Source of the DNA: Pedobacter lusitanus
GTDB taxonomy: Bacteria > Bacteroidota > Bacteroidia > Sphingobacteriales > Sphingobacteriaceae
NCBI RefSeq assembly: GCF_040026395.1
Contig: NZ_CP157278.1
Location: 5,270,001 to 5,334,000 of the forward strand
DNA: 64,000 nucleotides
Direction of reading: 5' to 3'
Both the position numbers and the translations under genes were made by a program. Below, one piece after another: positions 1-64,000 of this stretch (positions within the stretch are counted from its first letter, which is position 1; each line of letters begins with the position of its first letter). Under the pieces are notes generated by a model. It saw only the letters and a program-made list of their open reading frames with translations. It had not been told where the DNA came from and did not search any database.

Positions 1-265
1 AGGCTGTACCTATAAGCTGTTCCTGGCTTAAAGAACCAATAAAAGAGAAAACCAGCACCTGTCCGGCTTTAGCTTTGATAGCATAATTTCCATCGGTATT
101 AGTCATGGCACCGGCCGATGTCCCTTTGATTTTTACAGTAACTCCGGGCAGAGGTAATCCATCTTCTGCCGAGGTCACTTTTCCATTTACTGTTTTTTCC
201 TGTGCCGTGATCTGCTGGGAAAAGAGTAAAACAGAAATGAGGATTAAGAGTAAATTTTTTTTCAT
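1..265 (-). CDS. SusC/RagA-type TonB-linked outer membrane protein, N-terminal fragment
   Basis: The reading frame starts at the ATG on the minus strand at 265 and runs off the left edge, so only about 88 residues are visible. They begin with a signal peptide (MKKNLLLILISVLLFSQQ, probable cleavage after ITAQ) and continue into a carboxypeptidase-regulatory-like beta domain with the typical pattern GVTVKIKGTSAGAMTNTDGN and a following FSFIG. This arrangement is the usual N-terminus of SusC-like TonB-dependent transporters in Bacteroidota, which import glycans or peptides together with a SusD lipoprotein. The TonB plug and barrel lie outside the window, so a plain surface protein with the same domain cannot be excluded. 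It is divergent from the DinB gene. Confidence 0.72.
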   Translation of the reverse strand, partial: MKKNLLLILISVLLFSQQITAQEKTVNGKVTSAEDGLPLPGVTVKIKGTSAGAMTNTDGNYAIKAKAGQVLVFSFIGSLSQEQLIGTA

Positions 266-405
266 TTCTTGTTGATTTAGGTTGATTATTAAGCTAATAT
301 GTCTGTAAAATAAGAAAAATATATTTTTTTTCTCTTACCCGTAATCTGCTGACATACTGTTGTCATCAGCTGTTTTTATCTTTAGGTAAACCAAAAGGAA
401 AAGCA

Positions 406-933
406 ATGTCTCAGGAAAAAACAATCAGGGAAACTACAGAATCTGGCCTTACAGCCTTAATGAAAAATTATGCAAATTATAATCTTTGGGCAAATGCCAC
501 TATAGTAAACTGGCTCAAAACTAAAGCAGATGAGGTTGTACAGCAGGAAGTACCATCAAGTTTTTCGAGTATAAAACTTACCCTGATACATATGAGAGCT
601 ACCGAGCGGTACTGGTTGTCTGTTCTTAATCAAAGCACTGAAGAAATCACTGATAAGACTGATGAAACACTGGAAGATGTTTATACTACTTTTCTTGAAG
701 GATCAGTTGCGTTGGCAGATCAGGTTAACACGATGGGAAATGACAGGCTGCTGGATACTACATTAATAGTAAACCCATGGTTTCAGTGCGATTTTCAGAA
801 TTTTGATTATGTGATGCAGGTGATTAATCACACTACTTATCATCGTGGTCAGATTATTACTATAGGCCGGAACCTCGGCTTTACGGACGCACCAATGACT
901 GATTATAATTATTATAATGTATTTGGTAAATAA
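406..933 (+). CDS. DinB family protein
   Basis: 175-residue cytoplasmic protein of the DinB four-helix-bundle superfamily, which binds a divalent metal and includes thiol-dependent transferases; the substrate cannot be read from sequence. Visible family marks are NYANYNLWANATIVNWL near residues 21-37, LIHMRATERYWL around 60-71 (first metal His) and the C-terminal HTTYHRGQI near 141-149 (two more His). The length is normal for the family. It stands alone: a SusC-like gene diverges upstream and a zinc-finger gene converges downstream across a hairpin. Confidence 0.85.
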   Translation: MSQEKTIRETTESGLTALMKNYANYNLWANATIVNWLKTKADEVVQQEVPSSFSSIKLTLIHMRATERYWLSVLNQSTEEITDKTDETLEDVYTTFLEGSVALADQVNTMGNDRLLDTTLIVNPWFQCDFQNFDYVMQVINHTTYHRGQIITIGRNLGFTDAPMTDYNYYNVFGK

Positions 934-938
934 GCTGA

Positions 939-975
939 TAATCAGAGCACGGCCGTTTGATGCCGGCTCTGATTA
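939..975. terminator. Hairpin between convergent genes
   Basis: Outer arms TAATCAGAGC (939-948) and GCTCTGATTA (966-975) pair perfectly, and inner arms CGGC (950-953) and GCCG (962-965) extend the stem. It sits 5 bases after the DinB stop and just before the stop of the convergent zinc-finger gene, so it probably ends transcription from both sides. The T-tract is poor on both strands. Confidence 0.55.
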
Positions 976-978
976 AAC

Positions 979-1251
979 TTAATATTCAATAAATACTTCA
1001 TCAGGATAACACCATAACCAGCGTTCACCCGGCTCTGCAGAAGATATGACGGGATGCTGAGTCTGATGATAATGTTTGGTCATATGTTTTTGTGGTGAAT
1101 CATCACAGCAAAGTGTAACCCCGCAGGTCTGACAGGTGCGCAGATGCATCCATTCCGTATTTTGTCTGATACATTCTTCGCATACATAATCTTTACTTGA
1201 TTTTACTTCTTTAATAGCAGTGATGTGGCTGCAAAGCTCTTGGTCATCCAT
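979..1251 (-). CDS. UBP-type zinc finger protein
   Basis: A 90-residue protein that is essentially one UBP (ubiquitin-hydrolase type) zinc finger. Likely metal ligands are C7 and H9, C24-x2-C27, C40-x2-C43, C48 and one or more of H56, H60 and H66, followed by the aromatic GERWLWCYPDE segment typical of this fold. In eukaryotes the domain binds the C-terminus of ubiquitin. Stand-alone bacterial versions are common, and their role is not established. It is transcribed in the same direction as the oxygenase-like gene upstream (34-bp gap), so they may share a transcript. Confidence 0.82.
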   Translation of the reverse strand: MDDQELCSHITAIKEVKSSKDYVCEECIRQNTEWMHLRTCQTCGVTLCCDDSPQKHMTKHYHQTQHPVISSAEPGERWLWCYPDEVFIEY

Positions 1252-1285
1252 CTTTTTGAGATTTAAATACTCCTAAAGTTAAATA

Positions 1286-1909
1286 TTATTTATAATACAA
1301 CCTTGCACTCTTAAAACTGCGCCCGCTATCATTGGAAAAGTTTGATTTACTGTGAACAATCCTGTGGTTATTGATAACCAGAAGATCGCCTTCATTAAGG
1401 AAATATTGTTCACCAATCTCATGAATAAGATTCTCCAGTTTTTTGAGTACATCTTTAGCAATATGAAGTAATGTGGTCGTATTGATATTTTCGCCGTTAT
1501 ACCGGAGATGATATTTATCTTCATGTTTGGTAAGTACAGCTGCTTTACCAGAGCTAAATTCGAATATAGGAGTACTCAGAATGTCTATATCTATATCTGA
1601 TAGATTAGCTAATAATTTGTCAACGTTGCAGAGTACAGCCTGTTTTTTTTCTTCAGAAATTGAATTGAGGCATAAATGAGCAATTACATCATGGATGTAA
1701 GAATCCTCACTGGAAACTGCAAAGTATTGCTCTGTAATTGGTGAACCCACCTGGTCACAGATTGTTTTAAAAAGATCTAAAGAATTTATAGGTGTATTTT
1801 TAATAATACATCCAAAATTGTCTTTGTTTAAGTTCTCAGATACTGATGTGGAAATAGCAGAGACACGGTCATGCTGCAGTTTTTCATTTTGTAGATCAAT
1901 TATATGCAT
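1286..1909 (-). CDS. TauD/clavaminate-synthase-like Fe(II)/2OG oxygenase-like protein
   Basis: 207 residues. The C-terminal half resembles the asparagine-oxygenase/VioC branch of Fe(II)/2-oxoglutarate oxygenases: KYHLRYN (132-138), then EGDLLVINNHRIVHSKSNF (173-191) containing the expected distal metal His186, followed by R197 and R203, one of which would bind 2-oxoglutarate. Where the family normally has an HTE/HTD metal motif, this protein reads SSED (66-69), so the first histidine appears to be serine while the acidic residue is kept. It is also shorter at the N-terminus than typical members (about 300 residues). It may be a non-canonical or inactive member. Substrate unknown. Confidence 0.6.
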   Translation of the reverse strand: MHIIDLQNEKLQHDRVSAISTSVSENLNKDNFGCIIKNTPINSLDLFKTICDQVGSPITEQYFAVSSEDSYIHDVIAHLCLNSISEEKKQAVLCNVDKLLANLSDIDIDILSTPIFEFSSGKAAVLTKHEDKYHLRYNGENINTTTLLHIAKDVLKKLENLIHEIGEQYFLNEGDLLVINNHRIVHSKSNFSNDSGRSFKSARLYYK

Positions 1910-2073
1910 GATAGTATGTTTTTTATAGGTAGATGCAGGTAAATGCTGGCTGTTTGCCAGTCATCGGGTGCAAGATTAATTACTATTTTTTGATATTCCA
2001 AAATATTTCACCAATTAGTGAATAATAAAGAGAATCCATTATTATAGCTGTTTTGAGTACAATAATCGAATCT

Positions 2074-2088
2074 TCCGGTTAAACCGGA
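2074..2088. repeat. Short perfect inverted repeat upstream of the oxygenase-like gene
   Basis: TCCGGTT (2074-2080), one A, then AACCGGA (2082-2088). It lies about 170 bp upstream of the start at 1909, in a non-coding stretch (1910-2162) where nothing else is recognised. An operator half-site pair is possible. There is no T-tract, so a terminator is unlikely. Confidence 0.3.
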
Positions 2089-2162
2089 TAGCGAATAGAA
2101 ATTAATTATGATTGGAGAAATGGAGTGGGGTATGACAAAGAAGGAGGGGAATCCTTAGCAGA

Positions 2163-2203
2163 AAAGATTTATAAGCAGAGCTAAGCTCTGCCTATAAATC
2201 TTT
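2163..2203 (-). terminator. Intrinsic terminator of the TetR gene
   Basis: Long hairpin: AAAGATTTATA (2163-2173) pairs with TATAAATCTTT (2193-2203) and GCAGAGC (2175-2181) with GCTCTGC (2185-2191), with a 3-nt loop. On the minus strand it is followed by a T-run. The TetR stop codon lies inside the first arm, so the stem starts within the end of the gene. Confidence 0.75.
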
Positions 2204-2848
2204 CTTTTGATTTTTAGCCTCGGTGTAGGTCCATTCAACAACTTGTTTAAGGCTGTTAATTATTCTGTCCTGGCCTTGTTGTTCATTAATATCAATACCA
2301 CAAAAAGTACTGCCGTTAGATTTTGCATGCAAAACCAGATAATAAATACCACCAATCAATAAAGCCTGAATAGCTCTTAAGTCGACTGTAGTATTTTCAA
2401 ACTGCGGATCTGTTAGTTTAAAAAGTTCATTTCCCATGACTTCTCTGGCGTCGGCAATTTCTCGCATCAGCTCATTTTTTTCACTGATTTCCCATAAGAT
2501 GACTTTTTGCATCTCATCTGCCTGAAGAAAAAAGTTAAACTGATCAACCAGTATTTTACTGGCCAGGTCTTCTGCAAAATTTCCTTTGTGCTCTTCGATT
2601 AATGCTTGTATACCATCTGTAAAGCCCTCCCAGTAATCTTTTTGTCTGACATAGGTCTCTACCAGTTTATCAACGCTTTCGAAATAAAGATAAATCAGTT
2701 TTTTGTCGGCCTTGGCTTTGGCGGCAATATTATTCACTCCGAGTCCTTTATAACCCTCGGTTCTTATGATTTCGCCAACTGCATTAAGTAGTTTCAGTCT
2801 GGTTTTTTCTTTATTTCTGATTGGTCCATCAGTAGTTTTTCTGACCAT
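2192..2848 (-). CDS. TetR/AcrR family transcriptional regulator
   Basis: About 218 residues. The N-terminal helix-turn-helix is clear (TRLKLLNAVGEIIRTEGYKG, then VNNIAAKAKADKKLIYLYFESVDKLVETYV), followed by an all-helical ligand/dimer domain. I place the start at the ATG at 2848. A longer in-frame TTG start at 2866 would overlap the upstream gene by 17 bp, whereas the ATG begins one base after that gene's TAA stop, typical of tight coupling. It is therefore probably co-transcribed with the alpha-oxoamine synthase and may regulate it or the operon itself. The ligand is unknown. Confidence 0.85.
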   Translation of the reverse strand: MVRKTTDGPIRNKEKTRLKLLNAVGEIIRTEGYKGLGVNNIAAKAKADKKLIYLYFESVDKLVETYVRQKDYWEGFTDGIQALIEEHKGNFAEDLASKILVDQFNFFLQADEMQKVILWEISEKNELMREIADAREVMGNELFKLTDPQFENTTVDLRAIQALLIGGIYYLVLHAKSNGSTFCGIDINEQQGQDRIINSLKQVVEWTYTEAKNQKKDL

Positions 2849-2849
2849 T

Positions 2850-4112
2850 TTATACTCTTTGTCCAACTATATCAAGTTTTTGGTTTACATATTCAAACGC
2901 ATTCAGGGCTTTGTCTAACTGCTCTATGGTATGAGTTGCCATCAAACTCATGCGTATTCTTGCGTCTTTTTTAGCTACAGCGGGATATAATATGGGGTTA
3001 GTATAAATACCGGCTTTAAGCAACAATTTGCCCGCATCACCAGTTTTATGCGCATCACCAATTTTTACAGGTACAATTGCAGATTGGGTTGTTCCCACAT
3101 CCATTCCCATGGCTGTTAGTCCATTTTTAAAATAATTAATGTTTTCCCATAATTTTAATTGCCATTGTGGCTCCTCGTCGATTAGTTCAATTGCTTTAAT
3201 AATGCCAGCAGCTGCCGGTGTGCTCGTTGCCGAAAATATCTGCTGTCTGGACTGGAACTTAAGAAAGTTAATCAATTTGGGGTTTGCAATAACGTAGCCA
3301 CCAATATTTGCAAATGTTTTACTAAATGTACCCGAAATAAGATCAACCTCATGCAGTAGTCCGGTTAGTTCCAGCGCACCTCTTCCAGTGGCTCCCAGAA
3401 CACCGATTCCATGGGCATCATCTACCATAATATAAGCACCATAATGTCTGGCTAGCTCTATAATTTGTTTCAATGGTGCAAGATCTCCATCCTGAGAATA
3501 AACACCATCAACAATCACAAGTTTAGTTCTGTATTTATCTTTGGCATCCCTCAATATTCGTTCCAGAGACTCAACATGGTTATGAAGGAATGTTTTAGTG
3601 TTAGTTAATATACAGCCTTCATATACACTGGTATGAACGGCCATGTCAATAATTGCCAGATCTTCCTTTTGCAACAGGCTCATTAATGTTGCGCTGTTGG
3701 CAGTATAACCAGTAGTATAAATAACTGATGAGTCTTTGCTGCGTCTAAAAAAGCTGGCAATTTTTTCTTCCAGAACTTCATGATAAGAGAAATGTCCGCC
3801 AATTAATGGAGAAGCACCTGCTCCCGTGCCAAATTCAAGTATTCCCTGCATAGCTGCGGCTTTTACTTTAGGGTGCTGTGTAAATCCCAGATAATCATTG
3901 GATACAAAACTTACGTAGTTATATCCATCCTGGTGCATGGATGTTTTTACATGCATTTCGGGGCCGCAACCCGAAAAATTCTGTAACCTGTAATTCATAT
4001 GGCCATTATCCTTCATATACTGAAGGAAATCGCCAAAGACCTCTGCTCTGTCATATATATCATGACCTTCGATATTTTCAAAATTTTTAAATGTAGCCGT
4101 TGCAAAATCCAT
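2850..4112 (-). CDS. PLP-dependent alpha-oxoamine synthase, serine-palmitoyltransferase-like
   Basis: 420 residues, fold-type I aminotransferase class II. The enzymes condense an amino acid with an acyl-CoA and release CO2. Visible marks: VSFVSNDYLGFTQHPKVK near the N-terminus, GTGAGASPLIGGHFSYHEVLE, TTGYTANSATL, VDDAHGIGVLG (PLP-ring Asp and His), and GTFSKTFANIGGYV with the Schiff-base lysine. Length and lineage fit serine palmitoyltransferase (first step of sphingolipid synthesis, expected in Sphingobacteriaceae); 2-amino-3-ketobutyrate CoA ligase is the main alternative. I chose the ATG at 4112 because upstream in-frame codons give non-protein-like residues and a -7 promoter box lies at 4186-4193, downstream of the alternative start at 4199. 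Confidence 0.85.
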   Translation of the reverse strand: MDFATATFKNFENIEGHDIYDRAEVFGDFLQYMKDNGHMNYRLQNFSGCGPEMHVKTSMHQDGYNYVSFVSNDYLGFTQHPKVKAAAMQGILEFGTGAGASPLIGGHFSYHEVLEEKIASFFRRSKDSSVIYTTGYTANSATLMSLLQKEDLAIIDMAVHTSVYEGCILTNTKTFLHNHVESLERILRDAKDKYRTKLVIVDGVYSQDGDLAPLKQIIELARHYGAYIMVDDAHGIGVLGATGRGALELTGLLHEVDLISGTFSKTFANIGGYVIANPKLINFLKFQSRQQIFSATSTPAAAGIIKAIELIDEEPQWQLKLWENINYFKNGLTAMGMDVGTTQSAIVPVKIGDAHKTGDAGKLLLKAGIYTNPILYPAVAKKDARIRMSLMATHTIEQLDKALNAFEYVNQKLDIVGQRV

Positions 4113-4185
4113 TTTTATTGGTGTTTTTGAAAGAGTGTGGGCGAAAAAATATCGGACAATTGTTACTAATTTCCGTTTGTGGCTG

Positions 4186-4193
4186 CAAAGATA
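4186..4193 (-). promoter_or_regulatory. -7 promoter box (TATCTTTG) of the oxoamine synthase gene
   Basis: On the minus strand the bases read TATCTTTG, an exact match to the Bacteroidota TAnnTTTG element. It lies about 75 bp upstream of the ATG at 4112. No clear TTG -33 element is seen at the expected distance. Confidence 0.5.
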
Positions 4194-4351
4194 TTTCATT
4201 ATGTGAATAAACTGTAACCGTTGTTTGTATTTTGAGTTAAAAAGACACGTTATTTGCGTTTTTTGGTTGCTTTTTCTCTGGCTGGTCTTCTCTTTTTGCT
4301 TGAAAGGAGACTGTGACCGGAAAACTTTGATGATTTTTACTCCTAATAAGC

Positions 4352-4382
4352 TTGGGTTTCCGACTTCCTGCGTTTATATTTG
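4352..4382 (+). promoter_or_regulatory. Bacteroidota promoter of the metal efflux operon
   Basis: TTG at 4352-4354, a 20-bp spacer, then TATATTTG at 4375-4382, matching the TTG / TAnnTTTG consensus. The GTG start of the next gene begins at 4387, only 4 bases after the box, so the mRNA may be leaderless or nearly so. The two divergent promoters in this region probably drive the oxoamine synthase and this operon. Confidence 0.5.
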
Positions 4383-4386
4383 CGCA

Positions 4387-4761
4387 GTGAAAAAGGCATG
4401 TCTTTACATATTGTTTCCAATCCTTTTTTTGAATACTTCTTTCTCTGAAATATTCAAGCTGCCACATCTTGTCTGTCATTTTCAGCAACACCACCGGTTG
4501 AATAGCCAGATTGGAATTATCGAATTCTTATCCATGCATTATTTTGGTGAAGATTTAAATGATAATGATGACGAAGATGATATGAAGCTGCCTTTTAAAA
4601 AAATAAGTAATCAGGGGCATATTTCACAGGCCGTTTCTTTTTCAAAACCTATTTTGCTGAAACAGCAATATTTCTCCGTACTGGCTGCACCCTGTAAACC
4701 AGAATACAGCTGGTTGTCAAATCCGGCGCTGGATAATTTATTCAGACCTCCAAGAGCTTAA
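4387..4761 (+). CDS. Small secreted/membrane-anchored protein heading the metal efflux operon
   Basis: About 124 residues starting from GTG at 4387. The first residues (VKKACLYILFPILFLNTSFS) look like a signal peptide or anchor, followed by a histidine-containing segment (LPHLVCHFQQHHRL), the acidic stretch GEDLNDNDDEDDMKLPFK and a C-terminus ending NLFRPPRA. Small proteins of this kind often precede cusA/czcA-type genes in Bacteroidota. The His- and Asp-rich segments would suit periplasmic metal binding, but no function is established. The upstream extension of the frame to 4225 is rejected because it crosses the promoter and does not look like protein. Confidence 0.65.
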   Translation: MKKACLYILFPILFLNTSFSEIFKLPHLVCHFQQHHRLNSQIGIIEFLSMHYFGEDLNDNDDEDDMKLPFKKISNQGHISQAVSFSKPILLKQQYFSVLAAPCKPEYSWLSNPALDNLFRPPRA

Positions 4762-4851
4762 CCTTATTTACTGAATTTTTAATTGTCGTATGGACTATAA
4801 TGTGTCTCCATATGACTTATGTATTATTATTTTTTAAATAATTAGAATTTT

Positions 4852-7800
4852 ATGCTTAATCTGATTATTAGCTATTCTATAAAGAATAAGCTGATTATTG
4901 GTCTGTTTGTACTCGCGCTGATTGGCTGGGGTACTTATGAGGTCACAAAATTACCTATAGATGCACTTCCTGATATTACGGATAACCAGGTGCAGATTAT
5001 TACTGTTTCGCCTTCCCTGGGAGCACCTGATATCGAAAGACTGATTACTTTTCCGGTTGAACAGGCTTGTAGCAGTATTTCCGGACTGAAGCAGATCAGA
5101 AGTTTTTCTCGTTTCGGACTTTCTCTGGTCACTATTGTTTTTGATGAAGAAACAGATGTATACTGGGCGCGGCAGCAGATCAGTGAAAAATTACAACAGG
5201 TACAGCAGGAGATTCCTGCAGGTGCCGGTTCGCCCCAGATGGCTCCGGTTTCTACCGGTCTGGGAGAGATATATCAATACGTGGTCAGGCCGGTTAAGGG
5301 ATATGAATCTCAGTATGATGCTACCGAATTAAGAACTATTCAGGACTGGATTGTACGGCGGCAGCTTTTAGGTACACCAGGAGTGGCCGAAGTTTCCAGC
5401 TTTGGAGGTAAACTCAAGCAATATGAAATAGCCGTTCGTCAGGATCAGTTAAAAGCTTATGGAATTACTATTGCTGACGTATTTGATGCCTTAGAGAGAA
5501 ATAATGAAAACACTGGAGGTGCTTATATAGAGAAAGGACCTACGGTTTTATACATCAGAAGTGAAGGATTAACCACTACGCCCGAAGATATTCAGCAGAT
5601 TGTAGTTAAAACGCTGGCTAATGGAATGCCGTTATTAATGAAAGATGTAGCTACCGTTCAGTATGGCGCTGCAATCCGATACGGAGCTATGACTTATAAC
5701 GATAAAGGTGAAGTAGCCGGAGCAGTAGTCATGATGTTGAAAGGCGAAAACTCATCAGTTGTAGTTAAAAGAGTTAAAGACAGAATCGCCGAAATACAAA
5801 AAATGATGCCTAAGGGAGTAGTCATTGAACCCTTTCTGGATCGTACCAAGATGGTAGATAATGCCATACACACTGTTGAAGTCAATTTAATGGAAGGTGC
5901 ACTGATTGTTATATTTGTACTGGTGTTTTTTCTGGGCAATCTCAGGGCCGGACTTATTGTATCCTCAGTCATTCCGCTTTCCATGTTATTCGCAATCATT
6001 CTGATGAATAAATTTGGTGTTGGTGGAAATCTGATGTCACTTGGCGCAATAGATTTTGGACTTATCGTTGATGGATCTGTAATTGTTGTAGAAGCCATAT
6101 TGCACCGGTTTGCACATTCTAAACAATTTAGAAAAGCCGGGCAGATCAGTCAGCAGGAGATGGATAATGAAGTGGGTAAATCGACTGGTTCAATGATTAA
6201 ATCCGCTGTTTTCAGCCAGATTATTATTCTAATTGTTTACCTGCCAATTTTATCTCTGGAAGGTATTGAAGGAAAAATGTTCAAGCCCATGGCTTTCACT
6301 ATTGCTTTCGCTATCCTTGGAGCCTTTATTTTATCAGTTACTTATGTTCCGATGATGTCGGCCTTATGTCTGAGCAGAAATCTGAAGCATAAAAAAAATA
6401 TCACAGATAAACTGATGGCCTGGCTGGAAAGAAGATATCAGCCTTTACTTGGTAAAATACTACGTTTCCCAAAAACTATTATACTGATCACTCTGTCCCT
6501 ATTTATCAGCTCTGTATTTATACTGACCAGAATGGGTGGAGAGTTTATACCTCAGCTTGAAGAAGGTGACTTTGCTGTAGAAACCAGGTTGCTGACCGGG
6601 AGTAATCTGAATAATACGATAGAAACGACGCAAAAAGCTTCGAAAATTCTTTTAAATGAATTCCCGGAAGTACAAAAGATTGTTACGAAAATAGGCAGTG
6701 CCGAAGTCCCTACAGATCCTATGCCTTTTGAAGCAGGAGATATGATGGTAATCCTTAAAGCTAAAAAAGACTGGACTTCAGCTAAATCATTTCCCGAATT
6801 AAGTGCGAAAATGACTAAGGCACTGGAAGTTGTTCCGGGGATCACCGTAGGTTTCCAATTTCCCGTTCAGATGCGTTTTAACGAACTGATGACTGGAGCA
6901 AGACAAGATGTAGTCTGTAAGATTTTTGGAGAAGATCTGGACTCTCTTGCCAGTTATGCGCATCGTTTAGCGGGTATTATTCAGACCGTAAAAGGTGCAG
7001 TTAATATTTATGAAGAGAAAGTAAATGGTATGCCTCAGGTAGTTGTCCGGTACAACAGAGAAGGCATGGCTAAATATGGCTTAAACGTAAGTGATGTAAA
7101 CCGTGTGGTTAACACTGCTTTTGCAGGTCAGGTTGCAGGTCAGGTTTATGAAGGAGAGAAGAGGTTTGACATGGTTGTCAGATTAGACGGGGAATCACGT
7201 AAAAACATTTTTGATATCCGTAATCTTATGATCCCGGCTAAAACTGGTGGTCAGATACCTTTATCACTTGTCGCATCGGTTGAAGAAGTAGAAGGTGTAA
7301 ACCAGATTCAGCGGGAAGATACGAAGCGCAGGATTATTATCGGGTTTAACATCAAAGACAGAGATGTGCAAACCATAGTTGAAGAGTTACAGCAGAAAGC
7401 CGGACGTGAGCTTCATTTGAATAAAGGATATACCATACAATACGGTGGTTCTTTCGAAAATATGACTGCTGCAAAATCAAGATTAAGCATAGTTGTGCCA
7501 ATTGCGCTTTTACTGATTTTCCTGCTGCTGTATTTTGCCTTTGGTTCAGTTAAACAGGGACTGCTGATTTATACCGCAATTCCATTATCAGCAATCGGTG
7601 GAATTCTTGCTTTATGGGCACGTGATCTGCCTTTTAGTATTTCTGCCGGTGTAGGTTTTATCGCTTTATTTGGTGTCGCTGTTTTAAATGGAATACTATT
7701 GGTTACTGAATTCAACAGGCTGAAAAAAGAAGGCTGGACTGATGTGAAGCGTATTGTGATACACGCCACGAAATCTAAACTCCGTGCTGTTTTAATGACT

Positions 7801-9219
7801 GCACTTGTTCCTTCTCTTGGATTTATCCCAATGGCAATCAGTACAGGCGCAGGTGGTGCCGTGCAAAAACCTCTTGCCACAGTAGTCATTGGTGGTTTAA
7901 TCGTTTCCACTTTATTAACCCTATTTGTTTTGCCCATGCTTTACCTGCTTTTTGAAAAAGGATTTGGCTACTTCAAGCCACAAAAAAGAATAGCGACTGT
8001 GATGTTATTCCTGCTTTTTGCCGGTCTGCAATCAGCAATTGCTCAGCAAAAAATACATTTGCCAGCGGCGATAGACAGCGCGCTGAAAAACAACAATGCG
8101 CTGAGAGTTTCGATGATTCAAACCGATTATTATCGTGAATTAAAGAAAAGCAGTTTTGACGTACAGAAAGCCAATGCAGGATTTGAATTCGGACAGTTTA
8201 ACAGCCTGAAAAATGATAACAGGTTTTCTATTTCCCAGAGTATAGATTTTCCAGGTGTTTATATCCATCAGTCAGCTATTCATAAAACCAATATTCAGCT
8301 TAGTGAAACCAATCTTTTGCAGCATCAGCTGGAGTTGAAAACAAGAGTGAAATCTGGTTATTACAGTTTATTGGTGATGGAAAACAAACGTAAATTATTG
8401 TTGCAGGCAGATAGTATTTACAGTGCTTTTCTGGAAAAGGCTGAACAAAGATTCAATTCAGGCGATGTAGATGCACTCGAGCTGGCAACAGCGAGAAACC
8501 AGCGCTTACAGATTTCCAATCAGCTTGAAGCACTCCAGACCGATTACGAAGTTTTATTGAACCGTTTTAATGTGCTGCTGAATGCTCAGCATCAGATGTG
8601 GCCTGAAAACGATAATGTATTATATAAACTTTCTGTCCTGCCAGATGCTGATCAAACGGCTGATAATCCATTGTTAAAATTACAACAGCAGCAATTACAG
8701 TTATCAAAGCAGCAGTATAAGCTGGAAAAAAGTAAACTTTTGCCATCTTTAAATTTGGGTTACAGTAACACGAGTATTGTTGGTTGGCAGACCCTGAGTT
8801 CAGGTTCAGAGATCTATTTTGATAAAGGAAAGCGGTTCTCTTCAGTAAATGCGGGTCTTGGCATTCCTGTTTTTTTTGGTGCCCAGCGCTCTAAAATAAA
8901 AGCCTCTAATGTGCTGATTAGGCAAAAAGAACAGGAGCTTGCTACCTCAAGACAGGATCTCAGTACTGCATTGGCAGACGCTTTGAAAGTTTATGCACGA
9001 AACAGTAAGCTGATCAGCTCTTATCAGGACAAGATTTTACCAAATGCCTCAAAGATTATTACAATCACTACAGATAAATTGAATGCCGGAGAAATAGGCT
9101 ATCTCGATTGGGTAATTCTAATCAATCAGTCTATCCAGATCCGCAGTGAATATTTCAATACCGTGCAGCAATTGAATGAAGCTGCTTTTGAAATAGAAAA
9201 AATAAGTGCCGTTAACTAA
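4852..9219 (+). CDS. cusA/czcA-like: CusA/CzcA-type RND heavy-metal efflux pump fused to a TolC-type outer membrane factor
   Basis: 1455 residues. Residues 1-1040 form a complete heavy-metal RND transporter: first membrane helix with KLPIDALPDITDNQVQI, the transmembrane proton-relay region GAIDFGLIVDGSVIVVE (D401 and D407), and the second half with GGSFENM and the last helices ending FVLPMLYLLFEKG. A signal-peptide-like stretch follows (KKRIATVMLFLLFAGLQSAIAQQ, 1045-1067, possible signal peptidase site after A1065), then a TolC-like factor (1066-1455) with coiled-coil segments such as LEKAEQRFNSGDVDALELA. RND pumps normally encode the outer membrane factor separately; fused versions occur in Bacteroidota. 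Exported metal (Cu/Ag versus Co/Zn/Cd) cannot be decided. A 17-bp apparent overlap with the adaptor disappears if that gene starts at 9236. Confidence 0.92.
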   Translation: MLNLIISYSIKNKLIIGLFVLALIGWGTYEVTKLPIDALPDITDNQVQIITVSPSLGAPDIERLITFPVEQACSSISGLKQIRSFSRFGLSLVTIVFDEETDVYWARQQISEKLQQVQQEIPAGAGSPQMAPVSTGLGEIYQYVVRPVKGYESQYDATELRTIQDWIVRRQLLGTPGVAEVSSFGGKLKQYEIAVRQDQLKAYGITIADVFDALERNNENTGGAYIEKGPTVLYIRSEGLTTTPEDIQQIVVKTLANGMPLLMKDVATVQYGAAIRYGAMTYNDKGEVAGAVVMMLKGENSSVVVKRVKDRIAEIQKMMPKGVVIEPFLDRTKMVDNAIHTVEVNLMEGALIVIFVLVFFLGNLRAGLIVSSVIPLSMLFAIILMNKFGVGGNLMSLGAIDFGLIVDGSVIVVEAILHRFAHSKQFRKAGQISQQEMDNEVGKSTGSMIKSAVFSQIIILIVYLPILSLEGIEGKMFKPMAFTIAFAILGAFILSVTYVPMMSALCLSRNLKHKKNITDKLMAWLERRYQPLLGKILRFPKTIILITLSLFISSVFILTRMGGEFIPQLEEGDFAVETRLLTGSNLNNTIETTQKASKILLNEFPEVQKIVTKIGSAEVPTDPMPFEAGDMMVILKAKKDWTSAKSFPELSAKMTKALEVVPGITVGFQFPVQMRFNELMTGARQDVVCKIFGEDLDSLASYAHRLAGIIQTVKGAVNIYEEKVNGMPQVVVRYNREGMAKYGLNVSDVNRVVNTAFAGQVAGQVYEGEKRFDMVVRLDGESRKNIFDIRNLMIPAKTGGQIPLSLVASVEEVEGVNQIQREDTKRRIIIGFNIKDRDVQTIVEELQQKAGRELHLNKGYTIQYGGSFENMTAAKSRLSIVVPIALLLIFLLLYFAFGSVKQGLLIYTAIPLSAIGGILALWARDLPFSISAGVGFIALFGVAVLNGILLVTEFNRLKKEGWTDVKRIVIHATKSKLRAVLMTALVPSLGFIPMAISTGAGGAVQKPLATVVIGGLIVSTLLTLFVLPMLYLLFEKGFGYFKPQKRIATVMLFLLFAGLQSAIAQQKIHLPAAIDSALKNNNALRVSMIQTDYYRELKKSSFDVQKANAGFEFGQFNSLKNDNRFSISQSIDFPGVYIHQSAIHKTNIQLSETNLLQHQLELKTRVKSGYYSLLVMENKRKLLLQADSIYSAFLEKAEQRFNSGDVDALELATARNQRLQISNQLEALQTDYEVLLNRFNVLLNAQHQMWPENDNVLYKLSVLPDADQTADNPLLKLQQQQLQLSKQQYKLEKSKLLPSLNLGYSNTSIVGWQTLSSGSEIYFDKGKRFSSVNAGLGIPVFFGAQRSKIKASNVLIRQKEQELATSRQDLSTALADALKVYARNSKLISSYQDKILPNASKIITITTDKLNAGEIGYLDWVILINQSIQIRSEYFNTVQQLNEAAFEIEKISAVN

Positions 9220-9235
9220 GTTTAAAAATATTAAA

Positions 9236-10378
9236 ATGAAACAAGCCATAATATTAGCATCCTTCCTGACTATCTTCTCTTGTTCCTGCACAAGCGAAAA
9301 AAAAGAACAGCAAGAAGAAGTGAAGAAAACGGTTGTAAAGACTGATGCAGATCAGGTTCAGTTATCGCCGGAACAGATAAAAAATTCCGGAATTGAAATC
9401 GGTGTTCTCGGGAAAAAGGAAATGCATACTACATTAAAGGTGAATGGTGTGATTGATGTACCACCAGAGAATATAGTCTCTGTTAGTATTCCCCTGGGAG
9501 GTTACGTGAAAAAGATGTCGCTGATTCCAGGGATGAGAGTTGCAAAAGGGAGTGTTCTGGCAACTATTGAAGATCAGCAGTATATTCAGTTGCAGCAGGA
9601 TTATCTGACAGCAAAGAGCAGATTGAAATTTGCAGAAGCAGATTATAATCGCCAGAAGGGTTTAAATGCAACAAAAGCGACCAGTGATAAGCTGTTCCAG
9701 CAAGCAGAAAGTGAGTTTAGCAATCAGAAAATCCTTGTTCGTTCCCTTGCTGAAAAAATCAGGTTAACAGGTCTGAATCCGTCACAGTTGAACGAGACTA
9801 ACATTTCCCGTTCAATTAACATTTATGCACCTATCAGTGGGTATATCACTAAGGTAAATGTGAATCCGGGTAAGTATGTAACCTCTTCTGATGTTTTATT
9901 TGAGCTGATCAATCCGGGAGCATTGCATGTAAACCTCACGGTTTTCGAAAATGATGCATCTAAACTGAAAGAAGGACAAAAGATTATCTGTACGACTAAT
10001 AAACATCCTGAAAAGAAATATCTGGCAATTATCCATTTGATTACACCAAATATTGGCGAGGACCGCACAACCAGTGTGCATTGTGATTTGAAAGACAATG
10101 ATAAAGATCTGTTGCCGGGAACTTTTATGAATGCGGCAATTGAACTGAATAATTCGAGTGTTAATGCAGTTCCTGAGGCAGCAGTAGTGAAATGGGAGAA
10201 TAAAGATTATATCTTTTCTGCTGAAGGCGCTGATAAATTCAAAATGATCCGCGTGGAAACAGGTGTCATTAACAATGGCTTTGTAGAAATTAAATCTGCA
10301 CCAGATGTGAAATCGGTGGTAGTTAAAAATGCTTATGCAATTCTGATGAAGATGAAGAATAGTGAGGAGGAGGGGTAA
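9236..10378 (+). CDS. cusB/czcB-like: RND efflux periplasmic adaptor (CusB/CzcB-like lipoprotein)
   Basis: 380 residues from the ATG at 9236. The start MKQAIILASFLTIFSCSC gives a lipoprotein signal with the cysteine in FSC; an in-frame start ten codons earlier would spoil this. It then shows the adaptor layout: a beta-barrel/lipoyl segment (VSVSIPLGGYVKKMSLIPGMRVAKGSVLATIEDQ), an alpha-helical hairpin (YIQLQQDYLTAKSRLKFAEADYNRQKGL), the second lipoyl half (IYAPISGYITKVNVNPGKYV) and the membrane-proximal domain (LLPGTFMNAAIELN). It would link the inner-membrane pump with the outer membrane factor of the preceding fusion protein. The spacing of 16 bp to that gene supports one operon. Confidence 0.9.
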   Translation: MKQAIILASFLTIFSCSCTSEKKEQQEEVKKTVVKTDADQVQLSPEQIKNSGIEIGVLGKKEMHTTLKVNGVIDVPPENIVSVSIPLGGYVKKMSLIPGMRVAKGSVLATIEDQQYIQLQQDYLTAKSRLKFAEADYNRQKGLNATKATSDKLFQQAESEFSNQKILVRSLAEKIRLTGLNPSQLNETNISRSINIYAPISGYITKVNVNPGKYVTSSDVLFELINPGALHVNLTVFENDASKLKEGQKIICTTNKHPEKKYLAIIHLITPNIGEDRTTSVHCDLKDNDKDLLPGTFMNAAIELNNSSVNAVPEAAVVKWENKDYIFSAEGADKFKMIRVETGVINNGFVEIKSAPDVKSVVVKNAYAILMKMKNSEEEG

Positions 10379-10454
10379 TGATGATTTTACCACTATATTT
10401 ACCACAAAAGGCTATCTGATATGGATGGTCCTGATAAATAACAGAACGAGATAA

Positions 10455-11063
10455 ATGAGTGCTCTTCAGCAGATACTTTCTAAAAAGACAGATAAAGAAC
10501 TATTGTTTTATATTAATAATATTGATAAACATACAGATGAGGCTGTAAGACTGGCTCTCGCTGAATTGCGAAAGCGAAATGTTGAATTACCTGATCAGAT
10601 AGAATTGGATATCGAAGCAGGATTCAAGATCAGAGCAATACGTGTTCTGGAAAAAAAGAAAGAGATTTGGACTGAAAATGTTGAAGAGTATCTTGAGGCC
10701 CCTGAATATTATACTAAAAGAGCTATTTATGCTTTTTCAATATTGTTTTCTATTCTAATTGGGACGTTTATGATCGCTTCAAATCGCAAGACAGCTGGTA
10801 AAGAAATATGGTCGGTGATCCTGTTTGGAATATTGTACATTGGATTAGCTCCATTTGTTATGGCATTTATACATTTGGATAAGGTTCCATACTGGTATAT
10901 AGCTAATAGTGCAGGAACTTTGATAATGTATGAATTGTTTTGGAATAGGGATTTTGGAAAAGATATTAAATACAGGACTAAATCAATTTGGTTACCATCA
11001 GTTTTTGGCCTGATCTTATTCGTTTTTTTCTTAATAAAGATAATAATACTCAGGAGTAAATAG
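10455..11063 (+). CDS. Hypothetical membrane protein, four predicted helices
   Basis: 202 residues with no recognised family. A charged cytoplasmic N-terminal part (residues 1-90, including LAELRKRNVELPDQIELDIEAG) is followed by four hydrophobic segments at roughly 91-108, 118-138, 143-160 and 178-198, and a basic end (ILRSK). It lies 76 bp after the adaptor gene and 10 bp before the Dph6-like gene, in the same direction. I infer neither function nor membership in the efflux operon. Confidence 0.7.
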   Translation: MSALQQILSKKTDKELLFYINNIDKHTDEAVRLALAELRKRNVELPDQIELDIEAGFKIRAIRVLEKKKEIWTENVEEYLEAPEYYTKRAIYAFSILFSILIGTFMIASNRKTAGKEIWSVILFGILYIGLAPFVMAFIHLDKVPYWYIANSAGTLIMYELFWNRDFGKDIKYRTKSIWLPSVFGLILFVFFLIKIIILRSK

Positions 11064-11073
11064 TAACAGAAAA

Positions 11074-11811
11074 TTGAACAAGCTAAAAACATATTTTAAC
11101 TGGAGTACTGGAAAAGATTCTGCACTTGCTCTGCATTATCTGCTGCAGGATAAGAATTATAGTATAGAACATCTGCTCACCTCGGTTAACAGACAACATA
11201 ACCGGGTGAGTATGCATGGTCTGCGCAGAGAGCTGTTCGAACAGCAAATAGAGGCACTGAATCTGCCTTATAGTACCATTGAGCTTCCTGAACAGCCTTC
11301 CATGCAGGAATATGAAACACTGATGGAGAAAGAAGTTTCCAGCCTGCAGCAAGAGGGATTTACTCATGCTGCTTTTGGAGATATCTTTTTAGAAGATCTC
11401 AGAAAATACAGAGAACAGCAATTAGCGGCTTTGCATATCAAATCAGTTTTTCCGCTTTGGAAAAAAGATACCAGACAACTGCTAACCGAATTTATTGATC
11501 TTGGCTTTAAATCTGTACTGGTTTGTATCAAAGCAGATCTGCTTGACCCTTCTTTTGCAGGCAGGGTAATTGATGCGGATTTTATTAAAGATTTACCACC
11601 AAATGTAGATGTCTGTGGTGAAAATGGTGAATTTCATACCTTTTGTTTTGACGGTCCGATATTTAAAAATCCTATTCCTTTTGAAATCGGTGAAAAGGTT
11701 TACAGAGAATATCAGGCTCCCAAAACAGATGCTGACTCCTGTTCATCGCAGCAGGTAAAAGGCAATAGCGGATTCTGGTTCTGTGATTTACTGCCAATTT
11801 CTGGCGGCTAA
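11074..11811 (+). CDS. Diphthine-ammonia-ligase-like (Dph6 family) ATP pyrophosphatase
   Basis: 245 residues. The PP-loop motif NWSTGKDSALAL lies at residues 8-19 and is followed by a Rossmann-like fold ending in GENGEFHTFCFDGPIF, both characteristic of the COG2102 group of adenine-nucleotide alpha-hydrolases. Eukaryotic members amidate diphthine on elongation factor 2. Bacteria lack diphthamide, so the bacterial substrate is unknown. The frame has no ATG before the PP-loop; the only usable start is a TTG at 11074, because a stop lies 30 bases upstream. Confidence 0.82.
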   Translation: MNKLKTYFNWSTGKDSALALHYLLQDKNYSIEHLLTSVNRQHNRVSMHGLRRELFEQQIEALNLPYSTIELPEQPSMQEYETLMEKEVSSLQQEGFTHAAFGDIFLEDLRKYREQQLAALHIKSVFPLWKKDTRQLLTEFIDLGFKSVLVCIKADLLDPSFAGRVIDADFIKDLPPNVDVCGENGEFHTFCFDGPIFKNPIPFEIGEKVYREYQAPKTDADSCSSQQVKGNSGFWFCDLLPISGG

Positions 11812-11870
11812 TGTTTTCTTCCTGAAAATAACAGTAATTTTAATGTCTTAAGGAAAAGAAATACAAACAC

Positions 11871-12905
11871 ATGAACCGAAAATATTTTATTTCTTCTCTT
11901 GTAGCCTCAGGGGCGGTATTATCAACATTCGATGGCTGGGCAAATCTTTCCGCTAAAGCAGAAGAAACCGGGAAGGTGAAAATTCCGCCATATTTAAAAG
12001 CCGGAGATGTTATCGGAATTACAAGTCCGGCAGGATTTATAACTCCAGAAAATATTCAGCCAGCAGTTCAGCTGATGGAGAGCTGGGGTTTTAAAATCAT
12101 GATAGGTTCGGCCATCGGCAAAAGAGACTTTACTTTTGGTGGTACAGATGAAGAAAGAAGGAAGGATCTGCAGGAAATGCTGGATAATCCTTCAATCAAA
12201 GCAATTATGTGTGCCAGAGGTGGATATGGTATAGTCCGTATCATTGATCAGCTAAATTTTGATGAGTTTGTTAAACATCCTAAATGGTTAATCGGATTTA
12301 GTGATGTGACTGTCCTGCATTGTCATATTAATCAGAATTTTGGTATTGCAACCATACATTCCAAGATGTGTAATAGTTTCCCTGATAGCTGGGCTAAAGC
12401 AGAGCCGATACAGGTTACTACAATTTTATCCATCAGACAGGCACTGATGGGTGAAGAATATACACTTAATGCTCTCGTAGTCCAGGGAAACCGGGTCGGA
12501 AAAGGGCAGGGGGTAGTAGTTGGAGGTAACCTGAGTATTATAGCCAACGACTCTGGTACAAAATCAGACCTGAATACCAATGGTAAAATCCTTTTCTTGG
12601 AGGATACCGGAGAATATCTTTATAGTCTGGACCGGATGTTCTGGAATTTAAAACGTACCGGAAAACTTGCTCAGCTTGCCGGATTGATCATAGGTGGTTT
12701 TAGTGTGAAACCAGATGATCCCGGCGAAATATTTGGTAAAACAATCTATGATATTGTACTGGAAAAGGTGAGGGAATATAGTTATCCCGTTTGTTTTGAT
12801 TTTCCTGTCGGGCATCAGAGAGCTAATTTTGCACTCAGATCAGGTACAATACATGTTCTTGAAGTCGGACCCGGGGGGAGTACATTGAGATCCCTGAAAT
12901 CATAA
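11871..12905 (+). CDS. LD-carboxypeptidase (peptidase family S66)
   Basis: 344 residues with an N-terminal export signal (MNRKYFISSLVASGAVLSTF). Members cleave the D-Ala from L,D-linked tetrapeptides in peptidoglycan recycling, or related microcin-type substrates. The catalytic triad is visible: the Ser in GFSDVT (near residue 145), the Glu in LFLEDTGEY (near 243) and the His in PVGHQRANFALR (near 317). Family signatures GDVIGITSPAG and CARGGYG are also present. The export signal suggests a periplasmic enzyme, while E. coli LdcA is cytoplasmic. It ends inside a strong bidirectional terminator. Confidence 0.9.
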   Translation: MNRKYFISSLVASGAVLSTFDGWANLSAKAEETGKVKIPPYLKAGDVIGITSPAGFITPENIQPAVQLMESWGFKIMIGSAIGKRDFTFGGTDEERRKDLQEMLDNPSIKAIMCARGGYGIVRIIDQLNFDEFVKHPKWLIGFSDVTVLHCHINQNFGIATIHSKMCNSFPDSWAKAEPIQVTTILSIRQALMGEEYTLNALVVQGNRVGKGQGVVVGGNLSIIANDSGTKSDLNTNGKILFLEDTGEYLYSLDRMFWNLKRTGKLAQLAGLIIGGFSVKPDDPGEIFGKTIYDIVLEKVREYSYPVCFDFPVGHQRANFALRSGTIHVLEVGPGGSTLRSLKS

Positions 12906-12955
12906 TAAATAAAAAGGCCCTGCCAGAATCCTGACAGGGCCTTTTTATTTATTAT
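12902..12955. terminator. Bidirectional terminator
   Basis: A perfect 21-bp inverted repeat (12902-12922 and 12935-12955) with a GGCCCTG core and flanking A/T runs, around a 12-nt loop. It overlaps the stop codon of the LD-carboxypeptidase gene and ends 3 bases before the stop of the convergent DUF937-OmpA gene, so it can serve both. Confidence 0.88.
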
Positions 12956-12957
12956 GA

Positions 12958-14301
12958 TTATTTTTTAGTTACACGGATATCAATACGACGATTCTGTGCT
13001 CTGCCATCAGGCGTATCATTACTTGCAATAGGATGTTCTGCACCATAGCCCTCAGCTTCCAGACGTTTAGCATCAACACCAAGTTTTACTAATTCCTGCA
13101 TAGCTACATTAGCACGCTCATTAGATATTTTCTTGTTGACTGCTGCATCTCCGGTATTATCTGTATAACCACCCATTTTCAGATTTACATCAGGATAAGC
13201 TTTTAAAATAGCGACCATATTTTTAAGTTGTTCCTGTGATTCCGGTTTTAAAGTGCTTTTTCCGGTTTCAAAGTATAGCCTGTCAAAAGTGAACCAGGTA
13301 GTTTTATCAACAGGTTTGCTTTTGTCTTCAATAAATGAAATCAATCTGCTTTCCACAGAATTTTCACCAATGCTGATTTCAGTGCCATCAGGTAGTTTTT
13401 TGCTGATTTTAGCACCAAGATCTCTTACGAAATCTCCTGCTTCATTTAATTTTCCGGCAACAGTACTGGTTACTGCAGCAGCACCTGCTTTCATTGCACT
13501 GCCAGCCGAATCTATTTTGGTACCCATAGAGTCTACTTTTGCAGATAATGAATCAGTCACATTGCCAACAGTTGATTTATTACATCCCGATCGGCCCATG
13601 ATCCACCAGGCTCCAATGATAATGATCAGCAAGGGGATTAACCATTTTAAGAAGCCGCCACCAGATTTTGGTTCCTGAATAGCTCCATAGTTAACCGGCG
13701 GTACTTTAGGGATGTCTACTTTGGGTACCTCCACCTTAGGAATTTCCACTTTAGGTACTTCTACCTTAGGTAGTTTTAAATTGGCTAACCCTAAAGAATC
13801 GCTTAAGCCCTGAGGCAATGCAGCAGTAATCTCTGATTTGCTTTCAAAAATTTTGCCTAGTAAATCAGAGAAGTTCCAGCCCTTACTAGCCATTGTTTTG
13901 GTAATAAAACCCATTACCAAAGGAGCAATCATTGCCAGCAATCCGGATGATTTCTCAGCACTTAATCCACTGGAAGCAGAAAGTGCATCAGTTACAGAAT
14001 TTGTGTCATTTCCAAACAAACCACCTAACAATGATTTTCCTTTCTCCAGTAAAGAATCGTCATTTCCGCTTAATAAGTCTTCAGTTTTACTTTCCGCACC
14101 GGCACCAGTGAGATTTGGTAGTATTTTTCCCAGAAAGCCAGAATCTGATCCGGCTCCGTTTTTCATGATACCGGCCAGAACGGCGGGGATACCGGCAGAG
14201 AAACCAGCTTTTGCCTCGTCCTCAGTTACGCCAGCTTTCTGGCTCAGAGATGAGATTACATTACCGCTTACCTCATTCTTTAATAGCTCAATTAAATTCA
14301 T
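12958..14301 (-). CDS. DUF937 and OmpA-domain envelope protein
   Basis: 447 residues in four parts. Residues 1-170 are a DUF937-type domain (MNLIELLKNEVSGNVISSLSQKAG, APLVMGFITKTMASKGW). Next comes a proline/valine linker with five near-repeats of KVEVP/KVEIP/KVDIP (about 178-201), then one membrane helix (FLKWLIPLLIIIIGAWWIMG, about 216-235). The C-terminus is an OmpA-like peptidoglycan-binding domain (FDRLYFETGKSTLKPESQEQL, MGGYTDNTGDAAVN, ERANVAMQELVKLGV, AQNRRIDIRV). No signal peptide precedes the DUF937 part, so the protein is likely anchored by the central helix with DUF937 cytoplasmic and OmpA periplasmic, linking cytoplasm and cell wall. That topology is inferred. Confidence 0.88.
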   Translation of the reverse strand: MNLIELLKNEVSGNVISSLSQKAGVTEDEAKAGFSAGIPAVLAGIMKNGAGSDSGFLGKILPNLTGAGAESKTEDLLSGNDDSLLEKGKSLLGGLFGNDTNSVTDALSASSGLSAEKSSGLLAMIAPLVMGFITKTMASKGWNFSDLLGKIFESKSEITAALPQGLSDSLGLANLKLPKVEVPKVEIPKVEVPKVDIPKVPPVNYGAIQEPKSGGGFLKWLIPLLIIIIGAWWIMGRSGCNKSTVGNVTDSLSAKVDSMGTKIDSAGSAMKAGAAAVTSTVAGKLNEAGDFVRDLGAKISKKLPDGTEISIGENSVESRLISFIEDKSKPVDKTTWFTFDRLYFETGKSTLKPESQEQLKNMVAILKAYPDVNLKMGGYTDNTGDAAVNKKISNERANVAMQELVKLGVDAKRLEAEGYGAEHPIASNDTPDGRAQNRRIDIRVTKK

Positions 14302-14341
14302 GTTTATAGTTTTTAGGTTAGAAATTGTAGTTCTATATCAA

Positions 14342-14360
14342 TCTTTTATCAGATAAAAGA
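14342..14360. promoter_or_regulatory. Inverted repeat upstream of the DUF937-OmpA gene
   Basis: TCTTTTATC (14342-14350), A, GATAAAAGA (14352-14360), a perfect 9-bp palindrome 41 bp upstream of the start at 14301. It may be an operator or leader hairpin. Confidence 0.4.
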
Positions 14361-14419
14361 TGCATTAACTCATAATATTCAAACGGTCACTATACACCCT
14401 CGCCTTTAATTTCAATTCA

Positions 14420-14469
14420 GCACATCAGATAAAATGTGCCTGCACATACATAAATATAAGGTTATGTGC
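14420..14469. repeat. Two successive GCACAT/ATGTGC inverted repeats
   Basis: GCACAT (14420-14425) pairs with ATGTGC (14434-14439), and GCACATA (14442-14448) with TATGTGC (14463-14469). They give four copies of the same half-site within 50 bp of the non-coding stretch 14302-14569. They are either two small hairpins or a cluster of binding sites for a dimeric regulator of the DUF937-OmpA gene. No RNA gene is recognised here. Confidence 0.4.
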
Positions 14470-14569
14470 TTATATCTGCAAATTAAGTAAATAAGTCTTC
14501 TTTGCTGTTCAGAAATCTCCGCAGTATTTTTTCTGTAAGTCACTGAATTGTTTGTGGGCCTTATAAATA

Positions 14570-14603
14570 AAATAACCTCTGGATATATATCCAGAGGTTA
14601 TTT
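14570..14603 (-). terminator. Terminator of the cytolysin-like operon
   Basis: A perfect 34-bp palindrome (AAATAACCTCTGGATAT and its complement) that folds into a hairpin with a small TATA-type loop, followed on the minus strand by TATTTA. It lies 48 bp after the stop of the last gene of the operon. Confidence 0.72.
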
Positions 14604-14651
14604 CGGAGTATGATCTTTTTATTATCCTTTCTTTATAATTTTCTGTATTAT

Positions 14652-15716
14652 TTATAGTTCAAATTCGGTTTCAAACATTCCATTTGTCAAAGCATATGCA
14701 GCTCCAAATGAAATAGGCACGCCATATACTTCAGTAGTATAGATTCCACCATTCACGATAAAGTTTTGAAACTCATCAAATCCCTTAACCGTACGAACAG
14801 CTGCTTGTCCATCCCCTCCGATAATACATATAGAGATTTCAGCCTGTGATAAGATTTTTTTAGTATTTGCATCAACCGATATTTGTCCACCAACAATTCC
14901 GGCATTGAATGCGGCACGAACTGCTACAGACAATTCGCTGTAATTTTCACTTGACTCTACCAAAATAATTCCTTTACGACCATAGTTTACAGTGTTTACA
15001 TAAACAGGATCTTTTGCAAGGAAACTTTGTCTTGTAGGCTCATCTTTAAAAATATTACCATCATCAGGAATATCCATAGAGACATTGAAATAGATCTGGC
15101 TAAAATCGGCAACAAGTGCTGAAGTTCTCTGGATTTTACCACTTGCTACCGAAGCACTGATTGAAAATACTGAAGCAATATTTACATTGGCCCCAAAAGC
15201 CAGTTTGGCCTCTTTATAAGCATTGATCTGTTTCATCTTATAGGTGAAAACCTGAGATTGTCTTCCGCTAAAGTTTTTATCTCCAATAGCGTCAAGAACT
15301 GCATTACCTAAACCAGATTTGGTTGGAGCGATATCTCTGGAGCGTACAGGTAATGAAAATGATGCAGTAACAGTACGCTTTAATGCATTTGAGAATGCTA
15401 CTGGCTCATATAAACCAGTGTTTATTGATTTAGCAGTAAGCACAGAACCTAAATAGATGAAATTTGGAGCCAGTGTAGCAATCTCGTAAAATTTTTCAAC
15501 GTTGTTCGTACGGACACCTGAGTTGTTTTGAGAAGGTGTAATGTCAATCTCTTTACCATCTTTAATGGTGTAAATTTTATCCCATTGACCTTTTCGTTGT
15601 TGAGTAGGGTTTTGCTGAGCGGTGCCATTTTCCAGTTTTGGGCTGTTCAGATTTTCTTTACTGCATGAATAAAAGAGAACAGGCACTGCGAAAAGTAGTT
15701 TAAAAAACTGTTTCAT
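14652..15716 (-). CDS. Thiol-activated-cytolysin/CDC-like lipoprotein, short form
   Basis: 354 residues, lipoprotein signal MKQFFKLLFAVPVLFYSC with lipidated Cys18 and acidic residues soon after. Membership of the cholesterol-dependent cytolysin superfamily is read from several motifs: DFSQIYFNVSMDIP (204-217) matches the second membrane-hairpin segment, YVNTVNYGR (239-247) the conserved Y-x-S-V-x-YGR strand, and IIGGDG (298-303) with YGVPISFGAAYALTNG (331-346) the end of the pore-forming core. It stops where the core ends, with no domain 4 and no Trp-rich undecapeptide, so it is the short type of the two-component CDC-like toxins known from Bacteroidota. It is the last gene of the operon, 18 bp after the long gene. 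Confidence 0.82.
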   Translation of the reverse strand: MKQFFKLLFAVPVLFYSCSKENLNSPKLENGTAQQNPTQQRKGQWDKIYTIKDGKEIDITPSQNNSGVRTNNVEKFYEIATLAPNFIYLGSVLTAKSINTGLYEPVAFSNALKRTVTASFSLPVRSRDIAPTKSGLGNAVLDAIGDKNFSGRQSQVFTYKMKQINAYKEAKLAFGANVNIASVFSISASVASGKIQRTSALVADFSQIYFNVSMDIPDDGNIFKDEPTRQSFLAKDPVYVNTVNYGRKGIILVESSENYSELSVAVRAAFNAGIVGGQISVDANTKKILSQAEISICIIGGDGQAAVRTVKGFDEFQNFIVNGGIYTTEVYGVPISFGAAYALTNGMFETEFEL

Positions 15717-15734
15717 AAGATTTTGTTTATTAGT

Positions 15735-17312
15735 TTAATTAATTAGAATATAAAAAGGATTTGATCTCAGGTAGTAATTCATTCGATACTCGTAGGCACT
15801 CCACATTCGACGGGGTTCACGTGGATTAGAAGGTGCTGGTCCATCGCTTTCATAAGATGAATGCTCGCGTCCAATACTTATTCTATTGGTAAGATTTATA
15901 TTTCTTAACTTAAGAGTCTCATTATTTGGTTTGCAATCCACCAGGATTTTAGGCCAGTTTTTTGCATCAGTTTTGTATGTGCAACTTTCTTCGCTCTTTT
16001 CAACTTCAAAAACAATATCGGTGTACGGTTGAGCGGCTCTTGTTTTTTCCCTGTCTTTGTAAAAATTCAAATAAAGGTCTGCATAGCTGATAAAGTTGTT
16101 GCTGGAAACATCGGGCTGGTAAACACTGTTTTCTTTACTCAATTGAACATATAAGGGTTCTATCTGGGTAATGTTTTCGAACTCTGTCTCCACCAGCTGA
16201 TGGGTATTTGCATCTGCAAAAGAGCAGGCAATAGGAACACCATAGCTTGTCTCGGTAAATTTTGAATTATAAATCAGGTTCAGAAAATGTGAATAGCCTT
16301 TGAAAGTTTGTACGCTATAATCGCTATCTCCTCCAAGAATCAGCACTTTAAACTGTGTTTCTTCAAAGAATTTTTTCTCTTCTGTAGTCAGCACCTCTGT
16401 CTTGTTGTAGAAAATGCGATCGAACTCTTTTTTGATACAGGATTCGGCAAACTGATATTCCTTATCCGTCTCGATGACGATCATCCCCATACGTCCGTAA
16501 GTGACAGAATTTACGTAAACCGGAGGCATGCCTGGTGTACCCTGAATAGGCTTATCAGCGATCGGTGCGATGTCCATATTGACTGTAAAGCTGGCTTGAA
16601 AGAATTTTACATATAGTCCTGTGGATTGCAATATTTTATGTGACTCTGAAGTGCTGGTTTCACTTTTTGAGGAGAATAATTTCCGGGTATTGATGTCTGT
16701 TCCGAAGGCCTGTTTTATCTCGTCATAAAAGGTGAAACGCTTATACTGGAACATGAATTTATCAGTCTGCTGGAAACTGCCGCCTTTAGCCATCTCCTTC
16801 ACATAGTCATCCAATTTGGAATAGGAAGGATTTTCGATGACACGGCTGGTAGGTTTTGGGGTACTATGCGTCAATGACATTGACACGGTGATTGGTTTTC
16901 TGGTTGGCAGAAAAATTGGAAGATAATTTTGTTTGGAAATACTGTTTCCATCCAGGACTGCACCCGGAAATATATAGTTTTTACCCTGATACAAAAGGGC
17001 TTCTGTACTTTTTACCAGATGTTTTTTTGAAAAAAAGGCCTCATCTTCCGGAGTCATGCCGTTCGTAATAGTTGTTTTGCCTGGTTTTGCCACCTGATTA
17101 TTATGGCCTCCCGGACGGCTGAAATAGTCGAGAGCCATGGATTTGTACAAGGAATCTCCATAATAGGCGTATGATGAATCAATCTTGATTCGATACGGTG
17201 TACGTCCGGTTTTTAATAACGCTTCATTGCTGGCATTTGCTGGCGGGTTCTCTTTTCTGCAGGAATAAAGTAGAACAGGTACTATGAAGAGTAACTTAAA
17301 GAGCTGTTTCAT
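15735..17312 (-). CDS. CDC-like lipoprotein, long form, copy 1
   Basis: 525 residues; lipoprotein signal MKQLFKLLFIVPVLLYSC with Cys18. The core has the cytolysin marks FFQASFTVNMDIAP (237-250), YVNSVTYGRMGMIVIE (266-281), LILGGDSDY (324-332) and SYGVPIACSF (356-365). Residues about 381-525 are an extra C-terminal domain rich in beta-type segments (YADLYLNFYKD, YTDIVFEVEKSEESC, RISIGREHSSY) without the cholesterol-binding undecapeptide. This fits the long subunit of a two-component CDC-like pore, where the extra domain would bind the target surface; that role is inferred. The middle of the gene is almost identical in DNA to the next gene upstream. Its signal peptide and spacer resemble those of the short gene. 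Confidence 0.82.
   Translation of the reverse strand: MKQLFKLLFIVPVLLYSCRKENPPANASNEALLKTGRTPYRIKIDSSYAYYGDSLYKSMALDYFSRPGGHNNQVAKPGKTTITNGMTPEDEAFFSKKHLVKSTEALLYQGKNYIFPGAVLDGNSISKQNYLPIFLPTRKPITVSMSLTHSTPKPTSRVIENPSYSKLDDYVKEMAKGGSFQQTDKFMFQYKRFTFYDEIKQAFGTDINTRKLFSSKSETSTSESHKILQSTGLYVKFFQASFTVNMDIAPIADKPIQGTPGMPPVYVNSVTYGRMGMIVIETDKEYQFAESCIKKEFDRIFYNKTEVLTTEEKKFFEETQFKVLILGGDSDYSVQTFKGYSHFLNLIYNSKFTETSYGVPIACSFADANTHQLVETEFENITQIEPLYVQLSKENSVYQPDVSSNNFISYADLYLNFYKDREKTRAAQPYTDIVFEVEKSEESCTYKTDAKNWPKILVDCKPNNETLKLRNINLTNRISIGREHSSYESDGPAPSNPREPRRMWSAYEYRMNYYLRSNPFYILIN
16335..17055. repeat. Near-identical tract shared by the tandem long genes, copy 1
   Basis: Roughly 720 bp that match 17931-18651 (offset 1596 bp) with only scattered substitutions by eye, while the flanking parts of the same genes (15735-16300 and 17060-17140) differ clearly. 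This sharp change in identity suggests recent gene conversion or recombination between the copies. Boundaries are approximate. Confidence 0.8.
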
Positions 17313-17330
17313 AAGATCTTGTTTATTGAT

Positions 17331-18911
17331 TTAATCAAGTAAAATATAGAATGGATTTGGTCTCAGGTAGTAGTTCAATCTATGCTCATAAGCATTCCAC
17401 GCTCGTTCGAGTTCGAGTGGGTTAGAGGGTTCCGGTCCATCACTTTGATAAGATGAATACTCAGTTCCAATACTCAATCTGTTCGTAATATTGATATTCC
17501 TTAGTTTAAGAGTTTCGTTTTTTGTATCGCAGTCCACTAAAATCTCAGGCCAGTTTTGATAATTGGGCTTATACGTACAATTATCTTCATTCTTTTCAAC
17601 TTCGAAAATAATATCAGTATAAGGCTGAGCAGCTCTGGTTCTCTCCCGGTCTTTGTAAAAATTCAAATAAAGGTTTGCAGAGCTTCTATAGTTATTGCTA
17701 TTGTATTCGGGTTGATAAACACTGTTTTCCCTACTTAATCTGACGTATAAAGGTTCTATATAACTGATGTTTTCAAATTCTGTCTCTACAAGCTGATGGG
17801 TATTCGCATCTGCAAAAGAGCAGGCAATAGGAATACCGTAACTTGTCTCTGTAAATTTGGAATTGTAAATCAGGTTCAAAAAGTGTGAATAGCCTTTGAA
17901 GGTTTGTACGGTATAGTCACTGTCTCCTCCAAGAATCAGTACTTTAAACTGTGTTTCTTCAAAGAATTTTTTCTCTTCTGTAGTCAGCACCTCTGTCTTG
18001 TTGTAGAAAATGCGATCGAACTCTTTTTTGATACAGGATTCGGCAAACTGATATTCTTTATCCGTCTCGATGACGATCATCCCCATACGTCCGTAAGTGA
18101 CAGAATTTACGTAAACCGGAGGCATGCCTGGTGTACCCTGAATAGGCTTATCAGCGATCGGTGCGATGTCCATATTGACTGTAAAGCTGGCTTGAAAGAA
18201 TTTTACATATAGTCCTGTGGATTGCAGTATTTTATGTGACTCTGAAGTGCTGGTTTCACTTTTTGAGGAGAATAATTTCCGGGTATTGATGTCCGTTCCG
18301 AAGGCCTGTTTTATCTCATCATAAAAGGTGAAACGCTTATACTGGAACATGAATTTATCAGTCTGCTGGAAACTGCCGCCTTTAGCCATCTCCTTTACAT
18401 AGTCATCCAATTTGGAATAGGAAGGATTTTCGATGACACGGCTGGTAGGTTTTGGGGTACTATGCGTCAATGACATTGACACGGTGATTGGTTTTCTGGT
18501 TGGCAGAAAAATTGGAAGATAATTTTGTTTGGAAATACTGTTTCCATCCAGGACTGCACCCGGAAATATATAGTTTTTACCCTGATACAAAAGGGCTTCT
18601 GTACTTTTTACCAGATGTTTTTTTGAAAAAAAGGCCTCATCTTCCGGAGTCATACCGTTCGTTATAGTTTTCTTGCCTGATTTTGCCGCCTGATTATTAT
18701 GACTTGCGGAGCGACTAAAATAGTCGAAGGCCATAGATTTGTACAAGGAGTCTCCATAATAGGCGTATGATGAATCAATCTTGATTCGATACGGTGTACG
18801 TCCGGTTTTTAATAGCGCTTCATTGCTGGTATTTGATGGCAGGTTTTCTTTTCTGCAGGAAACCGTTATCAATAACAAAAGGAGGGCAAATGATTTAAAT
18901 AAGTTTTTCAT
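17331..18911 (-). CDS. CDC-like lipoprotein, long form, copy 2
   Basis: 526 residues; lipoprotein signal MKNLFKSFALLLLLITVSC with Cys19, clearly different from copy 1. From about residue 29 the two proteins run in parallel and are nearly identical through the pore-forming core up to about residue 380. Core motifs are the same (VNMDIAP, YVNSVTYGR, LGGDSDY, then SYGIPIACSF). The C-terminal domain (about 382-526) is related but diverged, for instance EKNEDNCTYKPNYQNWPEIL against EKSEESCTYKTDAKNWPKIL. It is likely a second long subunit with the same pore module and altered recognition surface. It lies 18 bp upstream of copy 1 and 16 bp downstream of the 292-residue family member. Confidence 0.82.
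   Translation of the reverse strand: MKNLFKSFALLLLLITVSCRKENLPSNTSNEALLKTGRTPYRIKIDSSYAYYGDSLYKSMAFDYFSRSASHNNQAAKSGKKTITNGMTPEDEAFFSKKHLVKSTEALLYQGKNYIFPGAVLDGNSISKQNYLPIFLPTRKPITVSMSLTHSTPKPTSRVIENPSYSKLDDYVKEMAKGGSFQQTDKFMFQYKRFTFYDEIKQAFGTDINTRKLFSSKSETSTSESHKILQSTGLYVKFFQASFTVNMDIAPIADKPIQGTPGMPPVYVNSVTYGRMGMIVIETDKEYQFAESCIKKEFDRIFYNKTEVLTTEEKKFFEETQFKVLILGGDSDYTVQTFKGYSHFLNLIYNSKFTETSYGIPIACSFADANTHQLVETEFENISYIEPLYVRLSRENSVYQPEYNSNNYRSSANLYLNFYKDRERTRAAQPYTDIIFEVEKNEDNCTYKPNYQNWPEILVDCDTKNETLKLRNINITNRLSIGTEYSSYQSDGPEPSNPLELERAWNAYEHRLNYYLRPNPFYILLD
17931..18651. repeat. Near-identical tract shared by the tandem long genes, copy 2
   Basis: Partner of the tract at 16335-17055. It covers the region encoding the membrane-inserting core of the cytolysin-like proteins. 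Confidence 0.8.
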
Positions 18912-18927
18912 AGTTACAAAGGGAGAC

Positions 18928-19806
18928 TTAATATTTATTGTTAAATATTTGATGGTTTTTTAGATAAGATGATCCAAAAGATATAGGCTGGCCGTAATTA
19001 GCTGTAGTGATTTCAGCTTCTACATATTCCATCGCTTGCTGAACAGGTTGTTTACTCTCTAAATCAATGGAGTTATTCCCTAATAGGAGAACCCTGTAAA
19101 TACAATTGGCCAGAATACTTTTGTCACGATCTGAGAGACTTTCTCTCTTCAGAATCTTTGCTAAAGCAGATTTAACTTCTGATACGCCAATATTTGATTC
19201 TACAATAATAATAGCTCTTCTTCCAAATGAAAGTGTGCTGGTGTAAATGATGTCATCAGGATTGTATTTTGCGAGTAGGCCATCATTTGTCCTGAACGTC
19301 CCTGTTTCAGGTAGTTCCATGTCAACAGTGAATGCGACGCGTTCTAAATTGATGGCCAGTAGGGTCATTGGTTTTAAGGATGGGTCCGGAACAGAAAACC
19401 AGGTTTTAGGATCGATTGTCTGGCCAAAAAAAAGCTCCATATCTTTGTAAGAACCCAATTCTTTTACTGCAAATGAAAAGCTTTTGTTTTGCCATTTTGC
19501 CAGGTTTGTAGCACTTATGGCTGCATCTATAGCTTTATATAGCGGTTCTTTCTGTGCTTTTATAGTTTTGCTTTTTGCATTCAGAGAATTAAAGTTTATC
19601 ACGATGTCGTCTTGAATAATATCCAGAACCTCATGTTGGTTGTTGTTTATGGTCCTTTGCTCCATTGCAGCGCCTAAATACAATATCTCCGGTGATTTCG
19701 CTGTAATAACAGAAGCCTGCTGCTGTTGTGCAGCTGCTTCGGAAAAAAACACGAACAGAGTTGCGCACAGAGATAATAAGATGATTTTTACTTTTTGGGA
19801 TCTCAT
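18928..19806 (-). CDS. Thiol-activated-cytolysin-like protein, short secreted form
   Basis: 292 residues. Unlike its neighbours it has an ordinary signal peptide (KVKIILLSLCATLFVFFSEAAAQ, cleavage likely after AAA or AQ) and no lipobox cysteine. Cytolysin motifs are NLERVAFTVDMELP (about 153-166), YTSTLSFGRRAIIIVES (about 190-206) and NYGQPISFGSSYLKN (about 270-284). The ending NHQIFNNKY closes the core without any domain 4. It is more diverged from the other three than they are from each other. A second short pore subunit released into the periplasm or medium, or a regulator of assembly, are both possible. The gene is 9 bp from the first gene of the operon. Confidence 0.72.
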   Translation of the reverse strand: MRSQKVKIILLSLCATLFVFFSEAAAQQQQASVITAKSPEILYLGAAMEQRTINNNQHEVLDIIQDDIVINFNSLNAKSKTIKAQKEPLYKAIDAAISATNLAKWQNKSFSFAVKELGSYKDMELFFGQTIDPKTWFSVPDPSLKPMTLLAINLERVAFTVDMELPETGTFRTNDGLLAKYNPDDIIYTSTLSFGRRAIIIVESNIGVSEVKSALAKILKRESLSDRDKSILANCIYRVLLLGNNSIDLESKQPVQQAMEYVEAEITTANYGQPISFGSSYLKNHQIFNNKY

Positions 19807-19815
19807 GGCCGGTAT

Positions 19816-20379
19816 TTATTTATAAAATGATTCTACATTTAACCAGATCAGTGTTGATTTGCCCGCATCCTTATTCATGATCTTTTCATAAGATTTTAGG
19901 TTGTATTGCTGACCTAAAATCAGACTTCCGGAAGATACAGGGGTACTTTTCTTCTTATAAAAGCTACTGTTTATCAGAAAGCCTGCCGGACCGGATTTCT
20001 CTCCCAGTAACTCCCAGTTATCACTACTGCCAGCCTGGAAGTAGAGTTTTTGTTTATCCCATCTGGATTTGAACTTTTCCATTACCCCGTACAATTTGAC
20101 CAGTGTAGTTGAATCATTTTTTACAATAATTTCCTGAGGAATAAAAAAAGAAACCCTATCGCCGAAATGTGTTTCTATTTCGGTTTCTTTCAGCATATCA
20201 GATATACCAGATGACAGCACCCTCTGGAATGTAATTATCTTTTTGGAGTTAAGCCTGACATGCAGGTTCGTTGTATTTTCAGGGACAACAGGTGGTTTGA
20301 CTACCTCGTCATTCTTTTTGCAGGAAAATGTAAAAGCTACTGTAGAAATAATACAGATTCCAATGGTTTTTATATTCAT
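19816..20379 (-). CDS. Small lipoprotein heading the cytolysin-like operon; candidate immunity factor
   Basis: 187 residues, lipoprotein signal MNIKTIGICIISTVAFTFSC with Cys20, followed by KKNDE, the kind of charged segment that can act as a surface-export signal in Bacteroidota. The rest (for instance HVRLNSKKIITFQRVL, VSFFIPQEIIVKN, WDKQKLYFQAGSSDNWELLG) belongs to no family I recognise and looks mostly beta. It is the first gene of the operon. Bacteroidota producers of two-component CDC-like toxins are known to carry a surface lipoprotein that blocks pore formation on themselves; position and type make this gene the best candidate for that role, but sequence alone does not prove it. Confidence 0.6.
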   Translation of the reverse strand: MNIKTIGICIISTVAFTFSCKKNDEVVKPPVVPENTTNLHVRLNSKKIITFQRVLSSGISDMLKETEIETHFGDRVSFFIPQEIIVKNDSTTLVKLYGVMEKFKSRWDKQKLYFQAGSSDNWELLGEKSGPAGFLINSSFYKKKSTPVSSGSLILGQQYNLKSYEKIMNKDAGKSTLIWLNVESFYK

Positions 20380-20794
20380 CTCAGGGTGATTAATTTGCTC
20401 AGGTAATCAGGAAAAAAGGGGTTTTTGTGATAATTATTTTTTTTAGTTCTTATTAAGAATTATTTAATAGTAATCGTATTTGATGTTAATTGTGTAATTA
20501 ATTGCGTTTTATATTCTTTTTTGTGTCGTTATAAATGTAATTAGTTTTTATTAAAGAATTGAAATTTTCTTTTTATAGTTATTTTGTTAATTATTTATGA
20601 GGAGTAAGCCAGGGTTGTGATTGCCTTTTTTAAAAGTGGAATACATGGCTATTGGCTGTGGAATTATTCAATATAGTTGAATAAAAGTTTGAATAGCTGT
20701 TGTTTGAGACATATGTTTATACAGTCCGCCAGCGGATAGATGTGGTATGAGTGAGCTGGAAATCAGAAGCAGCTATAAAAAGGGAAGGAACTGT
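20380..20794. other. Very AT-rich non-coding stretch upstream of the cytolysin-like operon
   Basis: 415 bp with no credible gene. The part from 20420 to 20600 is nearly all A/T with long T runs. It contains a small inverted repeat TTCTTA-T-TAAGAA (20447-20459) about 70-80 bp upstream of the operon start. I found no exact TAnnTTTG box reading into the operon, so its promoter is unassigned. The composition would suit silencing or a weak, regulated promoter. Confidence 0.5.
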
Positions 20795-21784
20795 TTATTG
20801 TCGCGATACGAAAGAAGTTTTTGTCGCATAACCGCTTTCTTTCAGGAATATTTCAGGAGCCTTCTCCATCTGAATGATATCTGCAATTGCCTTTTGTTTG
20901 TTTTTGGATTGCTGGTAGTAGGCTTCACAGATCTTATAGCCAATTATGTAACCAAGGTCGGGAAGACGATCTTCATATTGATCAGACATAAACCATTTAT
21001 CCTGGTTATTAGTTTTTATATCTTCCAGAAACTCCCGCCACAAAGATGCTTCGTGCGCTGTAAGATAATCGTAAGTTGATTGTTTGATAGCAGTTCTGTT
21101 TAAAACAAGGCGGGTAATAAATTCTGCAGAACCTTCCAGTAAACTTCTTTTTAGCAGGGTGCTTTTACCATTGTCATTTAGCTGCATAGTATGCACGTTT
21201 TCATGTACAACAAGAGCTGGCAGTAAATCCGGAGAAGCAAACATATTTCTTTGTTTCGGGCTGAAGGCACTCAGATCAGCGTGTTTGTCGTTACTTAACA
21301 TTTCCGTGCCTATAATGAATCCACCTTCTACAGGTGTTCCGCCATGCTTTAAAGGAGAGATTAAAAAGTAAATATCACTGAAAGTAGCGGTAGGATAAAG
21401 TCTTTTTAACTTTCTATAGGCATTACGAATTGTATGTTCATGTTTTCGGAATGATAGCGTAGTATTTCGGATCGAATTTAAATATTTTGGTAATAGTCTG
21501 ATGCAGTCCACGTAATCTTCAGCATGCAAATCGTCTTTTGCATTCAATCCTTTTAGTCCAGTGGTAGCTTTATCTATATAATACTTTTGGATAAAGCTAA
21601 TCTGACGTAATGAATCAGAAGTAGTCATACAGGAATCAAAGGCAGTCCAATAGTTGTGAAGATCTGTCTGACTAATGATGATACTATCAGGAGAAGAACG
21701 TTTCCAGTAGACTTTGCCGGATTGAGCATTTGCAGACAAGCATGCTGCCAGTAAGAGAAAAGAAATGAATTTCAATCGTAGCAT
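20795..21784 (-). CDS. Exported DUF2268-type putative zinc protease
   Basis: 329 residues starting at the ATG at 21784, which gives a clean signal peptide (MLRLKFISFLLLAACLSANAQ). The longer frame to 21910 is non-protein-like and would cross the promoter of the divergent AraC gene. The metallopeptidase motif VVHENVHTMQL contains HExxH-type residues (HENVH), and the downstream LLEGSAEFI supplies a Glu typical of the family. FSDIYFLISPLKHGGTP is another family segment. Likely a periplasmic or lipid-anchored hydrolase of unknown substrate. It is not obviously linked to the cytolysin-like operon, being separated by 415 bp, but is on the same strand. Confidence 0.75.
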   Translation of the reverse strand: MLRLKFISFLLLAACLSANAQSGKVYWKRSSPDSIIISQTDLHNYWTAFDSCMTTSDSLRQISFIQKYYIDKATTGLKGLNAKDDLHAEDYVDCIRLLPKYLNSIRNTTLSFRKHEHTIRNAYRKLKRLYPTATFSDIYFLISPLKHGGTPVEGGFIIGTEMLSNDKHADLSAFSPKQRNMFASPDLLPALVVHENVHTMQLNDNGKSTLLKRSLLEGSAEFITRLVLNRTAIKQSTYDYLTAHEASLWREFLEDIKTNNQDKWFMSDQYEDRLPDLGYIIGYKICEAYYQQSKNKQKAIADIIQMEKAPEIFLKESGYATKTSFVSRQ

Positions 21785-21849
21785 AAAAAGAGGATGGTTT
21801 TGCTTATTGTTAATTCTTAAGTGCCAGTACTTCACAAATCTAAATATAT

Positions 21850-21857
21850 TATCTTTG
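21850..21857 (+). promoter_or_regulatory. -7 promoter box (TATCTTTG) of the AraC gene
   Basis: Exact TAnnTTTG match. The ATG at 21864 begins 6 bases after it, so the transcript would be leaderless or have a very short leader. No TTG at the -33 position. Confidence 0.5.
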
Positions 21858-21863
21858 TATAAG

Positions 21864-22682
21864 ATGCTGCACCAAGAATTTGAACCTCCAGAAGAGCTGC
21901 GTGATACCATAAAATGCTTTTGGTATAACAGAAGAGACTTTGGAAAGATCCAGTCTGATTTTGAGGTAATACCTGACGGTTACGCTGAAATTATATTTCA
22001 TTTCGGAAGTGGTTGTAGTATTTCTTCCCCTGAAGGCTTGCAGCCATTGCCGTCACCATTTATAATGGGACTCCTGAATCAGCCTGTTATTATAAGCGCA
22101 AAAAACTGTTTGGAAATCATTAGTATCAGGTGTTTTCCATGGACTATATTTGATCTGCTCGGATTGCCGTCAGGCAAAGGTGGAGTACACATATTTGAAC
22201 ATCCTATTGCTCAGCTTCAGTCGACGCTGGATAAATTGGTTCATGCTGGCAGGATAGGTGAAGCACTGGATCAGGTAAAACAATATTTTCTGAATGCCAG
22301 GTCGCAGGTGGCGATGGACAGTATGCTATTTAAAGCGGGAGTTGCAATGACGAAGGCAAATGGCAATATGCCGGTAAGCCAGGTAGCTGAAGCGGCACAT
22401 GCCACAATTCGTACGCTGGAAAGGAAGTTCAGACAGTCTTCTGGTTATACAGTCAAAGACGTGTCGGGTCTGATGCGTTTTGAACAGGTAAGAAACCAGT
22501 TATGGCTTAATCCGGACGTTAATATTGCCGGTCTGGCGCATGACTTTGGTTATACAGATCAATCACATCTGAGCAGAGAATTCAAGCGTTACAGCGGTAC
22601 TACGCCGGCAGCATTTGCGAGAAAAGCTAAGAAAAGGAAACAGGTTGTAATCAACGATTTTGTCGTGTTTATACAATCCTGA
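21864..22682 (+). CDS. AraC family transcriptional regulator with DUF6597-type N-terminus
   Basis: 272 residues from the ATG at 21864. The N-terminal half (PPEELRDTIKCFWYNRRDFGK, VIPDGYAEIIFHFG) is the sensing domain seen in a large set of Bacteroidota AraC regulators. The C-terminal half is the double helix-turn-helix: VSQVAEAAHATIRTLERKFR and IAGLAHDFGYTDQSHLSREF, then YSGTTPAAFARK. The start is chosen because the upstream in-frame extension to 21765 passes through the -7 box. It is immediately upstream of the FAD monooxygenase gene (42 bp) and probably controls it. Confidence 0.88.
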   Translation: MLHQEFEPPEELRDTIKCFWYNRRDFGKIQSDFEVIPDGYAEIIFHFGSGCSISSPEGLQPLPSPFIMGLLNQPVIISAKNCLEIISIRCFPWTIFDLLGLPSGKGGVHIFEHPIAQLQSTLDKLVHAGRIGEALDQVKQYFLNARSQVAMDSMLFKAGVAMTKANGNMPVSQVAEAAHATIRTLERKFRQSSGYTVKDVSGLMRFEQVRNQLWLNPDVNIAGLAHDFGYTDQSHLSREFKRYSGTTPAAFARKAKKRKQVVINDFVVFIQS

Positions 22683-22724
22683 GACAGGAGCATTGCTGAA
22701 TTTTGTGTTTCAATTATATTCAAT

Positions 22725-24272
22725 ATGAAAACAATGTCTGAAAGCAATATATCTGCACAAAATCAATCTACTTACGATGTAATCATTTCTGGGGCAGGAC
22801 CGGTAGGTCTGTTTCTCGCCTGTGAACTGGCACTGGCCAGATGTTCAGTCCTGATACTGGAAAAGGCAGAAAATCCACATTCGCCATTAAAACAGATTCC
22901 TTTTGGAATCCGGGGGCTCTCAACACCCAGTATCGAAGCACTTTACCGCCGTGACCTGTTGCAAAAACTGCAATTACATAAACACTTTAATAACCCGCAT
23001 CATAATACTAAGAAAGGGGCCCAGCGTCAGGGAGGACATTTTGCTGGTATTCAATTTCAATATGACGATGTCGACATGACGACATGGAAGTATCGCTTGT
23101 CAAACTCAACAGATACCAGCTTGATTTCTGAAATGCAGGAGCTTGAAACAGTGTTGACTCACCGTGCAGAAGCATTAGGGGTGAAAATCATACGTGGGCT
23201 AGCGCTCAGCGGATTTCATCAGACTGCAGATGAGGTTGCAGTACAGGCAGGTGATCAAACTTTTACAGGTCAATGGCTTGTAGGTTGCGATGGAAGCCGT
23301 AGTATTGTCCGTAAGGCTGGTGGTTTTGAATTCGCAGGTACTGAACCCGAATTTACCGGATACTCTACTCAGGTTGAGATTGCTGACCCGGAGAAGCTGA
23401 AGCCTGGGCGAAACGTGACACCAACAGGTATGTATCTGCAGTCGCAGCCAGGTTATGTCGTTATTCAGGATTTTGATGGCGGAGCATTTCATAATTCAAA
23501 TCAGCCAGTTACACTCCAGCATGTGCAGGAAGTATTGCGACGTGTTTCAAATACTGATGTTACGCTAACTGCTTTACATATCGCAACAACCTGGACTGAC
23601 CGTGCAAGGCAGGCCACCACCTACCGTAACGGAAGAGTATTTTTAGCTGGCGATGCCGCGCATATTCATGCACCGCTGGGAGGTCAGGGGCTCAATCTTG
23701 GTCTGGGCGATGCGATGAACCTTGGCTGGAAGCTTGCTGCAACAATTCAAAATAAAGCACCGGAAGGTTTACTGGATAGTTATTATGCAGAAAGGTACCC
23801 GATTGGTGTGCAGGTTCTGGATTGGTCACGTGCTCAGGTAGCCATCATGAAACCCGAGCCCGGAGCTCTTGCAGTATATGCAATTATACGTGACCTCATA
23901 AATACTAGTGATGGTGCTACTTATATGGCAGGCAGGATCTGGGGTGTATTTATGCATTACGATCTTGGTAGCAATCATCCTTTAGCAGGTTACAGCGTTC
24001 CTAATTTTGAGTTTGAAGACGGTACAACTATTGGTGAATTCATGCGCGATGGACGCGGTGTATTACTTGATTTTAATGGAGACCCATCACTTAAAACTTT
24101 AGCAGCTCAATATGGAGAACAGATCAGTTATGTTTCCGGCAGAGCAAAAGAACAATTAGGTTTGAGTGCTGTACTGATACGTCCTGATGGTTTTGTTGCC
24201 TGGGCGTCCGACAAATCTCCTGATCACAACGGACTTCAGGAAGCTGTGTCCCGCTGGTTTGTTTGTGATTAA
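22725..24272 (+). CDS. FAD-dependent monooxygenase (class A aromatic hydroxylase type)
   Basis: 515 residues. The three classic marks are present: the FAD-binding GAGPVGLFLA near residues 23-32, the LVGCDGSRSIVRKAGG segment near 184-199 and the FLAGDAAHIHAPLGGQGLNLG segment near 305-325, which contacts the flavin. The family hydroxylates aromatic or antibiotic substrates with NAD(P)H and O2, and includes enzymes that inactivate rifamycins and tetracyclines. The substrate here is not evident. An alternative start three codons in (MSESN, 22734) is equally plausible. A strong terminator follows. Confidence 0.88.
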   Translation: MKTMSESNISAQNQSTYDVIISGAGPVGLFLACELALARCSVLILEKAENPHSPLKQIPFGIRGLSTPSIEALYRRDLLQKLQLHKHFNNPHHNTKKGAQRQGGHFAGIQFQYDDVDMTTWKYRLSNSTDTSLISEMQELETVLTHRAEALGVKIIRGLALSGFHQTADEVAVQAGDQTFTGQWLVGCDGSRSIVRKAGGFEFAGTEPEFTGYSTQVEIADPEKLKPGRNVTPTGMYLQSQPGYVVIQDFDGGAFHNSNQPVTLQHVQEVLRRVSNTDVTLTALHIATTWTDRARQATTYRNGRVFLAGDAAHIHAPLGGQGLNLGLGDAMNLGWKLAATIQNKAPEGLLDSYYAERYPIGVQVLDWSRAQVAIMKPEPGALAVYAIIRDLINTSDGATYMAGRIWGVFMHYDLGSNHPLAGYSVPNFEFEDGTTIGEFMRDGRGVLLDFNGDPSLKTLAAQYGEQISYVSGRAKEQLGLSAVLIRPDGFVAWASDKSPDHNGLQEAVSRWFVCD

Positions 24273-24291
24273 TAGATCAGTTACATTTTAG

Positions 24292-24352
24292 GCTTGCAGA
24301 GTTAATGAAACTGGTACAATTATTCGGTTTTGTTAACTCTGCAAGCTTTTTT
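24292..24352 (+). terminator. Intrinsic terminator of the monooxygenase gene
   Basis: GCTTGCAGAGTTAA (24292-24305) pairs perfectly with TTAACTCTGCAAGC (24333-24346), followed by six T. Confidence 0.85.
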
Positions 24353-24434
24353 GTGTAAAATCTACAAAAATGTTATCTATTGAAAATGAATTTACCATTA
24401 AATCATACCGGTAGATTTTCTGTTCCTCTTTACC

Positions 24435-25367
24435 TTAGTTAAAAGAACGTCTGAATTCCAGGGGAGAAAAATTAGTTTTTGTTTTGAATAACTTACTAAA
24501 CGATTGTGGGTGTTCAAAACCGAGTTCATAGGCAACCTCACTCACTGATAAGCTGGTCGCAGATAATTTTTCTTTCGCTTTTTCAATCAGTTTATGATGT
24601 ATAAGCTGCTGCGCATTTTGTCCGGTCAGTGAACGCAGCATATCACTTAAATAGCTAGGTGTGATATTCAGTTTTTCAGAAAGAAACTGAACTGTCGGAG
24701 TTCCCTGGCTTAATGATTTTGCACTGTTGAAATATTCCTCTAAAATTTCTTCCAGCTGTTGTAACAAACTACTGCTTGAGGCTTTTCGGGTGATAAACTG
24801 ACGCTTGTAAAAACGATTGGCGTAATTCAATAATAACTCGATTTGCGAGATCATGACATCCTGGCTAAAATCATCTATCCTGCTGGTTAACTCTTCTTCA
24901 ATGATCTTGAAAATAGAAATGACTGTTGTTTTTTCATTTTCTGAAAGATGCAGGGCTTCGTTGGCTGAATAAGAAAAAAAACCATAAGTTTTGATCTTTT
25001 TTGCCAAAGAATAGTTCCACAAAAAGTCAGGGTGGATCAGCAGCGTATATTGGGAACATTCCCTGATTTCATCCTCCTCATTATTCTTGCTGCCAATTAT
25101 CTGATTTGGAGCAGCAAAGAGTAATCCACCTTCATCGAAATCATAATAATCCTGACCATATTTCAATTTCCTGCCGAGTTTGGGCCGGTATGATATTTTA
25201 TAAAAGTTCAGCACATGAGAACCGGATGGCGGTGTTACTTCATTCTGCTCCATATTGGTGCTATTGATCAGGCTTATCAGCGGATGCAGAGGCCTGGGTA
25301 ACCCAAAGGCCCGGTGTGCGTCTGATAAAGAATCAAATTTAAGCGGGGTGTTTTCTTCCTTTTTCAT
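24435..25367 (-). CDS. AraC family transcriptional regulator
   Basis: 310 residues. The cupin-like N-terminal part (SHVLNFYKISYRPKLGRKLKYG, DFDEGGLLFAAPNQII) is followed by an AraC DNA-binding domain: PTVQFLSEKLNITPSYLSDMLRSLTG and LSVSEVAYELGFEHPQSFSKLFKTKTNFSPLEFRRSF. It lies 63 bp downstream of an SDR gene on the same strand. Adjacent AraC-SDR pairs are frequent, and the regulator probably controls the oxidoreductase. Confidence 0.88.
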   Translation of the reverse strand: MKKEENTPLKFDSLSDAHRAFGLPRPLHPLISLINSTNMEQNEVTPPSGSHVLNFYKISYRPKLGRKLKYGQDYYDFDEGGLLFAAPNQIIGSKNNEEDEIRECSQYTLLIHPDFLWNYSLAKKIKTYGFFSYSANEALHLSENEKTTVISIFKIIEEELTSRIDDFSQDVMISQIELLLNYANRFYKRQFITRKASSSSLLQQLEEILEEYFNSAKSLSQGTPTVQFLSEKLNITPSYLSDMLRSLTGQNAQQLIHHKLIEKAKEKLSATSLSVSEVAYELGFEHPQSFSKLFKTKTNFSPLEFRRSFN

Positions 25368-25430
25368 CTTATAAAATTAATACAAATAATAACCGGTAAT
25401 GTTTATTAATCGCCAGTTATCAGTGAGTCT

Positions 25431-26285
25431 TTATTTGGGGTCGCCCTGAGCGGAGTTGGATACCGATTCCCATGCTTCCCAGGTTGCCAGCCGATCTGCA
25501 TAAGCAGCCCGTACCCAAGGCAGATTTTGACTGCCTAGATTGAATCTTAAGGGCGGGTGCTCTGTATCTACGATTTGGAAGAGTGCTTGTGGTGTGGCTT
25601 CAGGATCGCCTCTTTCACCTTTTTTCAGCTTTTCAAAAAATTGCGTTTTAAAATCCGTGTAAATATCAAGGCCTGCTGCAAATTTCAAAGATTCCTGGCT
25701 CCCGAACTCAGTTGCATATGGGCCAGGTTCTATAATGGTTACTTTAATTCCGAAAGGTTGAACTTCTGAAGCCAGACTTTCGTGGATTGCCTCAAATGCC
25801 CATTTTGACGAGCAGTAATAGCCGATCACTGGCAAAGTTACATGACCAACGCCACTTGAAGTACCAAGGATGTGCCCACTACCTTGTTTTCGTAGTAAGG
25901 GTAAGGCAGCCTGGATGACTGCCAGTGTACCGAAGATATTTGTTTCAAAGAGTGCACGGACATCATCAGCTTCGGCTTCTTCAATTGTGCCGATAAGCGA
26001 ATAACCGGCATTATTAAGTACAATATCGAGTCTTCCAAAGTGCTGATGCGCTTGCGTCACTGCTTTTTTTACCTGATCAGGTTTAGTCACGTCAAGCTCC
26101 AGCGTGAGCACGTTTTCGCCGTACTTTTCCCGGAGATCAGCAATACTTGTTAAAGTACGCGCAGTAGCAGCAACTTTATCTCCACGTTTAAGAGCGGCAT
26201 CTGCCCAAATGCGTCCAAAGCCGCGGGAAGCACCGGTAATAAACCAAACCTTATTTACACTTGAATTATCATTTTGCGATGTCAT
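25431..26285 (-). CDS. Short-chain dehydrogenase/reductase
   Basis: 284 residues from the ATG at 26285; the 16-codon extension upstream is not protein-like. The Rossmann motif TGASRGFG lies near residues 16-23, NNAG near 91-94, GTSSGVGH near 140-147 and the catalytic YYCSSK (YxxxK) near 153-158. It follows with IIEPGPYATEFG, typical of classical SDRs of the oxidoreductase type with about 280 residues. The substrate is unknown. It lies between a VOC protein gene and an AraC regulator gene on the same strand. Confidence 0.88.
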   Translation of the reverse strand: MTSQNDNSSVNKVWFITGASRGFGRIWADAALKRGDKVAATARTLTSIADLREKYGENVLTLELDVTKPDQVKKAVTQAHQHFGRLDIVLNNAGYSLIGTIEEAEADDVRALFETNIFGTLAVIQAALPLLRKQGSGHILGTSSGVGHVTLPVIGYYCSSKWAFEAIHESLASEVQPFGIKVTIIEPGPYATEFGSQESLKFAAGLDIYTDFKTQFFEKLKKGERGDPEATPQALFQIVDTEHPPLRFNLGSQNLPWVRAAYADRLATWEAWESVSNSAQGDPK

Positions 26286-26393
26286 AATTTTATGTTTTAA
26301 ATAAATAACACAACAAATGTCTGTAGATATCAACTGTCGGTTGTAGCCTGATTGAGGATCTTTGTAGGCAAAATGAGAAAATCGATAGTGAAA

Positions 26394-26789
26394 TTACATC
26401 CCTTTCTCTATCAGCAGCACATTGAATCTATGACCATCAGGATCAGCGAAGGCAAAACCATAATAATTGGTTTCATCTCTGCCCATCTCGTTAAAAATAG
26501 TACCTCCGGCTTCTTTAACTTTATCTCTCCATTCTTTCACTTCTACCGCTGTTTCAGCAGAAAGTGTGAATATAATTTCACTGGTTTTTGACCCCGGAGG
26601 CAAATATTCATCTATTTGTGAACCCTGTTCAAAAAAATGAATTACAAAATCATGATCACCAAAAAGAAAACTAACCAGCTTAGGATCGTTGCTTGGTTTA
26701 TTGGGCTTAAAACCCAATTGTGTGTAAAATTGATTGGTGCGCTTTGCATCTTTTACACTAAAATTTGCCCATATTTTTTTCGCTTTCAT
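26394..26789 (-). CDS. VOC (glyoxalase/bleomycin resistance) family protein
   Basis: 131 residues: IWANFSVKDAKRTNQFYTQLGFKP at the N-terminus, then FAFADPDGHRFNVLLIEKG at the end, the usual vicinal-oxygen-chelate pattern. VOC proteins bind metals or hydrophobic drugs; this one resembles the lactoylglutathione-lyase-like group of unknown substrate. It is 108 bp upstream of the SDR gene and may be transcribed separately. Confidence 0.85.
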   Translation of the reverse strand: MKAKKIWANFSVKDAKRTNQFYTQLGFKPNKPSNDPKLVSFLFGDHDFVIHFFEQGSQIDEYLPPGSKTSEIIFTLSAETAVEVKEWRDKVKEAGGTIFNEMGRDETNYYGFAFADPDGHRFNVLLIEKGM

Positions 26790-26890
26790 ATAGTTGAATT
26801 TTGAAACAATATAGGAAAAAATAAATATTTATGTGATAGACAGTGGTTTGTCTTGTCCTGTGGAATTTAGTTTACTTCTGTGAGGTAGTC

Positions 26891-27777
26891 TCAGTCCTGT
26901 TTTTTTTGATTAAGCTGATTCTGTATGCTGGTAATTTGCATTTGTAATTTCTGGTTTATCTCAGTTTGAGCGTGTTGCTTTTTATCGAGTTCATTGATTT
27001 GCTGCTCTTTCTCAATCAGATATAAAGTTAATTCCTCTATTTTTTTTGTCAGCAGCTTGTTTATCTCTCCCAGATTTAATCCATCTCTCATCAATGCTTT
27101 TTCTGAAGGGATATCAGGTAAATGCTGGTTCTGTTCGATAAAAGCTTTGACTGAACTTAACGTTGGAAGTTGATAATCTGGTTTCAAAACATAATCGGAC
27201 CATCCATCTATATCTACTCTTACTTCTTTGGAATGAATAGTTCCATTTACCTCCAGTCTCTCTTTTGGACTGGTAATTCCTATTCCTACATTTCCACCAT
27301 AAGGATTTACAATTATATTTCTCCATCCCAGCCCATGTCTTGCTGCGGAGATAATTGCTGCATCAACTTTATTATCGTATCCCATCATAATGTGGTTTGC
27401 TATATCTGTGCTATTACTAATCACAAGCTGGGCCGGTACGTTGGGCGCCTCAAGAATCTGACTACCATTTATATGTAGGGTACCTATAGGAGAGATTGTT
27501 CCCAGGCCTGCATTGCCTGTATGCTGAATCATAAATAACGGATTACCATTGTTGTTAGCAATATAAACTCCTGAAGTTCCTGATGCTAAATATGCCGGAT
27601 AAGAATCACCAAATCTGATGTTGTTTGTTAATGTAGAAGAGCTAAGACTTACATCAAGCTTTGCTAAAGGGTTCGCAGTACCAATTCCTACATCTCCATC
27701 CGGAAGAATTCTATTGGGTTGAGCATAGGAAAAACGTCCCAGTATAACCAGAACCAAAATCAGAAGTTTTTTTTCAT
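26891..27777 (-). CDS. Exported repeat protein with C-terminal coiled coil; start frameshifted in an A8 tract
   Basis: The intact frame (26891-27757) encodes a Bacteroidota surface protein type with DGDVGIGTANPLAKLDV, GNAGLGTISPIGTLHING and GNVGIGITSPKERLEVNG repeats. A C-terminal region (DYVLKPDYQLPTLSSVKAFI, HLPDIPSEKAL) ends in a coiled coil of about 50 residues. The only start in that frame is a TTG giving a truncated signal peptide. An ATG at 27777 is followed by eight A (27767-27774 on the plus strand as T); with nine A it would read MKKKLLILVLVILGRFSYAQ, a perfect signal peptide in frame with the rest. The gene therefore appears off by one base. Causes could be a sequencing error, slipped-strand phase variation, transcriptional slippage or a null mutation. 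Confidence 0.65.
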
Positions 27778-27973
27778 AACGTTAGTTTATATTTGTTTTT
27801 TAGGAAAGAGAAGTTATTTGCTTTTTTGTTTATCCTCCCTGTAAAATTTTTGAACTTATTTCTATCAGATTTACGGCGTTTAGCGGCTATAGTTGTTTGA
27901 TGTTCAAGCTAAAATCGGTATTTTGACATTCTCTGGCAACGAATAAATTTTAATTAACCAGGATATTTCGACC

Positions 27974-28206
27974 ATGGCTTATAAACTGACCGATCCTCCA
28001 AATGAAGCAAGCAAAAGAGATTTATGGCTCCAGCATGCATTGGGATTAATACAGACAGCAATACCAAAGAACTGGTTGTAAAAGGAATTGACGATGCCGC
28101 ATATGGGCTGATTATGATCATGGACGGGGTCACCGGGTGTTTGCAAAATGACCAATATTCTGTTTTCATTGAGAGTATAATTAAACATTTTAAACTTCAA
28201 ACCTAA
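27974..28206 (+). pseudogene. Small frameshifted gene of unknown function
   Basis: From the ATG at 27974 the frame reads MAYKLTDPPNEASKRDLWLQHALG and soon stops, while a second frame continues with INTDSNTKELVVKGIDDAAY and on to a stop at 28206, ending FIESIIKHFKLQT. Adding one base at the GGG near 28040 joins them into one protein of about 77 residues. I do not recognise the family. It sits 2 bp before the methyltransferase gene, so it may once have been, or may still be, co-transcribed with it. Confidence 0.45.
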
Positions 28207-28208
28207 CT

Positions 28209-28796
28209 ATGATCGATGAATCAAATGGTTACGAAAGCATTGCAGAAATATATATTAAGGGGAGAGGTCGGGCGATTAACGGAATAGGTTCGTCAACTGC
28301 TCGCGCCTGGGCTCAAACTTTAAAGCCAGGTTCCGTAGTTCTGGATCTTGGATGCGGAACCGGCATTCCGGTTACTAAGATCCTGCTTGAGGCAGGATTG
28401 AATGCCTATGCAGTGGATGCATCCCCAAAAATGGTTGAAGACTTCCGGCAGAATTTTCCCGATGTGCCTGTTGTTTGTGAATCAGTTGAGTGGTCTCCTT
28501 TTTTTAATCGCACCTTCGATGGCATTATTTCTGTTGGATTGATGTTTCTGTTTTCTGAAGAAACTCAGCGAGCCTTAATCCACAAAATGGCTGCGGCTTT
28601 GAGTCCCGGCGGAAAACTATTGTTCACCGCTCCTCTTGACAAAGTTGAGTGGAAAGATACAATGACGGAACAAGCCTCTAGATCTTTAGGAGCTGAACAA
28701 TATAGAATGCTAATTTCAACTTCGGGATTATCCATCGGTGAAGAGTTCCATGATGAAGGCGGGAATCATTATTTCAGTGGTATTCGGTCAAGTTAA
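28209..28796 (+). CDS. Class I SAM-dependent methyltransferase
   Basis: 195 residues. Motif I VLDLGCGTGIPVTKIL lies near residues 43-58, followed by AYAVDASPKMVEDFRQNFPDVPV (motif II region) and SPGGKLLFTAPLD (post-motif III). The short length and lack of other domains do not identify a substrate; it is a small-molecule type methyltransferase by overall look. It starts 2 bp after the frameshifted small gene and is followed by the convergent tRNA-Pro. Confidence 0.85.
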   Translation: MIDESNGYESIAEIYIKGRGRAINGIGSSTARAWAQTLKPGSVVLDLGCGTGIPVTKILLEAGLNAYAVDASPKMVEDFRQNFPDVPVVCESVEWSPFFNRTFDGIISVGLMFLFSEETQRALIHKMAAALSPGGKLLFTAPLDKVEWKDTMTEQASRSLGAEQYRMLISTSGLSIGEEFHDEGGNHYFSGIRSS

Positions 28797-28956
28797 GCAA
28801 CTTTATTGAACGACAATAGCGAGATTCTTCTAAAAGCTCCCCCTGCTGAATTTCGCGAACATCGCCTGCAAGGTCCGCCAAACTTAAACAGGATTCGGAT
28901 TCATATTTTCCTGTATGCTAATGATTTGAAATTTACGAAAATTCAGGGAAAAAGAA

Positions 28957-28977
28957 AACCCGCGCTGGGCGCGGGTT
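28957..28977 (-). terminator. Terminator downstream of tRNA-Pro
   Basis: AACCCGCG (28957-28964) and CGCGGGTT (28970-28977) form a GC-rich hairpin. On the minus strand it is followed by TTTTCTTTTTC, just 10 bases past the 3' end of the tRNA. Confidence 0.85.
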
Positions 28978-28987
28978 CAAAAAAGTG

Positions 28988-29061
28988 TCGGGGTGGCAGG
29001 ATTCGAACCTACGACCTCCTGCTCCCAAAGCAGGCGCGATACCGGGCTACGCTACACCCCG
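28988..29061 (-). tRNA. tRNA-Pro (anticodon TGG)
   Basis: 74-nt cloverleaf. The acceptor CGGGGTG (29061-29055) pairs with CACCCCG (28995-28989), with discriminator A at 28988. The anticodon stem CCTGC/GCAGG encloses loop TTTGGGA, giving anticodon TGG, which reads CCA proline codons. The T-arm contains GGTTCGAATCC. The 3' CCA is not encoded. Confidence 0.95.
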
Positions 29062-29177
29062 AAAATTGGTATCACCTTTTTCCCTTTTTCAAAGGGTCTG
29101 CAAGCTAACTAATTATTTGCAGAGACCAAACTTTAATAAATCAAAAATGTAAATGATTTTTCTGATTTGGTGTGCAA

Positions 29178-29185
29178 CAAAGGTA
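29178..29185 (-). promoter_or_regulatory. -7 promoter box (TACCTTTG) of tRNA-Pro
   Basis: Exact TAnnTTTG match on the minus strand about 115 bp upstream of the tRNA 5' end. The rest of the non-coding stretch 29062-29386 shows no other recognised element. Confidence 0.42.
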
Positions 29186-29386
29186 AGTAAAGAATTGACA
29201 TTTTTATCGCTCACATATATTTAAACCGTATAAAAATCTTAATGTGTTGCTTTTCAAGGAGAAAAAATTTCAACTCAGATGCGGGTACAGCATAAACAGG
29301 GGGCTTTTAGTCAAAAAAAACTGTTTAACTGGCTGTTCATGCAATTGAAATAAGCATAAACAACCAATTAAAATGATAAAATTAAA

Positions 29387-30238
29387 TTAAGCCAGTGATT
29401 TTTTCCTGCGATAGTATCTGAAAACAAAATAACCCGCCACAGCTACCAGAATTAAGGCCCATAAATTTGCCAGAATCAGGATGAACTCTTTAAATACACT
29501 CCAGCCGTTTTCAAAACTCAGCCAGAAACGTTTAAAAAAGTCAGGGCGGTAGTCAGATAACTCATCATTGACTACGATCATCTTTTTGATTGAATTATCC
29601 TGGTAGAAATTTAAGGTAATGGTGCTGTATCTGACATTGCGGTCAGTTAACAGGTTACTGATCTTATGATCTACATACTCATCTTTAATGGCTAATGATT
29701 TTTCTGCAGCACTAATTTTTTTGCCGGGGGCTGCGTTATTCAATTGCGCTACTGCTTCCTGTTTGTTCTTGTTTTTCAGTTGGTTGCTCAGGTAAGTAAT
29801 ACTCTGATCATCCTGTTTTAAGGACTGATCATCAATAAACAAAGCCATCGCTGCCACCTGGTTAGTAAAATCATCCAGTTTTTCTGAGGGGATTTTAGCC
29901 ACAATCAGGCCTTCTACCCGGTAAGAAGTCAGTTCGAGTAAAGAATCAGTTGAGTATTTCACCTTTTCACTTTGTCTGATCTGGCTATGCGTATTAAATT
30001 CGGCAATCGTACCACCTTCGGCCCGCAGAATGCTCCCTAATTTTTCTTTAGCAGACTGTACATCTTTTACCCTGAATTTCATGTCCGCAGTCTTGACAAT
30101 TTTTTCAGCGACTGCAGTATCGGAAGTCATCACACCCTGTTGCTGATCAGCAGTATTATAAGCATGTGATTTTTTATCACTGCTGCAACCCAGCGCAGTT
30201 AAACTTAGTATTCCATAAATCAAATATTTCTTCATCAT
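29387..30238 (-). CDS. DUF4349 domain lipoprotein with C-terminal membrane anchor
   Basis: 283 residues. Lipoprotein signal (YLIYGILSLTALGCSSDKK, Cys near 18), a periplasmic domain with the DUF4349 pattern (KIVKTADMKFRVKDVQSAKEKLGSI, GGTIAEFN, VEGLIVAKIPSEKLDDF, then YLSNQLKNKNK) and a C-terminal helix (FILILANLWALILVAVAGYFVFRYYRRKK). Members of this family are of unknown role; the shape suggests a coiled periplasmic domain held by a lipid at one end and a helix at the other. It is divergent from the kdp cluster. Confidence 0.85.
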   Translation of the reverse strand: MMKKYLIYGILSLTALGCSSDKKSHAYNTADQQQGVMTSDTAVAEKIVKTADMKFRVKDVQSAKEKLGSILRAEGGTIAEFNTHSQIRQSEKVKYSTDSLLELTSYRVEGLIVAKIPSEKLDDFTNQVAAMALFIDDQSLKQDDQSITYLSNQLKNKNKQEAVAQLNNAAPGKKISAAEKSLAIKDEYVDHKISNLLTDRNVRYSTITLNFYQDNSIKKMIVVNDELSDYRPDFFKRFWLSFENGWSVFKEFILILANLWALILVAVAGYFVFRYYRRKKSLA

Positions 30239-30371
30239 GTTAAGTATTAAAGGTTTCCCTTAATACTCAGATATACGATTAAGTAACCCGCTGTCACAAA
30301 CATAATAGGAGAACCCGCTCCAGTTAATTTAAACGCTGTTTACCTGCGGATAACCTTCCATATCGGTAATC

Positions 30372-30394
30372 AACCCTTCCAAAATGGAAGGGTT
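30372..30394 (+). terminator. Terminator-like hairpin in the kdp upstream region
   Basis: AACCCTTCCA (30372-30381), loop AAA, TGGAAGGGTT (30385-30394), then TTCTTCT. The T-rich side faces the kdp genes, which start 120 bp downstream, so it could attenuate a kdp leader transcript. No promoter is firmly assigned in 30239-30515. Confidence 0.45.
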
Positions 30395-30515
30395 TTCTTC
30401 TCCGGATTTCTGCCTGAAATTTGTTTTTCTGCTTAAAACGTTGAAAAGTAGTTGTTTGTGCGCCCTGGCTTTTCTTTGGTATATCAATTGGATAAGGCCA
30501 TAAAAAATAAACACA

Positions 30516-30599
30516 ATGATGACTGTATTACTATTAATCGCTCTGCTGGTCCTGACGTGGATCTGTTACAAATCAATCGACTGGTTCGAAAAAATCTAA
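30516..30599 (+). CDS. 27-residue membrane peptide preceding kdpF
   Basis: MMTVLLLIALLVLTWICYKS followed by IDWFEKI and a stop. It has one hydrophobic helix with an amphipathic end. It starts the kdp gene series and is separated from kdpF by 4 bp. It looks like a real small membrane protein: frame-compatible spacing, a KdpF-like layout, and no alternative gene. It has no established function; an additional stabilising peptide of the Kdp complex is possible. Confidence 0.6.
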   Translation: MMTVLLLIALLVLTWICYKSIDWFEKI

Positions 30600-30603
30600 A
30601 ATT

Positions 30604-30681
30604 ATGATCGCACTATTTATTATCGCAATCGCAGTATTTATCTATATGATTTACGTGCTGATTAAACCCGAAAAATTTTAA
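30604..30681 (+). CDS. kdpF: KdpF small subunit of the potassium-transporting ATPase
   Basis: 25 residues: one hydrophobic helix (MIALFIIAIAVFIYMIYVLI) ending KPEKF, matching the usual KdpF pattern of a single helix followed by a short (N/K)xExF tail. KdpF stabilises the KdpABC complex in the membrane. It lies 9 bp upstream of kdpA. Confidence 0.8.
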   Translation: MIALFIIAIAVFIYMIYVLIKPEKF

Positions 30682-30690
30682 TTGAACGCT

Positions 30691-32409
30691 ATGAACACTG
30701 AATTATTTGGAATCTTCGCTACCTACCTGCTCACACTGGTTATAGCTATTCCTTTAGGTAAATATCTTGCAAAGATGTTTGCCGGCGAAAAAGTCTGGAC
30801 AGACTTTTTAAAACCTATTGAATCTGGTATCTACAAACTTTCCGGAATTAACCCGAATGAACAAATGAATTGGAAACAGCATATGAAAGCGCTGATGACC
30901 ATCAATCTTGTCTGGTTAGTTTACGGGTTTTTCGTTTTAATGTATCAGGATAAGCTGCCACTTAATCCTGACGGCAACCCGGGAATGACTCCTGATCTTG
31001 CCTTTAACTCTATCATCAGTTTTGTTGTTAACTGTAACCTGCAGCATTATTCAGGAGAAAGTGGTGTGACCTATCTGACACAGCACTTTGTTATGATGTT
31101 TCTTCAGTTTGTGAGTGCTGCAACAGGTATTGCAGCAGCTGTGGTTTTCTTTAAAGCATTCAGAGACAAGACTTCAACTAATCTGGGTAACTTCTGGGAG
31201 TTTTTTGTGAAATCGATCACCAGGTTATTATTACCACTATCATTAGTTATGGCAATTATCCTGGCATTTTCAGGTACGCCAACAAGTTATGAAGGAAAAG
31301 ATAAATTTATATCTGTTCAGGGCGATACTGTAAACGTATCAAGAGGTCCTGCAGCTGCATTTATTGCGATTAAACACTTAGGTACAAACGGTGGGGGCTG
31401 GTTTGGTACAAACTCTGCACACCCACTGGAAAACCCATCATATCTGACGAATTCAGTAGAACTGATTGCACAGGTAATTATTCCTATTGCAATGGTTATT
31501 GCTTTCGGGATTTTTATCAGACGCAGAAAATTATCATGGATGATCTTCGGCGTAATGACTATAGGTATGCTGCTCTTGCTGATCCCGACAGTCAGCAGTG
31601 AATTAGGAGGTAATCCTGCGATCGCAAAAATGGGCGTTTCACAGTTATCCGGTGCAATGGAGGGTAAAGAAGTACGATTCGGACCTGCCATTTCAGGTTA
31701 TTGGAGTACAGTGACCACGATTATTTCTACAGGATCTGTAAACAGTATGCATGACAGTACTATGCCATTAACAGGTTTCTGGCAATTACTGGGTATGATG
31801 ATCAACTCATTTTACGGAGGCTGCGGAGTAGGAGTGCTTAATTATTTCATCTATCTGATTATTGCCGTGTTTATATCCGGCTTAATGGTAGGCCGGACAC
31901 CAGAATTCCTGGGACATAAGGTCGAAGCAAGAGAAATCAAAATTGCAGCGTTAATTACCCTGTTAAGTCCGTTTCTGATTCTGGCCGGTACAGCTTTATC
32001 CAGCTATGTTTTTGTTAATCATGGCGATGCAGCATGGGCAGTACAACCCAAAGCATGGTTGAATAACCCTGGCTTCCATGGTTTTTCAGAGATGTTATAT
32101 GAAATGACTTCTTCTAACGCAAACAACGGTTCTGGTTTTGAAGGACTGGGGGATAACAATGTGTTCTGGAATGTGGCTACAGGATTTGTATTGTTCCTGG
32201 GCAGGTTCCTGCCAATTATCGGTCCTATAGCTATCGCCGGATTACTGGGCTCTAAAAAATATATCCCGGAATCGGCTGGTACTTTAAAAGCAGATACACT
32301 GACTTTCAGTCTGATGACCTTTGCAGTAATTATTGTGTTAAATGCCCTTTCTTATTTCCCTGCCCTGACTTTAGGCCCGCTGGCAGAATATTTTACCCTG
32401 ATTAAATAG
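30691..32409 (+). CDS. kdpA: Potassium-transporting ATPase subunit A
   Basis: 572 residues starting at the ATG at 30691, not the TTG three codons earlier. KdpA is the channel-like K+-binding subunit with about ten helices and four selectivity-filter-type segments. Visible segments are SFVVNCNLQHYSGESGVTYL, HLGTNGGGWFGTNSAHPLENP and YGGCGVGVLNYFIYL, and the C-terminal SANNGSGFEGLGDNN. The length agrees with the family (about 560). It is followed by kdpB after 6 bp. Confidence 0.96.
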   Translation: MNTELFGIFATYLLTLVIAIPLGKYLAKMFAGEKVWTDFLKPIESGIYKLSGINPNEQMNWKQHMKALMTINLVWLVYGFFVLMYQDKLPLNPDGNPGMTPDLAFNSIISFVVNCNLQHYSGESGVTYLTQHFVMMFLQFVSAATGIAAAVVFFKAFRDKTSTNLGNFWEFFVKSITRLLLPLSLVMAIILAFSGTPTSYEGKDKFISVQGDTVNVSRGPAAAFIAIKHLGTNGGGWFGTNSAHPLENPSYLTNSVELIAQVIIPIAMVIAFGIFIRRRKLSWMIFGVMTIGMLLLLIPTVSSELGGNPAIAKMGVSQLSGAMEGKEVRFGPAISGYWSTVTTIISTGSVNSMHDSTMPLTGFWQLLGMMINSFYGGCGVGVLNYFIYLIIAVFISGLMVGRTPEFLGHKVEAREIKIAALITLLSPFLILAGTALSSYVFVNHGDAAWAVQPKAWLNNPGFHGFSEMLYEMTSSNANNGSGFEGLGDNNVFWNVATGFVLFLGRFLPIIGPIAIAGLLGSKKYIPESAGTLKADTLTFSLMTFAVIIVLNALSYFPALTLGPLAEYFTLIK

Positions 32410-32415
32410 ATTATC

Positions 32416-34446
32416 ATGAAGTCTTCTAATAAATTATTTGAACCTGCATTGGTTCAAAGCGCACTAAAACAATCCTTTATAAAACTTGATCCAAGGGTAA
32501 TGGTGCGTAATCCGGTGATGTTTACTGTTGAAGTAGGCACTGTTGTGATGGCATATGTTACAGTTTATTCCTTCAGCCATGCCGGGCAAGGATCACCATT
32601 ATATAATTTCTCTATTTTCTTAATCCTGTTCTTAACAGTCCTGTTTGCCAATTTCGCAGAAGCCATTGCAGAAGCCAGAGGTAAAGCTCAGGCAGACAGT
32701 TTGAGAAAAACAAGAGAAGAAACACCAGCTAAAGTAGTTCTGGCAAATGGGAAAATTGAAATGCGTTCTTCCAGCCAGCTGAGAAAAGGCGATATTTTCT
32801 TTTGTGAAACCGGTGATACTATCCCAACTGACGGAGAAATCATTGAAGGTATAGCTACCATTGATGAATCGGCCATTACAGGAGAATCTGCTCCGGTAAT
32901 CAGAGAGTCTGGTGGTGATAAATCTTCAGTAACCGGTGGTACCAAAGTACTTTCGGACGAAATCAAAGTCGTTGTAAGTACTGAACCGGGAGAAAGTTTC
33001 CTGGATAAAATGATTGCCCTGGTAGAAGGAGCGTCACGCCAGAAAACACCAAATGAGATTGCTTTAACAATCCTGCTGGCAAGTTTTACCCTGGTATTCG
33101 TTATTGTTTGTGTAACGCTGAAACCTTTTGCAGATTATGCCAATACACCCATTACAATTGCAGCCTTAATCTCTCTGTTTGTTTGTCTGATCCCTACCAC
33201 AATCGGTGGTTTATTATCAGCCATCGGGATTGCCGGGATGGATCGTGCATTACGCGCAAACGTGATTACCAAATCTGGTAAAGCAGTAGAAACAGCAGGT
33301 GATATTGACGTACTGTTATTAGATAAAACGGGTACCATCACTATCGGTAACCGTAAGGCTACTAATTTTTATCCTACAGCCGGAGTTGATGCCGGAATAT
33401 TTACCAATGCTTGTGTACTTAGTTCATTAGCTGATGAAACTCCGGAAGGTAAATCAATTATTGAACTGGCAGCTGCGCAGCACAAGTTCAATTTACCTGT
33501 AAAACCAGAAGGAGCTGTATTTATCAAATTCACAGCCGAAACCAGGTCGAGTGGTATAGATACACCAGATGGAAAACGCATCCGTAAAGGAGCATTTGAT
33601 TCTATCCGGAATATCGTGCAGAAAGCAGGTAATGAATTCCCTCAGGATATCGAAGCAGAAGTTAAAAAGATCGCTTCCAACGGAGGAACACCACTTGTGG
33701 TTTCAGAAAACGAAAAAGCACTGGGTGTAATTGAGCTGCAGGATATTATCAAACCAGGTATCAGTGAACGTTTTGACCGTCTGCGTAAGATGGGTGTGAA
33801 GACTGTGATGGTCACAGGAGATAACCCGTTGACAGCTAAGTTTATCGCTGAAAAGGCAGGTGTGGATGATTTTATCGCTGAGGCAAAACCTGAAGATAAA
33901 ATGAACTATATCAAAGACGAACAGGCTCTTGGTAAGCTGGTTGCGATGATGGGCGACGGTACAAATGATGCTCCGGCTTTAGCTCAGGCAGATGTGGGCG
34001 TAGCGATGAACAGCGGAACACAAGCTGCAAAAGAAGCAGGAAACATGGTCGATCTGGATAATGATCCGACTAAACTGATTGAGATTGTAGAGATCGGTAA
34101 ACAATTGCTGATTACCCGTGGTACACTGACAACCTTCTCCATTGCTAATGACGTAGCTAAGTATTTCGCTATAGTTCCAGCCTTGTTTATTGGTTCGATA
34201 CCAGCTTTACAAGCCTTGAATATCATGGGTTTACATTCCCCTGAAAGTGCAATTATGTCGGCTGTTATTTTCAATGCGATTATTATCCCGATCCTGATTC
34301 CCCTGGCTTTAAGAGGTGTGGCTTATAAACCAATCGGAGCGAGTGCATTATTACGCAGAAACCTGCTGATTTATGGTCTGGGAGGTGTAATAGCACCATT
34401 TATAGGGATCAAACTGATTGATATACTCGTTGGGTTATTCGTTTAA
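32416..34446 (+). CDS. kdpB: Potassium-transporting ATPase subunit B (P-type ATPase)
   Basis: 676 residues. The catalytic subunit of high-affinity K+ uptake. The phosphorylated aspartate is D303 in [10 protein letters not shown]. The actuator-domain motif [12 protein letters not shown], the nucleotide-binding region KGAFDSI and the hinge [31 protein letters not shown] are all intact. The length is normal for KdpB. The gene lies between kdpA and kdpC with spacings of 6 and 19 bp. Confidence 0.97.
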
Positions 34447-34465
34447 TATTAAAAAATAAGAAATC

Positions 34466-35032
34466 ATGAAAAAGTACATATTACAGTCTATACGCCTTAC
34501 AGCAGTTTTATTAGTTCTGCTATGCGTAATCTATCCACTGATCGTTGCCTTTGCCGGAGGTTTCTCCAAAGGTAACGGTGGTGGTGAAAAAATCACTGAA
34601 AATGGTAAAGTTGTAGGCTATGCCTTAATCGGTCAGTCATTTACCAAACCTCAGTATTTCTGGGGCAGACCATCAGCTGTGGGATATAAAGCAGATGGTT
34701 CCGGAGGTTCAAACAAAGGTCCGTCAAATCCAGACTATCTGAAAGAAGTAAGCGGTCGGGTAGATTCATTACTTAAATATCACCCCTATCTTAAACGCAG
34801 TGATATTCCTGCCGACATGGTTACTGCTTCAGGTAGCGGATTGGACCCTGATATCTCCGTAGAAGGAGCAGCTATTCAGATTAAAAGAGTTGCCATGAAC
34901 AGAAAAATAAGTGAAAAAGAAGTCGCTGAGCTGGTTAAAAATACAGCTAGTGGTCCATTTTTAGGCCTTTTTGGTCCGAGTACCGTAAATGTACTGGAAC
35001 TGAATGTTGCCCTGGATAAACTGAAAAAATAG
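34466..35032 (+). CDS. kdpC: Potassium-transporting ATPase subunit C
   Basis: 188 residues. One N-terminal helix (SIRLTAVLLVLLCVIYPLIVAF) and a soluble domain with GQSFTKPQYFWGRPSAVGY, the conserved SGSGLDPDIS and AAIQIKRVA motifs. KdpC supports nucleotide binding by KdpB. It is 19 bp after kdpB. Confidence 0.96.
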   Translation: MKKYILQSIRLTAVLLVLLCVIYPLIVAFAGGFSKGNGGGEKITENGKVVGYALIGQSFTKPQYFWGRPSAVGYKADGSGGSNKGPSNPDYLKEVSGRVDSLLKYHPYLKRSDIPADMVTASGSGLDPDISVEGAAIQIKRVAMNRKISEKEVAELVKNTASGPFLGLFGPSTVNVLELNVALDKLKK

Positions 35033-35106
35033 GCAGAGCTTTTACAAAATTATATAGACCCTTACCAATTTAATACAACGCCTTACAATTTAATAATAGA
35101 AGAACA

Positions 35107-36177
35107 ATGAACAAATTTTTGATGACAGCTGCCACTGTTTGTCTGGGTTTAGGTGCAAGTGCACAGGATGAACCAAAGGTTAAGATTTCCGGATATGCAG
35201 AAGTATACTACGGACATGATTTCAATAAACCAGCTAATAATAACAGACCTGGTTTTATTTACGCACATAACAGAAGTAATGAAGTGAATTTGAATCTTGG
35301 TTATATTAAAGCCGCTTATGATTCAGGAAAGATCAGGGCTAATCTGGCATTAATGGCCGGAACCTATGCCAATGCGAATATGGCAGGTGAATCTGGTGTG
35401 TCAAAAAACATACTCGAAGCGAACGTTGGTTTTAAAATATCAAAAACAGCAAATCTGTGGGTAGATGCGGGGGTTTTCTCTTCACATATAGGTTTTGAAA
35501 GTGCAATTTCCAAAGACTGCTGGGTACTGACCAGAAATATATCATCAGAAAATACGCCTTATTTTGAGTCTGGTGCTAAAGTGACTTACAGCACAGCCGA
35601 TAATAAATTTACAGCTTCGGCCCTTTATTTAAACGGCTGGCAGCGTATTGCCCGTCAGGATGGAAACAGACAGCCTGCCGGAGGGTTGCAGTTAACCTGG
35701 AAACCAACTGATAAAATTACCGTGAACTATAGTAATTATCTGGGAACAGAAGGCGCAGACTCTGTGCGGGTAACACGTTTTTATCACAATGTATATGGCG
35801 TGTTCCAGCTGGCTGATGCTTTTGGTGTAACTGTAGGTTTTGACTATGCCACACAGCAGAAATCAAAAACAGATCACCGCAAAAATGAGGTTTTATCACC
35901 CGTAATTATTGCCCGTTATACAATGAGTCCTCAATGGGCTATGGCAGGCAGATTTGAGTATTATCAGGACAAGAATGGTGTACTGATAGCTACTGATACA
36001 CCTAATGGATTTAAAACCAAAGGATACTCTTTAAATATTGACTATTCACCTGTTTCAAACGCGGTTGTCAGATTAGAAGGTAAAGTATACGATAGTAAAG
36101 ACAAGATTTTTAAAAGGGATATGAGTGCTGTAAATTATAATGCAGCTGTAACTGCCAGTGTAGCAGTTTCGTTTTAA
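35107..36177 (+). CDS. Outer membrane beta-barrel porin of the kdp cluster
   Basis: 356 residues, signal peptide MNKFLMTAATVCLGLGASAQ. The remainder has many alternating strands (KVKISGYAEVYYGHDF, VNLNLGYIKAAYDSGK, YSLNIDYSP) and ends with the terminal strand NAAVTASVAVSF, whose final Phe is typical for barrels. Porins of this type follow kdpC in many Bacteroidota and might let K+ through the outer membrane; that role is inferred from context. It starts 74 bp after kdpC and ends before a hairpin. Confidence 0.8.
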   Translation: MNKFLMTAATVCLGLGASAQDEPKVKISGYAEVYYGHDFNKPANNNRPGFIYAHNRSNEVNLNLGYIKAAYDSGKIRANLALMAGTYANANMAGESGVSKNILEANVGFKISKTANLWVDAGVFSSHIGFESAISKDCWVLTRNISSENTPYFESGAKVTYSTADNKFTASALYLNGWQRIARQDGNRQPAGGLQLTWKPTDKITVNYSNYLGTEGADSVRVTRFYHNVYGVFQLADAFGVTVGFDYATQQKSKTDHRKNEVLSPVIIARYTMSPQWAMAGRFEYYQDKNGVLIATDTPNGFKTKGYSLNIDYSPVSNAVVRLEGKVYDSKDKIFKRDMSAVNYNAAVTASVAVSF

Positions 36178-36184
36178 ATTGATT

Positions 36185-36206
36185 AGCCGGGGAGTGATCC
36201 CCGGCT
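36185..36206 (+). terminator. Hairpin after the porin gene
   Basis: AGCCGGGG (36185-36192) and CCCCGGCT (36199-36206) with a 6-nt loop, followed by only TTAAAA. It may be partial termination or a processing signal between the transport genes and the sensor genes. Confidence 0.6.
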
Positions 36207-36221
36207 TTAAAAGCTATAAAT

Positions 36222-36497
36222 ATGGAAACATTTTTAGAATTTTTATTTACTGCATCAGTTACTGTTTTTGCAGGATTTTTGTGTTTAAAATACGGCCCCA
36301 AAACAAAACGGAGAGCCAGGGTTGCCAGACTGAAAAAAGCTCAGGAAATCAGGGTTGCTGCACCGCATAAAGGGGCTGTTTTAAAAGAAATTTACCGGAA
36401 TTATTCCGCTAAATTTATACTGATATTGATCGGTGCAACATTGTTTACAGGCGTGTTTTATCTGGTTGATATCGGCTATGTGGTGATTAAATGGTAA
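36222..36497 (+). CDS. Small hypothetical membrane protein between kdp transport and sensor genes
   Basis: 91 residues with two hydrophobic segments (FLEFLFTASVTVFAGFLCLKYG near the N-terminus and FILILIGATLFTGVFYLV near the C-terminus), joined by a strongly basic stretch (PKTKRRARVARLKKAQ). No family is recognised. It is 12 bp upstream of the KdpD-like gene and 44 bp after the porin, so it is probably part of the kdp unit. Confidence 0.65.
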   Translation: METFLEFLFTASVTVFAGFLCLKYGPKTKRRARVARLKKAQEIRVAAPHKGAVLKEIYRNYSAKFILILIGATLFTGVFYLVDIGYVVIKW

Positions 36498-36509
36498 ACA
36501 GATCATATT

Positions 36510-37640
36510 GTGGAAGATAATAGTAAAGAACAATCTGTACGTCAGTTCCTTGACCTGGTAAAGAAATCACGCCGGGGTAAGTTCAAGGTATACATCGGCA
36601 TGAGTGCGGGCGTAGGTAAAACCTACAGAATGCTGCAGGAAGCACGTGCACTGCTTAAAAACGGAATAGATATACAGATCGGTTATATTGAAACCCATAA
36701 CAGGGAAGAGACCCATGCACTTTTGGCCGGGCTCCCGCTGATTCCAAGACGGAAGCTGTTTTACAAAGGAAAAGAAATAGAAGAGATGGATGTGCAGGCT
36801 ATTGTAAGCCGGAATCCTGAAGTAGTTATTGTGGATGAGCTTGCGCATTCCAATATAGAAGGAAGTAAAAATACAAAACGCTGGCAGGATGTAATGGACA
36901 TTCTGGAGGCGGGCATCAGTGTCATCTCTGCGGTGAATATTCAGCACCTGGAGAGTATGAACGAAGAGATTGAAAAGATTACCGGTATACCAATTACCGA
37001 ACGGATTCCGGATCGGGTATTGGATATTGCAGACGAAATTGTGAACATTGACCTGACCTCAGACGAGCTGATTGACCGGCTGAAATCAGGTAAGATATAT
37101 GATAAATCAAAAATTGAGAGAGCTTTGGGGAATTTTTTCCAGTCAGAGCGGATTTTACAGTTAAGGGAGCTTGCGCTGAGAGAAGTGGCTCATCATGTGG
37201 AGCGGAAAATCAGCGTAGAAATTCCTAAGCAGATTAAACTCAGACCAGAGCGTTTTATGGCTTGTATCTCAACCAATAACGTAACAGCAAAAATTGTAAT
37301 CAGGAAAACAGCGAGACTGGCTTCCTATTACAGATCGCCCTGGATTGTACTTTATGTGCAGAATAATAACGAAAGTAGTGACAGGATTAAACTAGATTTG
37401 CAGCGGCATCTGATCAATAATTTTAAGCTGGCTACAGAACTTGGTGCAGAGGTGATCAAAGTCAAAAGTGATGAAGTAACCAAGACAATTATGCGGATTG
37501 CACAGGAAAAAGAAATTACAACTATATGTATCGGTAAGCCCCATCTTAACCTGTTTCAGGTGATTATGAGAACTGCAATTTTTAATGAATTGCTGCGGAA
37601 TATTTCATCTACAGAAACAGATCTGGTGATCCTGTCTTAA
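36510..37640 (+). CDS. kdpD-like: KdpD N-terminal sensor module without kinase domain
   Basis: 376 residues from a GTG start. The N-terminal KdpD domain has a Walker-A-like GMSAGVGKTYRML near residue 30 and a VIVDELAHSN Walker-B-like segment near 109-118. It is followed by a USP-type domain (FMACISTNNVTAKIVIRKTARLA, EITTICIGKPHLNLFQVIM). In E. coli, KdpD continues with four helices and a histidine kinase. Here the protein stops after the USP domain, and a separate kinase gene begins 37 bp later, so sensing and kinase parts are encoded separately. No KdpE response regulator is nearby. Confidence 0.9.
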   Translation: MEDNSKEQSVRQFLDLVKKSRRGKFKVYIGMSAGVGKTYRMLQEARALLKNGIDIQIGYIETHNREETHALLAGLPLIPRRKLFYKGKEIEEMDVQAIVSRNPEVVIVDELAHSNIEGSKNTKRWQDVMDILEAGISVISAVNIQHLESMNEEIEKITGIPITERIPDRVLDIADEIVNIDLTSDELIDRLKSGKIYDKSKIERALGNFFQSERILQLRELALREVAHHVERKISVEIPKQIKLRPERFMACISTNNVTAKIVIRKTARLASYYRSPWIVLYVQNNNESSDRIKLDLQRHLINNFKLATELGAEVIKVKSDEVTKTIMRIAQEKEITTICIGKPHLNLFQVIMRTAIFNELLRNISSTETDLVILS

Positions 37641-37677
37641 TACAAAGGGAAAATATAGAAAGTCAATAAAAACTACA

Positions 37678-39429
37678 ATGAAAATAAAAACAAAACTCCG
37701 CCTCGGATTCGGATTCCTATTTGTGGTGGTACTGTTGTTCGGTTCAATTTCACTTTACTACATGAACCAGATTTCGGTGAGTGCGAAAGTGATTTTGAAG
37801 GATAACTACGAGACCCTGAGTTATACCAGGGAGATGAGATCAATCCTTGATCAGAATGATCTGCCTTTATCGGGAGATAAAAAGGCAGTTTTTCTGGAGA
37901 AACTTGCACTGGAAGGTAAGAATGTAACCGAGAAGGGAGAGGGAGAAGCAGTAAAAGCACTCACAGCTGCATTTTTGCAGCTGACAGACCCGATGTCCAA
38001 TCCTGCGCAGCAGAAAATAGCTCTGGCGCAGGTAAGGGCGCAGCTGATGGTTATTGATCAGCTGAATATGGATGGCATTGTCCGGAAAAATGATGCCGCT
38101 CAGAAATCTGTTGAAAAAGCCAGTTTATATCTGGTTACTACTGCCTGTTTTTGTTTTCTTGTCTTGTTTTCGTTTATCGTGAATTTCCCTGGTTTTGTAG
38201 CCAATCCTTTAAGAGAATTTTCGGAGGCTATCCAGGAGATCGGACGTAAAAACTACAAACAAAGATTAGAGTTTGATGGTACCGATGAGTTCTCAGAACT
38301 GGCCAAATCTTTTAATGAGATGGTGGAGCAGCTGAATAAATGGGAGAATAGTAACCTGGCAAAAATTCAGTCAGAGAAACTGCGTATTGAAGCTATTATT
38401 GAACAGATGCAGGATGCCATTATCGGATTGAATGAAAAACAGGAAATTCTTTTTATGAATAAGGTAGCCGCTCAGATCCTGAATTTAGATGAAGGAAAAG
38501 TAAACGGGCTGAATGTAAAAGACCTGGTTAAAAAGAATGATCTGCTGGCCAGAATCATGAAACAGGAAAGAAATGATCAGCCTATAAAGATCTATGCGGA
38601 TCAGAAAGAGTCTTATTTTCAGTTGCAGAAAAGAGAAATTATTGTTCCCGTATTTGAAGATCAGGAAGCGCCGGTTTTACAGACAGGAAAAACAGCAGGT
38701 ACAGTTTATATCTTAAATAATATTACCCAGTTTAAAGAACTGGATGAAGCTAAAACCAATTTTATTGCTACTGTTTCTCATGAGCTGAAAACGCCGATAT
38801 CGTCTATTAAAATGAGCTTAAAGCTGATGGATGATGAGCGGATAGGGCTCATGAATACCGAACAGAAACAACTGGTAGAACATATCAAGGACGATTGCAG
38901 CCGCCTGCTGAAAATCACCAGCGAACTGCTTGATCTGGCGCAGGTGGAAACAGGGAATCTCCAATTGAATTTCGTGAAAGCTGCTCCTCTGGAAATCGTA
39001 AACTATGCTTTAAATGCAGTCAGATTTCAGGCGGAACAGAAAAATATTCAGCTTGAACTGATCAGTAAAGAAAACCTGCCGGTAGTGAATGCTGATGTCG
39101 AGAAAACTGCCTGGGTACTGATTAATTTCCTTTCCAATGCCCTGCGCTATAGTGCAGAGAAATCAAAGGTACAGATTGAAGTACAGGAGAAAGATCATGG
39201 CATAGAATTCTCTGTGCGTGATTTTGGGAAAGGAATAGATGAACAATATCAGAAACGCCTGTTTGACCGTTATTTCCAGGTGCCTACAGATGGCAATAAT
39301 AAATCGGGATCTGGTCTTGGACTGGCTATTTCCAAAGACTTTATCGAGGCCGAAAATGGAAAAATATGGGTAGAAAGTGAAATAGGGGAAGGAAGCCGCT
39401 TTTGCTTTTTCCTTCCCACTGCTGAATAA
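37678..39429 (+). CDS. HAMP/PAS sensor histidine kinase of the kdp cluster
   Basis: 583 residues. Helix 1 (RLGFGFLFVVVLLFGSISLYYM, about 8-29), a periplasmic helical domain, helix 2 (LYLVTTACFCFLVLFSFIVNF, about 150-170), and HAMP (NPLREFSEAIQEIGRKNYKQR). Then come a PAS-like segment (IIEQMQDAIIGLNEKQEILFMN), the dimerisation box FIATVSHELKTPISSIKMSL with the phosphorylated His, and the ATPase boxes VLINFLSNALRYS, DFGKGID and SGSGLGLAISKDFIEAENG. It probably works with the KdpD-like module. The convergent hut operon ends 8 bp after its stop with no obvious terminator. Confidence 0.88.
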   Translation: MKIKTKLRLGFGFLFVVVLLFGSISLYYMNQISVSAKVILKDNYETLSYTREMRSILDQNDLPLSGDKKAVFLEKLALEGKNVTEKGEGEAVKALTAAFLQLTDPMSNPAQQKIALAQVRAQLMVIDQLNMDGIVRKNDAAQKSVEKASLYLVTTACFCFLVLFSFIVNFPGFVANPLREFSEAIQEIGRKNYKQRLEFDGTDEFSELAKSFNEMVEQLNKWENSNLAKIQSEKLRIEAIIEQMQDAIIGLNEKQEILFMNKVAAQILNLDEGKVNGLNVKDLVKKNDLLARIMKQERNDQPIKIYADQKESYFQLQKREIIVPVFEDQEAPVLQTGKTAGTVYILNNITQFKELDEAKTNFIATVSHELKTPISSIKMSLKLMDDERIGLMNTEQKQLVEHIKDDCSRLLKITSELLDLAQVETGNLQLNFVKAAPLEIVNYALNAVRFQAEQKNIQLELISKENLPVVNADVEKTAWVLINFLSNALRYSAEKSKVQIEVQEKDHGIEFSVRDFGKGIDEQYQKRLFDRYFQVPTDGNNKSGSGLGLAISKDFIEAENGKIWVESEIGEGSRFCFFLPTAE

Positions 39430-39437
39430 TCTTTTGG

Positions 39438-40439
39438 TTAGGTGATCATGCTAAAGGCCAGTGCTGCTGCTAATTTAGCGGTGCGCTGGTCCTGATCAAA
39501 AACCGGGTTGCATTCTGCAATATCCATACTGATTACTTTGCCGCTTGCGATAACAGACTTTAAACAGGCAAAGAAAAATGCATCAGGAATTAATCCGCTG
39601 AAAGCTGCCGCACTCACACCAGGTGCAAATGAGGATGAAAATACATCCATGCAAATAGTCAGGTAGATATGTGTCGATCCTGCAATAAATTCTTCCACCT
39701 GAAGACGTATTTTTTCCTGTTCAGACACCATAAACTGCTCTGCAGGGATATGTTTTACCCCCAATCCGGCAGCAGTATCAAAAAGGTACCTGGTATTGCT
39801 GTTCAGCTGAATGCCAACGGGCATATACCTGAAAGGTTTTTCTGATGCTTTACAGTCATTGGCAATCTGCAGAAATCCTGTACCTGAATTTGTACCGTTC
39901 TCATTAGGTTCGCGCAAATCGAAATGTGCATCAAAATTGATAATACCAATACTGTCTGTGTTTTTAGTGGTTTCCACAGCGTTTACATAATTGTTGATAC
40001 CGGTATAATGTCCGTAAGCAACTTCATGTCCTCCGCCTATAACCAATGGCTTATAGCCGCTGGCTAAAGCAAATGCAACAACACGGGCAAGCGAATGCTG
40101 TGCACCTTCCATATCCTGATCTGTACAGATAATATCACCCAGATCAAGAAAAACAGTATCATCAGCAAAATGAACCGGTAAATTACAGCAGGCTTTACGG
40201 AAATGAGCAGGGCCATCTTTAGCTCCGACTCTGCCACCATTGCGTCTTACCCCTTCATCGCAGGAAAAACCAATCAGGGCAATTCCCTTTTGGCCGGCGG
40301 GAGGTAAAATTGTATTTTCAGTACCCAGATCGACCAGTAGAATACGCTGATGCCAGCGCTGAACAGCCAGATCAGTTCCGTCATTACGTCCGGTCCAGGT
40401 ATCTGCTGATGTTTTGCGGTAAAATGAAGAATTGATCAT
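39438..40439 (-). CDS. hutG: Formimidoylglutamase
   Basis: 333 residues, ureohydrolase fold. It would hydrolyse N-formimidoyl-L-glutamate to glutamate and formamide, the last step of this histidine degradation route. Manganese-binding motifs are GGGHEVAYGH, INFDAHFDLRE and ICMDVFSSSFAPGVS. It is the last gene of the operon, 5 bp after hutI. Confidence 0.92.
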   Translation of the reverse strand: MINSSFYRKTSADTWTGRNDGTDLAVQRWHQRILLVDLGTENTILPPAGQKGIALIGFSCDEGVRRNGGRVGAKDGPAHFRKACCNLPVHFADDTVFLDLGDIICTDQDMEGAQHSLARVVAFALASGYKPLVIGGGHEVAYGHYTGINNYVNAVETTKNTDSIGIINFDAHFDLREPNENGTNSGTGFLQIANDCKASEKPFRYMPVGIQLNSNTRYLFDTAAGLGVKHIPAEQFMVSEQEKIRLQVEEFIAGSTHIYLTICMDVFSSSFAPGVSAAAFSGLIPDAFFFACLKSVIASGKVISMDIAECNPVFDQDQRTAKLAAALAFSMIT

Positions 40440-40444
40440 ATCTT

Positions 40445-41671
40445 TTATATTCTTGTTCCGTTTTTCCAGACTATAGCAGGTTTGATTTTTCCCTGATGAT
40501 AGAGGATTTCCCTGTAATCATTGCAGGGATAAGCCTGCATATCAGCGATCATTCCTTCAGTTAATATACCTCTGTCCTGGAGATTTAAGGCTTTTGCTGC
40601 CCTGAATGTCAGCCCGGCGAAAACTTCTGCTGTGCTCAGTTTTTCAGCTGCACTCATGACTGCTGCCTGCATGAGTAAATCTCCCATAGGAGCAGATCCA
40701 GGATTCCAGTCACTTGCGATAGCCAGACAAGCACCTGCATCCAGTATTTTTCTGGCCGGCGCATAATGCATCCCCAGTCCCAGAGAAGCACCGGGCAGTA
40801 CAACCGCTACGGTTTCACTGTCTTTCAGCAAAGCCGCTTCACGTTCAGTACTGGCTTCCAGGTGGTCTGCCGAAACAGCGCCAACTTCAACAGCTACTTC
40901 CAGACCGCTGGCTGTAAACTGATCTGCGTGTACAGTGATCTCAAAACCCATTGCTTTGGCTGCCTGTAAATACGGAACCGAAGCCGCACGGTCAAAGGCA
41001 CTTTCTTCAATGAAAATATCTACACGGTTAGCCAGTTTTTCTGCTTGAATCAAAGGCAGTAAATCTGCCAGAATATGATTCAGATATTCAGTAGCCGAAC
41101 CTTCAAAATCTTTAGGTAAAAGGTGAGCAGCCAGACAGGTTGGTATCAGATCAGCCTGAGTAGCTGAGGAAACTTTTTTAATGGCTCTCAGCATTTTCAG
41201 CTCATTTGGAACATCAAGCCCGTAACCACTTTTAATTTCGATCGTAGTCACACCATCTGCCAGATGCCGCTGCACTCTTTGTGCCAGCAGATCAACCAGT
41301 TTTGCTTCTTCTGCAGCACGGGTCTGGGTAACAGAGTCCCAGATACCGCCACCGCTTTTAGCAATTTCCAGATAGGTTTTACCCTGGATACGTAAACTGT
41401 AATCTTTTGCCCTGCTACCCGCAAAACAGATATGCGTATGACAGTCCACAAAACCAGGAAGCAAGACCTGTTCACCTTCCACTTTTTCTATTTCCAGTTC
41501 AGGATCAGCATGGCGTAAAGACTCAAAATCGCCGGTTGCCCTGATGATCCCGTCTTCAATAATTACTCCGCCATTGCGGATAATCTGCAGCTGACTGTCT
41601 TCTATAGCACCATTCAGTGCTAAACCTGACAAGGTCAGGATCTCACTGAATGGTCCGATTAGTTTTTTCAT
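40445..41671 (-). CDS. hutI: Imidazolonepropionase
   Basis: 408 residues. An amidohydrolase that opens the ring of 4-imidazolone-5-propionate. The metal motif FVDCHTHICFAGSRAKDY, the EIKSGYGL segment, ITVHADQF and ASDWNPGSAPMGDLLMQ are all present. It lies 15 bp downstream of hutU and 5 bp upstream of hutG, in one operon. Confidence 0.95.
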   Translation of the reverse strand: MKKLIGPFSEILTLSGLALNGAIEDSQLQIIRNGGVIIEDGIIRATGDFESLRHADPELEIEKVEGEQVLLPGFVDCHTHICFAGSRAKDYSLRIQGKTYLEIAKSGGGIWDSVTQTRAAEEAKLVDLLAQRVQRHLADGVTTIEIKSGYGLDVPNELKMLRAIKKVSSATQADLIPTCLAAHLLPKDFEGSATEYLNHILADLLPLIQAEKLANRVDIFIEESAFDRAASVPYLQAAKAMGFEITVHADQFTASGLEVAVEVGAVSADHLEASTEREAALLKDSETVAVVLPGASLGLGMHYAPARKILDAGACLAIASDWNPGSAPMGDLLMQAAVMSAAEKLSTAEVFAGLTFRAAKALNLQDRGILTEGMIADMQAYPCNDYREILYHQGKIKPAIVWKNGTRI

Positions 41672-41686
41672 ATATGATGCTTTAAA

Positions 41687-43360
41687 CTATCCTATTTTTA
41701 AGCCAAATTTTTCAGCCCATATTTCTGCCTGCTCATATCCTGCATCAGCATGACGGAATATACCCATTGCAGGGTCATTGTACAATACACGGCTGATGCA
41801 ATCTGCTGCACGTTCAGTTCCGTCTGCCAGTACAACCATACCCGCATGCTGCGAATAACCCATACCTACACCACCACCATGATGGAAAGAAACCCAGGTA
41901 GCACCACCCGAAGTATTAGACATCAGGTTTAATAACGGCCAGTCAGAAACAGCATCTGAACCATCTTTCATCGCTTCAGTTTCACGGTTTGGAGAAGCTA
42001 CAGAACCACAGTCCAGGTGATCACGGCCAATTACAATCGGGCCTTTAACCTTACCGCTTGCTACCAGTTCGTTGAAAATCAGACCTGCTTTTTCACGTTC
42101 GCCCATACCTAACCAGCAAATACGCGCCGGTAAGCCCTGGAAACTGATCTTATCCTGTGCTTTCTGCAGCCAGTTAATCAGGTGTGTATTTTCAGGGAAT
42201 GCTTCCATTAATGCACGGTCTGTTACATAAATATCTTCCGGATCACCTGATAAAGCTACCCATCTGAAAGGACCTTTACCTTCACAGAATAACGGTCTGA
42301 TATAAGCTGGTGTAAAACCAGGGAAATTGAAGGCATCTTTTTCTCCGCCCTGTCTGGCAAATTCCCTTAAGTTATTTCCATAGTCAAAAGTCACGGCACC
42401 CAGTTTTTGCAATTCCAGCATGAAACCTACATGACGGGCCATGCTGGCCAGTGAAAGTGCTTTATATTTTTCAGGATCACTTTTTCTTAAAGCAGCTGCT
42501 TCAGTTAAAGTTAAACCGTTTGGTACATAACCATTGATCGGGTCGTGTGCTGAAGTCTGGTCAGTCAGGATATCAGGAATTATACCATCAGCTGTTAAAC
42601 GCTCCAGTAAGTCTCCTGCATCCATAACGATTCCTATAGAAATGGCATCACCAGTGGCTTTAGCTTCATTTACCCATTTAATCGCTTCTTCATAAGAATG
42701 CGTAATACGGTCAATATATTGCGTGTCAACGCGTTTTTGTATTCTTGTTTCATCTACATCGGCACCTAAAAAGATAGCACCTGCCATGGTTGCTGCCAGT
42801 GGTTGTGCACCACCCATACCACCAATACCGGCACTTACAATCAGTTTACCTGTCAGGTTGTGTCCAAAATGCTGGCGTCCGCATTCTACAAATGTTTCAT
42901 AAGTACCCTGTAAGATTCCCTGCGTACCAATATAGATCCAGCTGCCTGCAGTCATCTGTCCGTACATCATCAAGCCTTTGCTGCGCAAATCGTTGAAGTG
43001 TTCCCAGTTAGCCCATGCAGGTACCAGGTTACTGTTGGCAATCAGCACACGCGGTGCCTGAGGATGACTGCGGATAATACCCACAGGTTTTCCTGACTGT
43101 ACCAGTAAAGAATGATTTTCATCTAATTCCAATAAGATTTCGATGATTTTACGTAAAGATTCAGGGTTACGTGCAGCCTGGCCAATACCGCCATAAACTA
43201 CCAGTTCTTCCGGGTTTTCTGCTACTTCACCATCCAGGTTATTTAAAAGCATACGTAATACAGATTCTGTTTGCCAGCTTTTAGCATGCAGTGTAGTGCC
43301 TGTTGGTGCTTTGTAAAAAGGATGTTTAGCGTAGGTGTTAATAAATTCTGAAGTCGTCAT
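41687..43360 (-). CDS. hutU: Urocanate hydratase
   Basis: 557 residues from the ATG at 43360 ([16 protein letters not shown]). The 13 codons further upstream are rejected because they lie in hutH coding sequence. Key regions are [25 protein letters not shown] and [20 protein letters not shown] with the catalytic Cys, plus the glycine-rich [17 protein letters not shown]. It uses bound NAD+ as an electrophile to hydrate urocanate. It overlaps the end of hutH by 23 bp. Confidence 0.95.
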
Positions 43361-44900
43361 CGTTGAATAGGTTAATGTGGTTAGAAATAGCAGTTTCATT
43401 AGCAGTTTGCAATAATGAACCGTTGGTTATCAAATGATGTAATTGATTAATATCGTCTGCGAACAGGCGGTCTTCTTTAATATAAGGCACATGTTTTCTG
43501 ATTAAGTCGTGACAGGCCTCAATGACAGGAGTTGATTTTAAAGGACGTCTGAATTCCATAGCCTGTGAAGCATATAAAAGCTCAATGGCCTGAATAAATT
43601 CAAGGTTATCAATTACCTGGTGTAATTTTCTTCCACTGATAGAACCCATAGAAACATGGTCTTCCTGACCCAGAGAAGTAGGTACACTATCGGCACTTGC
43701 CGGGAAACATAAAGTTTTGTTTTCTGTTACCAGTGCTGCAGTGGTATACTGAGGAATCATCAGCCCTGAGTTTAATCCTGCATCAGCAATTAAAAGCTTA
43801 GGTAAATCATATTTACCTTCGTTCATCAGGTAGCAGCGGCGATCAGCAATATTTCCTAATTCTGCGGCTGCAACAGTAGCATAGTCAAGAACCATAGCTA
43901 AAGGCTGTCCGTGGAAGTTTCCACCGCTGATTGTATCTTCAGCATTAAAAATAACCGGGTTATCCGTTACTGAATTCAGCTCAATTTCTGTAAGTTCTTT
44001 TAAATGTAACCAGGCATTACGGGAAGCCCCGTGTACCTGTGGCATGCAGCGGATAGAATAAGGATCCTGTACACGGCTGCAGTTAATATGCGAGGTGCCA
44101 ATGGCTGATCCTTCCAGTATGGCTGATAAGCGATGAGCTACCAGTTTGGTACCTTTATATGGTCTTAAGTTATGTAAACGTTCATCAAACGGACGGGTAG
44201 AGCCGGTTAATCCTTCCAGAGACATGGCTCCGCTGATATCAGCCAGATCCAGTGCGTCGCTTAAACGCTGTACGGCTTTAACTGCAAAAGCAAGAATAAA
44301 CTGGGTACCGTTAATCAGGGCTAATCCTTCTTTCGGACCTAGTACTATAGGTTTTAAACCATAAGTTTCCAGCATTTCTGCTGCAGGAACCTTCACACCT
44401 TTGATAAATACTTCACCTAAACCAATTAATGGCAGGAAAAGGTGAGACAGGGGAGCAAGGTCACCGGAAGCACCTACAGAACCTTTTTCAGGAACAAAAG
44501 GAATGATATCATTATCGATATGCCAGATAATACGATCCAGTGTTTGCGGAGCAATACCTGAAAATCCTTTTGCCAGTGCCTGAACTTTGGTAATCATCAT
44601 GATTTTGGCAATTTCCAAAGGAATTGGTTTGCCTACGCCTACACTGTGGCTTTTAAGAATATTACTTTGCAGCAGTGAAGTGTCTTTTTCTGAAATATGG
44701 GTATCGCATAAAGGTCCGAATCCGGTATTGACTCCATAAACAGGTTTCTGACTGCGGACAATTTTTTGAACTTCGTCAAATGAAGATTGAATATTAGCTG
44801 CTGCCTGAGGATTGATCTGACCTTTTGTTTTACCTGCTGCAATAGCAAGACAGATTCCACTGGTCAGATGATCAGTTCCGTAAAAAAATGAGTTATGCAT
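43338..44900 (-). CDS. hutH: Histidine ammonia-lyase
   Basis: 520 residues. Deaminates histidine to urocanate. The MIO prosthetic group forms from the Ala144-Ser145-Gly146 in [26 protein letters not shown] (residues 55-66), the SHSVGVG loop and VTDNPVIF are typical. The start overlaps the marR stop by 8 bp and its end overlaps hutU, so the operon is translationally coupled throughout. Confidence 0.95.
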
Positions 44901-45402
44901 TTGATTGAGATTTAACAGGGTGATGTATTTTATTTTGAATGTTTTTAACGATATCTACTGATTTGAAAGCTGCTTCCAGTTTAGTCAGTGTATCTAATAT
45001 GGCGCTGCCTTCAGGACTGCCGCCTGCAACTTCTTCCATAGTGGCTGTGATGGCATCCCAGACTGGTAAAATCCGCTCCAAAAGTGCGTTACCTTCATCG
45101 CTCAGGGTAACCAGTTGTTTACGGGCATCATCAGGACTGGTTGTGCTGATAACCAATCCTTTGTTTTTTAGATTCGTAACCAGTTGACTGGCTGCAGGAT
45201 GCGAAACTTCGATCTGCTCACATAATTCCTGAATGGTCAGTGTTTTGTTTTCAGAAAGTAAATAAAACACCGGAAACCAGGTGGTCTCAAATACGATGCC
45301 TTCGGCACGGTAAGACTTATTAATTTCTGAGAGAAAGAGTTCACTCAACCGTTTTAACCGGCTGCCTAAAACCAAATATCCTAATGACTGATAGTAATTC
45401 AT
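44893..45402 (-). CDS. MarR family regulator of the hut operon
   Basis: 169 residues with a winged helix (LTIQELCEQIEVSHPAASQLVTNL, KGLVISTTSPDDARKQLVTLSDEG). It is the first gene of marR-hutH-hutU-hutI-hutG. Its start lies 17 bp from a 24-bp palindrome, so it very likely represses its own operon and responds to histidine or urocanate. The ligand is inferred from the context only. Confidence 0.87.
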   Translation of the reverse strand: MNYYQSLGYLVLGSRLKRLSELFLSEINKSYRAEGIVFETTWFPVFYLLSENKTLTIQELCEQIEVSHPAASQLVTNLKNKGLVISTTSPDDARKQLVTLSDEGNALLERILPVWDAITATMEEVAGGSPEGSAILDTLTKLEAAFKSVDIVKNIQNKIHHPVKSQSNA

Positions 45403-45410
45403 GTCTAAAT

Positions 45411-45443
45411 ATATAAGTAATTATATAAGTACTTATATAATTT
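45411..45443. promoter_or_regulatory. Palindromic operator candidate of the hut operon
   Basis: A 24-bp perfect palindrome at 45420-45443 (half-site AATTATATAAGT) with an extra half-site TATATAAGTA at 45411-45420. It begins just 8 bp upstream of the marR start (17 bp for the main palindrome). This arrangement fits autorepression by MarR. Confidence 0.72.
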
Positions 45444-45511
45444 GTGTAAAATAATTTTTACCTGATTATTAAACGGTGTTTACGGGATAGCTGAAAGTAA
45501 TTTTAACAGGC

Positions 45512-45586
45512 GTTTGAGATCGGGGTTGGTATAGGGTTGGTATACCCCGGGGGTATACCAACCCTATACCAACCCCGATCTCAAAC
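45512..45586. repeat. 37-bp perfect inverted repeat between the hut operon and PAP2 gene
   Basis: Left arm 45512-45548, central G at 45549, right arm 45550-45586, with no mismatch. Within each arm the short unit GGTTGGTATA is nearly repeated. There is no T-tract on either side, so it is a poor terminator. It may be a cruciform or RNA hairpin, or an interspersed palindromic element. The rest of 45403-45717 contains the operator above and the leader repeat below. Confidence 0.85.
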
Positions 45587-45671
45587 ATACCGCTGAGTTA
45601 TTCAGCCATTTCCGGCAATCTTTGTTGAATAAATGAGAAAATACCAGTAGCTACAAATTTCCTCCAGTATT

Positions 45672-45716
45672 CAATCCTTTCTTTGCTTTACATCTATAAG
45701 CATAAAGAAAGGATTG
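45672..45716. repeat. Inverted repeat in the leader of the PAP2-efflux operon
   Basis: CAATCCTTTCTTT (45672-45684) pairs perfectly with AAAGAAAGGATTG (45704-45716), with a 19-nt loop that can partly pair. The right arm ends one base before the ATG at 45718, so an RNA hairpin would sit on the translation start. Confidence 0.6.
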
Positions 45717-45717
45717 C

Positions 45718-46500
45718 ATGAGATTTTTCAGTTTGATATTAGCGGTATGTTTACCCGGAATAGTATTCGCCCAGCAGGCAGATACTTTAAAAAGAGATTC
45801 AGTTCAGCAGGGTACCAAAGTATCCATGATGAAAACCCGTGGGTTGAATCCTCCACAGCTTAAATCATTTATAGTTCCTGCGGTTTTAATTAGTTATGGT
45901 CTGGTTTCTTTAGGGAATAATGCCATCAGAAGACTGGATTTCAGTACGCAGGCTGAGTTACAGGAAGACCATCCGACATTTGCGCTGAAAGCAGATAATT
46001 ATCTGCAGTTTGCACCCGGGGTTGCATTTTATGCACTTAATCTGGCAGGAGTGAAAAGTAAACACGGAATTGCAGATGGTACAGCAATTTATGTACTGGC
46101 CGAGGCTATTATGTCTGGTTCTACTTTTAGTGTTAAACATATAGTTGGCCGCAGTCGCCCTAATGGTTCAGATAATTACTCATTTCCGTCCGGACATACA
46201 GCCAATGCATTTGCAGCAGCCGAGTTTTTAAACCAGGAATACCGGGATGTTTCACCCTGGATTGGCTATGCCGGCTATACTGTAGCCACAGCAACAGGTG
46301 TTTTAAGAATGTATAATAACAAACACTGGCTCAGTGATGTGGTTGCGGGTGCAGGATTTGGTATCGCTTCAACTAAACTGGCTTATCTGATTTACCCGCA
46401 TCTGAAAAAACTGGTAATGGGTAAACAGACAGTAAAGTATTCTCTTGTACCTCTATATCAGCAAAAAGCAGCGGGGCTTTCATTCAGTGGAACATTTTAG
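45718..46500 (+). CDS. PAP2 family phosphatase
   Basis: 260 residues, signal peptide MRFFSLILAVCLPGIVFAQQ. The phosphatase signature is complete: KHIVGRSRP (KxxxxxxRP), FPSGHTANAFA (PSGH) and RMYNNKHWLSDVVAG (RxxxxxHxxxD). The enzymes dephosphorylate lipid phosphates such as undecaprenyl pyrophosphate or lipid A. Its end overlaps the next gene by 14 bp, so it appears to be translationally coupled to an RND efflux set, which is uncommon. Its role there is unknown. Confidence 0.88.
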   Translation: MRFFSLILAVCLPGIVFAQQADTLKRDSVQQGTKVSMMKTRGLNPPQLKSFIVPAVLISYGLVSLGNNAIRRLDFSTQAELQEDHPTFALKADNYLQFAPGVAFYALNLAGVKSKHGIADGTAIYVLAEAIMSGSTFSVKHIVGRSRPNGSDNYSFPSGHTANAFAAAEFLNQEYRDVSPWIGYAGYTVATATGVLRMYNNKHWLSDVVAGAGFGIASTKLAYLIYPHLKKLVMGKQTVKYSLVPLYQQKAAGLSFSGTF

Positions 46501-47737
46501 AAAATATATCCTGATTCTGGTAATCACCGGTTTTGGACTGTGTCCGGTAAGAGCACAGCAACCGGAGAGAAATCTTGGTTATTTTTATGACGAGGCTGTT
46601 AAACGCAGTCCGTTGTTAAAGGATTATCAAAATCAGTTGCAGTCAAATAAAATAGATAGTATGCGCGTAAAGGCAGGTTATCTTCCCCAGGTTACCGGAG
46701 TTGCCAACGGACTGTATGCTCCGGTAATTAATGGATATGGCTTTGACGAAGTGCTAACCAATGGAAAGGCTCTGGAAGCAGTTTTGAATGTAAATTATAG
46801 TCTTGCCAGTAAAAAGAATATCAATAATCAGCTGGAGAGTATACACCTGCAGTCTGATTCTATCCGTTTTGCCACGGGCCTGTCTGTACTTGATTTGCAA
46901 AAAACAGTTACCGATCAGTATATCACAGCCTTTGCCAGTCAGCAGCAGGCTGTGTTTAATTATGAGGTTTATGAATTGCTGCGCAAAGAAGAAACTGTAC
47001 TTAAAAAACTCACCAGGGCCAATGTTTACAAACAGGTAGACTACCTGGCTTTTCTGGTTACTTTTCAGCAGCAGCAATTGCAATGGAAACAGGCAGAGCT
47101 TCAACTGAAAAATGATTATGCTGCTTTAAATTATTTAACGGGTATTGCTGATACCACCAGACACCAGTTAGCAGAACCAGCGATCGAACCTGCATTTTTA
47201 AGTTCGGAGAGTGGTTTTTTTGATCAGAAGTTTGGAATTGACAGTTTAAAACTGATCAATCAGAAAAAAGCGGTTGATTTCAATTATAAACCTAAAGCGA
47301 GTGTATACGCTAATGGTGGTTACAATTCTTCTTTCGCCTTTCAGCCTTACCGGAACTTTGGTACGAGTGCAGGTTTTACTGTCTCAGTGCCCATTTTTGA
47401 TGGGCATCAGCGGAAAATGCAATACAATAAACTCTCCATTGCACAAAAAACGGTCAATGCTTATAAAGAGTTTTTCAGGAATCAGCATACGCAACAGCTT
47501 AATTTGCTCAGGCAGCAGATCACAGATCAGGCAGGATTATATAAGCAGGTTTCAGAACAGATCAAATTTACCAAAAGCCTGATCCAGGCAGACAGCAGAT
47601 TATTACAGACGGGGGATATCAGGATAGCTGATTTTGTGATTGCGATTAACAATTATCTGGCTGTACAGAATCTGTTGAGACAAACTAATATAACCCGTTT
47701 AAAATTGGTAAATCAGCTGAATTACTGGAACCGGTAA
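46487..47737 (+). CDS. TolC-type outer membrane efflux protein
   Basis: 417 residues from a GTG start at 46487, giving the signal VEHFRKYILILVITGFGLCPVRAQ. It then shows TolC-like tandem helical hairpins and strands: NLGYFYDEAVKRSPLLKDYQNQLQSN near the start, GTSAGFTVSVPIFDG in the second half and DFVIAINNYLAVQNLLRQTN near the end. It forms the outer membrane duct for the pump below. It overlaps the PAP2 gene by 14 bp. Confidence 0.88.
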   Translation: MEHFRKYILILVITGFGLCPVRAQQPERNLGYFYDEAVKRSPLLKDYQNQLQSNKIDSMRVKAGYLPQVTGVANGLYAPVINGYGFDEVLTNGKALEAVLNVNYSLASKKNINNQLESIHLQSDSIRFATGLSVLDLQKTVTDQYITAFASQQQAVFNYEVYELLRKEETVLKKLTRANVYKQVDYLAFLVTFQQQQLQWKQAELQLKNDYAALNYLTGIADTTRHQLAEPAIEPAFLSSESGFFDQKFGIDSLKLINQKKAVDFNYKPKASVYANGGYNSSFAFQPYRNFGTSAGFTVSVPIFDGHQRKMQYNKLSIAQKTVNAYKEFFRNQHTQQLNLLRQQITDQAGLYKQVSEQIKFTKSLIQADSRLLQTGDIRIADFVIAINNYLAVQNLLRQTNITRLKLVNQLNYWNR

Positions 47738-47781
47738 AGAAATCAGAATTCGGCAATACAGGAGTTTTAAAAATATACCTA

Positions 47782-48708
47782 ATGAAAAAGATACTGATTA
47801 ACGTTTTACTCATCGCTTTAACCGGGAGCTTCCTGGTTTCCTGTCAGCATAGTACACAGCCGGCAGAAGAAGAAACTGTGAGCCCGGAAACACCGGTACA
47901 GGTAGTGACTATCGCTAATGCCGGGCTGAGTGAGGATGTTATCCTGAATGCTACTTCAACCTATCTGGAAAAGAGCTTTGTAAAAGCGAATACCAATGGT
48001 TATCTGCAAAGTTCGGCTATACAGCCGGGGACAGTGGTCAGCAGTAACCAGGTCCTATTTAAGATCATGACTAAAGAAGCACGGGCAATAGGTAATTCGA
48101 TTAATCAGCTTGATCCCGGATTTAAGTTCTCAGGAATTTCTACTATCCGTGCAGAAAAAAGTGGTTATGTCATACAGGTTAATCATCAGAAAGGAGATTA
48201 TGTACAGGATGGCGAAGCTCTGGCTACGCTCATCAATCAGTCGAGCCTGGTATTTCTGCTGGATTTACCTTATGAAATGCGTGGGGTTCTCCTTCAGCAT
48301 AAAACACTGGAACTTACATTGCCTGATGGAGAAAAACTGAAAGGTGAAGTAACATCGGCTCTGCCTGCAGTAGATTCTTTAGCACAGACACAGCGCATGA
48401 TCATTAAAGTAAATGCTACGCATCCGATCCCTGAAAACCTGATTGCAAAGGTAAAAGTGGTTAAATCTGCTGTTTCGAATGTACAGGTATTGCCTAAATC
48501 GGCTGTGCTGACTAATGAAACTGAAGATGAATTCTGGGTTATGAAAATGATTAATGACTCTACAGCAGTGAAAACGGTGGTGAAAAAAGGTATGGAAGAC
48601 GGGAAATCAATTCAGATTGTATCACCGGTTTTTTCAGCAAAGGACCGGCTGATTACTATAGGAAACTACGGACTGGCAGACACGGCGAAAGTTAAAATCA
48701 CTAAATGA
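47782..48708 (+). CDS. RND efflux periplasmic adaptor lipoprotein
   Basis: 308 residues. Lipoprotein signal MKKILINVLLIALTGSFLVSC, then the adaptor features: FVKANTNGYLQSSAIQPGTVVSSNQVLFKI and the second lipoyl half IRAEKSGYVIQVNHQKGDYVQDGEALATL, followed by VFLLDLPYEMRGV and the membrane-proximal part. It appears to lack a long coiled-coil hairpin, as in short adaptors of this group. It lies 44 bp after the outer membrane factor and 1 bp before the pump. Confidence 0.86.
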   Translation: MKKILINVLLIALTGSFLVSCQHSTQPAEEETVSPETPVQVVTIANAGLSEDVILNATSTYLEKSFVKANTNGYLQSSAIQPGTVVSSNQVLFKIMTKEARAIGNSINQLDPGFKFSGISTIRAEKSGYVIQVNHQKGDYVQDGEALATLINQSSLVFLLDLPYEMRGVLLQHKTLELTLPDGEKLKGEVTSALPAVDSLAQTQRMIIKVNATHPIPENLIAKVKVVKSAVSNVQVLPKSAVLTNETEDEFWVMKMINDSTAVKTVVKKGMEDGKSIQIVSPVFSAKDRLITIGNYGLADTAKVKITK

Positions 48709-48709
48709 T

Positions 48710-51700
48710 ATGAAGAACTTTTTTATTTCGCATAAGAATCCGCTCGTTGTCGTGCTGATCCTTATCCTGGCAGGAGGATTGTTCTCCTATCAGCACTTAA
48801 AGACTTCATTGTTTCCGGAGATTACTTTTCCTAAAATAAAGATTATTGCTGACGCTGAATTGCAGCCGGTAAATCAGATGATGATTACGGTAACCAGGCC
48901 GCTGGAAAATGCAGTTAAACAAGTGCCGGATTTGCACCTGATCAGAAGTACAACCAGCAGAGGAAGTTGCGAGATCTCTGCTTATATGAACTGGAATGCA
49001 GATATTGATTTAAGTCAGCAAAGAATTGAATCTCAGATAGAGAAGATCAGAAATAGCCTGCCGCCCGGAGTAAATCTTTCGGTAGAAAAAATGAATCCTT
49101 CTATTCTTCCGGTGAGTGGTTATACGCTGGAAAGTCATACACAGTCTCCTATAGCTTTAAAAAAACTGGCTACTTATACCATCAAACCATTTTTATCACA
49201 GGTGGACGGAGTCTCTGAAATCAGGGTGATCGGTGGAAAGGATAAGGAGTACTGGATTCAGCTGGACCGGCAAAAGATGAGTGCTTTGTCTGTCAGTCCT
49301 GATCTGCTGAATACTGTTTTAACGCAGACAAATTTTATAAAGTCGAACGGATATTTATCAGATTATAACTATCTGTATTTATCCATTACCGATGCAACGC
49401 TTAAAACAAAAACAGATCTTGAAAATCTGATTATCAGTAAAAAAAACAACAGGATTGTCCGTGTAAAAGATATAGGAGAGGTTAAGATACAGGAAGGGGT
49501 AGCTTATACACGGATCAACGCAAATGGTAAAGATGCAATCCTGGTAGCAGTAATTAAACAGCCTAATGCCAATCTGGTTGATTTATCTACTCAGATGCAG
49601 GAGAAAATCATTGAGCTTAGAAAAATACTGCCTGCAGGGGTGACGATTAAACCTTATTATCAGCAGGCAGATTTTGTAGAAGCATCAGTGAGAAGTGTGA
49701 GTGATAGTTTACTGATCGGGCTTGCTCTGGCAATTATTGTGGCAATTATCTTTTTGCGTTCTGTGAAAGCAAGTGCAACGATACTGATCACGATTCCCAT
49801 TACCCTGTGCTTAACAGTGATTGTACTGTATGGGATAGGGTATTCGCTGAATATTATGACTCTGGGTGCTATTGCGGCAGCTATAGGGCTGATTATTGAT
49901 GATGCAATTGTAGTGGTTGAGCAGATTCACCGTACCCATGAGGAGCATCCGGAAGAGCCTACCGTTAACCTGCTTAAAAAAGCTATAGATTATCTGTTTC
50001 CGGCTATGCTGGGATCTTCGGTCAGTACAATTGTAATTTTTGTTCCCTTTGTGCTGATGACCGGCGTTGCAGGATCTTATTTCCAGGTGATGACCAATAC
50101 GATGATTATTACCCTGGTCTGTTCGTTTTTTGTAACCTGGATTGGTTTACCGGTAGTGTATTTACTGCTAACCAAAGACTCTTCGTCGAATTCGGTGAAA
50201 GCTGCGGTACACCAGGTGCATCAGCAGAACTGGGTTTATTATTTTATTAAAAAGCCCTGGATCAGTTATCTTGCTATGGCTGTTTTAGCAGTTATTATCT
50301 TTTTCATTCTGCCCCGGCTGGAAACTGGATTTTTACCGGAAATGGATGAGGGGAGTGTCGTAGTTGATTATACCTCTCCTCCGGGTACTTCTTTGCAGGA
50401 GACAGACAGAATGCTGCGCGAGGTAGAGAAACTAATTGTTAAAATACCGGAAGTGCAGACTTATTCGCGCAGGACAGGTACACAAATGGGTTTTTTTATA
50501 ACTGAACCTAATACCGGAGATTATCTGATCCAGCTAAAGGCAGATAGAAAGAGGAGCACTGATGAGGTGATCAGTGATATCCGGTCTAAAATACAGGCCT
50601 CTCAGCCAGCTTTGGTCATTGATTTTGGACAGGTGATAGGAGATATGTTGGGTGATTTAATGAGTTCTACTCAACCTATTGAGGTTAAGATATTTGGAAA
50701 TGAGCAGGATAAACTGAAAGAACTCTCCAAACAGGTAGCTGAACTGACGGGGAAAGTGACCGGAACTGCGGATGTATTTAACGGGATTGTAATTGCCGGC
50801 CCATCTATAAATATACAGCCTGATTTTGCGCTGCTTTCACAATATGGAATCACACCTGGAGATTTTCAGTTTCAGGTCCAAAATGCCTTACAGGGAAATG
50901 TAATTGGTAATATATATGATCAGCAGCAGCTTACGCCAATCCGGATGATTTATCCGGGAAGCAGGCAGTTTGGTGTGACTGATATCAGTAAACTTCAGCT
51001 GTTTTTACCAGGAGGCGGGGTAGTACCTATTGAACATCTTGCTCAGGTGAATATTAAAGCGGGGGATGCAGAAATCAAGCGGGAAAATCTGCAGTCAATT
51101 GGCGTAGTCACTGCAAGGCTGGAGTCCAGAGATCTGGGAAGTGTAATGGCTGATATTCAGAAAGAAATTAGTGCGAAAATCAATTTACCTGCAGGTTATC
51201 ATATTGAATACGGCGGTGCTTATGCAGAGCAGCAGCAATCTTTTAAAGAGCTTTTAACTATCCTGATTGCTTCAAGTTTACTGGTATTCTCAGTGATTCT
51301 GTTTCTTTTTAAAGATTTTAAAATTGCATTTATTATCCTGACTATCTCTCTGCTGGGTATTTCGGGAAGTTACCTGGCTTTATATTTAACCCATACTCCA
51401 TTAAATGTGGGTAGTTATACCGGTCTGATTATGATTGTAGGGATTATTGGAGAGAATGCCATTTTTACCTTTCTGCAGTTTAAAGAGTCTTTACTGGATA
51501 AAACTGTGGATGAGGCAATTGTTTATTCTATATCTACCAGATTAAGACCTAAACTGATGACTGCTCTGGGAGCTATTATAGCCTTGCTGCCTCTGGCTTT
51601 GGGAATTGGTGCCGGTGCGCAGATGCATCAGCCTTTAGCGATAGCCGTAATTGGTGGTTTTATCATTGCTCTGCCTTTACTGCTGATTATTTTACCAAGT

Positions 51701-51730
51701 ATGGTCCGGAGATTTTACCACGCAAAATAA
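48710..51730 (+). CDS. RND family efflux pump (AcrB/CusA superfamily)
   Basis: 1006 residues, full-length RND transporter. The first helix (NPLVVVLILILAGGLFSYQHLKTSLFPEITFPKI) is followed by two periplasmic loops and twelve helices; the proton-relay region is IGLIIDDAIVVVEQIHRTHEEHPEEP. The second half begins FILPRLETGFLPEMDEGSVVVDY and ends GGFIIALPLLLIILPSM. Unlike the pump at 4852, it has no fused outer membrane factor. Substrate: the two acidic residues in LIIDDAIVV fit either drug or metal export; not determinable. Confidence 0.92.
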   Translation: MKNFFISHKNPLVVVLILILAGGLFSYQHLKTSLFPEITFPKIKIIADAELQPVNQMMITVTRPLENAVKQVPDLHLIRSTTSRGSCEISAYMNWNADIDLSQQRIESQIEKIRNSLPPGVNLSVEKMNPSILPVSGYTLESHTQSPIALKKLATYTIKPFLSQVDGVSEIRVIGGKDKEYWIQLDRQKMSALSVSPDLLNTVLTQTNFIKSNGYLSDYNYLYLSITDATLKTKTDLENLIISKKNNRIVRVKDIGEVKIQEGVAYTRINANGKDAILVAVIKQPNANLVDLSTQMQEKIIELRKILPAGVTIKPYYQQADFVEASVRSVSDSLLIGLALAIIVAIIFLRSVKASATILITIPITLCLTVIVLYGIGYSLNIMTLGAIAAAIGLIIDDAIVVVEQIHRTHEEHPEEPTVNLLKKAIDYLFPAMLGSSVSTIVIFVPFVLMTGVAGSYFQVMTNTMIITLVCSFFVTWIGLPVVYLLLTKDSSSNSVKAAVHQVHQQNWVYYFIKKPWISYLAMAVLAVIIFFILPRLETGFLPEMDEGSVVVDYTSPPGTSLQETDRMLREVEKLIVKIPEVQTYSRRTGTQMGFFITEPNTGDYLIQLKADRKRSTDEVISDIRSKIQASQPALVIDFGQVIGDMLGDLMSSTQPIEVKIFGNEQDKLKELSKQVAELTGKVTGTADVFNGIVIAGPSINIQPDFALLSQYGITPGDFQFQVQNALQGNVIGNIYDQQQLTPIRMIYPGSRQFGVTDISKLQLFLPGGGVVPIEHLAQVNIKAGDAEIKRENLQSIGVVTARLESRDLGSVMADIQKEISAKINLPAGYHIEYGGAYAEQQQSFKELLTILIASSLLVFSVILFLFKDFKIAFIILTISLLGISGSYLALYLTHTPLNVGSYTGLIMIVGIIGENAIFTFLQFKESLLDKTVDEAIVYSISTRLRPKLMTALGAIIALLPLALGIGAGAQMHQPLAIAVIGGFIIALPLLLIILPSMVRRFYHAK

Positions 51731-51731
51731 A

Positions 51732-51763
51732 AAAGCGGCAGATAAAATTTATCTGACCGCTTT
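51732..51763 (-). terminator. Terminator between convergent genes
   Basis: AAAGCGG-CAGATAAA pairs with TTTATCTG-A-CCGCTTT (one bulged A). On the minus strand it is followed by TTTATTTT, a strong T-tract serving the beta-propeller gene. The plus direction has a weaker tail. Confidence 0.72.
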
Positions 51764-51793
51764 ACTATTGGTGTGTTTATTTAAATTGGTGTG

Positions 51794-52804
51794 TTATTTG
51801 CCGAATGTTAATACATTGAATGTTCCCGGAACACGTCCTGGTTTCTGACCTGCTGCAGCTGGTATCAGTTCTGCTGTTGGCAGGAATATATGATGACTGG
51901 TGTAATCTAATGCCAGGGTACGGGCTCCTTTTCTGGTTTTTACATTTTCAAGTACAGCATATTTATCTGCACTTATTTCTTTGATGACAGTCAGTGTGCC
52001 TTCTCCGTTGGCACTGTAAATGAATTTGAGCTGCGGATCAAAAGCAACTCCATCGCTGCCTTCGCCGATAGGTAATGAAGCAATTTTTTTACCGGTTGGT
52101 GCATCCAGAACCAGCAGTACTTTATTGGAACAGCCGACAAACAGGCGGGAAGTTAACCTGTCAATAGCCAGGCCTGATGGTTCTTCGCCACCGGCTAATT
52201 TGTAACGTCTGATCACTTTAAAGGTCTGTGCATCTATGCAGACCACTTCATTTTTATCTTCTAAATTGACATAGACATTTCCCTTTCCGTCTGATACACC
52301 TGTTTCTGGTTTACCCCCCAGTGGTATGGTAGCAATCACCTGGTCTTTTACCGGATCTATTATACTGGCATTCTGACTACGGCCATTAAAGACAAATAGT
52401 TTTTTTGAAAAATCATCATAAAAGATAGCATCAGGATTATCCCCGACTTTTATCTTTCCCAGTACTGCATTGGTATGGCTGTTAAAGACAGTGCACTCTC
52501 CGGATTTACCATTGCTGGTATATCCTTTTTTTAATTCAGGGATCAGGGCGATACCATGTACTCCGGGCGTGTTTTTAAGTATGCCAACAGAATCTCCTGT
52601 GGTTGCATTGATCATGTTGACTTGGGTACCATGCGAAATGTACAGCTTGTTTTGTGCATGATCTGCCAGCAAATAATCCCATCCGTCATCACCACTTACT
52701 TTATGGCTGTTCAACAGATGAATTCCTGTCTTTGTCTGTGCAAATAAGGTTGTTCCTGCACTAAGATTAAATAGAAGTATGGCTAAGGCTGCCGTCTTTT
52801 TCAT
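51794..52804 (-). CDS. YncE-type beta-propeller protein
   Basis: 336 residues. Signal peptide MKKTAALAILLFNLSAGTTLFAQ. Seven-bladed propeller repeats of about 40 residues recur: DYLLADHAQNKLYISHGTQVNMIN, NPDAIFYDDFSKKLFVFNGRSQNASIIDP, PSGLAIDRLTSRLFVGCSNKVLLVLDAPTGK and SDGVAFDPQLKFIYSANGEGTLTVIKE. Exported propellers of this kind are of unknown function. Confidence 0.82.
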   Translation of the reverse strand: MKKTAALAILLFNLSAGTTLFAQTKTGIHLLNSHKVSGDDGWDYLLADHAQNKLYISHGTQVNMINATTGDSVGILKNTPGVHGIALIPELKKGYTSNGKSGECTVFNSHTNAVLGKIKVGDNPDAIFYDDFSKKLFVFNGRSQNASIIDPVKDQVIATIPLGGKPETGVSDGKGNVYVNLEDKNEVVCIDAQTFKVIRRYKLAGGEEPSGLAIDRLTSRLFVGCSNKVLLVLDAPTGKKIASLPIGEGSDGVAFDPQLKFIYSANGEGTLTVIKEISADKYAVLENVKTRKGARTLALDYTSHHIFLPTAELIPAAAGQKPGRVPGTFNVLTFGK

Positions 52805-52861
52805 GATGAATTTTTCTACAAGCTAAGTATAGAGTCTGTAGTAATTCTGAAGAAGATTTTT

Positions 52862-53278
52862 TTATTGAAAAATAAGAATGATAGTTCCTCCGATAATCAG
52901 CAATACGGCAATCGCGGTTTTTAAAGTCAGTGGTTCACCAAGAAAGACAACTGATAATAAAATCGCTATGGCTACACTTGTTTTGTCTACAGGAGCAACC
53001 TGCGAAACTTTACCCATTTGCAAAGCTTTAAAGTAGAAAATCCAGGATAGACCGGTAGCCAGTCCGGATAAGAGCAGAAAGGTCCAGTTCTGCCTGGTCA
53101 GACTGGAAATTCCCTGATGATCATTCCTGAAGAATACAATTGCCCAGGCTAATAATAAAATAACCACCGTTCTGATCGCGGTAGCCAGATTGGAATCTAT
53201 TCCTTTAATTCCAATTTTAGCCAGTATGGCTGTCAGTGCTGCAAAGAAAGCTGATAATAAAGCATAAATCCACCACAT
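52862..53278 (-). CDS. EamA family transporter, half-length
   Basis: 138 residues with about five helices (WWIYALLSAFFAALTAILAKIGIKG to FLGEPLTLKTAIAVLLIIGGTIILIF), one EamA repeat instead of the usual two. It probably works as a dimer, like small EmrE-type transporters. The substrate is unknown. It is 2 bp downstream of the sterol-desaturase-like gene. Confidence 0.82.
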   Translation of the reverse strand: MWWIYALLSAFFAALTAILAKIGIKGIDSNLATAIRTVVILLLAWAIVFFRNDHQGISSLTRQNWTFLLLSGLATGLSWIFYFKALQMGKVSQVAPVDKTSVAIAILLSVVFLGEPLTLKTAIAVLLIIGGTIILIFQ

Positions 53279-53280
53279 GT

Positions 53281-54096
53281 TTATCCTGGTTTATTTTTTC
53301 TGAAAAATGGAAATCTGATCAGCTGGAAAAAGCTGGACGGTGAGTGTCCATCATATACATCCAGTCCGAATTTGATCTCTGAGGCTTCCATTTCTTTATA
53401 AGTGCCAAATATTCTGTCCCATATACTAAATACATCACCATAATTGCAGTCTGTATAAGGTAATTCAAAATGATGATGTACATGATGAAGATTAGGGGTA
53501 ATAAAGAGCAATCCGCAGATTTTTTCGGTTTTTTTTGGAAGCTGAAAATAAGTATGTGCTATTAAATTGGCAAATGTCTGTCCGGTTTGTCTCAGTAAAA
53601 GTAATCCAATAGAGGCTCCGGATAAACATACCCAGACAATCTGGAAACATACGCGGATAAAAGTCTCACCCGGATGTTCTCTTACGGTTGTGGAAACGTC
53701 CATTTCCACATCGGTATGATGCACCAGATGGAAATTCCAGAAAGGGCCTACTTTATGCATGATCACATGATAGATGTACTCAAAAAAGTCCATCAGAAAA
53801 AAGCCTGCAACGTATTTTACCCATATACTCTGGTGATGAGGCAACAGATATAAAATTCCCCAGTGATGAATACTAACCCAGCCCGAAACGAAGATAACCA
53901 GGAGGGTCATGATAAGTTGTATGGGCAGTGCGGTCATAATGAACATCAGATTAACCCAGGTATGCTGCCATTTTTTCTTGAGCGAATGGAGTGTAACACT
54001 GAACTCGGCAAGCCATATGGAAACAATTACGATGAGGTATAAAATGATTTGTATCAATGTTCCATGATCTTTTAGCATGGATGTTATGGTGTTCAT
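53281..54096 (-). CDS. Sterol desaturase/fatty acid hydroxylase family protein
   Basis: 271 residues, four to five helices. The di-iron histidine clusters are visible: DFFEYIYHVIMHKVGPFW (HxxxH), NFHLVHHTDVEMD (HxxHH) and NLHHVHHHFELPYTDCNYG (HHxHH). These enzymes hydroxylate or desaturate lipids with O2. In this phylum the target may be a sphingoid base, carotenoid or hopanoid-like lipid, but that is guesswork. It is followed by the EamA gene after 2 bp. Confidence 0.87.
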   Translation of the reverse strand: MNTITSMLKDHGTLIQIILYLIVIVSIWLAEFSVTLHSLKKKWQHTWVNLMFIMTALPIQLIMTLLVIFVSGWVSIHHWGILYLLPHHQSIWVKYVAGFFLMDFFEYIYHVIMHKVGPFWNFHLVHHTDVEMDVSTTVREHPGETFIRVCFQIVWVCLSGASIGLLLLRQTGQTFANLIAHTYFQLPKKTEKICGLLFITPNLHHVHHHFELPYTDCNYGDVFSIWDRIFGTYKEMEASEIKFGLDVYDGHSPSSFFQLIRFPFFRKNKPG

Positions 54097-54155
54097 CTTG
54101 TGGGTGTTAAAAATTTATTTATTAATATAAACAATGATAAGAGTTAATACTGTAG

Positions 54156-54163
54156 CAAAACTA
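54156..54163 (-). promoter_or_regulatory. -7 promoter box (TAGTTTTG) of the desaturase-EamA unit
   Basis: Exact TAnnTTTG match on the minus strand, 60 bp upstream of the start at 54096. No convincing -33 element. Confidence 0.45.
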
Positions 54164-54293
54164 AAGTTAGAACTAGTTTCGAAATTACCACATTAAATCT
54201 GGATTAAAATCGCCTGTGGCTGGTTTTGTGATTTTCCTGATTTATGAGTAAATTGTGGCACCTATTTATCATCTGCTATATCAATTTCTATTT

Positions 54294-55907
54294 ATGTTTC
54301 ACGAGCAACTCCTGATTGTACTTACCCTTCTTTTTGCTGTTTTTACCCTGACCATGGTTGGTCATAAGCTGAATATTTCTTATCCTATATTTCTGGTGCT
54401 GGCTGGTCTGGGCATCAGTTTTATCCCGGGTATTCCTCATATTGAAATAGAACCTGATCTGATTTTTCTTTTGTTCTTGCCTCCTTTATTATATGAAGCA
54501 GCCTGGTATACTTCATGGAATGATTTCTGGAAATGGAGAAGAGCCATCGGGATGCTGGCTTTTGGACTGGTATTTCTGACTTCGATTATCATTGCTTTTG
54601 TTTCCAGTGCAATGATCCCGGGTTTTACACTGGCAATGGGCTTTTTACTGGGTGGGATTATTTCTCCTCCCGACGCTGTGGCGGCCAATTCAGTGCTGAA
54701 AAATATCAAGATTCCTAAACGTCTTACCGCAACGCTGGAAGGTGAAAGTCTGATCAATGATGCATCCAGTTTAATTGTCTTCAGATTTGCTTTAGCTGCT
54801 GTGATGTCCGGTTTCTTTTCTATGGGACAGGCAACAGGCCAGTTCTTTCTGGTAGCGGGAATGGGCATAGTGGTTGGTCTTGCCATTGCGCACGTAATGT
54901 ATGTTGTTCATAGGTTTTTACCTACCACACCCAGTATAGATGCTGCACTGACTTTAATGACTCCTTATATCATGTATATTGCTGCAGAGCAGTTCCATTT
55001 TTCGGGGGTAATGGCAGTGGTCAGCGGAGGTTTGTTTCTCTCTTACCGTTCTCATGAACTGTTCACCTCCGGAAACTCGCGTTTGCAGGCCATTAATGTC
55101 TGGGCTACCGTTATTTTCATTTTAAACGGCCTGGTTTTTATATTAATCGGCCTGGAACTACCGGTTATTATGGCCGACATGGGAGGTTATTCTATTGGAG
55201 AGGCTATTAAATATGGTCTGGTTATCAGTCTGGTATCTATCGTGATCAGAATTATATATGTGCAGTCTCTGGCTTATGTGCCCAAATGGGTAGGAAGTAC
55301 AAAAAGGATGGATCGTAATAATCCAACCTGGAAAGCACCTTTAATTGTAGGCTGGGCAGGAATGAGAGGAGTGGTTTCGCTGGCATCAGCACTTTCTATT
55401 CCGGTTTTAATGACCAATGGACAGGCTTTTCCTCATAGAAGTTTAATTCTGTTTATCACTTTTGTTGTAATCCTGGTTACGCTGGTCTTTCAGGGACTTA
55501 CCTTGCCATTGCTAATCAGATGGATTAATATTAAAGATACAGGTGATTTCCTTCCTGACGAAGAACAGGAAGCAGGTATCAACCTGAGGCTAATGAATAT
55601 TGCCATCAGGGAGCTGGACGAAAAATATCAGCATGATTTGAGAGATAATGCCCTGGTAAGCTGTCTGAGAGATCAGCTGAGCAATGATGTTGCTATCATG
55701 GAACAGCGCCTGGAATCTCTGGAATGTGATGATTTGAAAAGAGAAGAGGTGGAACGTTATCATCATATCCTGCTGCATATTTATAATATACAGCGCCGTG
55801 AACTGCATGTTTTACGTAAGGAGAATTTTTACAGTGATGAGGAAATAAGAAAACAGGAAAGCCAGCTTGATCTGGATGAAGCTAAAATTACCAAAACAGG
55901 CCATTAA
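54294..55907 (+). CDS. Na+/H+ antiporter, CPA1 (NhaP) family
   Basis: 537 residues from the ATG at 54294; a GTG start 13 codons earlier is possible but adds a non-typical sequence. About twelve helices, with CPA1 motifs GIISPPDAVAANSVL and LEGESLINDASSLIVFRFA (the ND pair for cation binding), FILNGLVFILIGLELP and GWAGMRGVVSLASAL. It ends in a cytoplasmic tail of roughly 120 residues with helices (EQEAGINLRLMNIAIRELDEKYQ). It expels Na+ and imports H+. Confidence 0.9.
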   Translation: MFHEQLLIVLTLLFAVFTLTMVGHKLNISYPIFLVLAGLGISFIPGIPHIEIEPDLIFLLFLPPLLYEAAWYTSWNDFWKWRRAIGMLAFGLVFLTSIIIAFVSSAMIPGFTLAMGFLLGGIISPPDAVAANSVLKNIKIPKRLTATLEGESLINDASSLIVFRFALAAVMSGFFSMGQATGQFFLVAGMGIVVGLAIAHVMYVVHRFLPTTPSIDAALTLMTPYIMYIAAEQFHFSGVMAVVSGGLFLSYRSHELFTSGNSRLQAINVWATVIFILNGLVFILIGLELPVIMADMGGYSIGEAIKYGLVISLVSIVIRIIYVQSLAYVPKWVGSTKRMDRNNPTWKAPLIVGWAGMRGVVSLASALSIPVLMTNGQAFPHRSLILFITFVVILVTLVFQGLTLPLLIRWINIKDTGDFLPDEEQEAGINLRLMNIAIRELDEKYQHDLRDNALVSCLRDQLSNDVAIMEQRLESLECDDLKREEVERYHHILLHIYNIQRRELHVLRKENFYSDEEIRKQESQLDLDEAKITKTGH

Positions 55908-56028
55908 CGAACACCTGATGTTCATTTCTGAACAGTAAATAATTAGAAATGCGCTTATTTATGGCTTAGTACGGTTTTTAAGGGATGGCATCAGGATCGC
56001 TATAACGAATCAGAAAATTAAAGCGCTT

Positions 56029-58404
56029 ATGTTTCAGCATCACTTATTACTGATTTACAGAAATTTTAAAAAATACAAGAGTTCTTTTTTTATCAATCTT
56101 GTTGGGCTTACTGCTGGTCTGACCTGTGCACTGCTCATTTATTTATGGGTAAACGATGAGCTCAGTATGGATAAGTTTCAGGCTAAAGGAAATCAGCTGT
56201 ATCAGGTGATGGAGAATGAAACAACGGATGCCGGAGTTAAAACCACAGATAATACTGCAGGACTACTGGGGGAGACTCTTTTAAAGGAAATGCCTGAAGT
56301 AGAAGATGCAGTTATGGTCTCACCTGCTTATTGGATTGCTTTCAGCAAACTTTCTGTGAAAAATAATACAGGTATTAAAGGAGGGGGACTTTTTGCCGGA
56401 AAAAATTTCTTTAAGATATTCTCCTATCCGCTGATTTCGGGTAATATCAGCCAGGTACTTAATAGTAAAAATTCCATTGCCATTTCAGAACGCATGGCGA
56501 TGAAATTATTTCACAGTACAGATGTGCTTGGAAAAGAAATTAAATGGGAAAATTCAGATATGAAGAATGAAAATCATGCGCTGATTTCAGGTGTATTCAA
56601 AGATATACCTGCCAGTTCTTCAACCCGGTTTGATTTCGTAGTTTCTATGGATTTACTAATGGTACCTGAGTCTGGTTTGCGGGCCTGGACCAATCATGGT
56701 CCCAATACTTTTATAGTCTTAAAAAAAGATGCCGTTCCTGAGACTTTCAGTGCTAAGATTAAGCATTTCATGAAATCAAAGGGAGTAGACCGGAGGGATT
56801 TATTTATCAGATCTTATTCTGACAGTTATTTATATGATAAATATGAGAATGGTCAACAGGTAGGAGGCAGAATTGAATATGTAAAACTATTTTCACTGAT
56901 TGCTGTATTCATTTTGATTATTGCCTGCGTTAATTTCATGAATCTGGCCACTGCCAGGGCTTCGGTAAGGATGAAAGAAGTGGGGATTAAGAAAGTTATG
57001 GGAGCGAGCCGCCGGTCACTGATTATGCAGTATATGGGGGAATCTCTTTTCCTGACCTTTCTGTCTTTATTTATCTCGCTGCTTTTTGTAGAGTTACTGC
57101 TTCCTCAGTTTAACGAAATTACCGGGAAAAATTTGTCTTTACATTTTGAGCTGAAACTGGTTTTAGCTTTAACAGGAATCACAATTTTTACGGGTATAAT
57201 TTCTGGCAGTTATCCGGCTTTATATTTGTCAGGATTTAATCCTGCAGCTGCATTAAAAGGAAAATTAAGTCACACTGCAGGCGCATTATGGACCCGTCAG
57301 GGACTGGTGATCTTTCAATTCACACTTTCAGTTATCCTGATTGTATCGGTACTGGTTGTCTATAAGCAGATTGAATTTGTACAGCATGCTCAGGTTGGTT
57401 ATCAAAAAGACAATGTTTTATATATTGAGGCAGAAGGAAAACTGAAAAATAACGCAGGAAGTTTTATTACAGAAGTAAGGAATATTCCAGGTGTGATTAA
57501 TGCTTCGAGTATGGATAAGCGGTTTATTGGGGATGTGAAAGGTACAATCGGTGATTTCAACTGGGAGGGAAGGGACCCAAAACAGGTGATTTATTTTCAG
57601 TTTGCCGGTATTAACAGTGGCCTGATCGAAACTATGGGGATGGAAATGACACAGGGCCGTTCATTTTCCGGCAAGTTTGGAGCAGATAGTACAAAAGTCA
57701 TCATGAATGAGGCAGGAATAAAGATTATGGGACTAAAAAATCCTGTAGGAAAGATCTTTACTTTATGGGGCAAAGAACTCCAGATTGTAGGCGTAATGAA
57801 GGATGTACATTTCGAATCTCTGCATGAAGTGGTAAAACCAATGTTTTTCACGTACAATGCTAAGAATACAAACCGGATCATGATTAAGATTAAAGCCGGG
57901 CAGGAAAAAGAAGTGATTGCTGCGGTTGGGCAGCTGTATAAGGATTTCAATTCGGGAGCTCACCTGGAATACAAGTTCCTGGATCAGGATTTCCAGGAGC
58001 AGTATGTAGCAGAGAACCGGGTTTCGTTATTGTCAAGATACTTTGCATTGCTGGCTGTTGTAATATCCTGTCTGGGTTTATTCGGACTTGCTTCTTTTAC
58101 CGCACAGCGGAAACTCAAAGAAATTGGTGTCAGGAAAGTATTGGGCGCAAGTGAATGGGGGATAATTTACAGCTTATCCAGAGACTTTATCAAACCGGTG
58201 CTATTGGCTATTCTGATTGCTCTGCCATTGAGTTACGTGGTGACCAGACATTGGTTAGATACTTTTGCTTACCGCATAGATTTGCAGCTGTGGTATTTTG
58301 CTGGAGCTGGATTTCTGGCGCTGCTTGTTTCCTGGCTTACAGTTAGTGTGCAGGCTATAAAGGCCGGGATGAAGAATCCGGTAGCTTGTTTAAGGGACGA
58401 GTAG
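56029..58404 (+). CDS. FtsX/MacB-type ABC transporter permease
   Basis: 791 residues. The first helix (SFFINLVGLTAGLTCALLIYLWVNDELSMDKF) is followed by a periplasmic MacB-core domain, three helices (LIAVFILIIACVNFMNLATARAS with the typical MKEVGIKKVMGASRRSLIMQYMGES), a second periplasmic domain and three more helices (ISCLGLFGLASFTAQRKLKEIGVRKVLGAS). This duplicated form is the usual Bacteroidota antimicrobial-peptide or lipoprotein export permease; no ATPase gene is adjacent. It ends 10 bp before a strong terminator. Confidence 0.88.
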   Translation: MFQHHLLLIYRNFKKYKSSFFINLVGLTAGLTCALLIYLWVNDELSMDKFQAKGNQLYQVMENETTDAGVKTTDNTAGLLGETLLKEMPEVEDAVMVSPAYWIAFSKLSVKNNTGIKGGGLFAGKNFFKIFSYPLISGNISQVLNSKNSIAISERMAMKLFHSTDVLGKEIKWENSDMKNENHALISGVFKDIPASSSTRFDFVVSMDLLMVPESGLRAWTNHGPNTFIVLKKDAVPETFSAKIKHFMKSKGVDRRDLFIRSYSDSYLYDKYENGQQVGGRIEYVKLFSLIAVFILIIACVNFMNLATARASVRMKEVGIKKVMGASRRSLIMQYMGESLFLTFLSLFISLLFVELLLPQFNEITGKNLSLHFELKLVLALTGITIFTGIISGSYPALYLSGFNPAAALKGKLSHTAGALWTRQGLVIFQFTLSVILIVSVLVVYKQIEFVQHAQVGYQKDNVLYIEAEGKLKNNAGSFITEVRNIPGVINASSMDKRFIGDVKGTIGDFNWEGRDPKQVIYFQFAGINSGLIETMGMEMTQGRSFSGKFGADSTKVIMNEAGIKIMGLKNPVGKIFTLWGKELQIVGVMKDVHFESLHEVVKPMFFTYNAKNTNRIMIKIKAGQEKEVIAAVGQLYKDFNSGAHLEYKFLDQDFQEQYVAENRVSLLSRYFALLAVVISCLGLFGLASFTAQRKLKEIGVRKVLGASEWGIIYSLSRDFIKPVLLAILIALPLSYVVTRHWLDTFAYRIDLQLWYFAGAGFLALLVSWLTVSVQAIKAGMKNPVACLRDE

Positions 58405-58414
58405 TTACAGATTT

Positions 58415-58472
58415 ATATTTAAAAGGAAACGGCTGTCAGAACTTCATCTGACAGCCGTTTCCTTTTAAATAT
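58415..58472. terminator. Bidirectional terminator
   Basis: A perfect 26-bp inverted repeat (58415-58440 and 58447-58472) with a 6-nt loop. The stem is GC-rich in the middle (ACGGCTGTCAGA) with A/T ends giving T-tracts both ways, between the convergent permease and tssK genes. Confidence 0.9.
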
Positions 58473-58497
58473 ACCTGGGTTAAACAGTCTCTTTTGT

Positions 58498-59655
58498 CTA
58501 ATCCAGTAAGGTCCAGGTTCTTTTGGTTTGTACCTGCTGCACCATTTGCTGCTCTGCAACAACGATATTTTCTTTGCGCTGACCAATGTACTCCAGCATA
58601 CTTAGTTTATTCCATAGCGCTACCATTACTTTTAAAAATTCTTCAATGGCAGACATCGATGCATGGATATTCTGATGATCGTAAATCATTTCAATATTAC
58701 GGGCCAGAAGCTCTTCAAAGTTTCCGGGAGTTACGTCACGCCACTCATAGAAATATTTAAGCATTTCTTCTCTTTCACGGGGTTCAATCAGTTTGATACC
58801 TGTGAAAAATACATGAGCCAGGTTTGAACAGTAACCAACGATATGAACTGGTGACTGCTGATATCCCAGATTCCTGTAATTGAAAAAGATCTGAGCAATA
58901 TAATCGAGTAATTTCTCTGATAATAAGCGGATGTTTTTTCCCAGAGGAGTAATTGAATCCTTAGCAGAAGTTTTGTCTATGATTTTAAAAGCAGCCAGCT
59001 GCAGGTCATTAATCAGGGTGCTGAATAATTCATAATACCTGATCAGTACCGGATGACTGATGATAGAGCTGCTTGGCGGGATATAACTGGTGTTGATAGA
59101 GATCCGGCCATTCTCCAGAACAAACTGCCCGATTGTCAAATGATAGTTATCAGCTGAATTGGGCGTCATTTCTGAAGCAGGAAGGATTGAAATACTGTAT
59201 TTTTTTGAAATGTCAGGATATCTGGGAGGATTATCCTGCGGATCAGGAGTCCCTGATGGTACTCTCTCAAAAGGATTTACCAGTAATAAGATATTATAAA
59301 CCGTAACTTTAGAATAGTCGGTGTTTTCATTGCTGAAAAACTGGCTGTAAGAAAGCAGGTTGTCATAGTTTGAAGTGTTTGGAATATCGATTCTGCATCC
59401 CTCGGCAGTAATGGCATTACAATGTCTCACCTTAATTTCGATGTGATTGGTAGCCTTTTCAGTAATCTCTATATCGTGTGATACGCGCTCACCGGAAAAA
59501 GGAGGGAGAAGGCCATAGTTGAAATTATTTAAAGATATCGAGCTGGCATCTCTCACGAAATCCTGGTTAAACTGATCGGTAGCAACAAAATGGCTGCTGG
59601 ATAGTTTCATTCCATCCACCCAGTTAACGGGTTTGTATTTTAATGGTGAAATCAT
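58498..59655 (-). CDS. tssK: Type VI secretion baseplate subunit TssK
   Basis: 385 residues. The N-terminus KYKPVNWVDGMKLSSSHFVATDQF matches the TssK pattern VxWxEGMxLxPQHFxxxD. The rest has the shoulder domain (AITAEGCRIDI) and a helical neck/head domain. TssK links the T6SS baseplate with the membrane complex. It is the last gene of the locus read here, 10 bp after tssN on the same strand. Confidence 0.82.
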   Translation of the reverse strand: MISPLKYKPVNWVDGMKLSSSHFVATDQFNQDFVRDASSISLNNFNYGLLPPFSGERVSHDIEITEKATNHIEIKVRHCNAITAEGCRIDIPNTSNYDNLLSYSQFFSNENTDYSKVTVYNILLLVNPFERVPSGTPDPQDNPPRYPDISKKYSISILPASEMTPNSADNYHLTIGQFVLENGRISINTSYIPPSSSIISHPVLIRYYELFSTLINDLQLAAFKIIDKTSAKDSITPLGKNIRLLSEKLLDYIAQIFFNYRNLGYQQSPVHIVGYCSNLAHVFFTGIKLIEPREREEMLKYFYEWRDVTPGNFEELLARNIEMIYDHQNIHASMSAIEEFLKVMVALWNKLSMLEYIGQRKENIVVAEQQMVQQVQTKRTWTLLD

Positions 59656-59665
59656 AATAGTCTAA

Positions 59666-60559
59666 TTAGATGAAAATAGATTCGTCTCCGATTGTTTCTG
59701 GTCTGTTTGCGTTTTCAGACACTCTTTTGGCATAAATGGTAACTTTTTCTGTAATCCTGTTTGTGATAATATCATGGTCAGGATCGATGAAAATATTCTT
59801 TTTGAAAAAAGAGGTCTTGATAAAAAATATCCATTTGAATGACTCATGATCATCACTGATATATTTAACAGGACTCTTTGGGAATTTCAGGTTATAATCT
59901 TCAATGAATTTGTAGAACCAGTTACCAAATATCATGTTTTCCGGCGCCTTGGCTTTTACACGCAAAGGTTCAGGATCATCTGTGTTTTTATATAATTCCA
60001 GTTCCAGTACCAGCATACGGTCAAAATCCAGGTGATCCATGTCTATGTTAATCGGGCTTGAAGGATATTGCCAGATCTTATAAATTTCTGTGGGAATGCT
60101 GATCAGTGCTACATAAGCCCACCAGAACAGCAAAGGGATAATAAAGGTCAGGATGCTGGTTGCTGCCCATATGCCAAAGTGTATATCACTAAGCCAGTTG
60201 AAGGCCAGCTGAAACAAATAAAAACTAAGCAGTGAACCTACCAGTATACCAAATATGATAAATAACTTTCTTTCGAGTAATTCTTTGGGATATTTTTTAG
60301 TGAACAGGTAAACAAACCAGATGCCTGTGATCACATAATAGATCTGACAGATAATGTAACCCCAGGGCATAAAATCAAAGCTCAGGAATCCAAGAAAACC
60401 AGGCAGGGCTAGTACTAAACTTAATACCAGTATGCCAATAATCAATCTTTTGTTATTAAGAAACTGATTTTTCTTATTTACAATTGAGAGTAAAGCTGCG
60501 GATACAATAAAAATTAGTGGGAATAATAAATATCGGATAAAGAATGATTGAACGTCCAT
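59666..60559 (-). CDS. tssN: TssN-like T6SS membrane protein (subtype iii)
   Basis: 297 residues. Five or six helices in the first 170 residues (LLFPLIFIVSAALLSIV, LIIGILVLSLVLALPGFLGFL, IICQIYYVITGIWFVYLF, LFIIFGILVGSLLSFYLFQLAF, LTFIIPLLFWWAYVALISIP), then a soluble domain of about 125 residues ending GDESIFI. TssN is a component found only in Bacteroidota T6SS, where it is thought to replace TssL/TssM. The assignment relies on topology and on its location next to tssK. Confidence 0.75.
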   Translation of the reverse strand: MDVQSFFIRYLLFPLIFIVSAALLSIVNKKNQFLNNKRLIIGILVLSLVLALPGFLGFLSFDFMPWGYIICQIYYVITGIWFVYLFTKKYPKELLERKLFIIFGILVGSLLSFYLFQLAFNWLSDIHFGIWAATSILTFIIPLLFWWAYVALISIPTEIYKIWQYPSSPINIDMDHLDFDRMLVLELELYKNTDDPEPLRVKAKAPENMIFGNWFYKFIEDYNLKFPKSPVKYISDDHESFKWIFFIKTSFFKKNIFIDPDHDIITNRITEKVTIYAKRVSENANRPETIGDESIFI

Positions 60560-60593
60560 TAAATTGTACTTGATGTTTTTGTTTAACTGTTAA

Positions 60594-60601
60594 CAAATAT
60601 A
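60594..60601 (-). promoter_or_regulatory. -7 promoter box (TATATTTG) of tssN-tssK
   Basis: Exact TAnnTTTG match on the minus strand, 35 bp upstream of the start at 60559 in the divergent region between tssN and tssG. Confidence 0.48.
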
Positions 60602-60676
60602 ATACCTTAAATCTTTCAATATAAGAATGGTATAGTTATTAGTGTATATTAGTTTAATTATACCGTAAATAAATAT

Positions 60677-61615
60677 ATGAAACAGAGACTGCATTTAAGG
60701 AATGATCTCAATACTGATTTTGAAGCTATCACAAAAGTTGCAGAACTTATTGAGAACGGCGATTTTCACTCTGATCAGATTGCAGTTCTTCCTATAGGTG
60801 CAAAACAAAGGGCCTACGCAAAGGACATTGGTAATTATTCATTTTATTATTCTGATAGTAAACGTAAGGATTGCCTGAATATAGAAGTTAATCAGGAGGG
60901 CTTTTATGATATGTTGCCCGAAGGTTTATTTCATACGCCGCCAACTGGTAGTGCAGGCATGTCTGAAGAAGAAATGGTCGAGGATGTACAGCTGAGAAGG
61001 ACGGAAGAGAAAGATGCCCGGAAATTTTTTATGCCCTTTGAAGCAGAAGTCAATTATCTTAAAACTGTATTACAGATTTATGAGAACAGACTGGACAAAA
61101 GAACAACGTATAATGATCTGACAAATATTTTTGCTGCCGGATGGAAAGAATTTGAACTGCTTGATAAGGAACAAAGCATAATCTGGATGCATTTTCTGCC
61201 TGTCATCCATCAGAAACGTAACGACCTTAAATTTCTTGGACAACTGCTGACCGTATTGTTTAAAGTACCTGTTGAGGCCGTATTGAAAAGCACAAACGTA
61301 AAGCCTCTGCCAATTGATGACAGCCTTCAGTTCAGACTGGGGTCAGGAGCACTGGGGATAAATTCTATTATTGGCAGCAGCTTTTTAAGTGATGAGGAAC
61401 AGGTGTTTATCAATGTAGGACCTGCTGATATTAAAAAACTGGTCAACTTTATGCCGGGCACTGCGCATGCACATCTGATAGATCTTGCGGTGTCTTACCT
61501 GGTACCTGTTGAAACTGAAGTGACTACAAATCTGGTCGCCAACAGACAAAATCAGGTAGGGTCACTGGGGGAAGAAAGTCCTAATTCCTATTTAGGCTAC
61601 ACTGTCTATCTTTAA
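60677..61615 (+). CDS. tssG: Type VI secretion baseplate subunit TssG, on the opposite strand to tssF
   Basis: 312 residues. An N-terminal helical part (DFEAITKVAELIENGDFHSDQIAVLPIG) and a C-terminal half with the TssG pattern LGSGALGINSIIGSS, QVFINVGPADIKKLVNFMPGTAHAHLIDLAVSYLVP and a final SYLGYTVYL, comparable to the family's LG-x-N, IGPL-Y-FLPGG and LGW-T-L segments. With TssF it forms the baseplate wedge. It is read divergently from tssN and convergently with tssF, which is unusual because the two normally lie together on one strand. Confidence 0.72.
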   Translation: MKQRLHLRNDLNTDFEAITKVAELIENGDFHSDQIAVLPIGAKQRAYAKDIGNYSFYYSDSKRKDCLNIEVNQEGFYDMLPEGLFHTPPTGSAGMSEEEMVEDVQLRRTEEKDARKFFMPFEAEVNYLKTVLQIYENRLDKRTTYNDLTNIFAAGWKEFELLDKEQSIIWMHFLPVIHQKRNDLKFLGQLLTVLFKVPVEAVLKSTNVKPLPIDDSLQFRLGSGALGINSIIGSSFLSDEEQVFINVGPADIKKLVNFMPGTAHAHLIDLAVSYLVPVETEVTTNLVANRQNQVGSLGEESPNSYLGYTVYL

Positions 61616-61633
61616 CTGGCTGGATTAAATCTA

Positions 61634-63487
61634 TTAACCCAGCAAAAGTCTGTAATGTATATTCATGGTACTACGGATTTCCAGTTTCGATTTTGTCAGA
61701 CTCAGCATTGATTTCCACTCTTCTTCATTTAATCCGTTCTGCTGAGCAGGAGTAATGATGATATCGGTAGTTTTAAGAAATCCTTCTTTCGGATTCAGCG
61801 CAGGTATCAGCCCTTTCCTGATATTTACTGTCTTGATTTTGTTGCCTAATTCAAAGAAGCAGAAATTAATAATGTCTGATTGCGTGACTAACCTGTTACC
61901 TGTAGTCAGGCCGTATTTATAGGCCTGAACCCTGTTTGTCGCATTTAATCTGGATCTTCCGCCTTTTGAATTACTTAACAGAAAGAGACTCTCCGGGATG
62001 GTTTTACTGCTTTCAAACGATTGTAAATGACTGCCTGATTTGATCTGATTTCCTATTTCGGCATTGGTTGACCAGAATTCCAGAAAAAGAATGTCTGCGT
62101 TATTCAATGGTTTGACAATGATATAGTTCAGTAGTTCTTTAATGGTAATTAACTGAGCTTTGGTTTTTTGTTCTATAATGGATATGTTCTGTTCCAGCTC
62201 TTTTAAAGAGCTGTTTAAAAAGTCTGAACCATAGGCCGAGAATGCTGCTTTTTCATCTCTCAGTAATTCAAACAGGTAGTCTACTATTTCTTTTGCATTT
62301 CTGTTGTCAAAACGTTCTGATCCTCCGTAACGAATTGAAAATGAGCCTGCATTGGCATCGTCGTCCTGACTGTGCGGAATTTCTGAATAGGAGTTTCCCG
62401 CTTTATCTGTCAGAGACTCCACGCATAAGAACTGATCGTGATCCAGCAATTTGATGGGCATAATGTTAGTCATCATTTTCAGCCGGTGCTTAAAATCATG
62501 GATTCTTTTATTAACAACCGGGAATGCATTGATGGAAACATGTAACTCATCCAGCATAACTTCTGTAATTGCTGCAGGGAAGACCACTTTTAGCCAGAGT
62601 ACAGGTTTTTTGAAGCTGTTTAGTCCATTTGCCTGGAATATCGTCTCAAATTCTTTTGGATAGAGCTGCAGATAGGATTCCTGAGGGAATATATTCTCCT
62701 GGTCTATGGTAAGGAATCTGTTAGCATAAAAGGCACTTACATCGTCTGTGATCAGATTTAAAACATCCTGATTCTCAAAAGGAGATTGAATATTCTTTTC
62801 TGGCTGTATATAGAACTGGTTCAATGAGAGATTAACTGGTAAGTCGTTTAAAAACCATTTGGATAAACCCAGAAGATCATAGACGCTATCGTTTACAACG
62901 TAATTGCGCCAGTCAAAATAGAAACTCAAACCTGGCAGCTGGGCTAGTAAAGGCGGGTTCTCGATACCAATATACAGGGTATTCGGATCAAGACTGTTTC
63001 CTGTCTCACTATGGCTATGCAATGATTTATTGTGCTGACCGTCAACCTTGAAGATATTCCCTCCATTAACCAGATAAGTAATTTCTGAATGATATATTTT
63101 AACCGGGCGTAAAGGGCTGAAGAATATGTCTGATGTGTTTTCTCCGCTATTTTCAGTTTTATCTTTAAGTCTCTTTCTGAAAAAGAACTGGCTTTTTGTA
63201 TGGAGTATTTCCATGGGTTCTATGGCCCTCGCATGCAGGATAGCGTGTGCGGGAAGTGCTGTTGTTAAGGTGTCAGAAGCCAGAATACGGGAAATGCGAT
63301 CCAGAATTCTGTTTTCCAGATTTTTCACATCGTTAGAGACATTGAAAAGTTCAGTACTTAGTGCTTCAATGAGTAGTTTAACCAGCGGATCAAAATCATT
63401 CGTGTTTTTTATACCCCAATAGTCGAGTGCATTTTTTAAAATTCTATTTCTTATTTCGTCTTTGGAGGAGTAAAATATGTTTTTCAT
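61634..63487 (-). CDS. tssF: Type VI secretion baseplate subunit TssF
   Basis: 617 residues. The N-terminus (RNRILKNALDYWGIKNTNDFDPLVKLLIEALSTELFNVSNDV) with TTALPAHAILHARAIEPMEIL, and the C-terminal IINFCFFELGNKIKTVNIRKG, EIRSTMNIHYRLLLG, match TssF. It lies upstream of tssN, tssK on the same strand but separated by the oppositely oriented tssG. Its start is the ATG at 63485-63487, the first base triplet of a 56-bp tandem duplication. Confidence 0.82.
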   Translation of the reverse strand: MKNIFYSSKDEIRNRILKNALDYWGIKNTNDFDPLVKLLIEALSTELFNVSNDVKNLENRILDRISRILASDTLTTALPAHAILHARAIEPMEILHTKSQFFFRKRLKDKTENSGENTSDIFFSPLRPVKIYHSEITYLVNGGNIFKVDGQHNKSLHSHSETGNSLDPNTLYIGIENPPLLAQLPGLSFYFDWRNYVVNDSVYDLLGLSKWFLNDLPVNLSLNQFYIQPEKNIQSPFENQDVLNLITDDVSAFYANRFLTIDQENIFPQESYLQLYPKEFETIFQANGLNSFKKPVLWLKVVFPAAITEVMLDELHVSINAFPVVNKRIHDFKHRLKMMTNIMPIKLLDHDQFLCVESLTDKAGNSYSEIPHSQDDDANAGSFSIRYGGSERFDNRNAKEIVDYLFELLRDEKAAFSAYGSDFLNSSLKELEQNISIIEQKTKAQLITIKELLNYIIVKPLNNADILFLEFWSTNAEIGNQIKSGSHLQSFESSKTIPESLFLLSNSKGGRSRLNATNRVQAYKYGLTTGNRLVTQSDIINFCFFELGNKIKTVNIRKGLIPALNPKEGFLKTTDIIITPAQQNGLNEEEWKSMLSLTKSKLEIRSTMNIHYRLLLG

Positions 63488-63596
63488 CGGCGTGTTTATA
63501 TTTTTAAAGGTGATGAAGCTACCATGAAGAATGGCGGTTTCATCGGCGTGTTTATATTTTTAAAGGTGATGAAGCTACTATGAAGAATGGCGGTTT
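63485..63596. repeat. 56-bp tandem duplication over the tssF start
   Basis: Two direct copies, 63485-63540 and 63541-63596, differing at one base (ACC versus ACT). Each carries the CAT that gives tssF its ATG, so the upstream copy adds a second ATG followed by 14 codons and a stop. The remainder of the non-coding stretch 63597-63760 contains nothing recognised. Confidence 0.92.
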
Positions 63597-63760
63597 CATC
63601 TGAATTGTGTATGATCTGGTGTCTGATTGTTGGGACAGACTTAATTAATTTAATTGCAGATTGCATTTGTTATACCCGCTTTATCTCATTGTAACGGATT
63701 TGTTATGTATAGTGCTGTATATAAATTAGTTCATAGTTTCCTTAAAATAGAACACTAATG

Positions 63761-64000
63761 TTAACTTGAAAGTGGACTTAAGAATAAGCCTGTGTTAAAA
63801 TAATATTTCTCCCCTGTAATATTCATTTTACCCCAGATCGAAATGTCAACTTTTTTCTTGATTTCAGTCACGTTCCTCAGGGAAAATTTTTTCTCGACCT
63901 CAGTCATCTTTATTTCCACTTCAACCTGGTATAAACGGCGTTCATATTCGGTTATAGATCTCAATAAAGACTGTCTGAACTTTTCTTCCCATGTAGTCTC
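63761..64000 (-). CDS. tssE: GPW/gp25-like T6SS baseplate protein TssE, C-terminal part
   Basis: The frame is open to the right edge of the window, so the gene is partial and its start lies outside. About 79 residues are visible, from WEEKFRQSLLRSITEYERRLYQVEVE to FNTGLFLSPLSS. The pattern of a helix with W..K....L...I..YE.RL..V.V followed by a short beta sheet and an FLSPLSS end fits gp25/TssE proteins, the fourth baseplate part next to tssF, tssG and tssK. Gap to tssF is 273 bp, longer than usual within such operons. Confidence 0.62.
   Translation of the reverse strand, partial: ETTWEEKFRQSLLRSITEYERRLYQVEVEIKMTEVEKKFSLRNVTEIKKKVDISIWGKMNITGEKYYFNTGLFLSPLSS

What the first reader, a model, noticed from the sequence alone, without database searches (positions are those of the whole stretch)
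14652..20379. Five-gene operon of CDC-like (thiol-activated cytolysin family) lipoproteins: likely pore-forming antagonism system
Four adjacent proteins share cytolysin-superfamily core motifs: a membrane-hairpin-like segment followed by YVNTVNYGR/YVNSVTYGR/YTSTLSFGR, then GGDG/GGDS and YGVPISF or equivalents. Two lack domain 4 (short type) and two have an extra C-terminal domain (long type); none has the cholesterol-binding undecapeptide. This matches the two-component CDC-like toxins known from Bacteroidota, which act on neighbouring bacteria. Four family members in one operon, two of them long forms in tandem, is more elaborate than one short plus one long.
Basis: partly seen in the sequence, partly recalled or inferred. 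Interest (0 to 1): 0.92.

Follow-up and report, generated by a model that had tools for sequence, protein, structure and literature searches.

The report
Pore-toxin operon with odd extra subunit
A bacterium of the phylum Bacteroidota carries a compact operon that looks like a known type of bacteria-killing pore toxin, but with two targeting subunits instead of one and an extra toxin-like protein whose membrane hairpins look too short to join the pore, which may protect the producer rather than kill.

Summary
14652-20379 (minus strand) is a tight five-gene operon with four thiol-cytolysin (PF01289) relatives. S1 and the long proteins La and Lb are close to the solved two-component CDC-like (CDCL) toxin of Elizabethkingia, so the antibacterial reading is well supported by homology. 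It needs one correction: the other short protein, S2, does not look like an ordinary pore subunit. In six of six clade members it lacks a lipobox and the activation loop, and its two membrane-hairpin segments are short. The fifth gene, X, is an unnamed lipoprotein family. X and S2 also occur as a pair without S1 and L, and both diverge faster. I read the operon as a toxin (S1 with La or Lb) preceded by an X-S2 module that more likely protects the producer than forms pores; that part is unproven. La and Lb are an old duplication with a recently homogenised core and diverged ends; two other tandem pairs have a similar layout. CDCL pairs, triplets and an immunity lipoprotein are published; I found no account of the X-S2 pair in what I read. 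No activity was tested.

The parts
19816..20379 (-). X: 187-aa predicted lipoprotein (C20, CKKNDE from the lipobox cysteine), first gene; candidate immunity lipoprotein of an unnamed family
   Evidence: No Pfam/NCBIfam match; relatives next to CDCL genes in L012, L052, L085, L130, L131, L133 and, before an S2 start at a contig end, L134; no CDCL gene seen near it in L135, L190, L191
18928..19806 (-). S2: 292-aa CDC-fold protein with signal peptide but no lipobox, no activation loop, shortened hairpin segments
   Evidence: PF01289 1.4e-5, just under cut-off; 8g32 1.5e-14; model and fold match; segment lengths; S2 clade 100/100
17331..18911 (-). Lb: 526-aa long CDCL lipoprotein with its own C-terminal domain (D4)
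   Evidence: PF01289 5.3e-15; 8g33 3.2e-59, 6xd4 3.9e-59
15735..17312 (-). La: 525-aa long CDCL lipoprotein; paralogue of Lb, core near-identical, D4 and N-terminus diverged
   Evidence: PF01289 4.4e-15; La/Lb segment comparison
14652..15716 (-). S1: 354-aa short CDCL lipoprotein, predicted pore stave
   Evidence: PF01289 1.7e-21; 8g32 1.4e-62; 61-64% identical to the Bacteroides congonensis homologue, by method
14569..14604 (-). 16-bp hairpin followed by a T-rich stretch after S1, likely transcription terminator
   Evidence: MFE -23.9 kcal/mol for 112 nt, z -4.60, 0 of 200 shuffles as low; not listed by the consensus scan

Best explanation
The operon encodes a two-component CDC-like antibacterial pore toxin plus a protective module. 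La and Lb are alternative membrane or receptor adaptors. After a protease removes the N-terminal loop, either one can seed a ring of many S1 subunits, whose hairpins make the barrel (inferred from the Elizabethkingia and B. fragilis systems). X and S2 are not staves of that barrel. X is a surface lipoprotein in the place where the known immunity lipoprotein BcdI stands. S2 is a CDC-fold relative that lacks the loop which keeps S subunits from assembling and has shorter hairpin segments. The likeliest job for S2 is to bind activated or prematurely activated S1/L and stop productive assembly, i.e. a decoy or cap for the producer. Shown here: family membership, anatomy, gene order, La/Lb pattern, X-S2 linkage and occurrence without S1/L. 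Inferred: killing, receptor binding, activation, and protection by X or S2.
For: Homology of S1/La/Lb to solved CDCL_S and CDCL_L. S2 fold. Hairpin segments: S2 31-32 and 43-48 residues in 6 of 6, against 35/38 and 49/51 in 31 of 33 S- or L-type proteins from CDCL loci. Proline in these segments in 5 of 6 S2 and 0 of 27 S/L. Residues before the core, signal peptide included: 31-45 in S2, 66-128 in those 33. X-S2 without S1/L: G433; G504 (X plus an S2 start at a contig end, and a complete S2 on another contig); G723 lacks most of L and all of S1 by a 3,638-bp deletion relative to G679 and keeps intact X and S2. S-L loci without S2: L081, L132, L133, and L052, which has another short-hairpin CDCL instead. 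Identity between three full operons: X 29-31%, S2 29-45%, L 59% (one pair), S1 54-64%. Published: BcdI is a lipoprotein encoded just upstream of CDCL_S (PMC11169675), and CDCL_S cleaved in solution forms non-functional oligomers (PMC11952106).
Against: No activity was measured. S2 has a secretory signal without a lipobox, so it may stay in the periplasm, where it could hardly block a pore assembling on the outer face. The deletion in G723 is recent (flanks 98.6-99.1% identical), so retention of X-S2 there may be chance, and G723 has another S-L pair (L132). S2 is a fragment in G766, so lone S2 can decay. G433 and G504 are in many contigs and their completeness is not told, so S or L genes could be missing from the data. 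Short second segments (41-43) also occur in 9 other CDCL proteins of the 57 compared, some of them single genes, and 7 of these 9 have proline there, so they may form pores of their own. Two S-type proteins of the 33 have longer second segments (60 and 70). The beta-amphipathicity of the segments is lower in S2 than in S but not lower than in L. The lengths depend on where the alignment puts gaps. Distant X relatives covering most of the model (G960, G1196) are not next to CDCL genes.
Confidence: 0.55

Rival explanations
1. S2 is a third, specialised pore subunit (for example an initiator or closing subunit between L and S1), so the operon is a genuine three-type pore toxin; X alone is the immunity protein.
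For: S2 keeps the CDC fold and stands next to L on the same strand in all three X-S2-L-S1 loci seen (window, L012, L130). Three adjacent CDCL genes occur in 61 of 1578 CDCL-bearing genomes in PMC11169675.
Against: Hairpin segments do not match those of S and L and mostly carry proline; S-L pairs exist without S2; X-S2 exists without S or L found; published two-component pores need no third type.
Confidence: 0.22
2. S2 is a periplasmic chaperone or guard that escorts S1/La/Lb lipoproteins to the outer surface, with no role in immunity to external toxin.
For: Signal peptide without lipobox in 6 of 6 S2, by eye; S1/La/Lb are predicted lipoproteins that must cross the periplasm.
Against: S2 occurs in genomes where no S1/L was found; S-L pairs without S2 exist.
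Confidence: 0.15
3. La and Lb are simply a redundant duplication, with no difference in target.
For: Core amino acids 91-330 identical, 98.9% DNA identity.
Against: D4 and the first 25 codons are old (dS about 1.4-1.5) and D4 has dN/dS about 0.1, so both copies look kept under constraint. Two other tandem-long pairs (L014, L055) show a conserved core with variable N-terminal region and C-terminus.
Confidence: 0.2
4. The operon is not an antibacterial weapon but acts on eukaryotic cells or has a non-lytic role.
For: Family resemblance to CDCs; no target is known for this bacterium.
Against: No CDC-type C-terminal domain detected by Pfam. A B. fragilis CDCL pair inhibits related bacteria, and the native Elizabethkingia proteins did not lyse sheep erythrocytes (PMC11169675).
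Confidence: 0.08

Closest known systems
Elizabethkingia anophelis CDCL_S/CDCL_L (8g32, 8g33, 6xd4, 9ccq, 9ccp; PMC7527733, PMC11169675, PMC11952106)
   Same: S1 and La/Lb match CDCL_S and CDCL_L over the core; short has no D4, long has its own D4; N-terminal region before the core present
   Different: Two long genes, placed before S1, plus X and S2; the Elizabethkingia operon has no other co-transcribed gene (PMC11169675)
Bacteroides fragilis CDCL of MGE1 with BcdI (PMC11169675)
   Same: Lipoprotein gene at the head of the operon, short and long CDCL lipoproteins
   Different: X is not detectably similar to the lipoproteins in the equivalent place in L132 and L081 (the BcdI sequence itself was not at hand); S2 and a second long gene are additional
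Three-gene CDCL loci (pattern 1 of Phocaeicola vulgatus/dorei, PMC11169675)
   Same: Three PF01289 proteins from adjacent genes
   Different: That survey kept only proteins with a lipoprotein signal (21 non-SpII proteins removed), so S2-type proteins would have been left out; pattern 1 sequences were not compared here
Orphan immunity genes of gut Bacteroidales T6SS (PMC12247911, PMC10470768; start of abstract in a listing only)
   Same: Protective genes carried without the toxin
   Different: Other toxins; no CDC-fold protein mentioned in what I saw

Membership tests
Two-component CDCL (CDCL_S + CDCL_L) | PF01289 core in both subunits | tested here: met
   S1, La, Lb over cut-off
Two-component CDCL (CDCL_S + CDCL_L) | Adjacent short (~365 aa) and long (~500 aa) genes with lipoprotein signals | tested here: met
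   S1 354 aa, La 525, Lb 526; cysteine at 18-19, by eye, no signal-peptide program. S1 follows the long genes, unlike the published short-then-long order
Two-component CDCL (CDCL_S + CDCL_L) | YGR and GG motifs | tested here: met
   S1, La, Lb: YGR and GG present
Two-component CDCL (CDCL_S + CDCL_L) | F/Y-F/Y pair before YGR | tested here: inconclusive
   YF in S1; S-F in La/Lb at the aligned columns, as in the aligned stretch of solved CDCL_L
Two-component CDCL (CDCL_S + CDCL_L) | Proteolytic activation and pore formation on membranes | not testable with these tools
   N-terminal regions of 85-113 residues before the core in S1/La/Lb, signal peptide included; no assay possible
CDCL_S (for S2) | Lipoprotein signal (SpII) | tested here: not met
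   No lipobox in 6 of 6 S2, by eye
CDCL_S (for S2) | N-terminal activation loop | tested here: not met
   31-45 residues before the core including signal peptide, 6 of 6
CDCL_S (for S2) | Hairpin segments of the length seen in S and L proteins | tested here: not met
   31-32/43-48 in 6 of 6 against 35 or 38/49 or 51 in 31 of 33
Cholesterol-dependent cytolysin (CDC) | CDC-type D4 with cholesterol-binding motif | tested here: not met
   No C-terminal cytolysin Pfam model among matches with E<=1 for La/Lb; phmmer alignments of Lb to CDCs stop at about residue 387 of 526
BcdI immunity lipoprotein (for X) | Lipoprotein gene at the head of the CDCL operon | tested here: met
BcdI immunity lipoprotein (for X) | Sequence relation to BcdI | tested here: inconclusive
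   BcdI sequence not at hand; no relation to the 279-aa and 308-aa lipoproteins in the equivalent place (hhalign probability 9.5% and 3.8%)
BcdI immunity lipoprotein (for X) | Blocks pore formation | not testable with these tools
   No assay possible

The most novel reading that the evidence does not exclude
S2 is a pore-forming-toxin fold turned into its own antidote: a propeptide-free CDC-family protein with shortened hairpins that joins S1/L assemblies and stops them. With the lipoprotein X it forms a fast-evolving immunity pair that bacteria also keep without the toxin. Other short-hairpin CDCLs in Bacteroidota loci (Y in L054/L056, the third gene of L055, kept alone in L061) may do the same.
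Probability: 0.3. Interest if true: 0.82.

Novelty: new variant of a known kind. Interest (0 to 1): 0.58.

Why it matters
CDCLs are widespread antibacterial toxins whose self-protection, receptors and extra gene copies are poorly understood. If X and S2 protect, they would be a second type of CDCL immunity and a case of a pore-forming fold used as an inhibitor, a counterpart to the control of complement pores in animals. The La/Lb pattern (fixed core, variable N-terminal region and receptor domain, in three tandem pairs) suggests that producers vary targeting while keeping one shared pore subunit. Both ideas can be tested with ordinary gene deletions and liposome assays.

Tried and rejected
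Structure of X: AlphaFold2 on two sequences gave pLDDT 34.5, useless; not searched. Viral contigs: 147 pattern matches, none a relative of S2 by tblastn. Plasmids: one PLSDB record with a 21.8% identical thiol-activated cytolysin, Chryseobacterium rhizoplanae NZ_CP084348, not followed. Peptidase C11 family in the own genome: 0 matches at E<=0.001, while 4 of 14 control genomes had one, so no C11 activator of its own is apparent. Consensus promoter and terminator scans gave numbers near the shuffled mean (28 vs 22.1, sd 4.9; 4 vs 4.9) and were not used. A claim that short hairpins occur only in S2 was dropped: 9 other CDCL proteins of 57 have second segments of 41-43, in at least two clades; whether S2 shares an origin with some of them is not resolved. 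A claim that X is found only with CDCL genes was dropped: G537 (X 0.3 kb from a contig end), G960 and G1196 have X or distant X without one near. Retention of X-S2 in G723 was downgraded because the deletion is recent. Diversifying selection on D4 was considered and rejected: dN/dS about 0.1. The beta-moment comparison did not separate S2 from L and was not used as support. Of the 26 genomes matched by the S2 model I looked at regions in 16; G580, G608, G622, G649, G654, G688, G729, G739, G761 and G774 were not opened.
Full report
What is there. On the minus strand, in order of transcription: X 19816-20379 (187 aa), S2 18928-19806 (292 aa), Lb 17331-18911 (526 aa), La 15735-17312 (525 aa), S1 14652-15716 (354 aa), with gaps of 9, 16, 18 and 18 nt and a strong hairpin 47-82 nt behind S1. 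Four are thiol-cytolysin relatives; S1, Lb and S2, the three run against PDB, are nearest by sequence to the Elizabethkingia CDCL pair. X has no Pfam or NCBIfam match.

Genome setting. The 6.05-Mb own genome (G000) has 9 PF01289 matches, 8 over the cut-off: four here, four in a second cluster near 888-892 kb and one at 692 kb. The second cluster (L014) reads short, short, long, long, then a lipoprotein of peptidase family S41. A second, distant X copy (21% identical, E 7e-5) lies 2.5 kb from the lone long CDCL, in opposite orientation, with two unrelated genes between. Ten of 58 other relatives had a match to Lb, all at 33% identity or less, whereas S1 is 61% identical to a Bacteroides congonensis protein (S1 itself was not searched in the relatives). 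The neighbour genes S66 peptidase and DUF937-OmpA are also adjacent in G006 and G013, whose CDCL genes lie elsewhere. Horizontal arrival is likely but was not tested further.

La and Lb. Over amino acids 91-330 they are 98.9% identical in DNA with 8 silent and 0 replacement changes; in D4 (385-525) they are 76% identical with dS 1.48 and dN 0.154; the first 25 codons also have dS about 1.4. This fits an old duplication whose core was recently homogenised or exchanged. Tandem long pairs in L014 and L055, which are related to each other, show a similar layout, conserved core with a variable region around residues 41-84 and a variable C-terminus, without recent homogenisation. In published CDCLs the N-terminal region holds the activation loop and D4 the membrane- or receptor-binding part (PMC11169675 parts 1-4 of 9; PMC11952106 sections 6, 9, 11).

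X and S2 as a unit. In 399 genomes of the family of B. congonensis (G430), X had matches in 13, 8 with E below 1e-20. Three of these eight were in the model. Of the five others, four lie beside CDCL genes (G607 X-S-L; G679 X-S2-L-S1; G723 X-S2; G504 X then an S2 start at the contig end) and one shows none (G537, 0.3 kb from a contig end). With 11 of 151 genomes bearing PF01289, four of five by chance has probability about 1e-4 (X of G607 resembles that of the seed G462 closely, so not all are independent). In an order-wide sample of 393, X matched 23 genomes; besides the two seeds only G960 and G1196 covered most of the model, weakly, and neither has a CDCL gene near by my profiles; the other 19 were mostly short N-terminal matches. 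In a class-wide sample of 395 an earlier model matched 4: the own genome, G108, and two weak ones, of which G407 has no CDCL near and G253 was not looked at.

S2-clade genes: with L and S1 next door in the window, G430 and G679; without in G433, G504 and G723; a fragment in G766. In G433 and G504 neither PF01289 nor the S2 model found an S or L gene; G433 has one other divergent short-hairpin CDCL. G723 lacks 3,638 bp present in G679, leaving about 213 bp of L; X and S2 stay open with 4 and 2 base changes. Likewise, beside the same downstream genes, G023 (L055) has long-long-third and G024 (L061) only the third, 50% identical while those downstream neighbours are 79-93%; the upstream genes differ.

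Mechanism. By analogy with published CDCLs, La or Lb binds the target, a protease removes its loop, S1 is recruited, cut and polymerises into a barrel. In PMC11952106 (section 11) S subunits cut in solution form non-functional prepore-like oligomers. S2 lacks the loop from the start, so it could always meet the edge strands of activated S1/L; its hairpins would not match the barrel. X could act at the surface as BcdI does (PMC11169675). The own genome has no C11 protease match. S41 peptidase lipoproteins lie in other CDCL operons of this genus (L014, L053, L054), but not in this one.

Literature. The searches gave the CDCL papers I opened: PMC7527733 (passages), PMC11169675 (parts 1-4 of 9 and passages), PMC11952106 (outline, three sections) and PMC12853789 (passages). 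The review PMC13238964 was seen only in listings. None of what I read describes X, S2 or short-hairpin CDCLs. Supplementary tables were not readable, and PMC11169675 removed non-SpII proteins before its analysis.

Verdict. The finding is real and of a known kind; its variant features are the two long subunits with shared core and the X-S2 pair. The toxin reading of S1/La/Lb is strong by homology; the protective reading of X-S2 is the best fit but unproven.

Noticed in passing
L014 12713-14239; L053 4416-6014; L054 9122-10663: S41-family peptidase lipoprotein inside CDCL operons of this genus (last gene in L014 and L054, between short and long genes in L053); a possible self-encoded activating or processing protease.
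   Followed up: partly
L055 4481-9229 and L061 4147-5283: Tandem long CDCLs plus a short-hairpin third CDCL in G023; beside the same downstream genes G024 has only the third gene.
   Followed up: partly
L052 3727-4845: BACON domain in front of a weak CDCL-like region, next to an S-L-X locus.
   Followed up: no
L012 5447-6985: Long CDCL gene of Bacteroides congonensis interrupted by one in-frame stop; left as it is.
   Followed up: no
window 4852-9219: AcrB-type efflux pump fused to an outer-membrane efflux protein in one 1455-aa ORF.
   Followed up: no
window 20795-21910: GldB-like/DUF2268 predicted Zn-protease gene upstream of the operon on the same strand.
   Followed up: no
L082 5623-14909: Three CDCL-like proteins with several similar-looking ~300-330 aa lipoproteins in G473; possible immunity array.
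   Followed up: no
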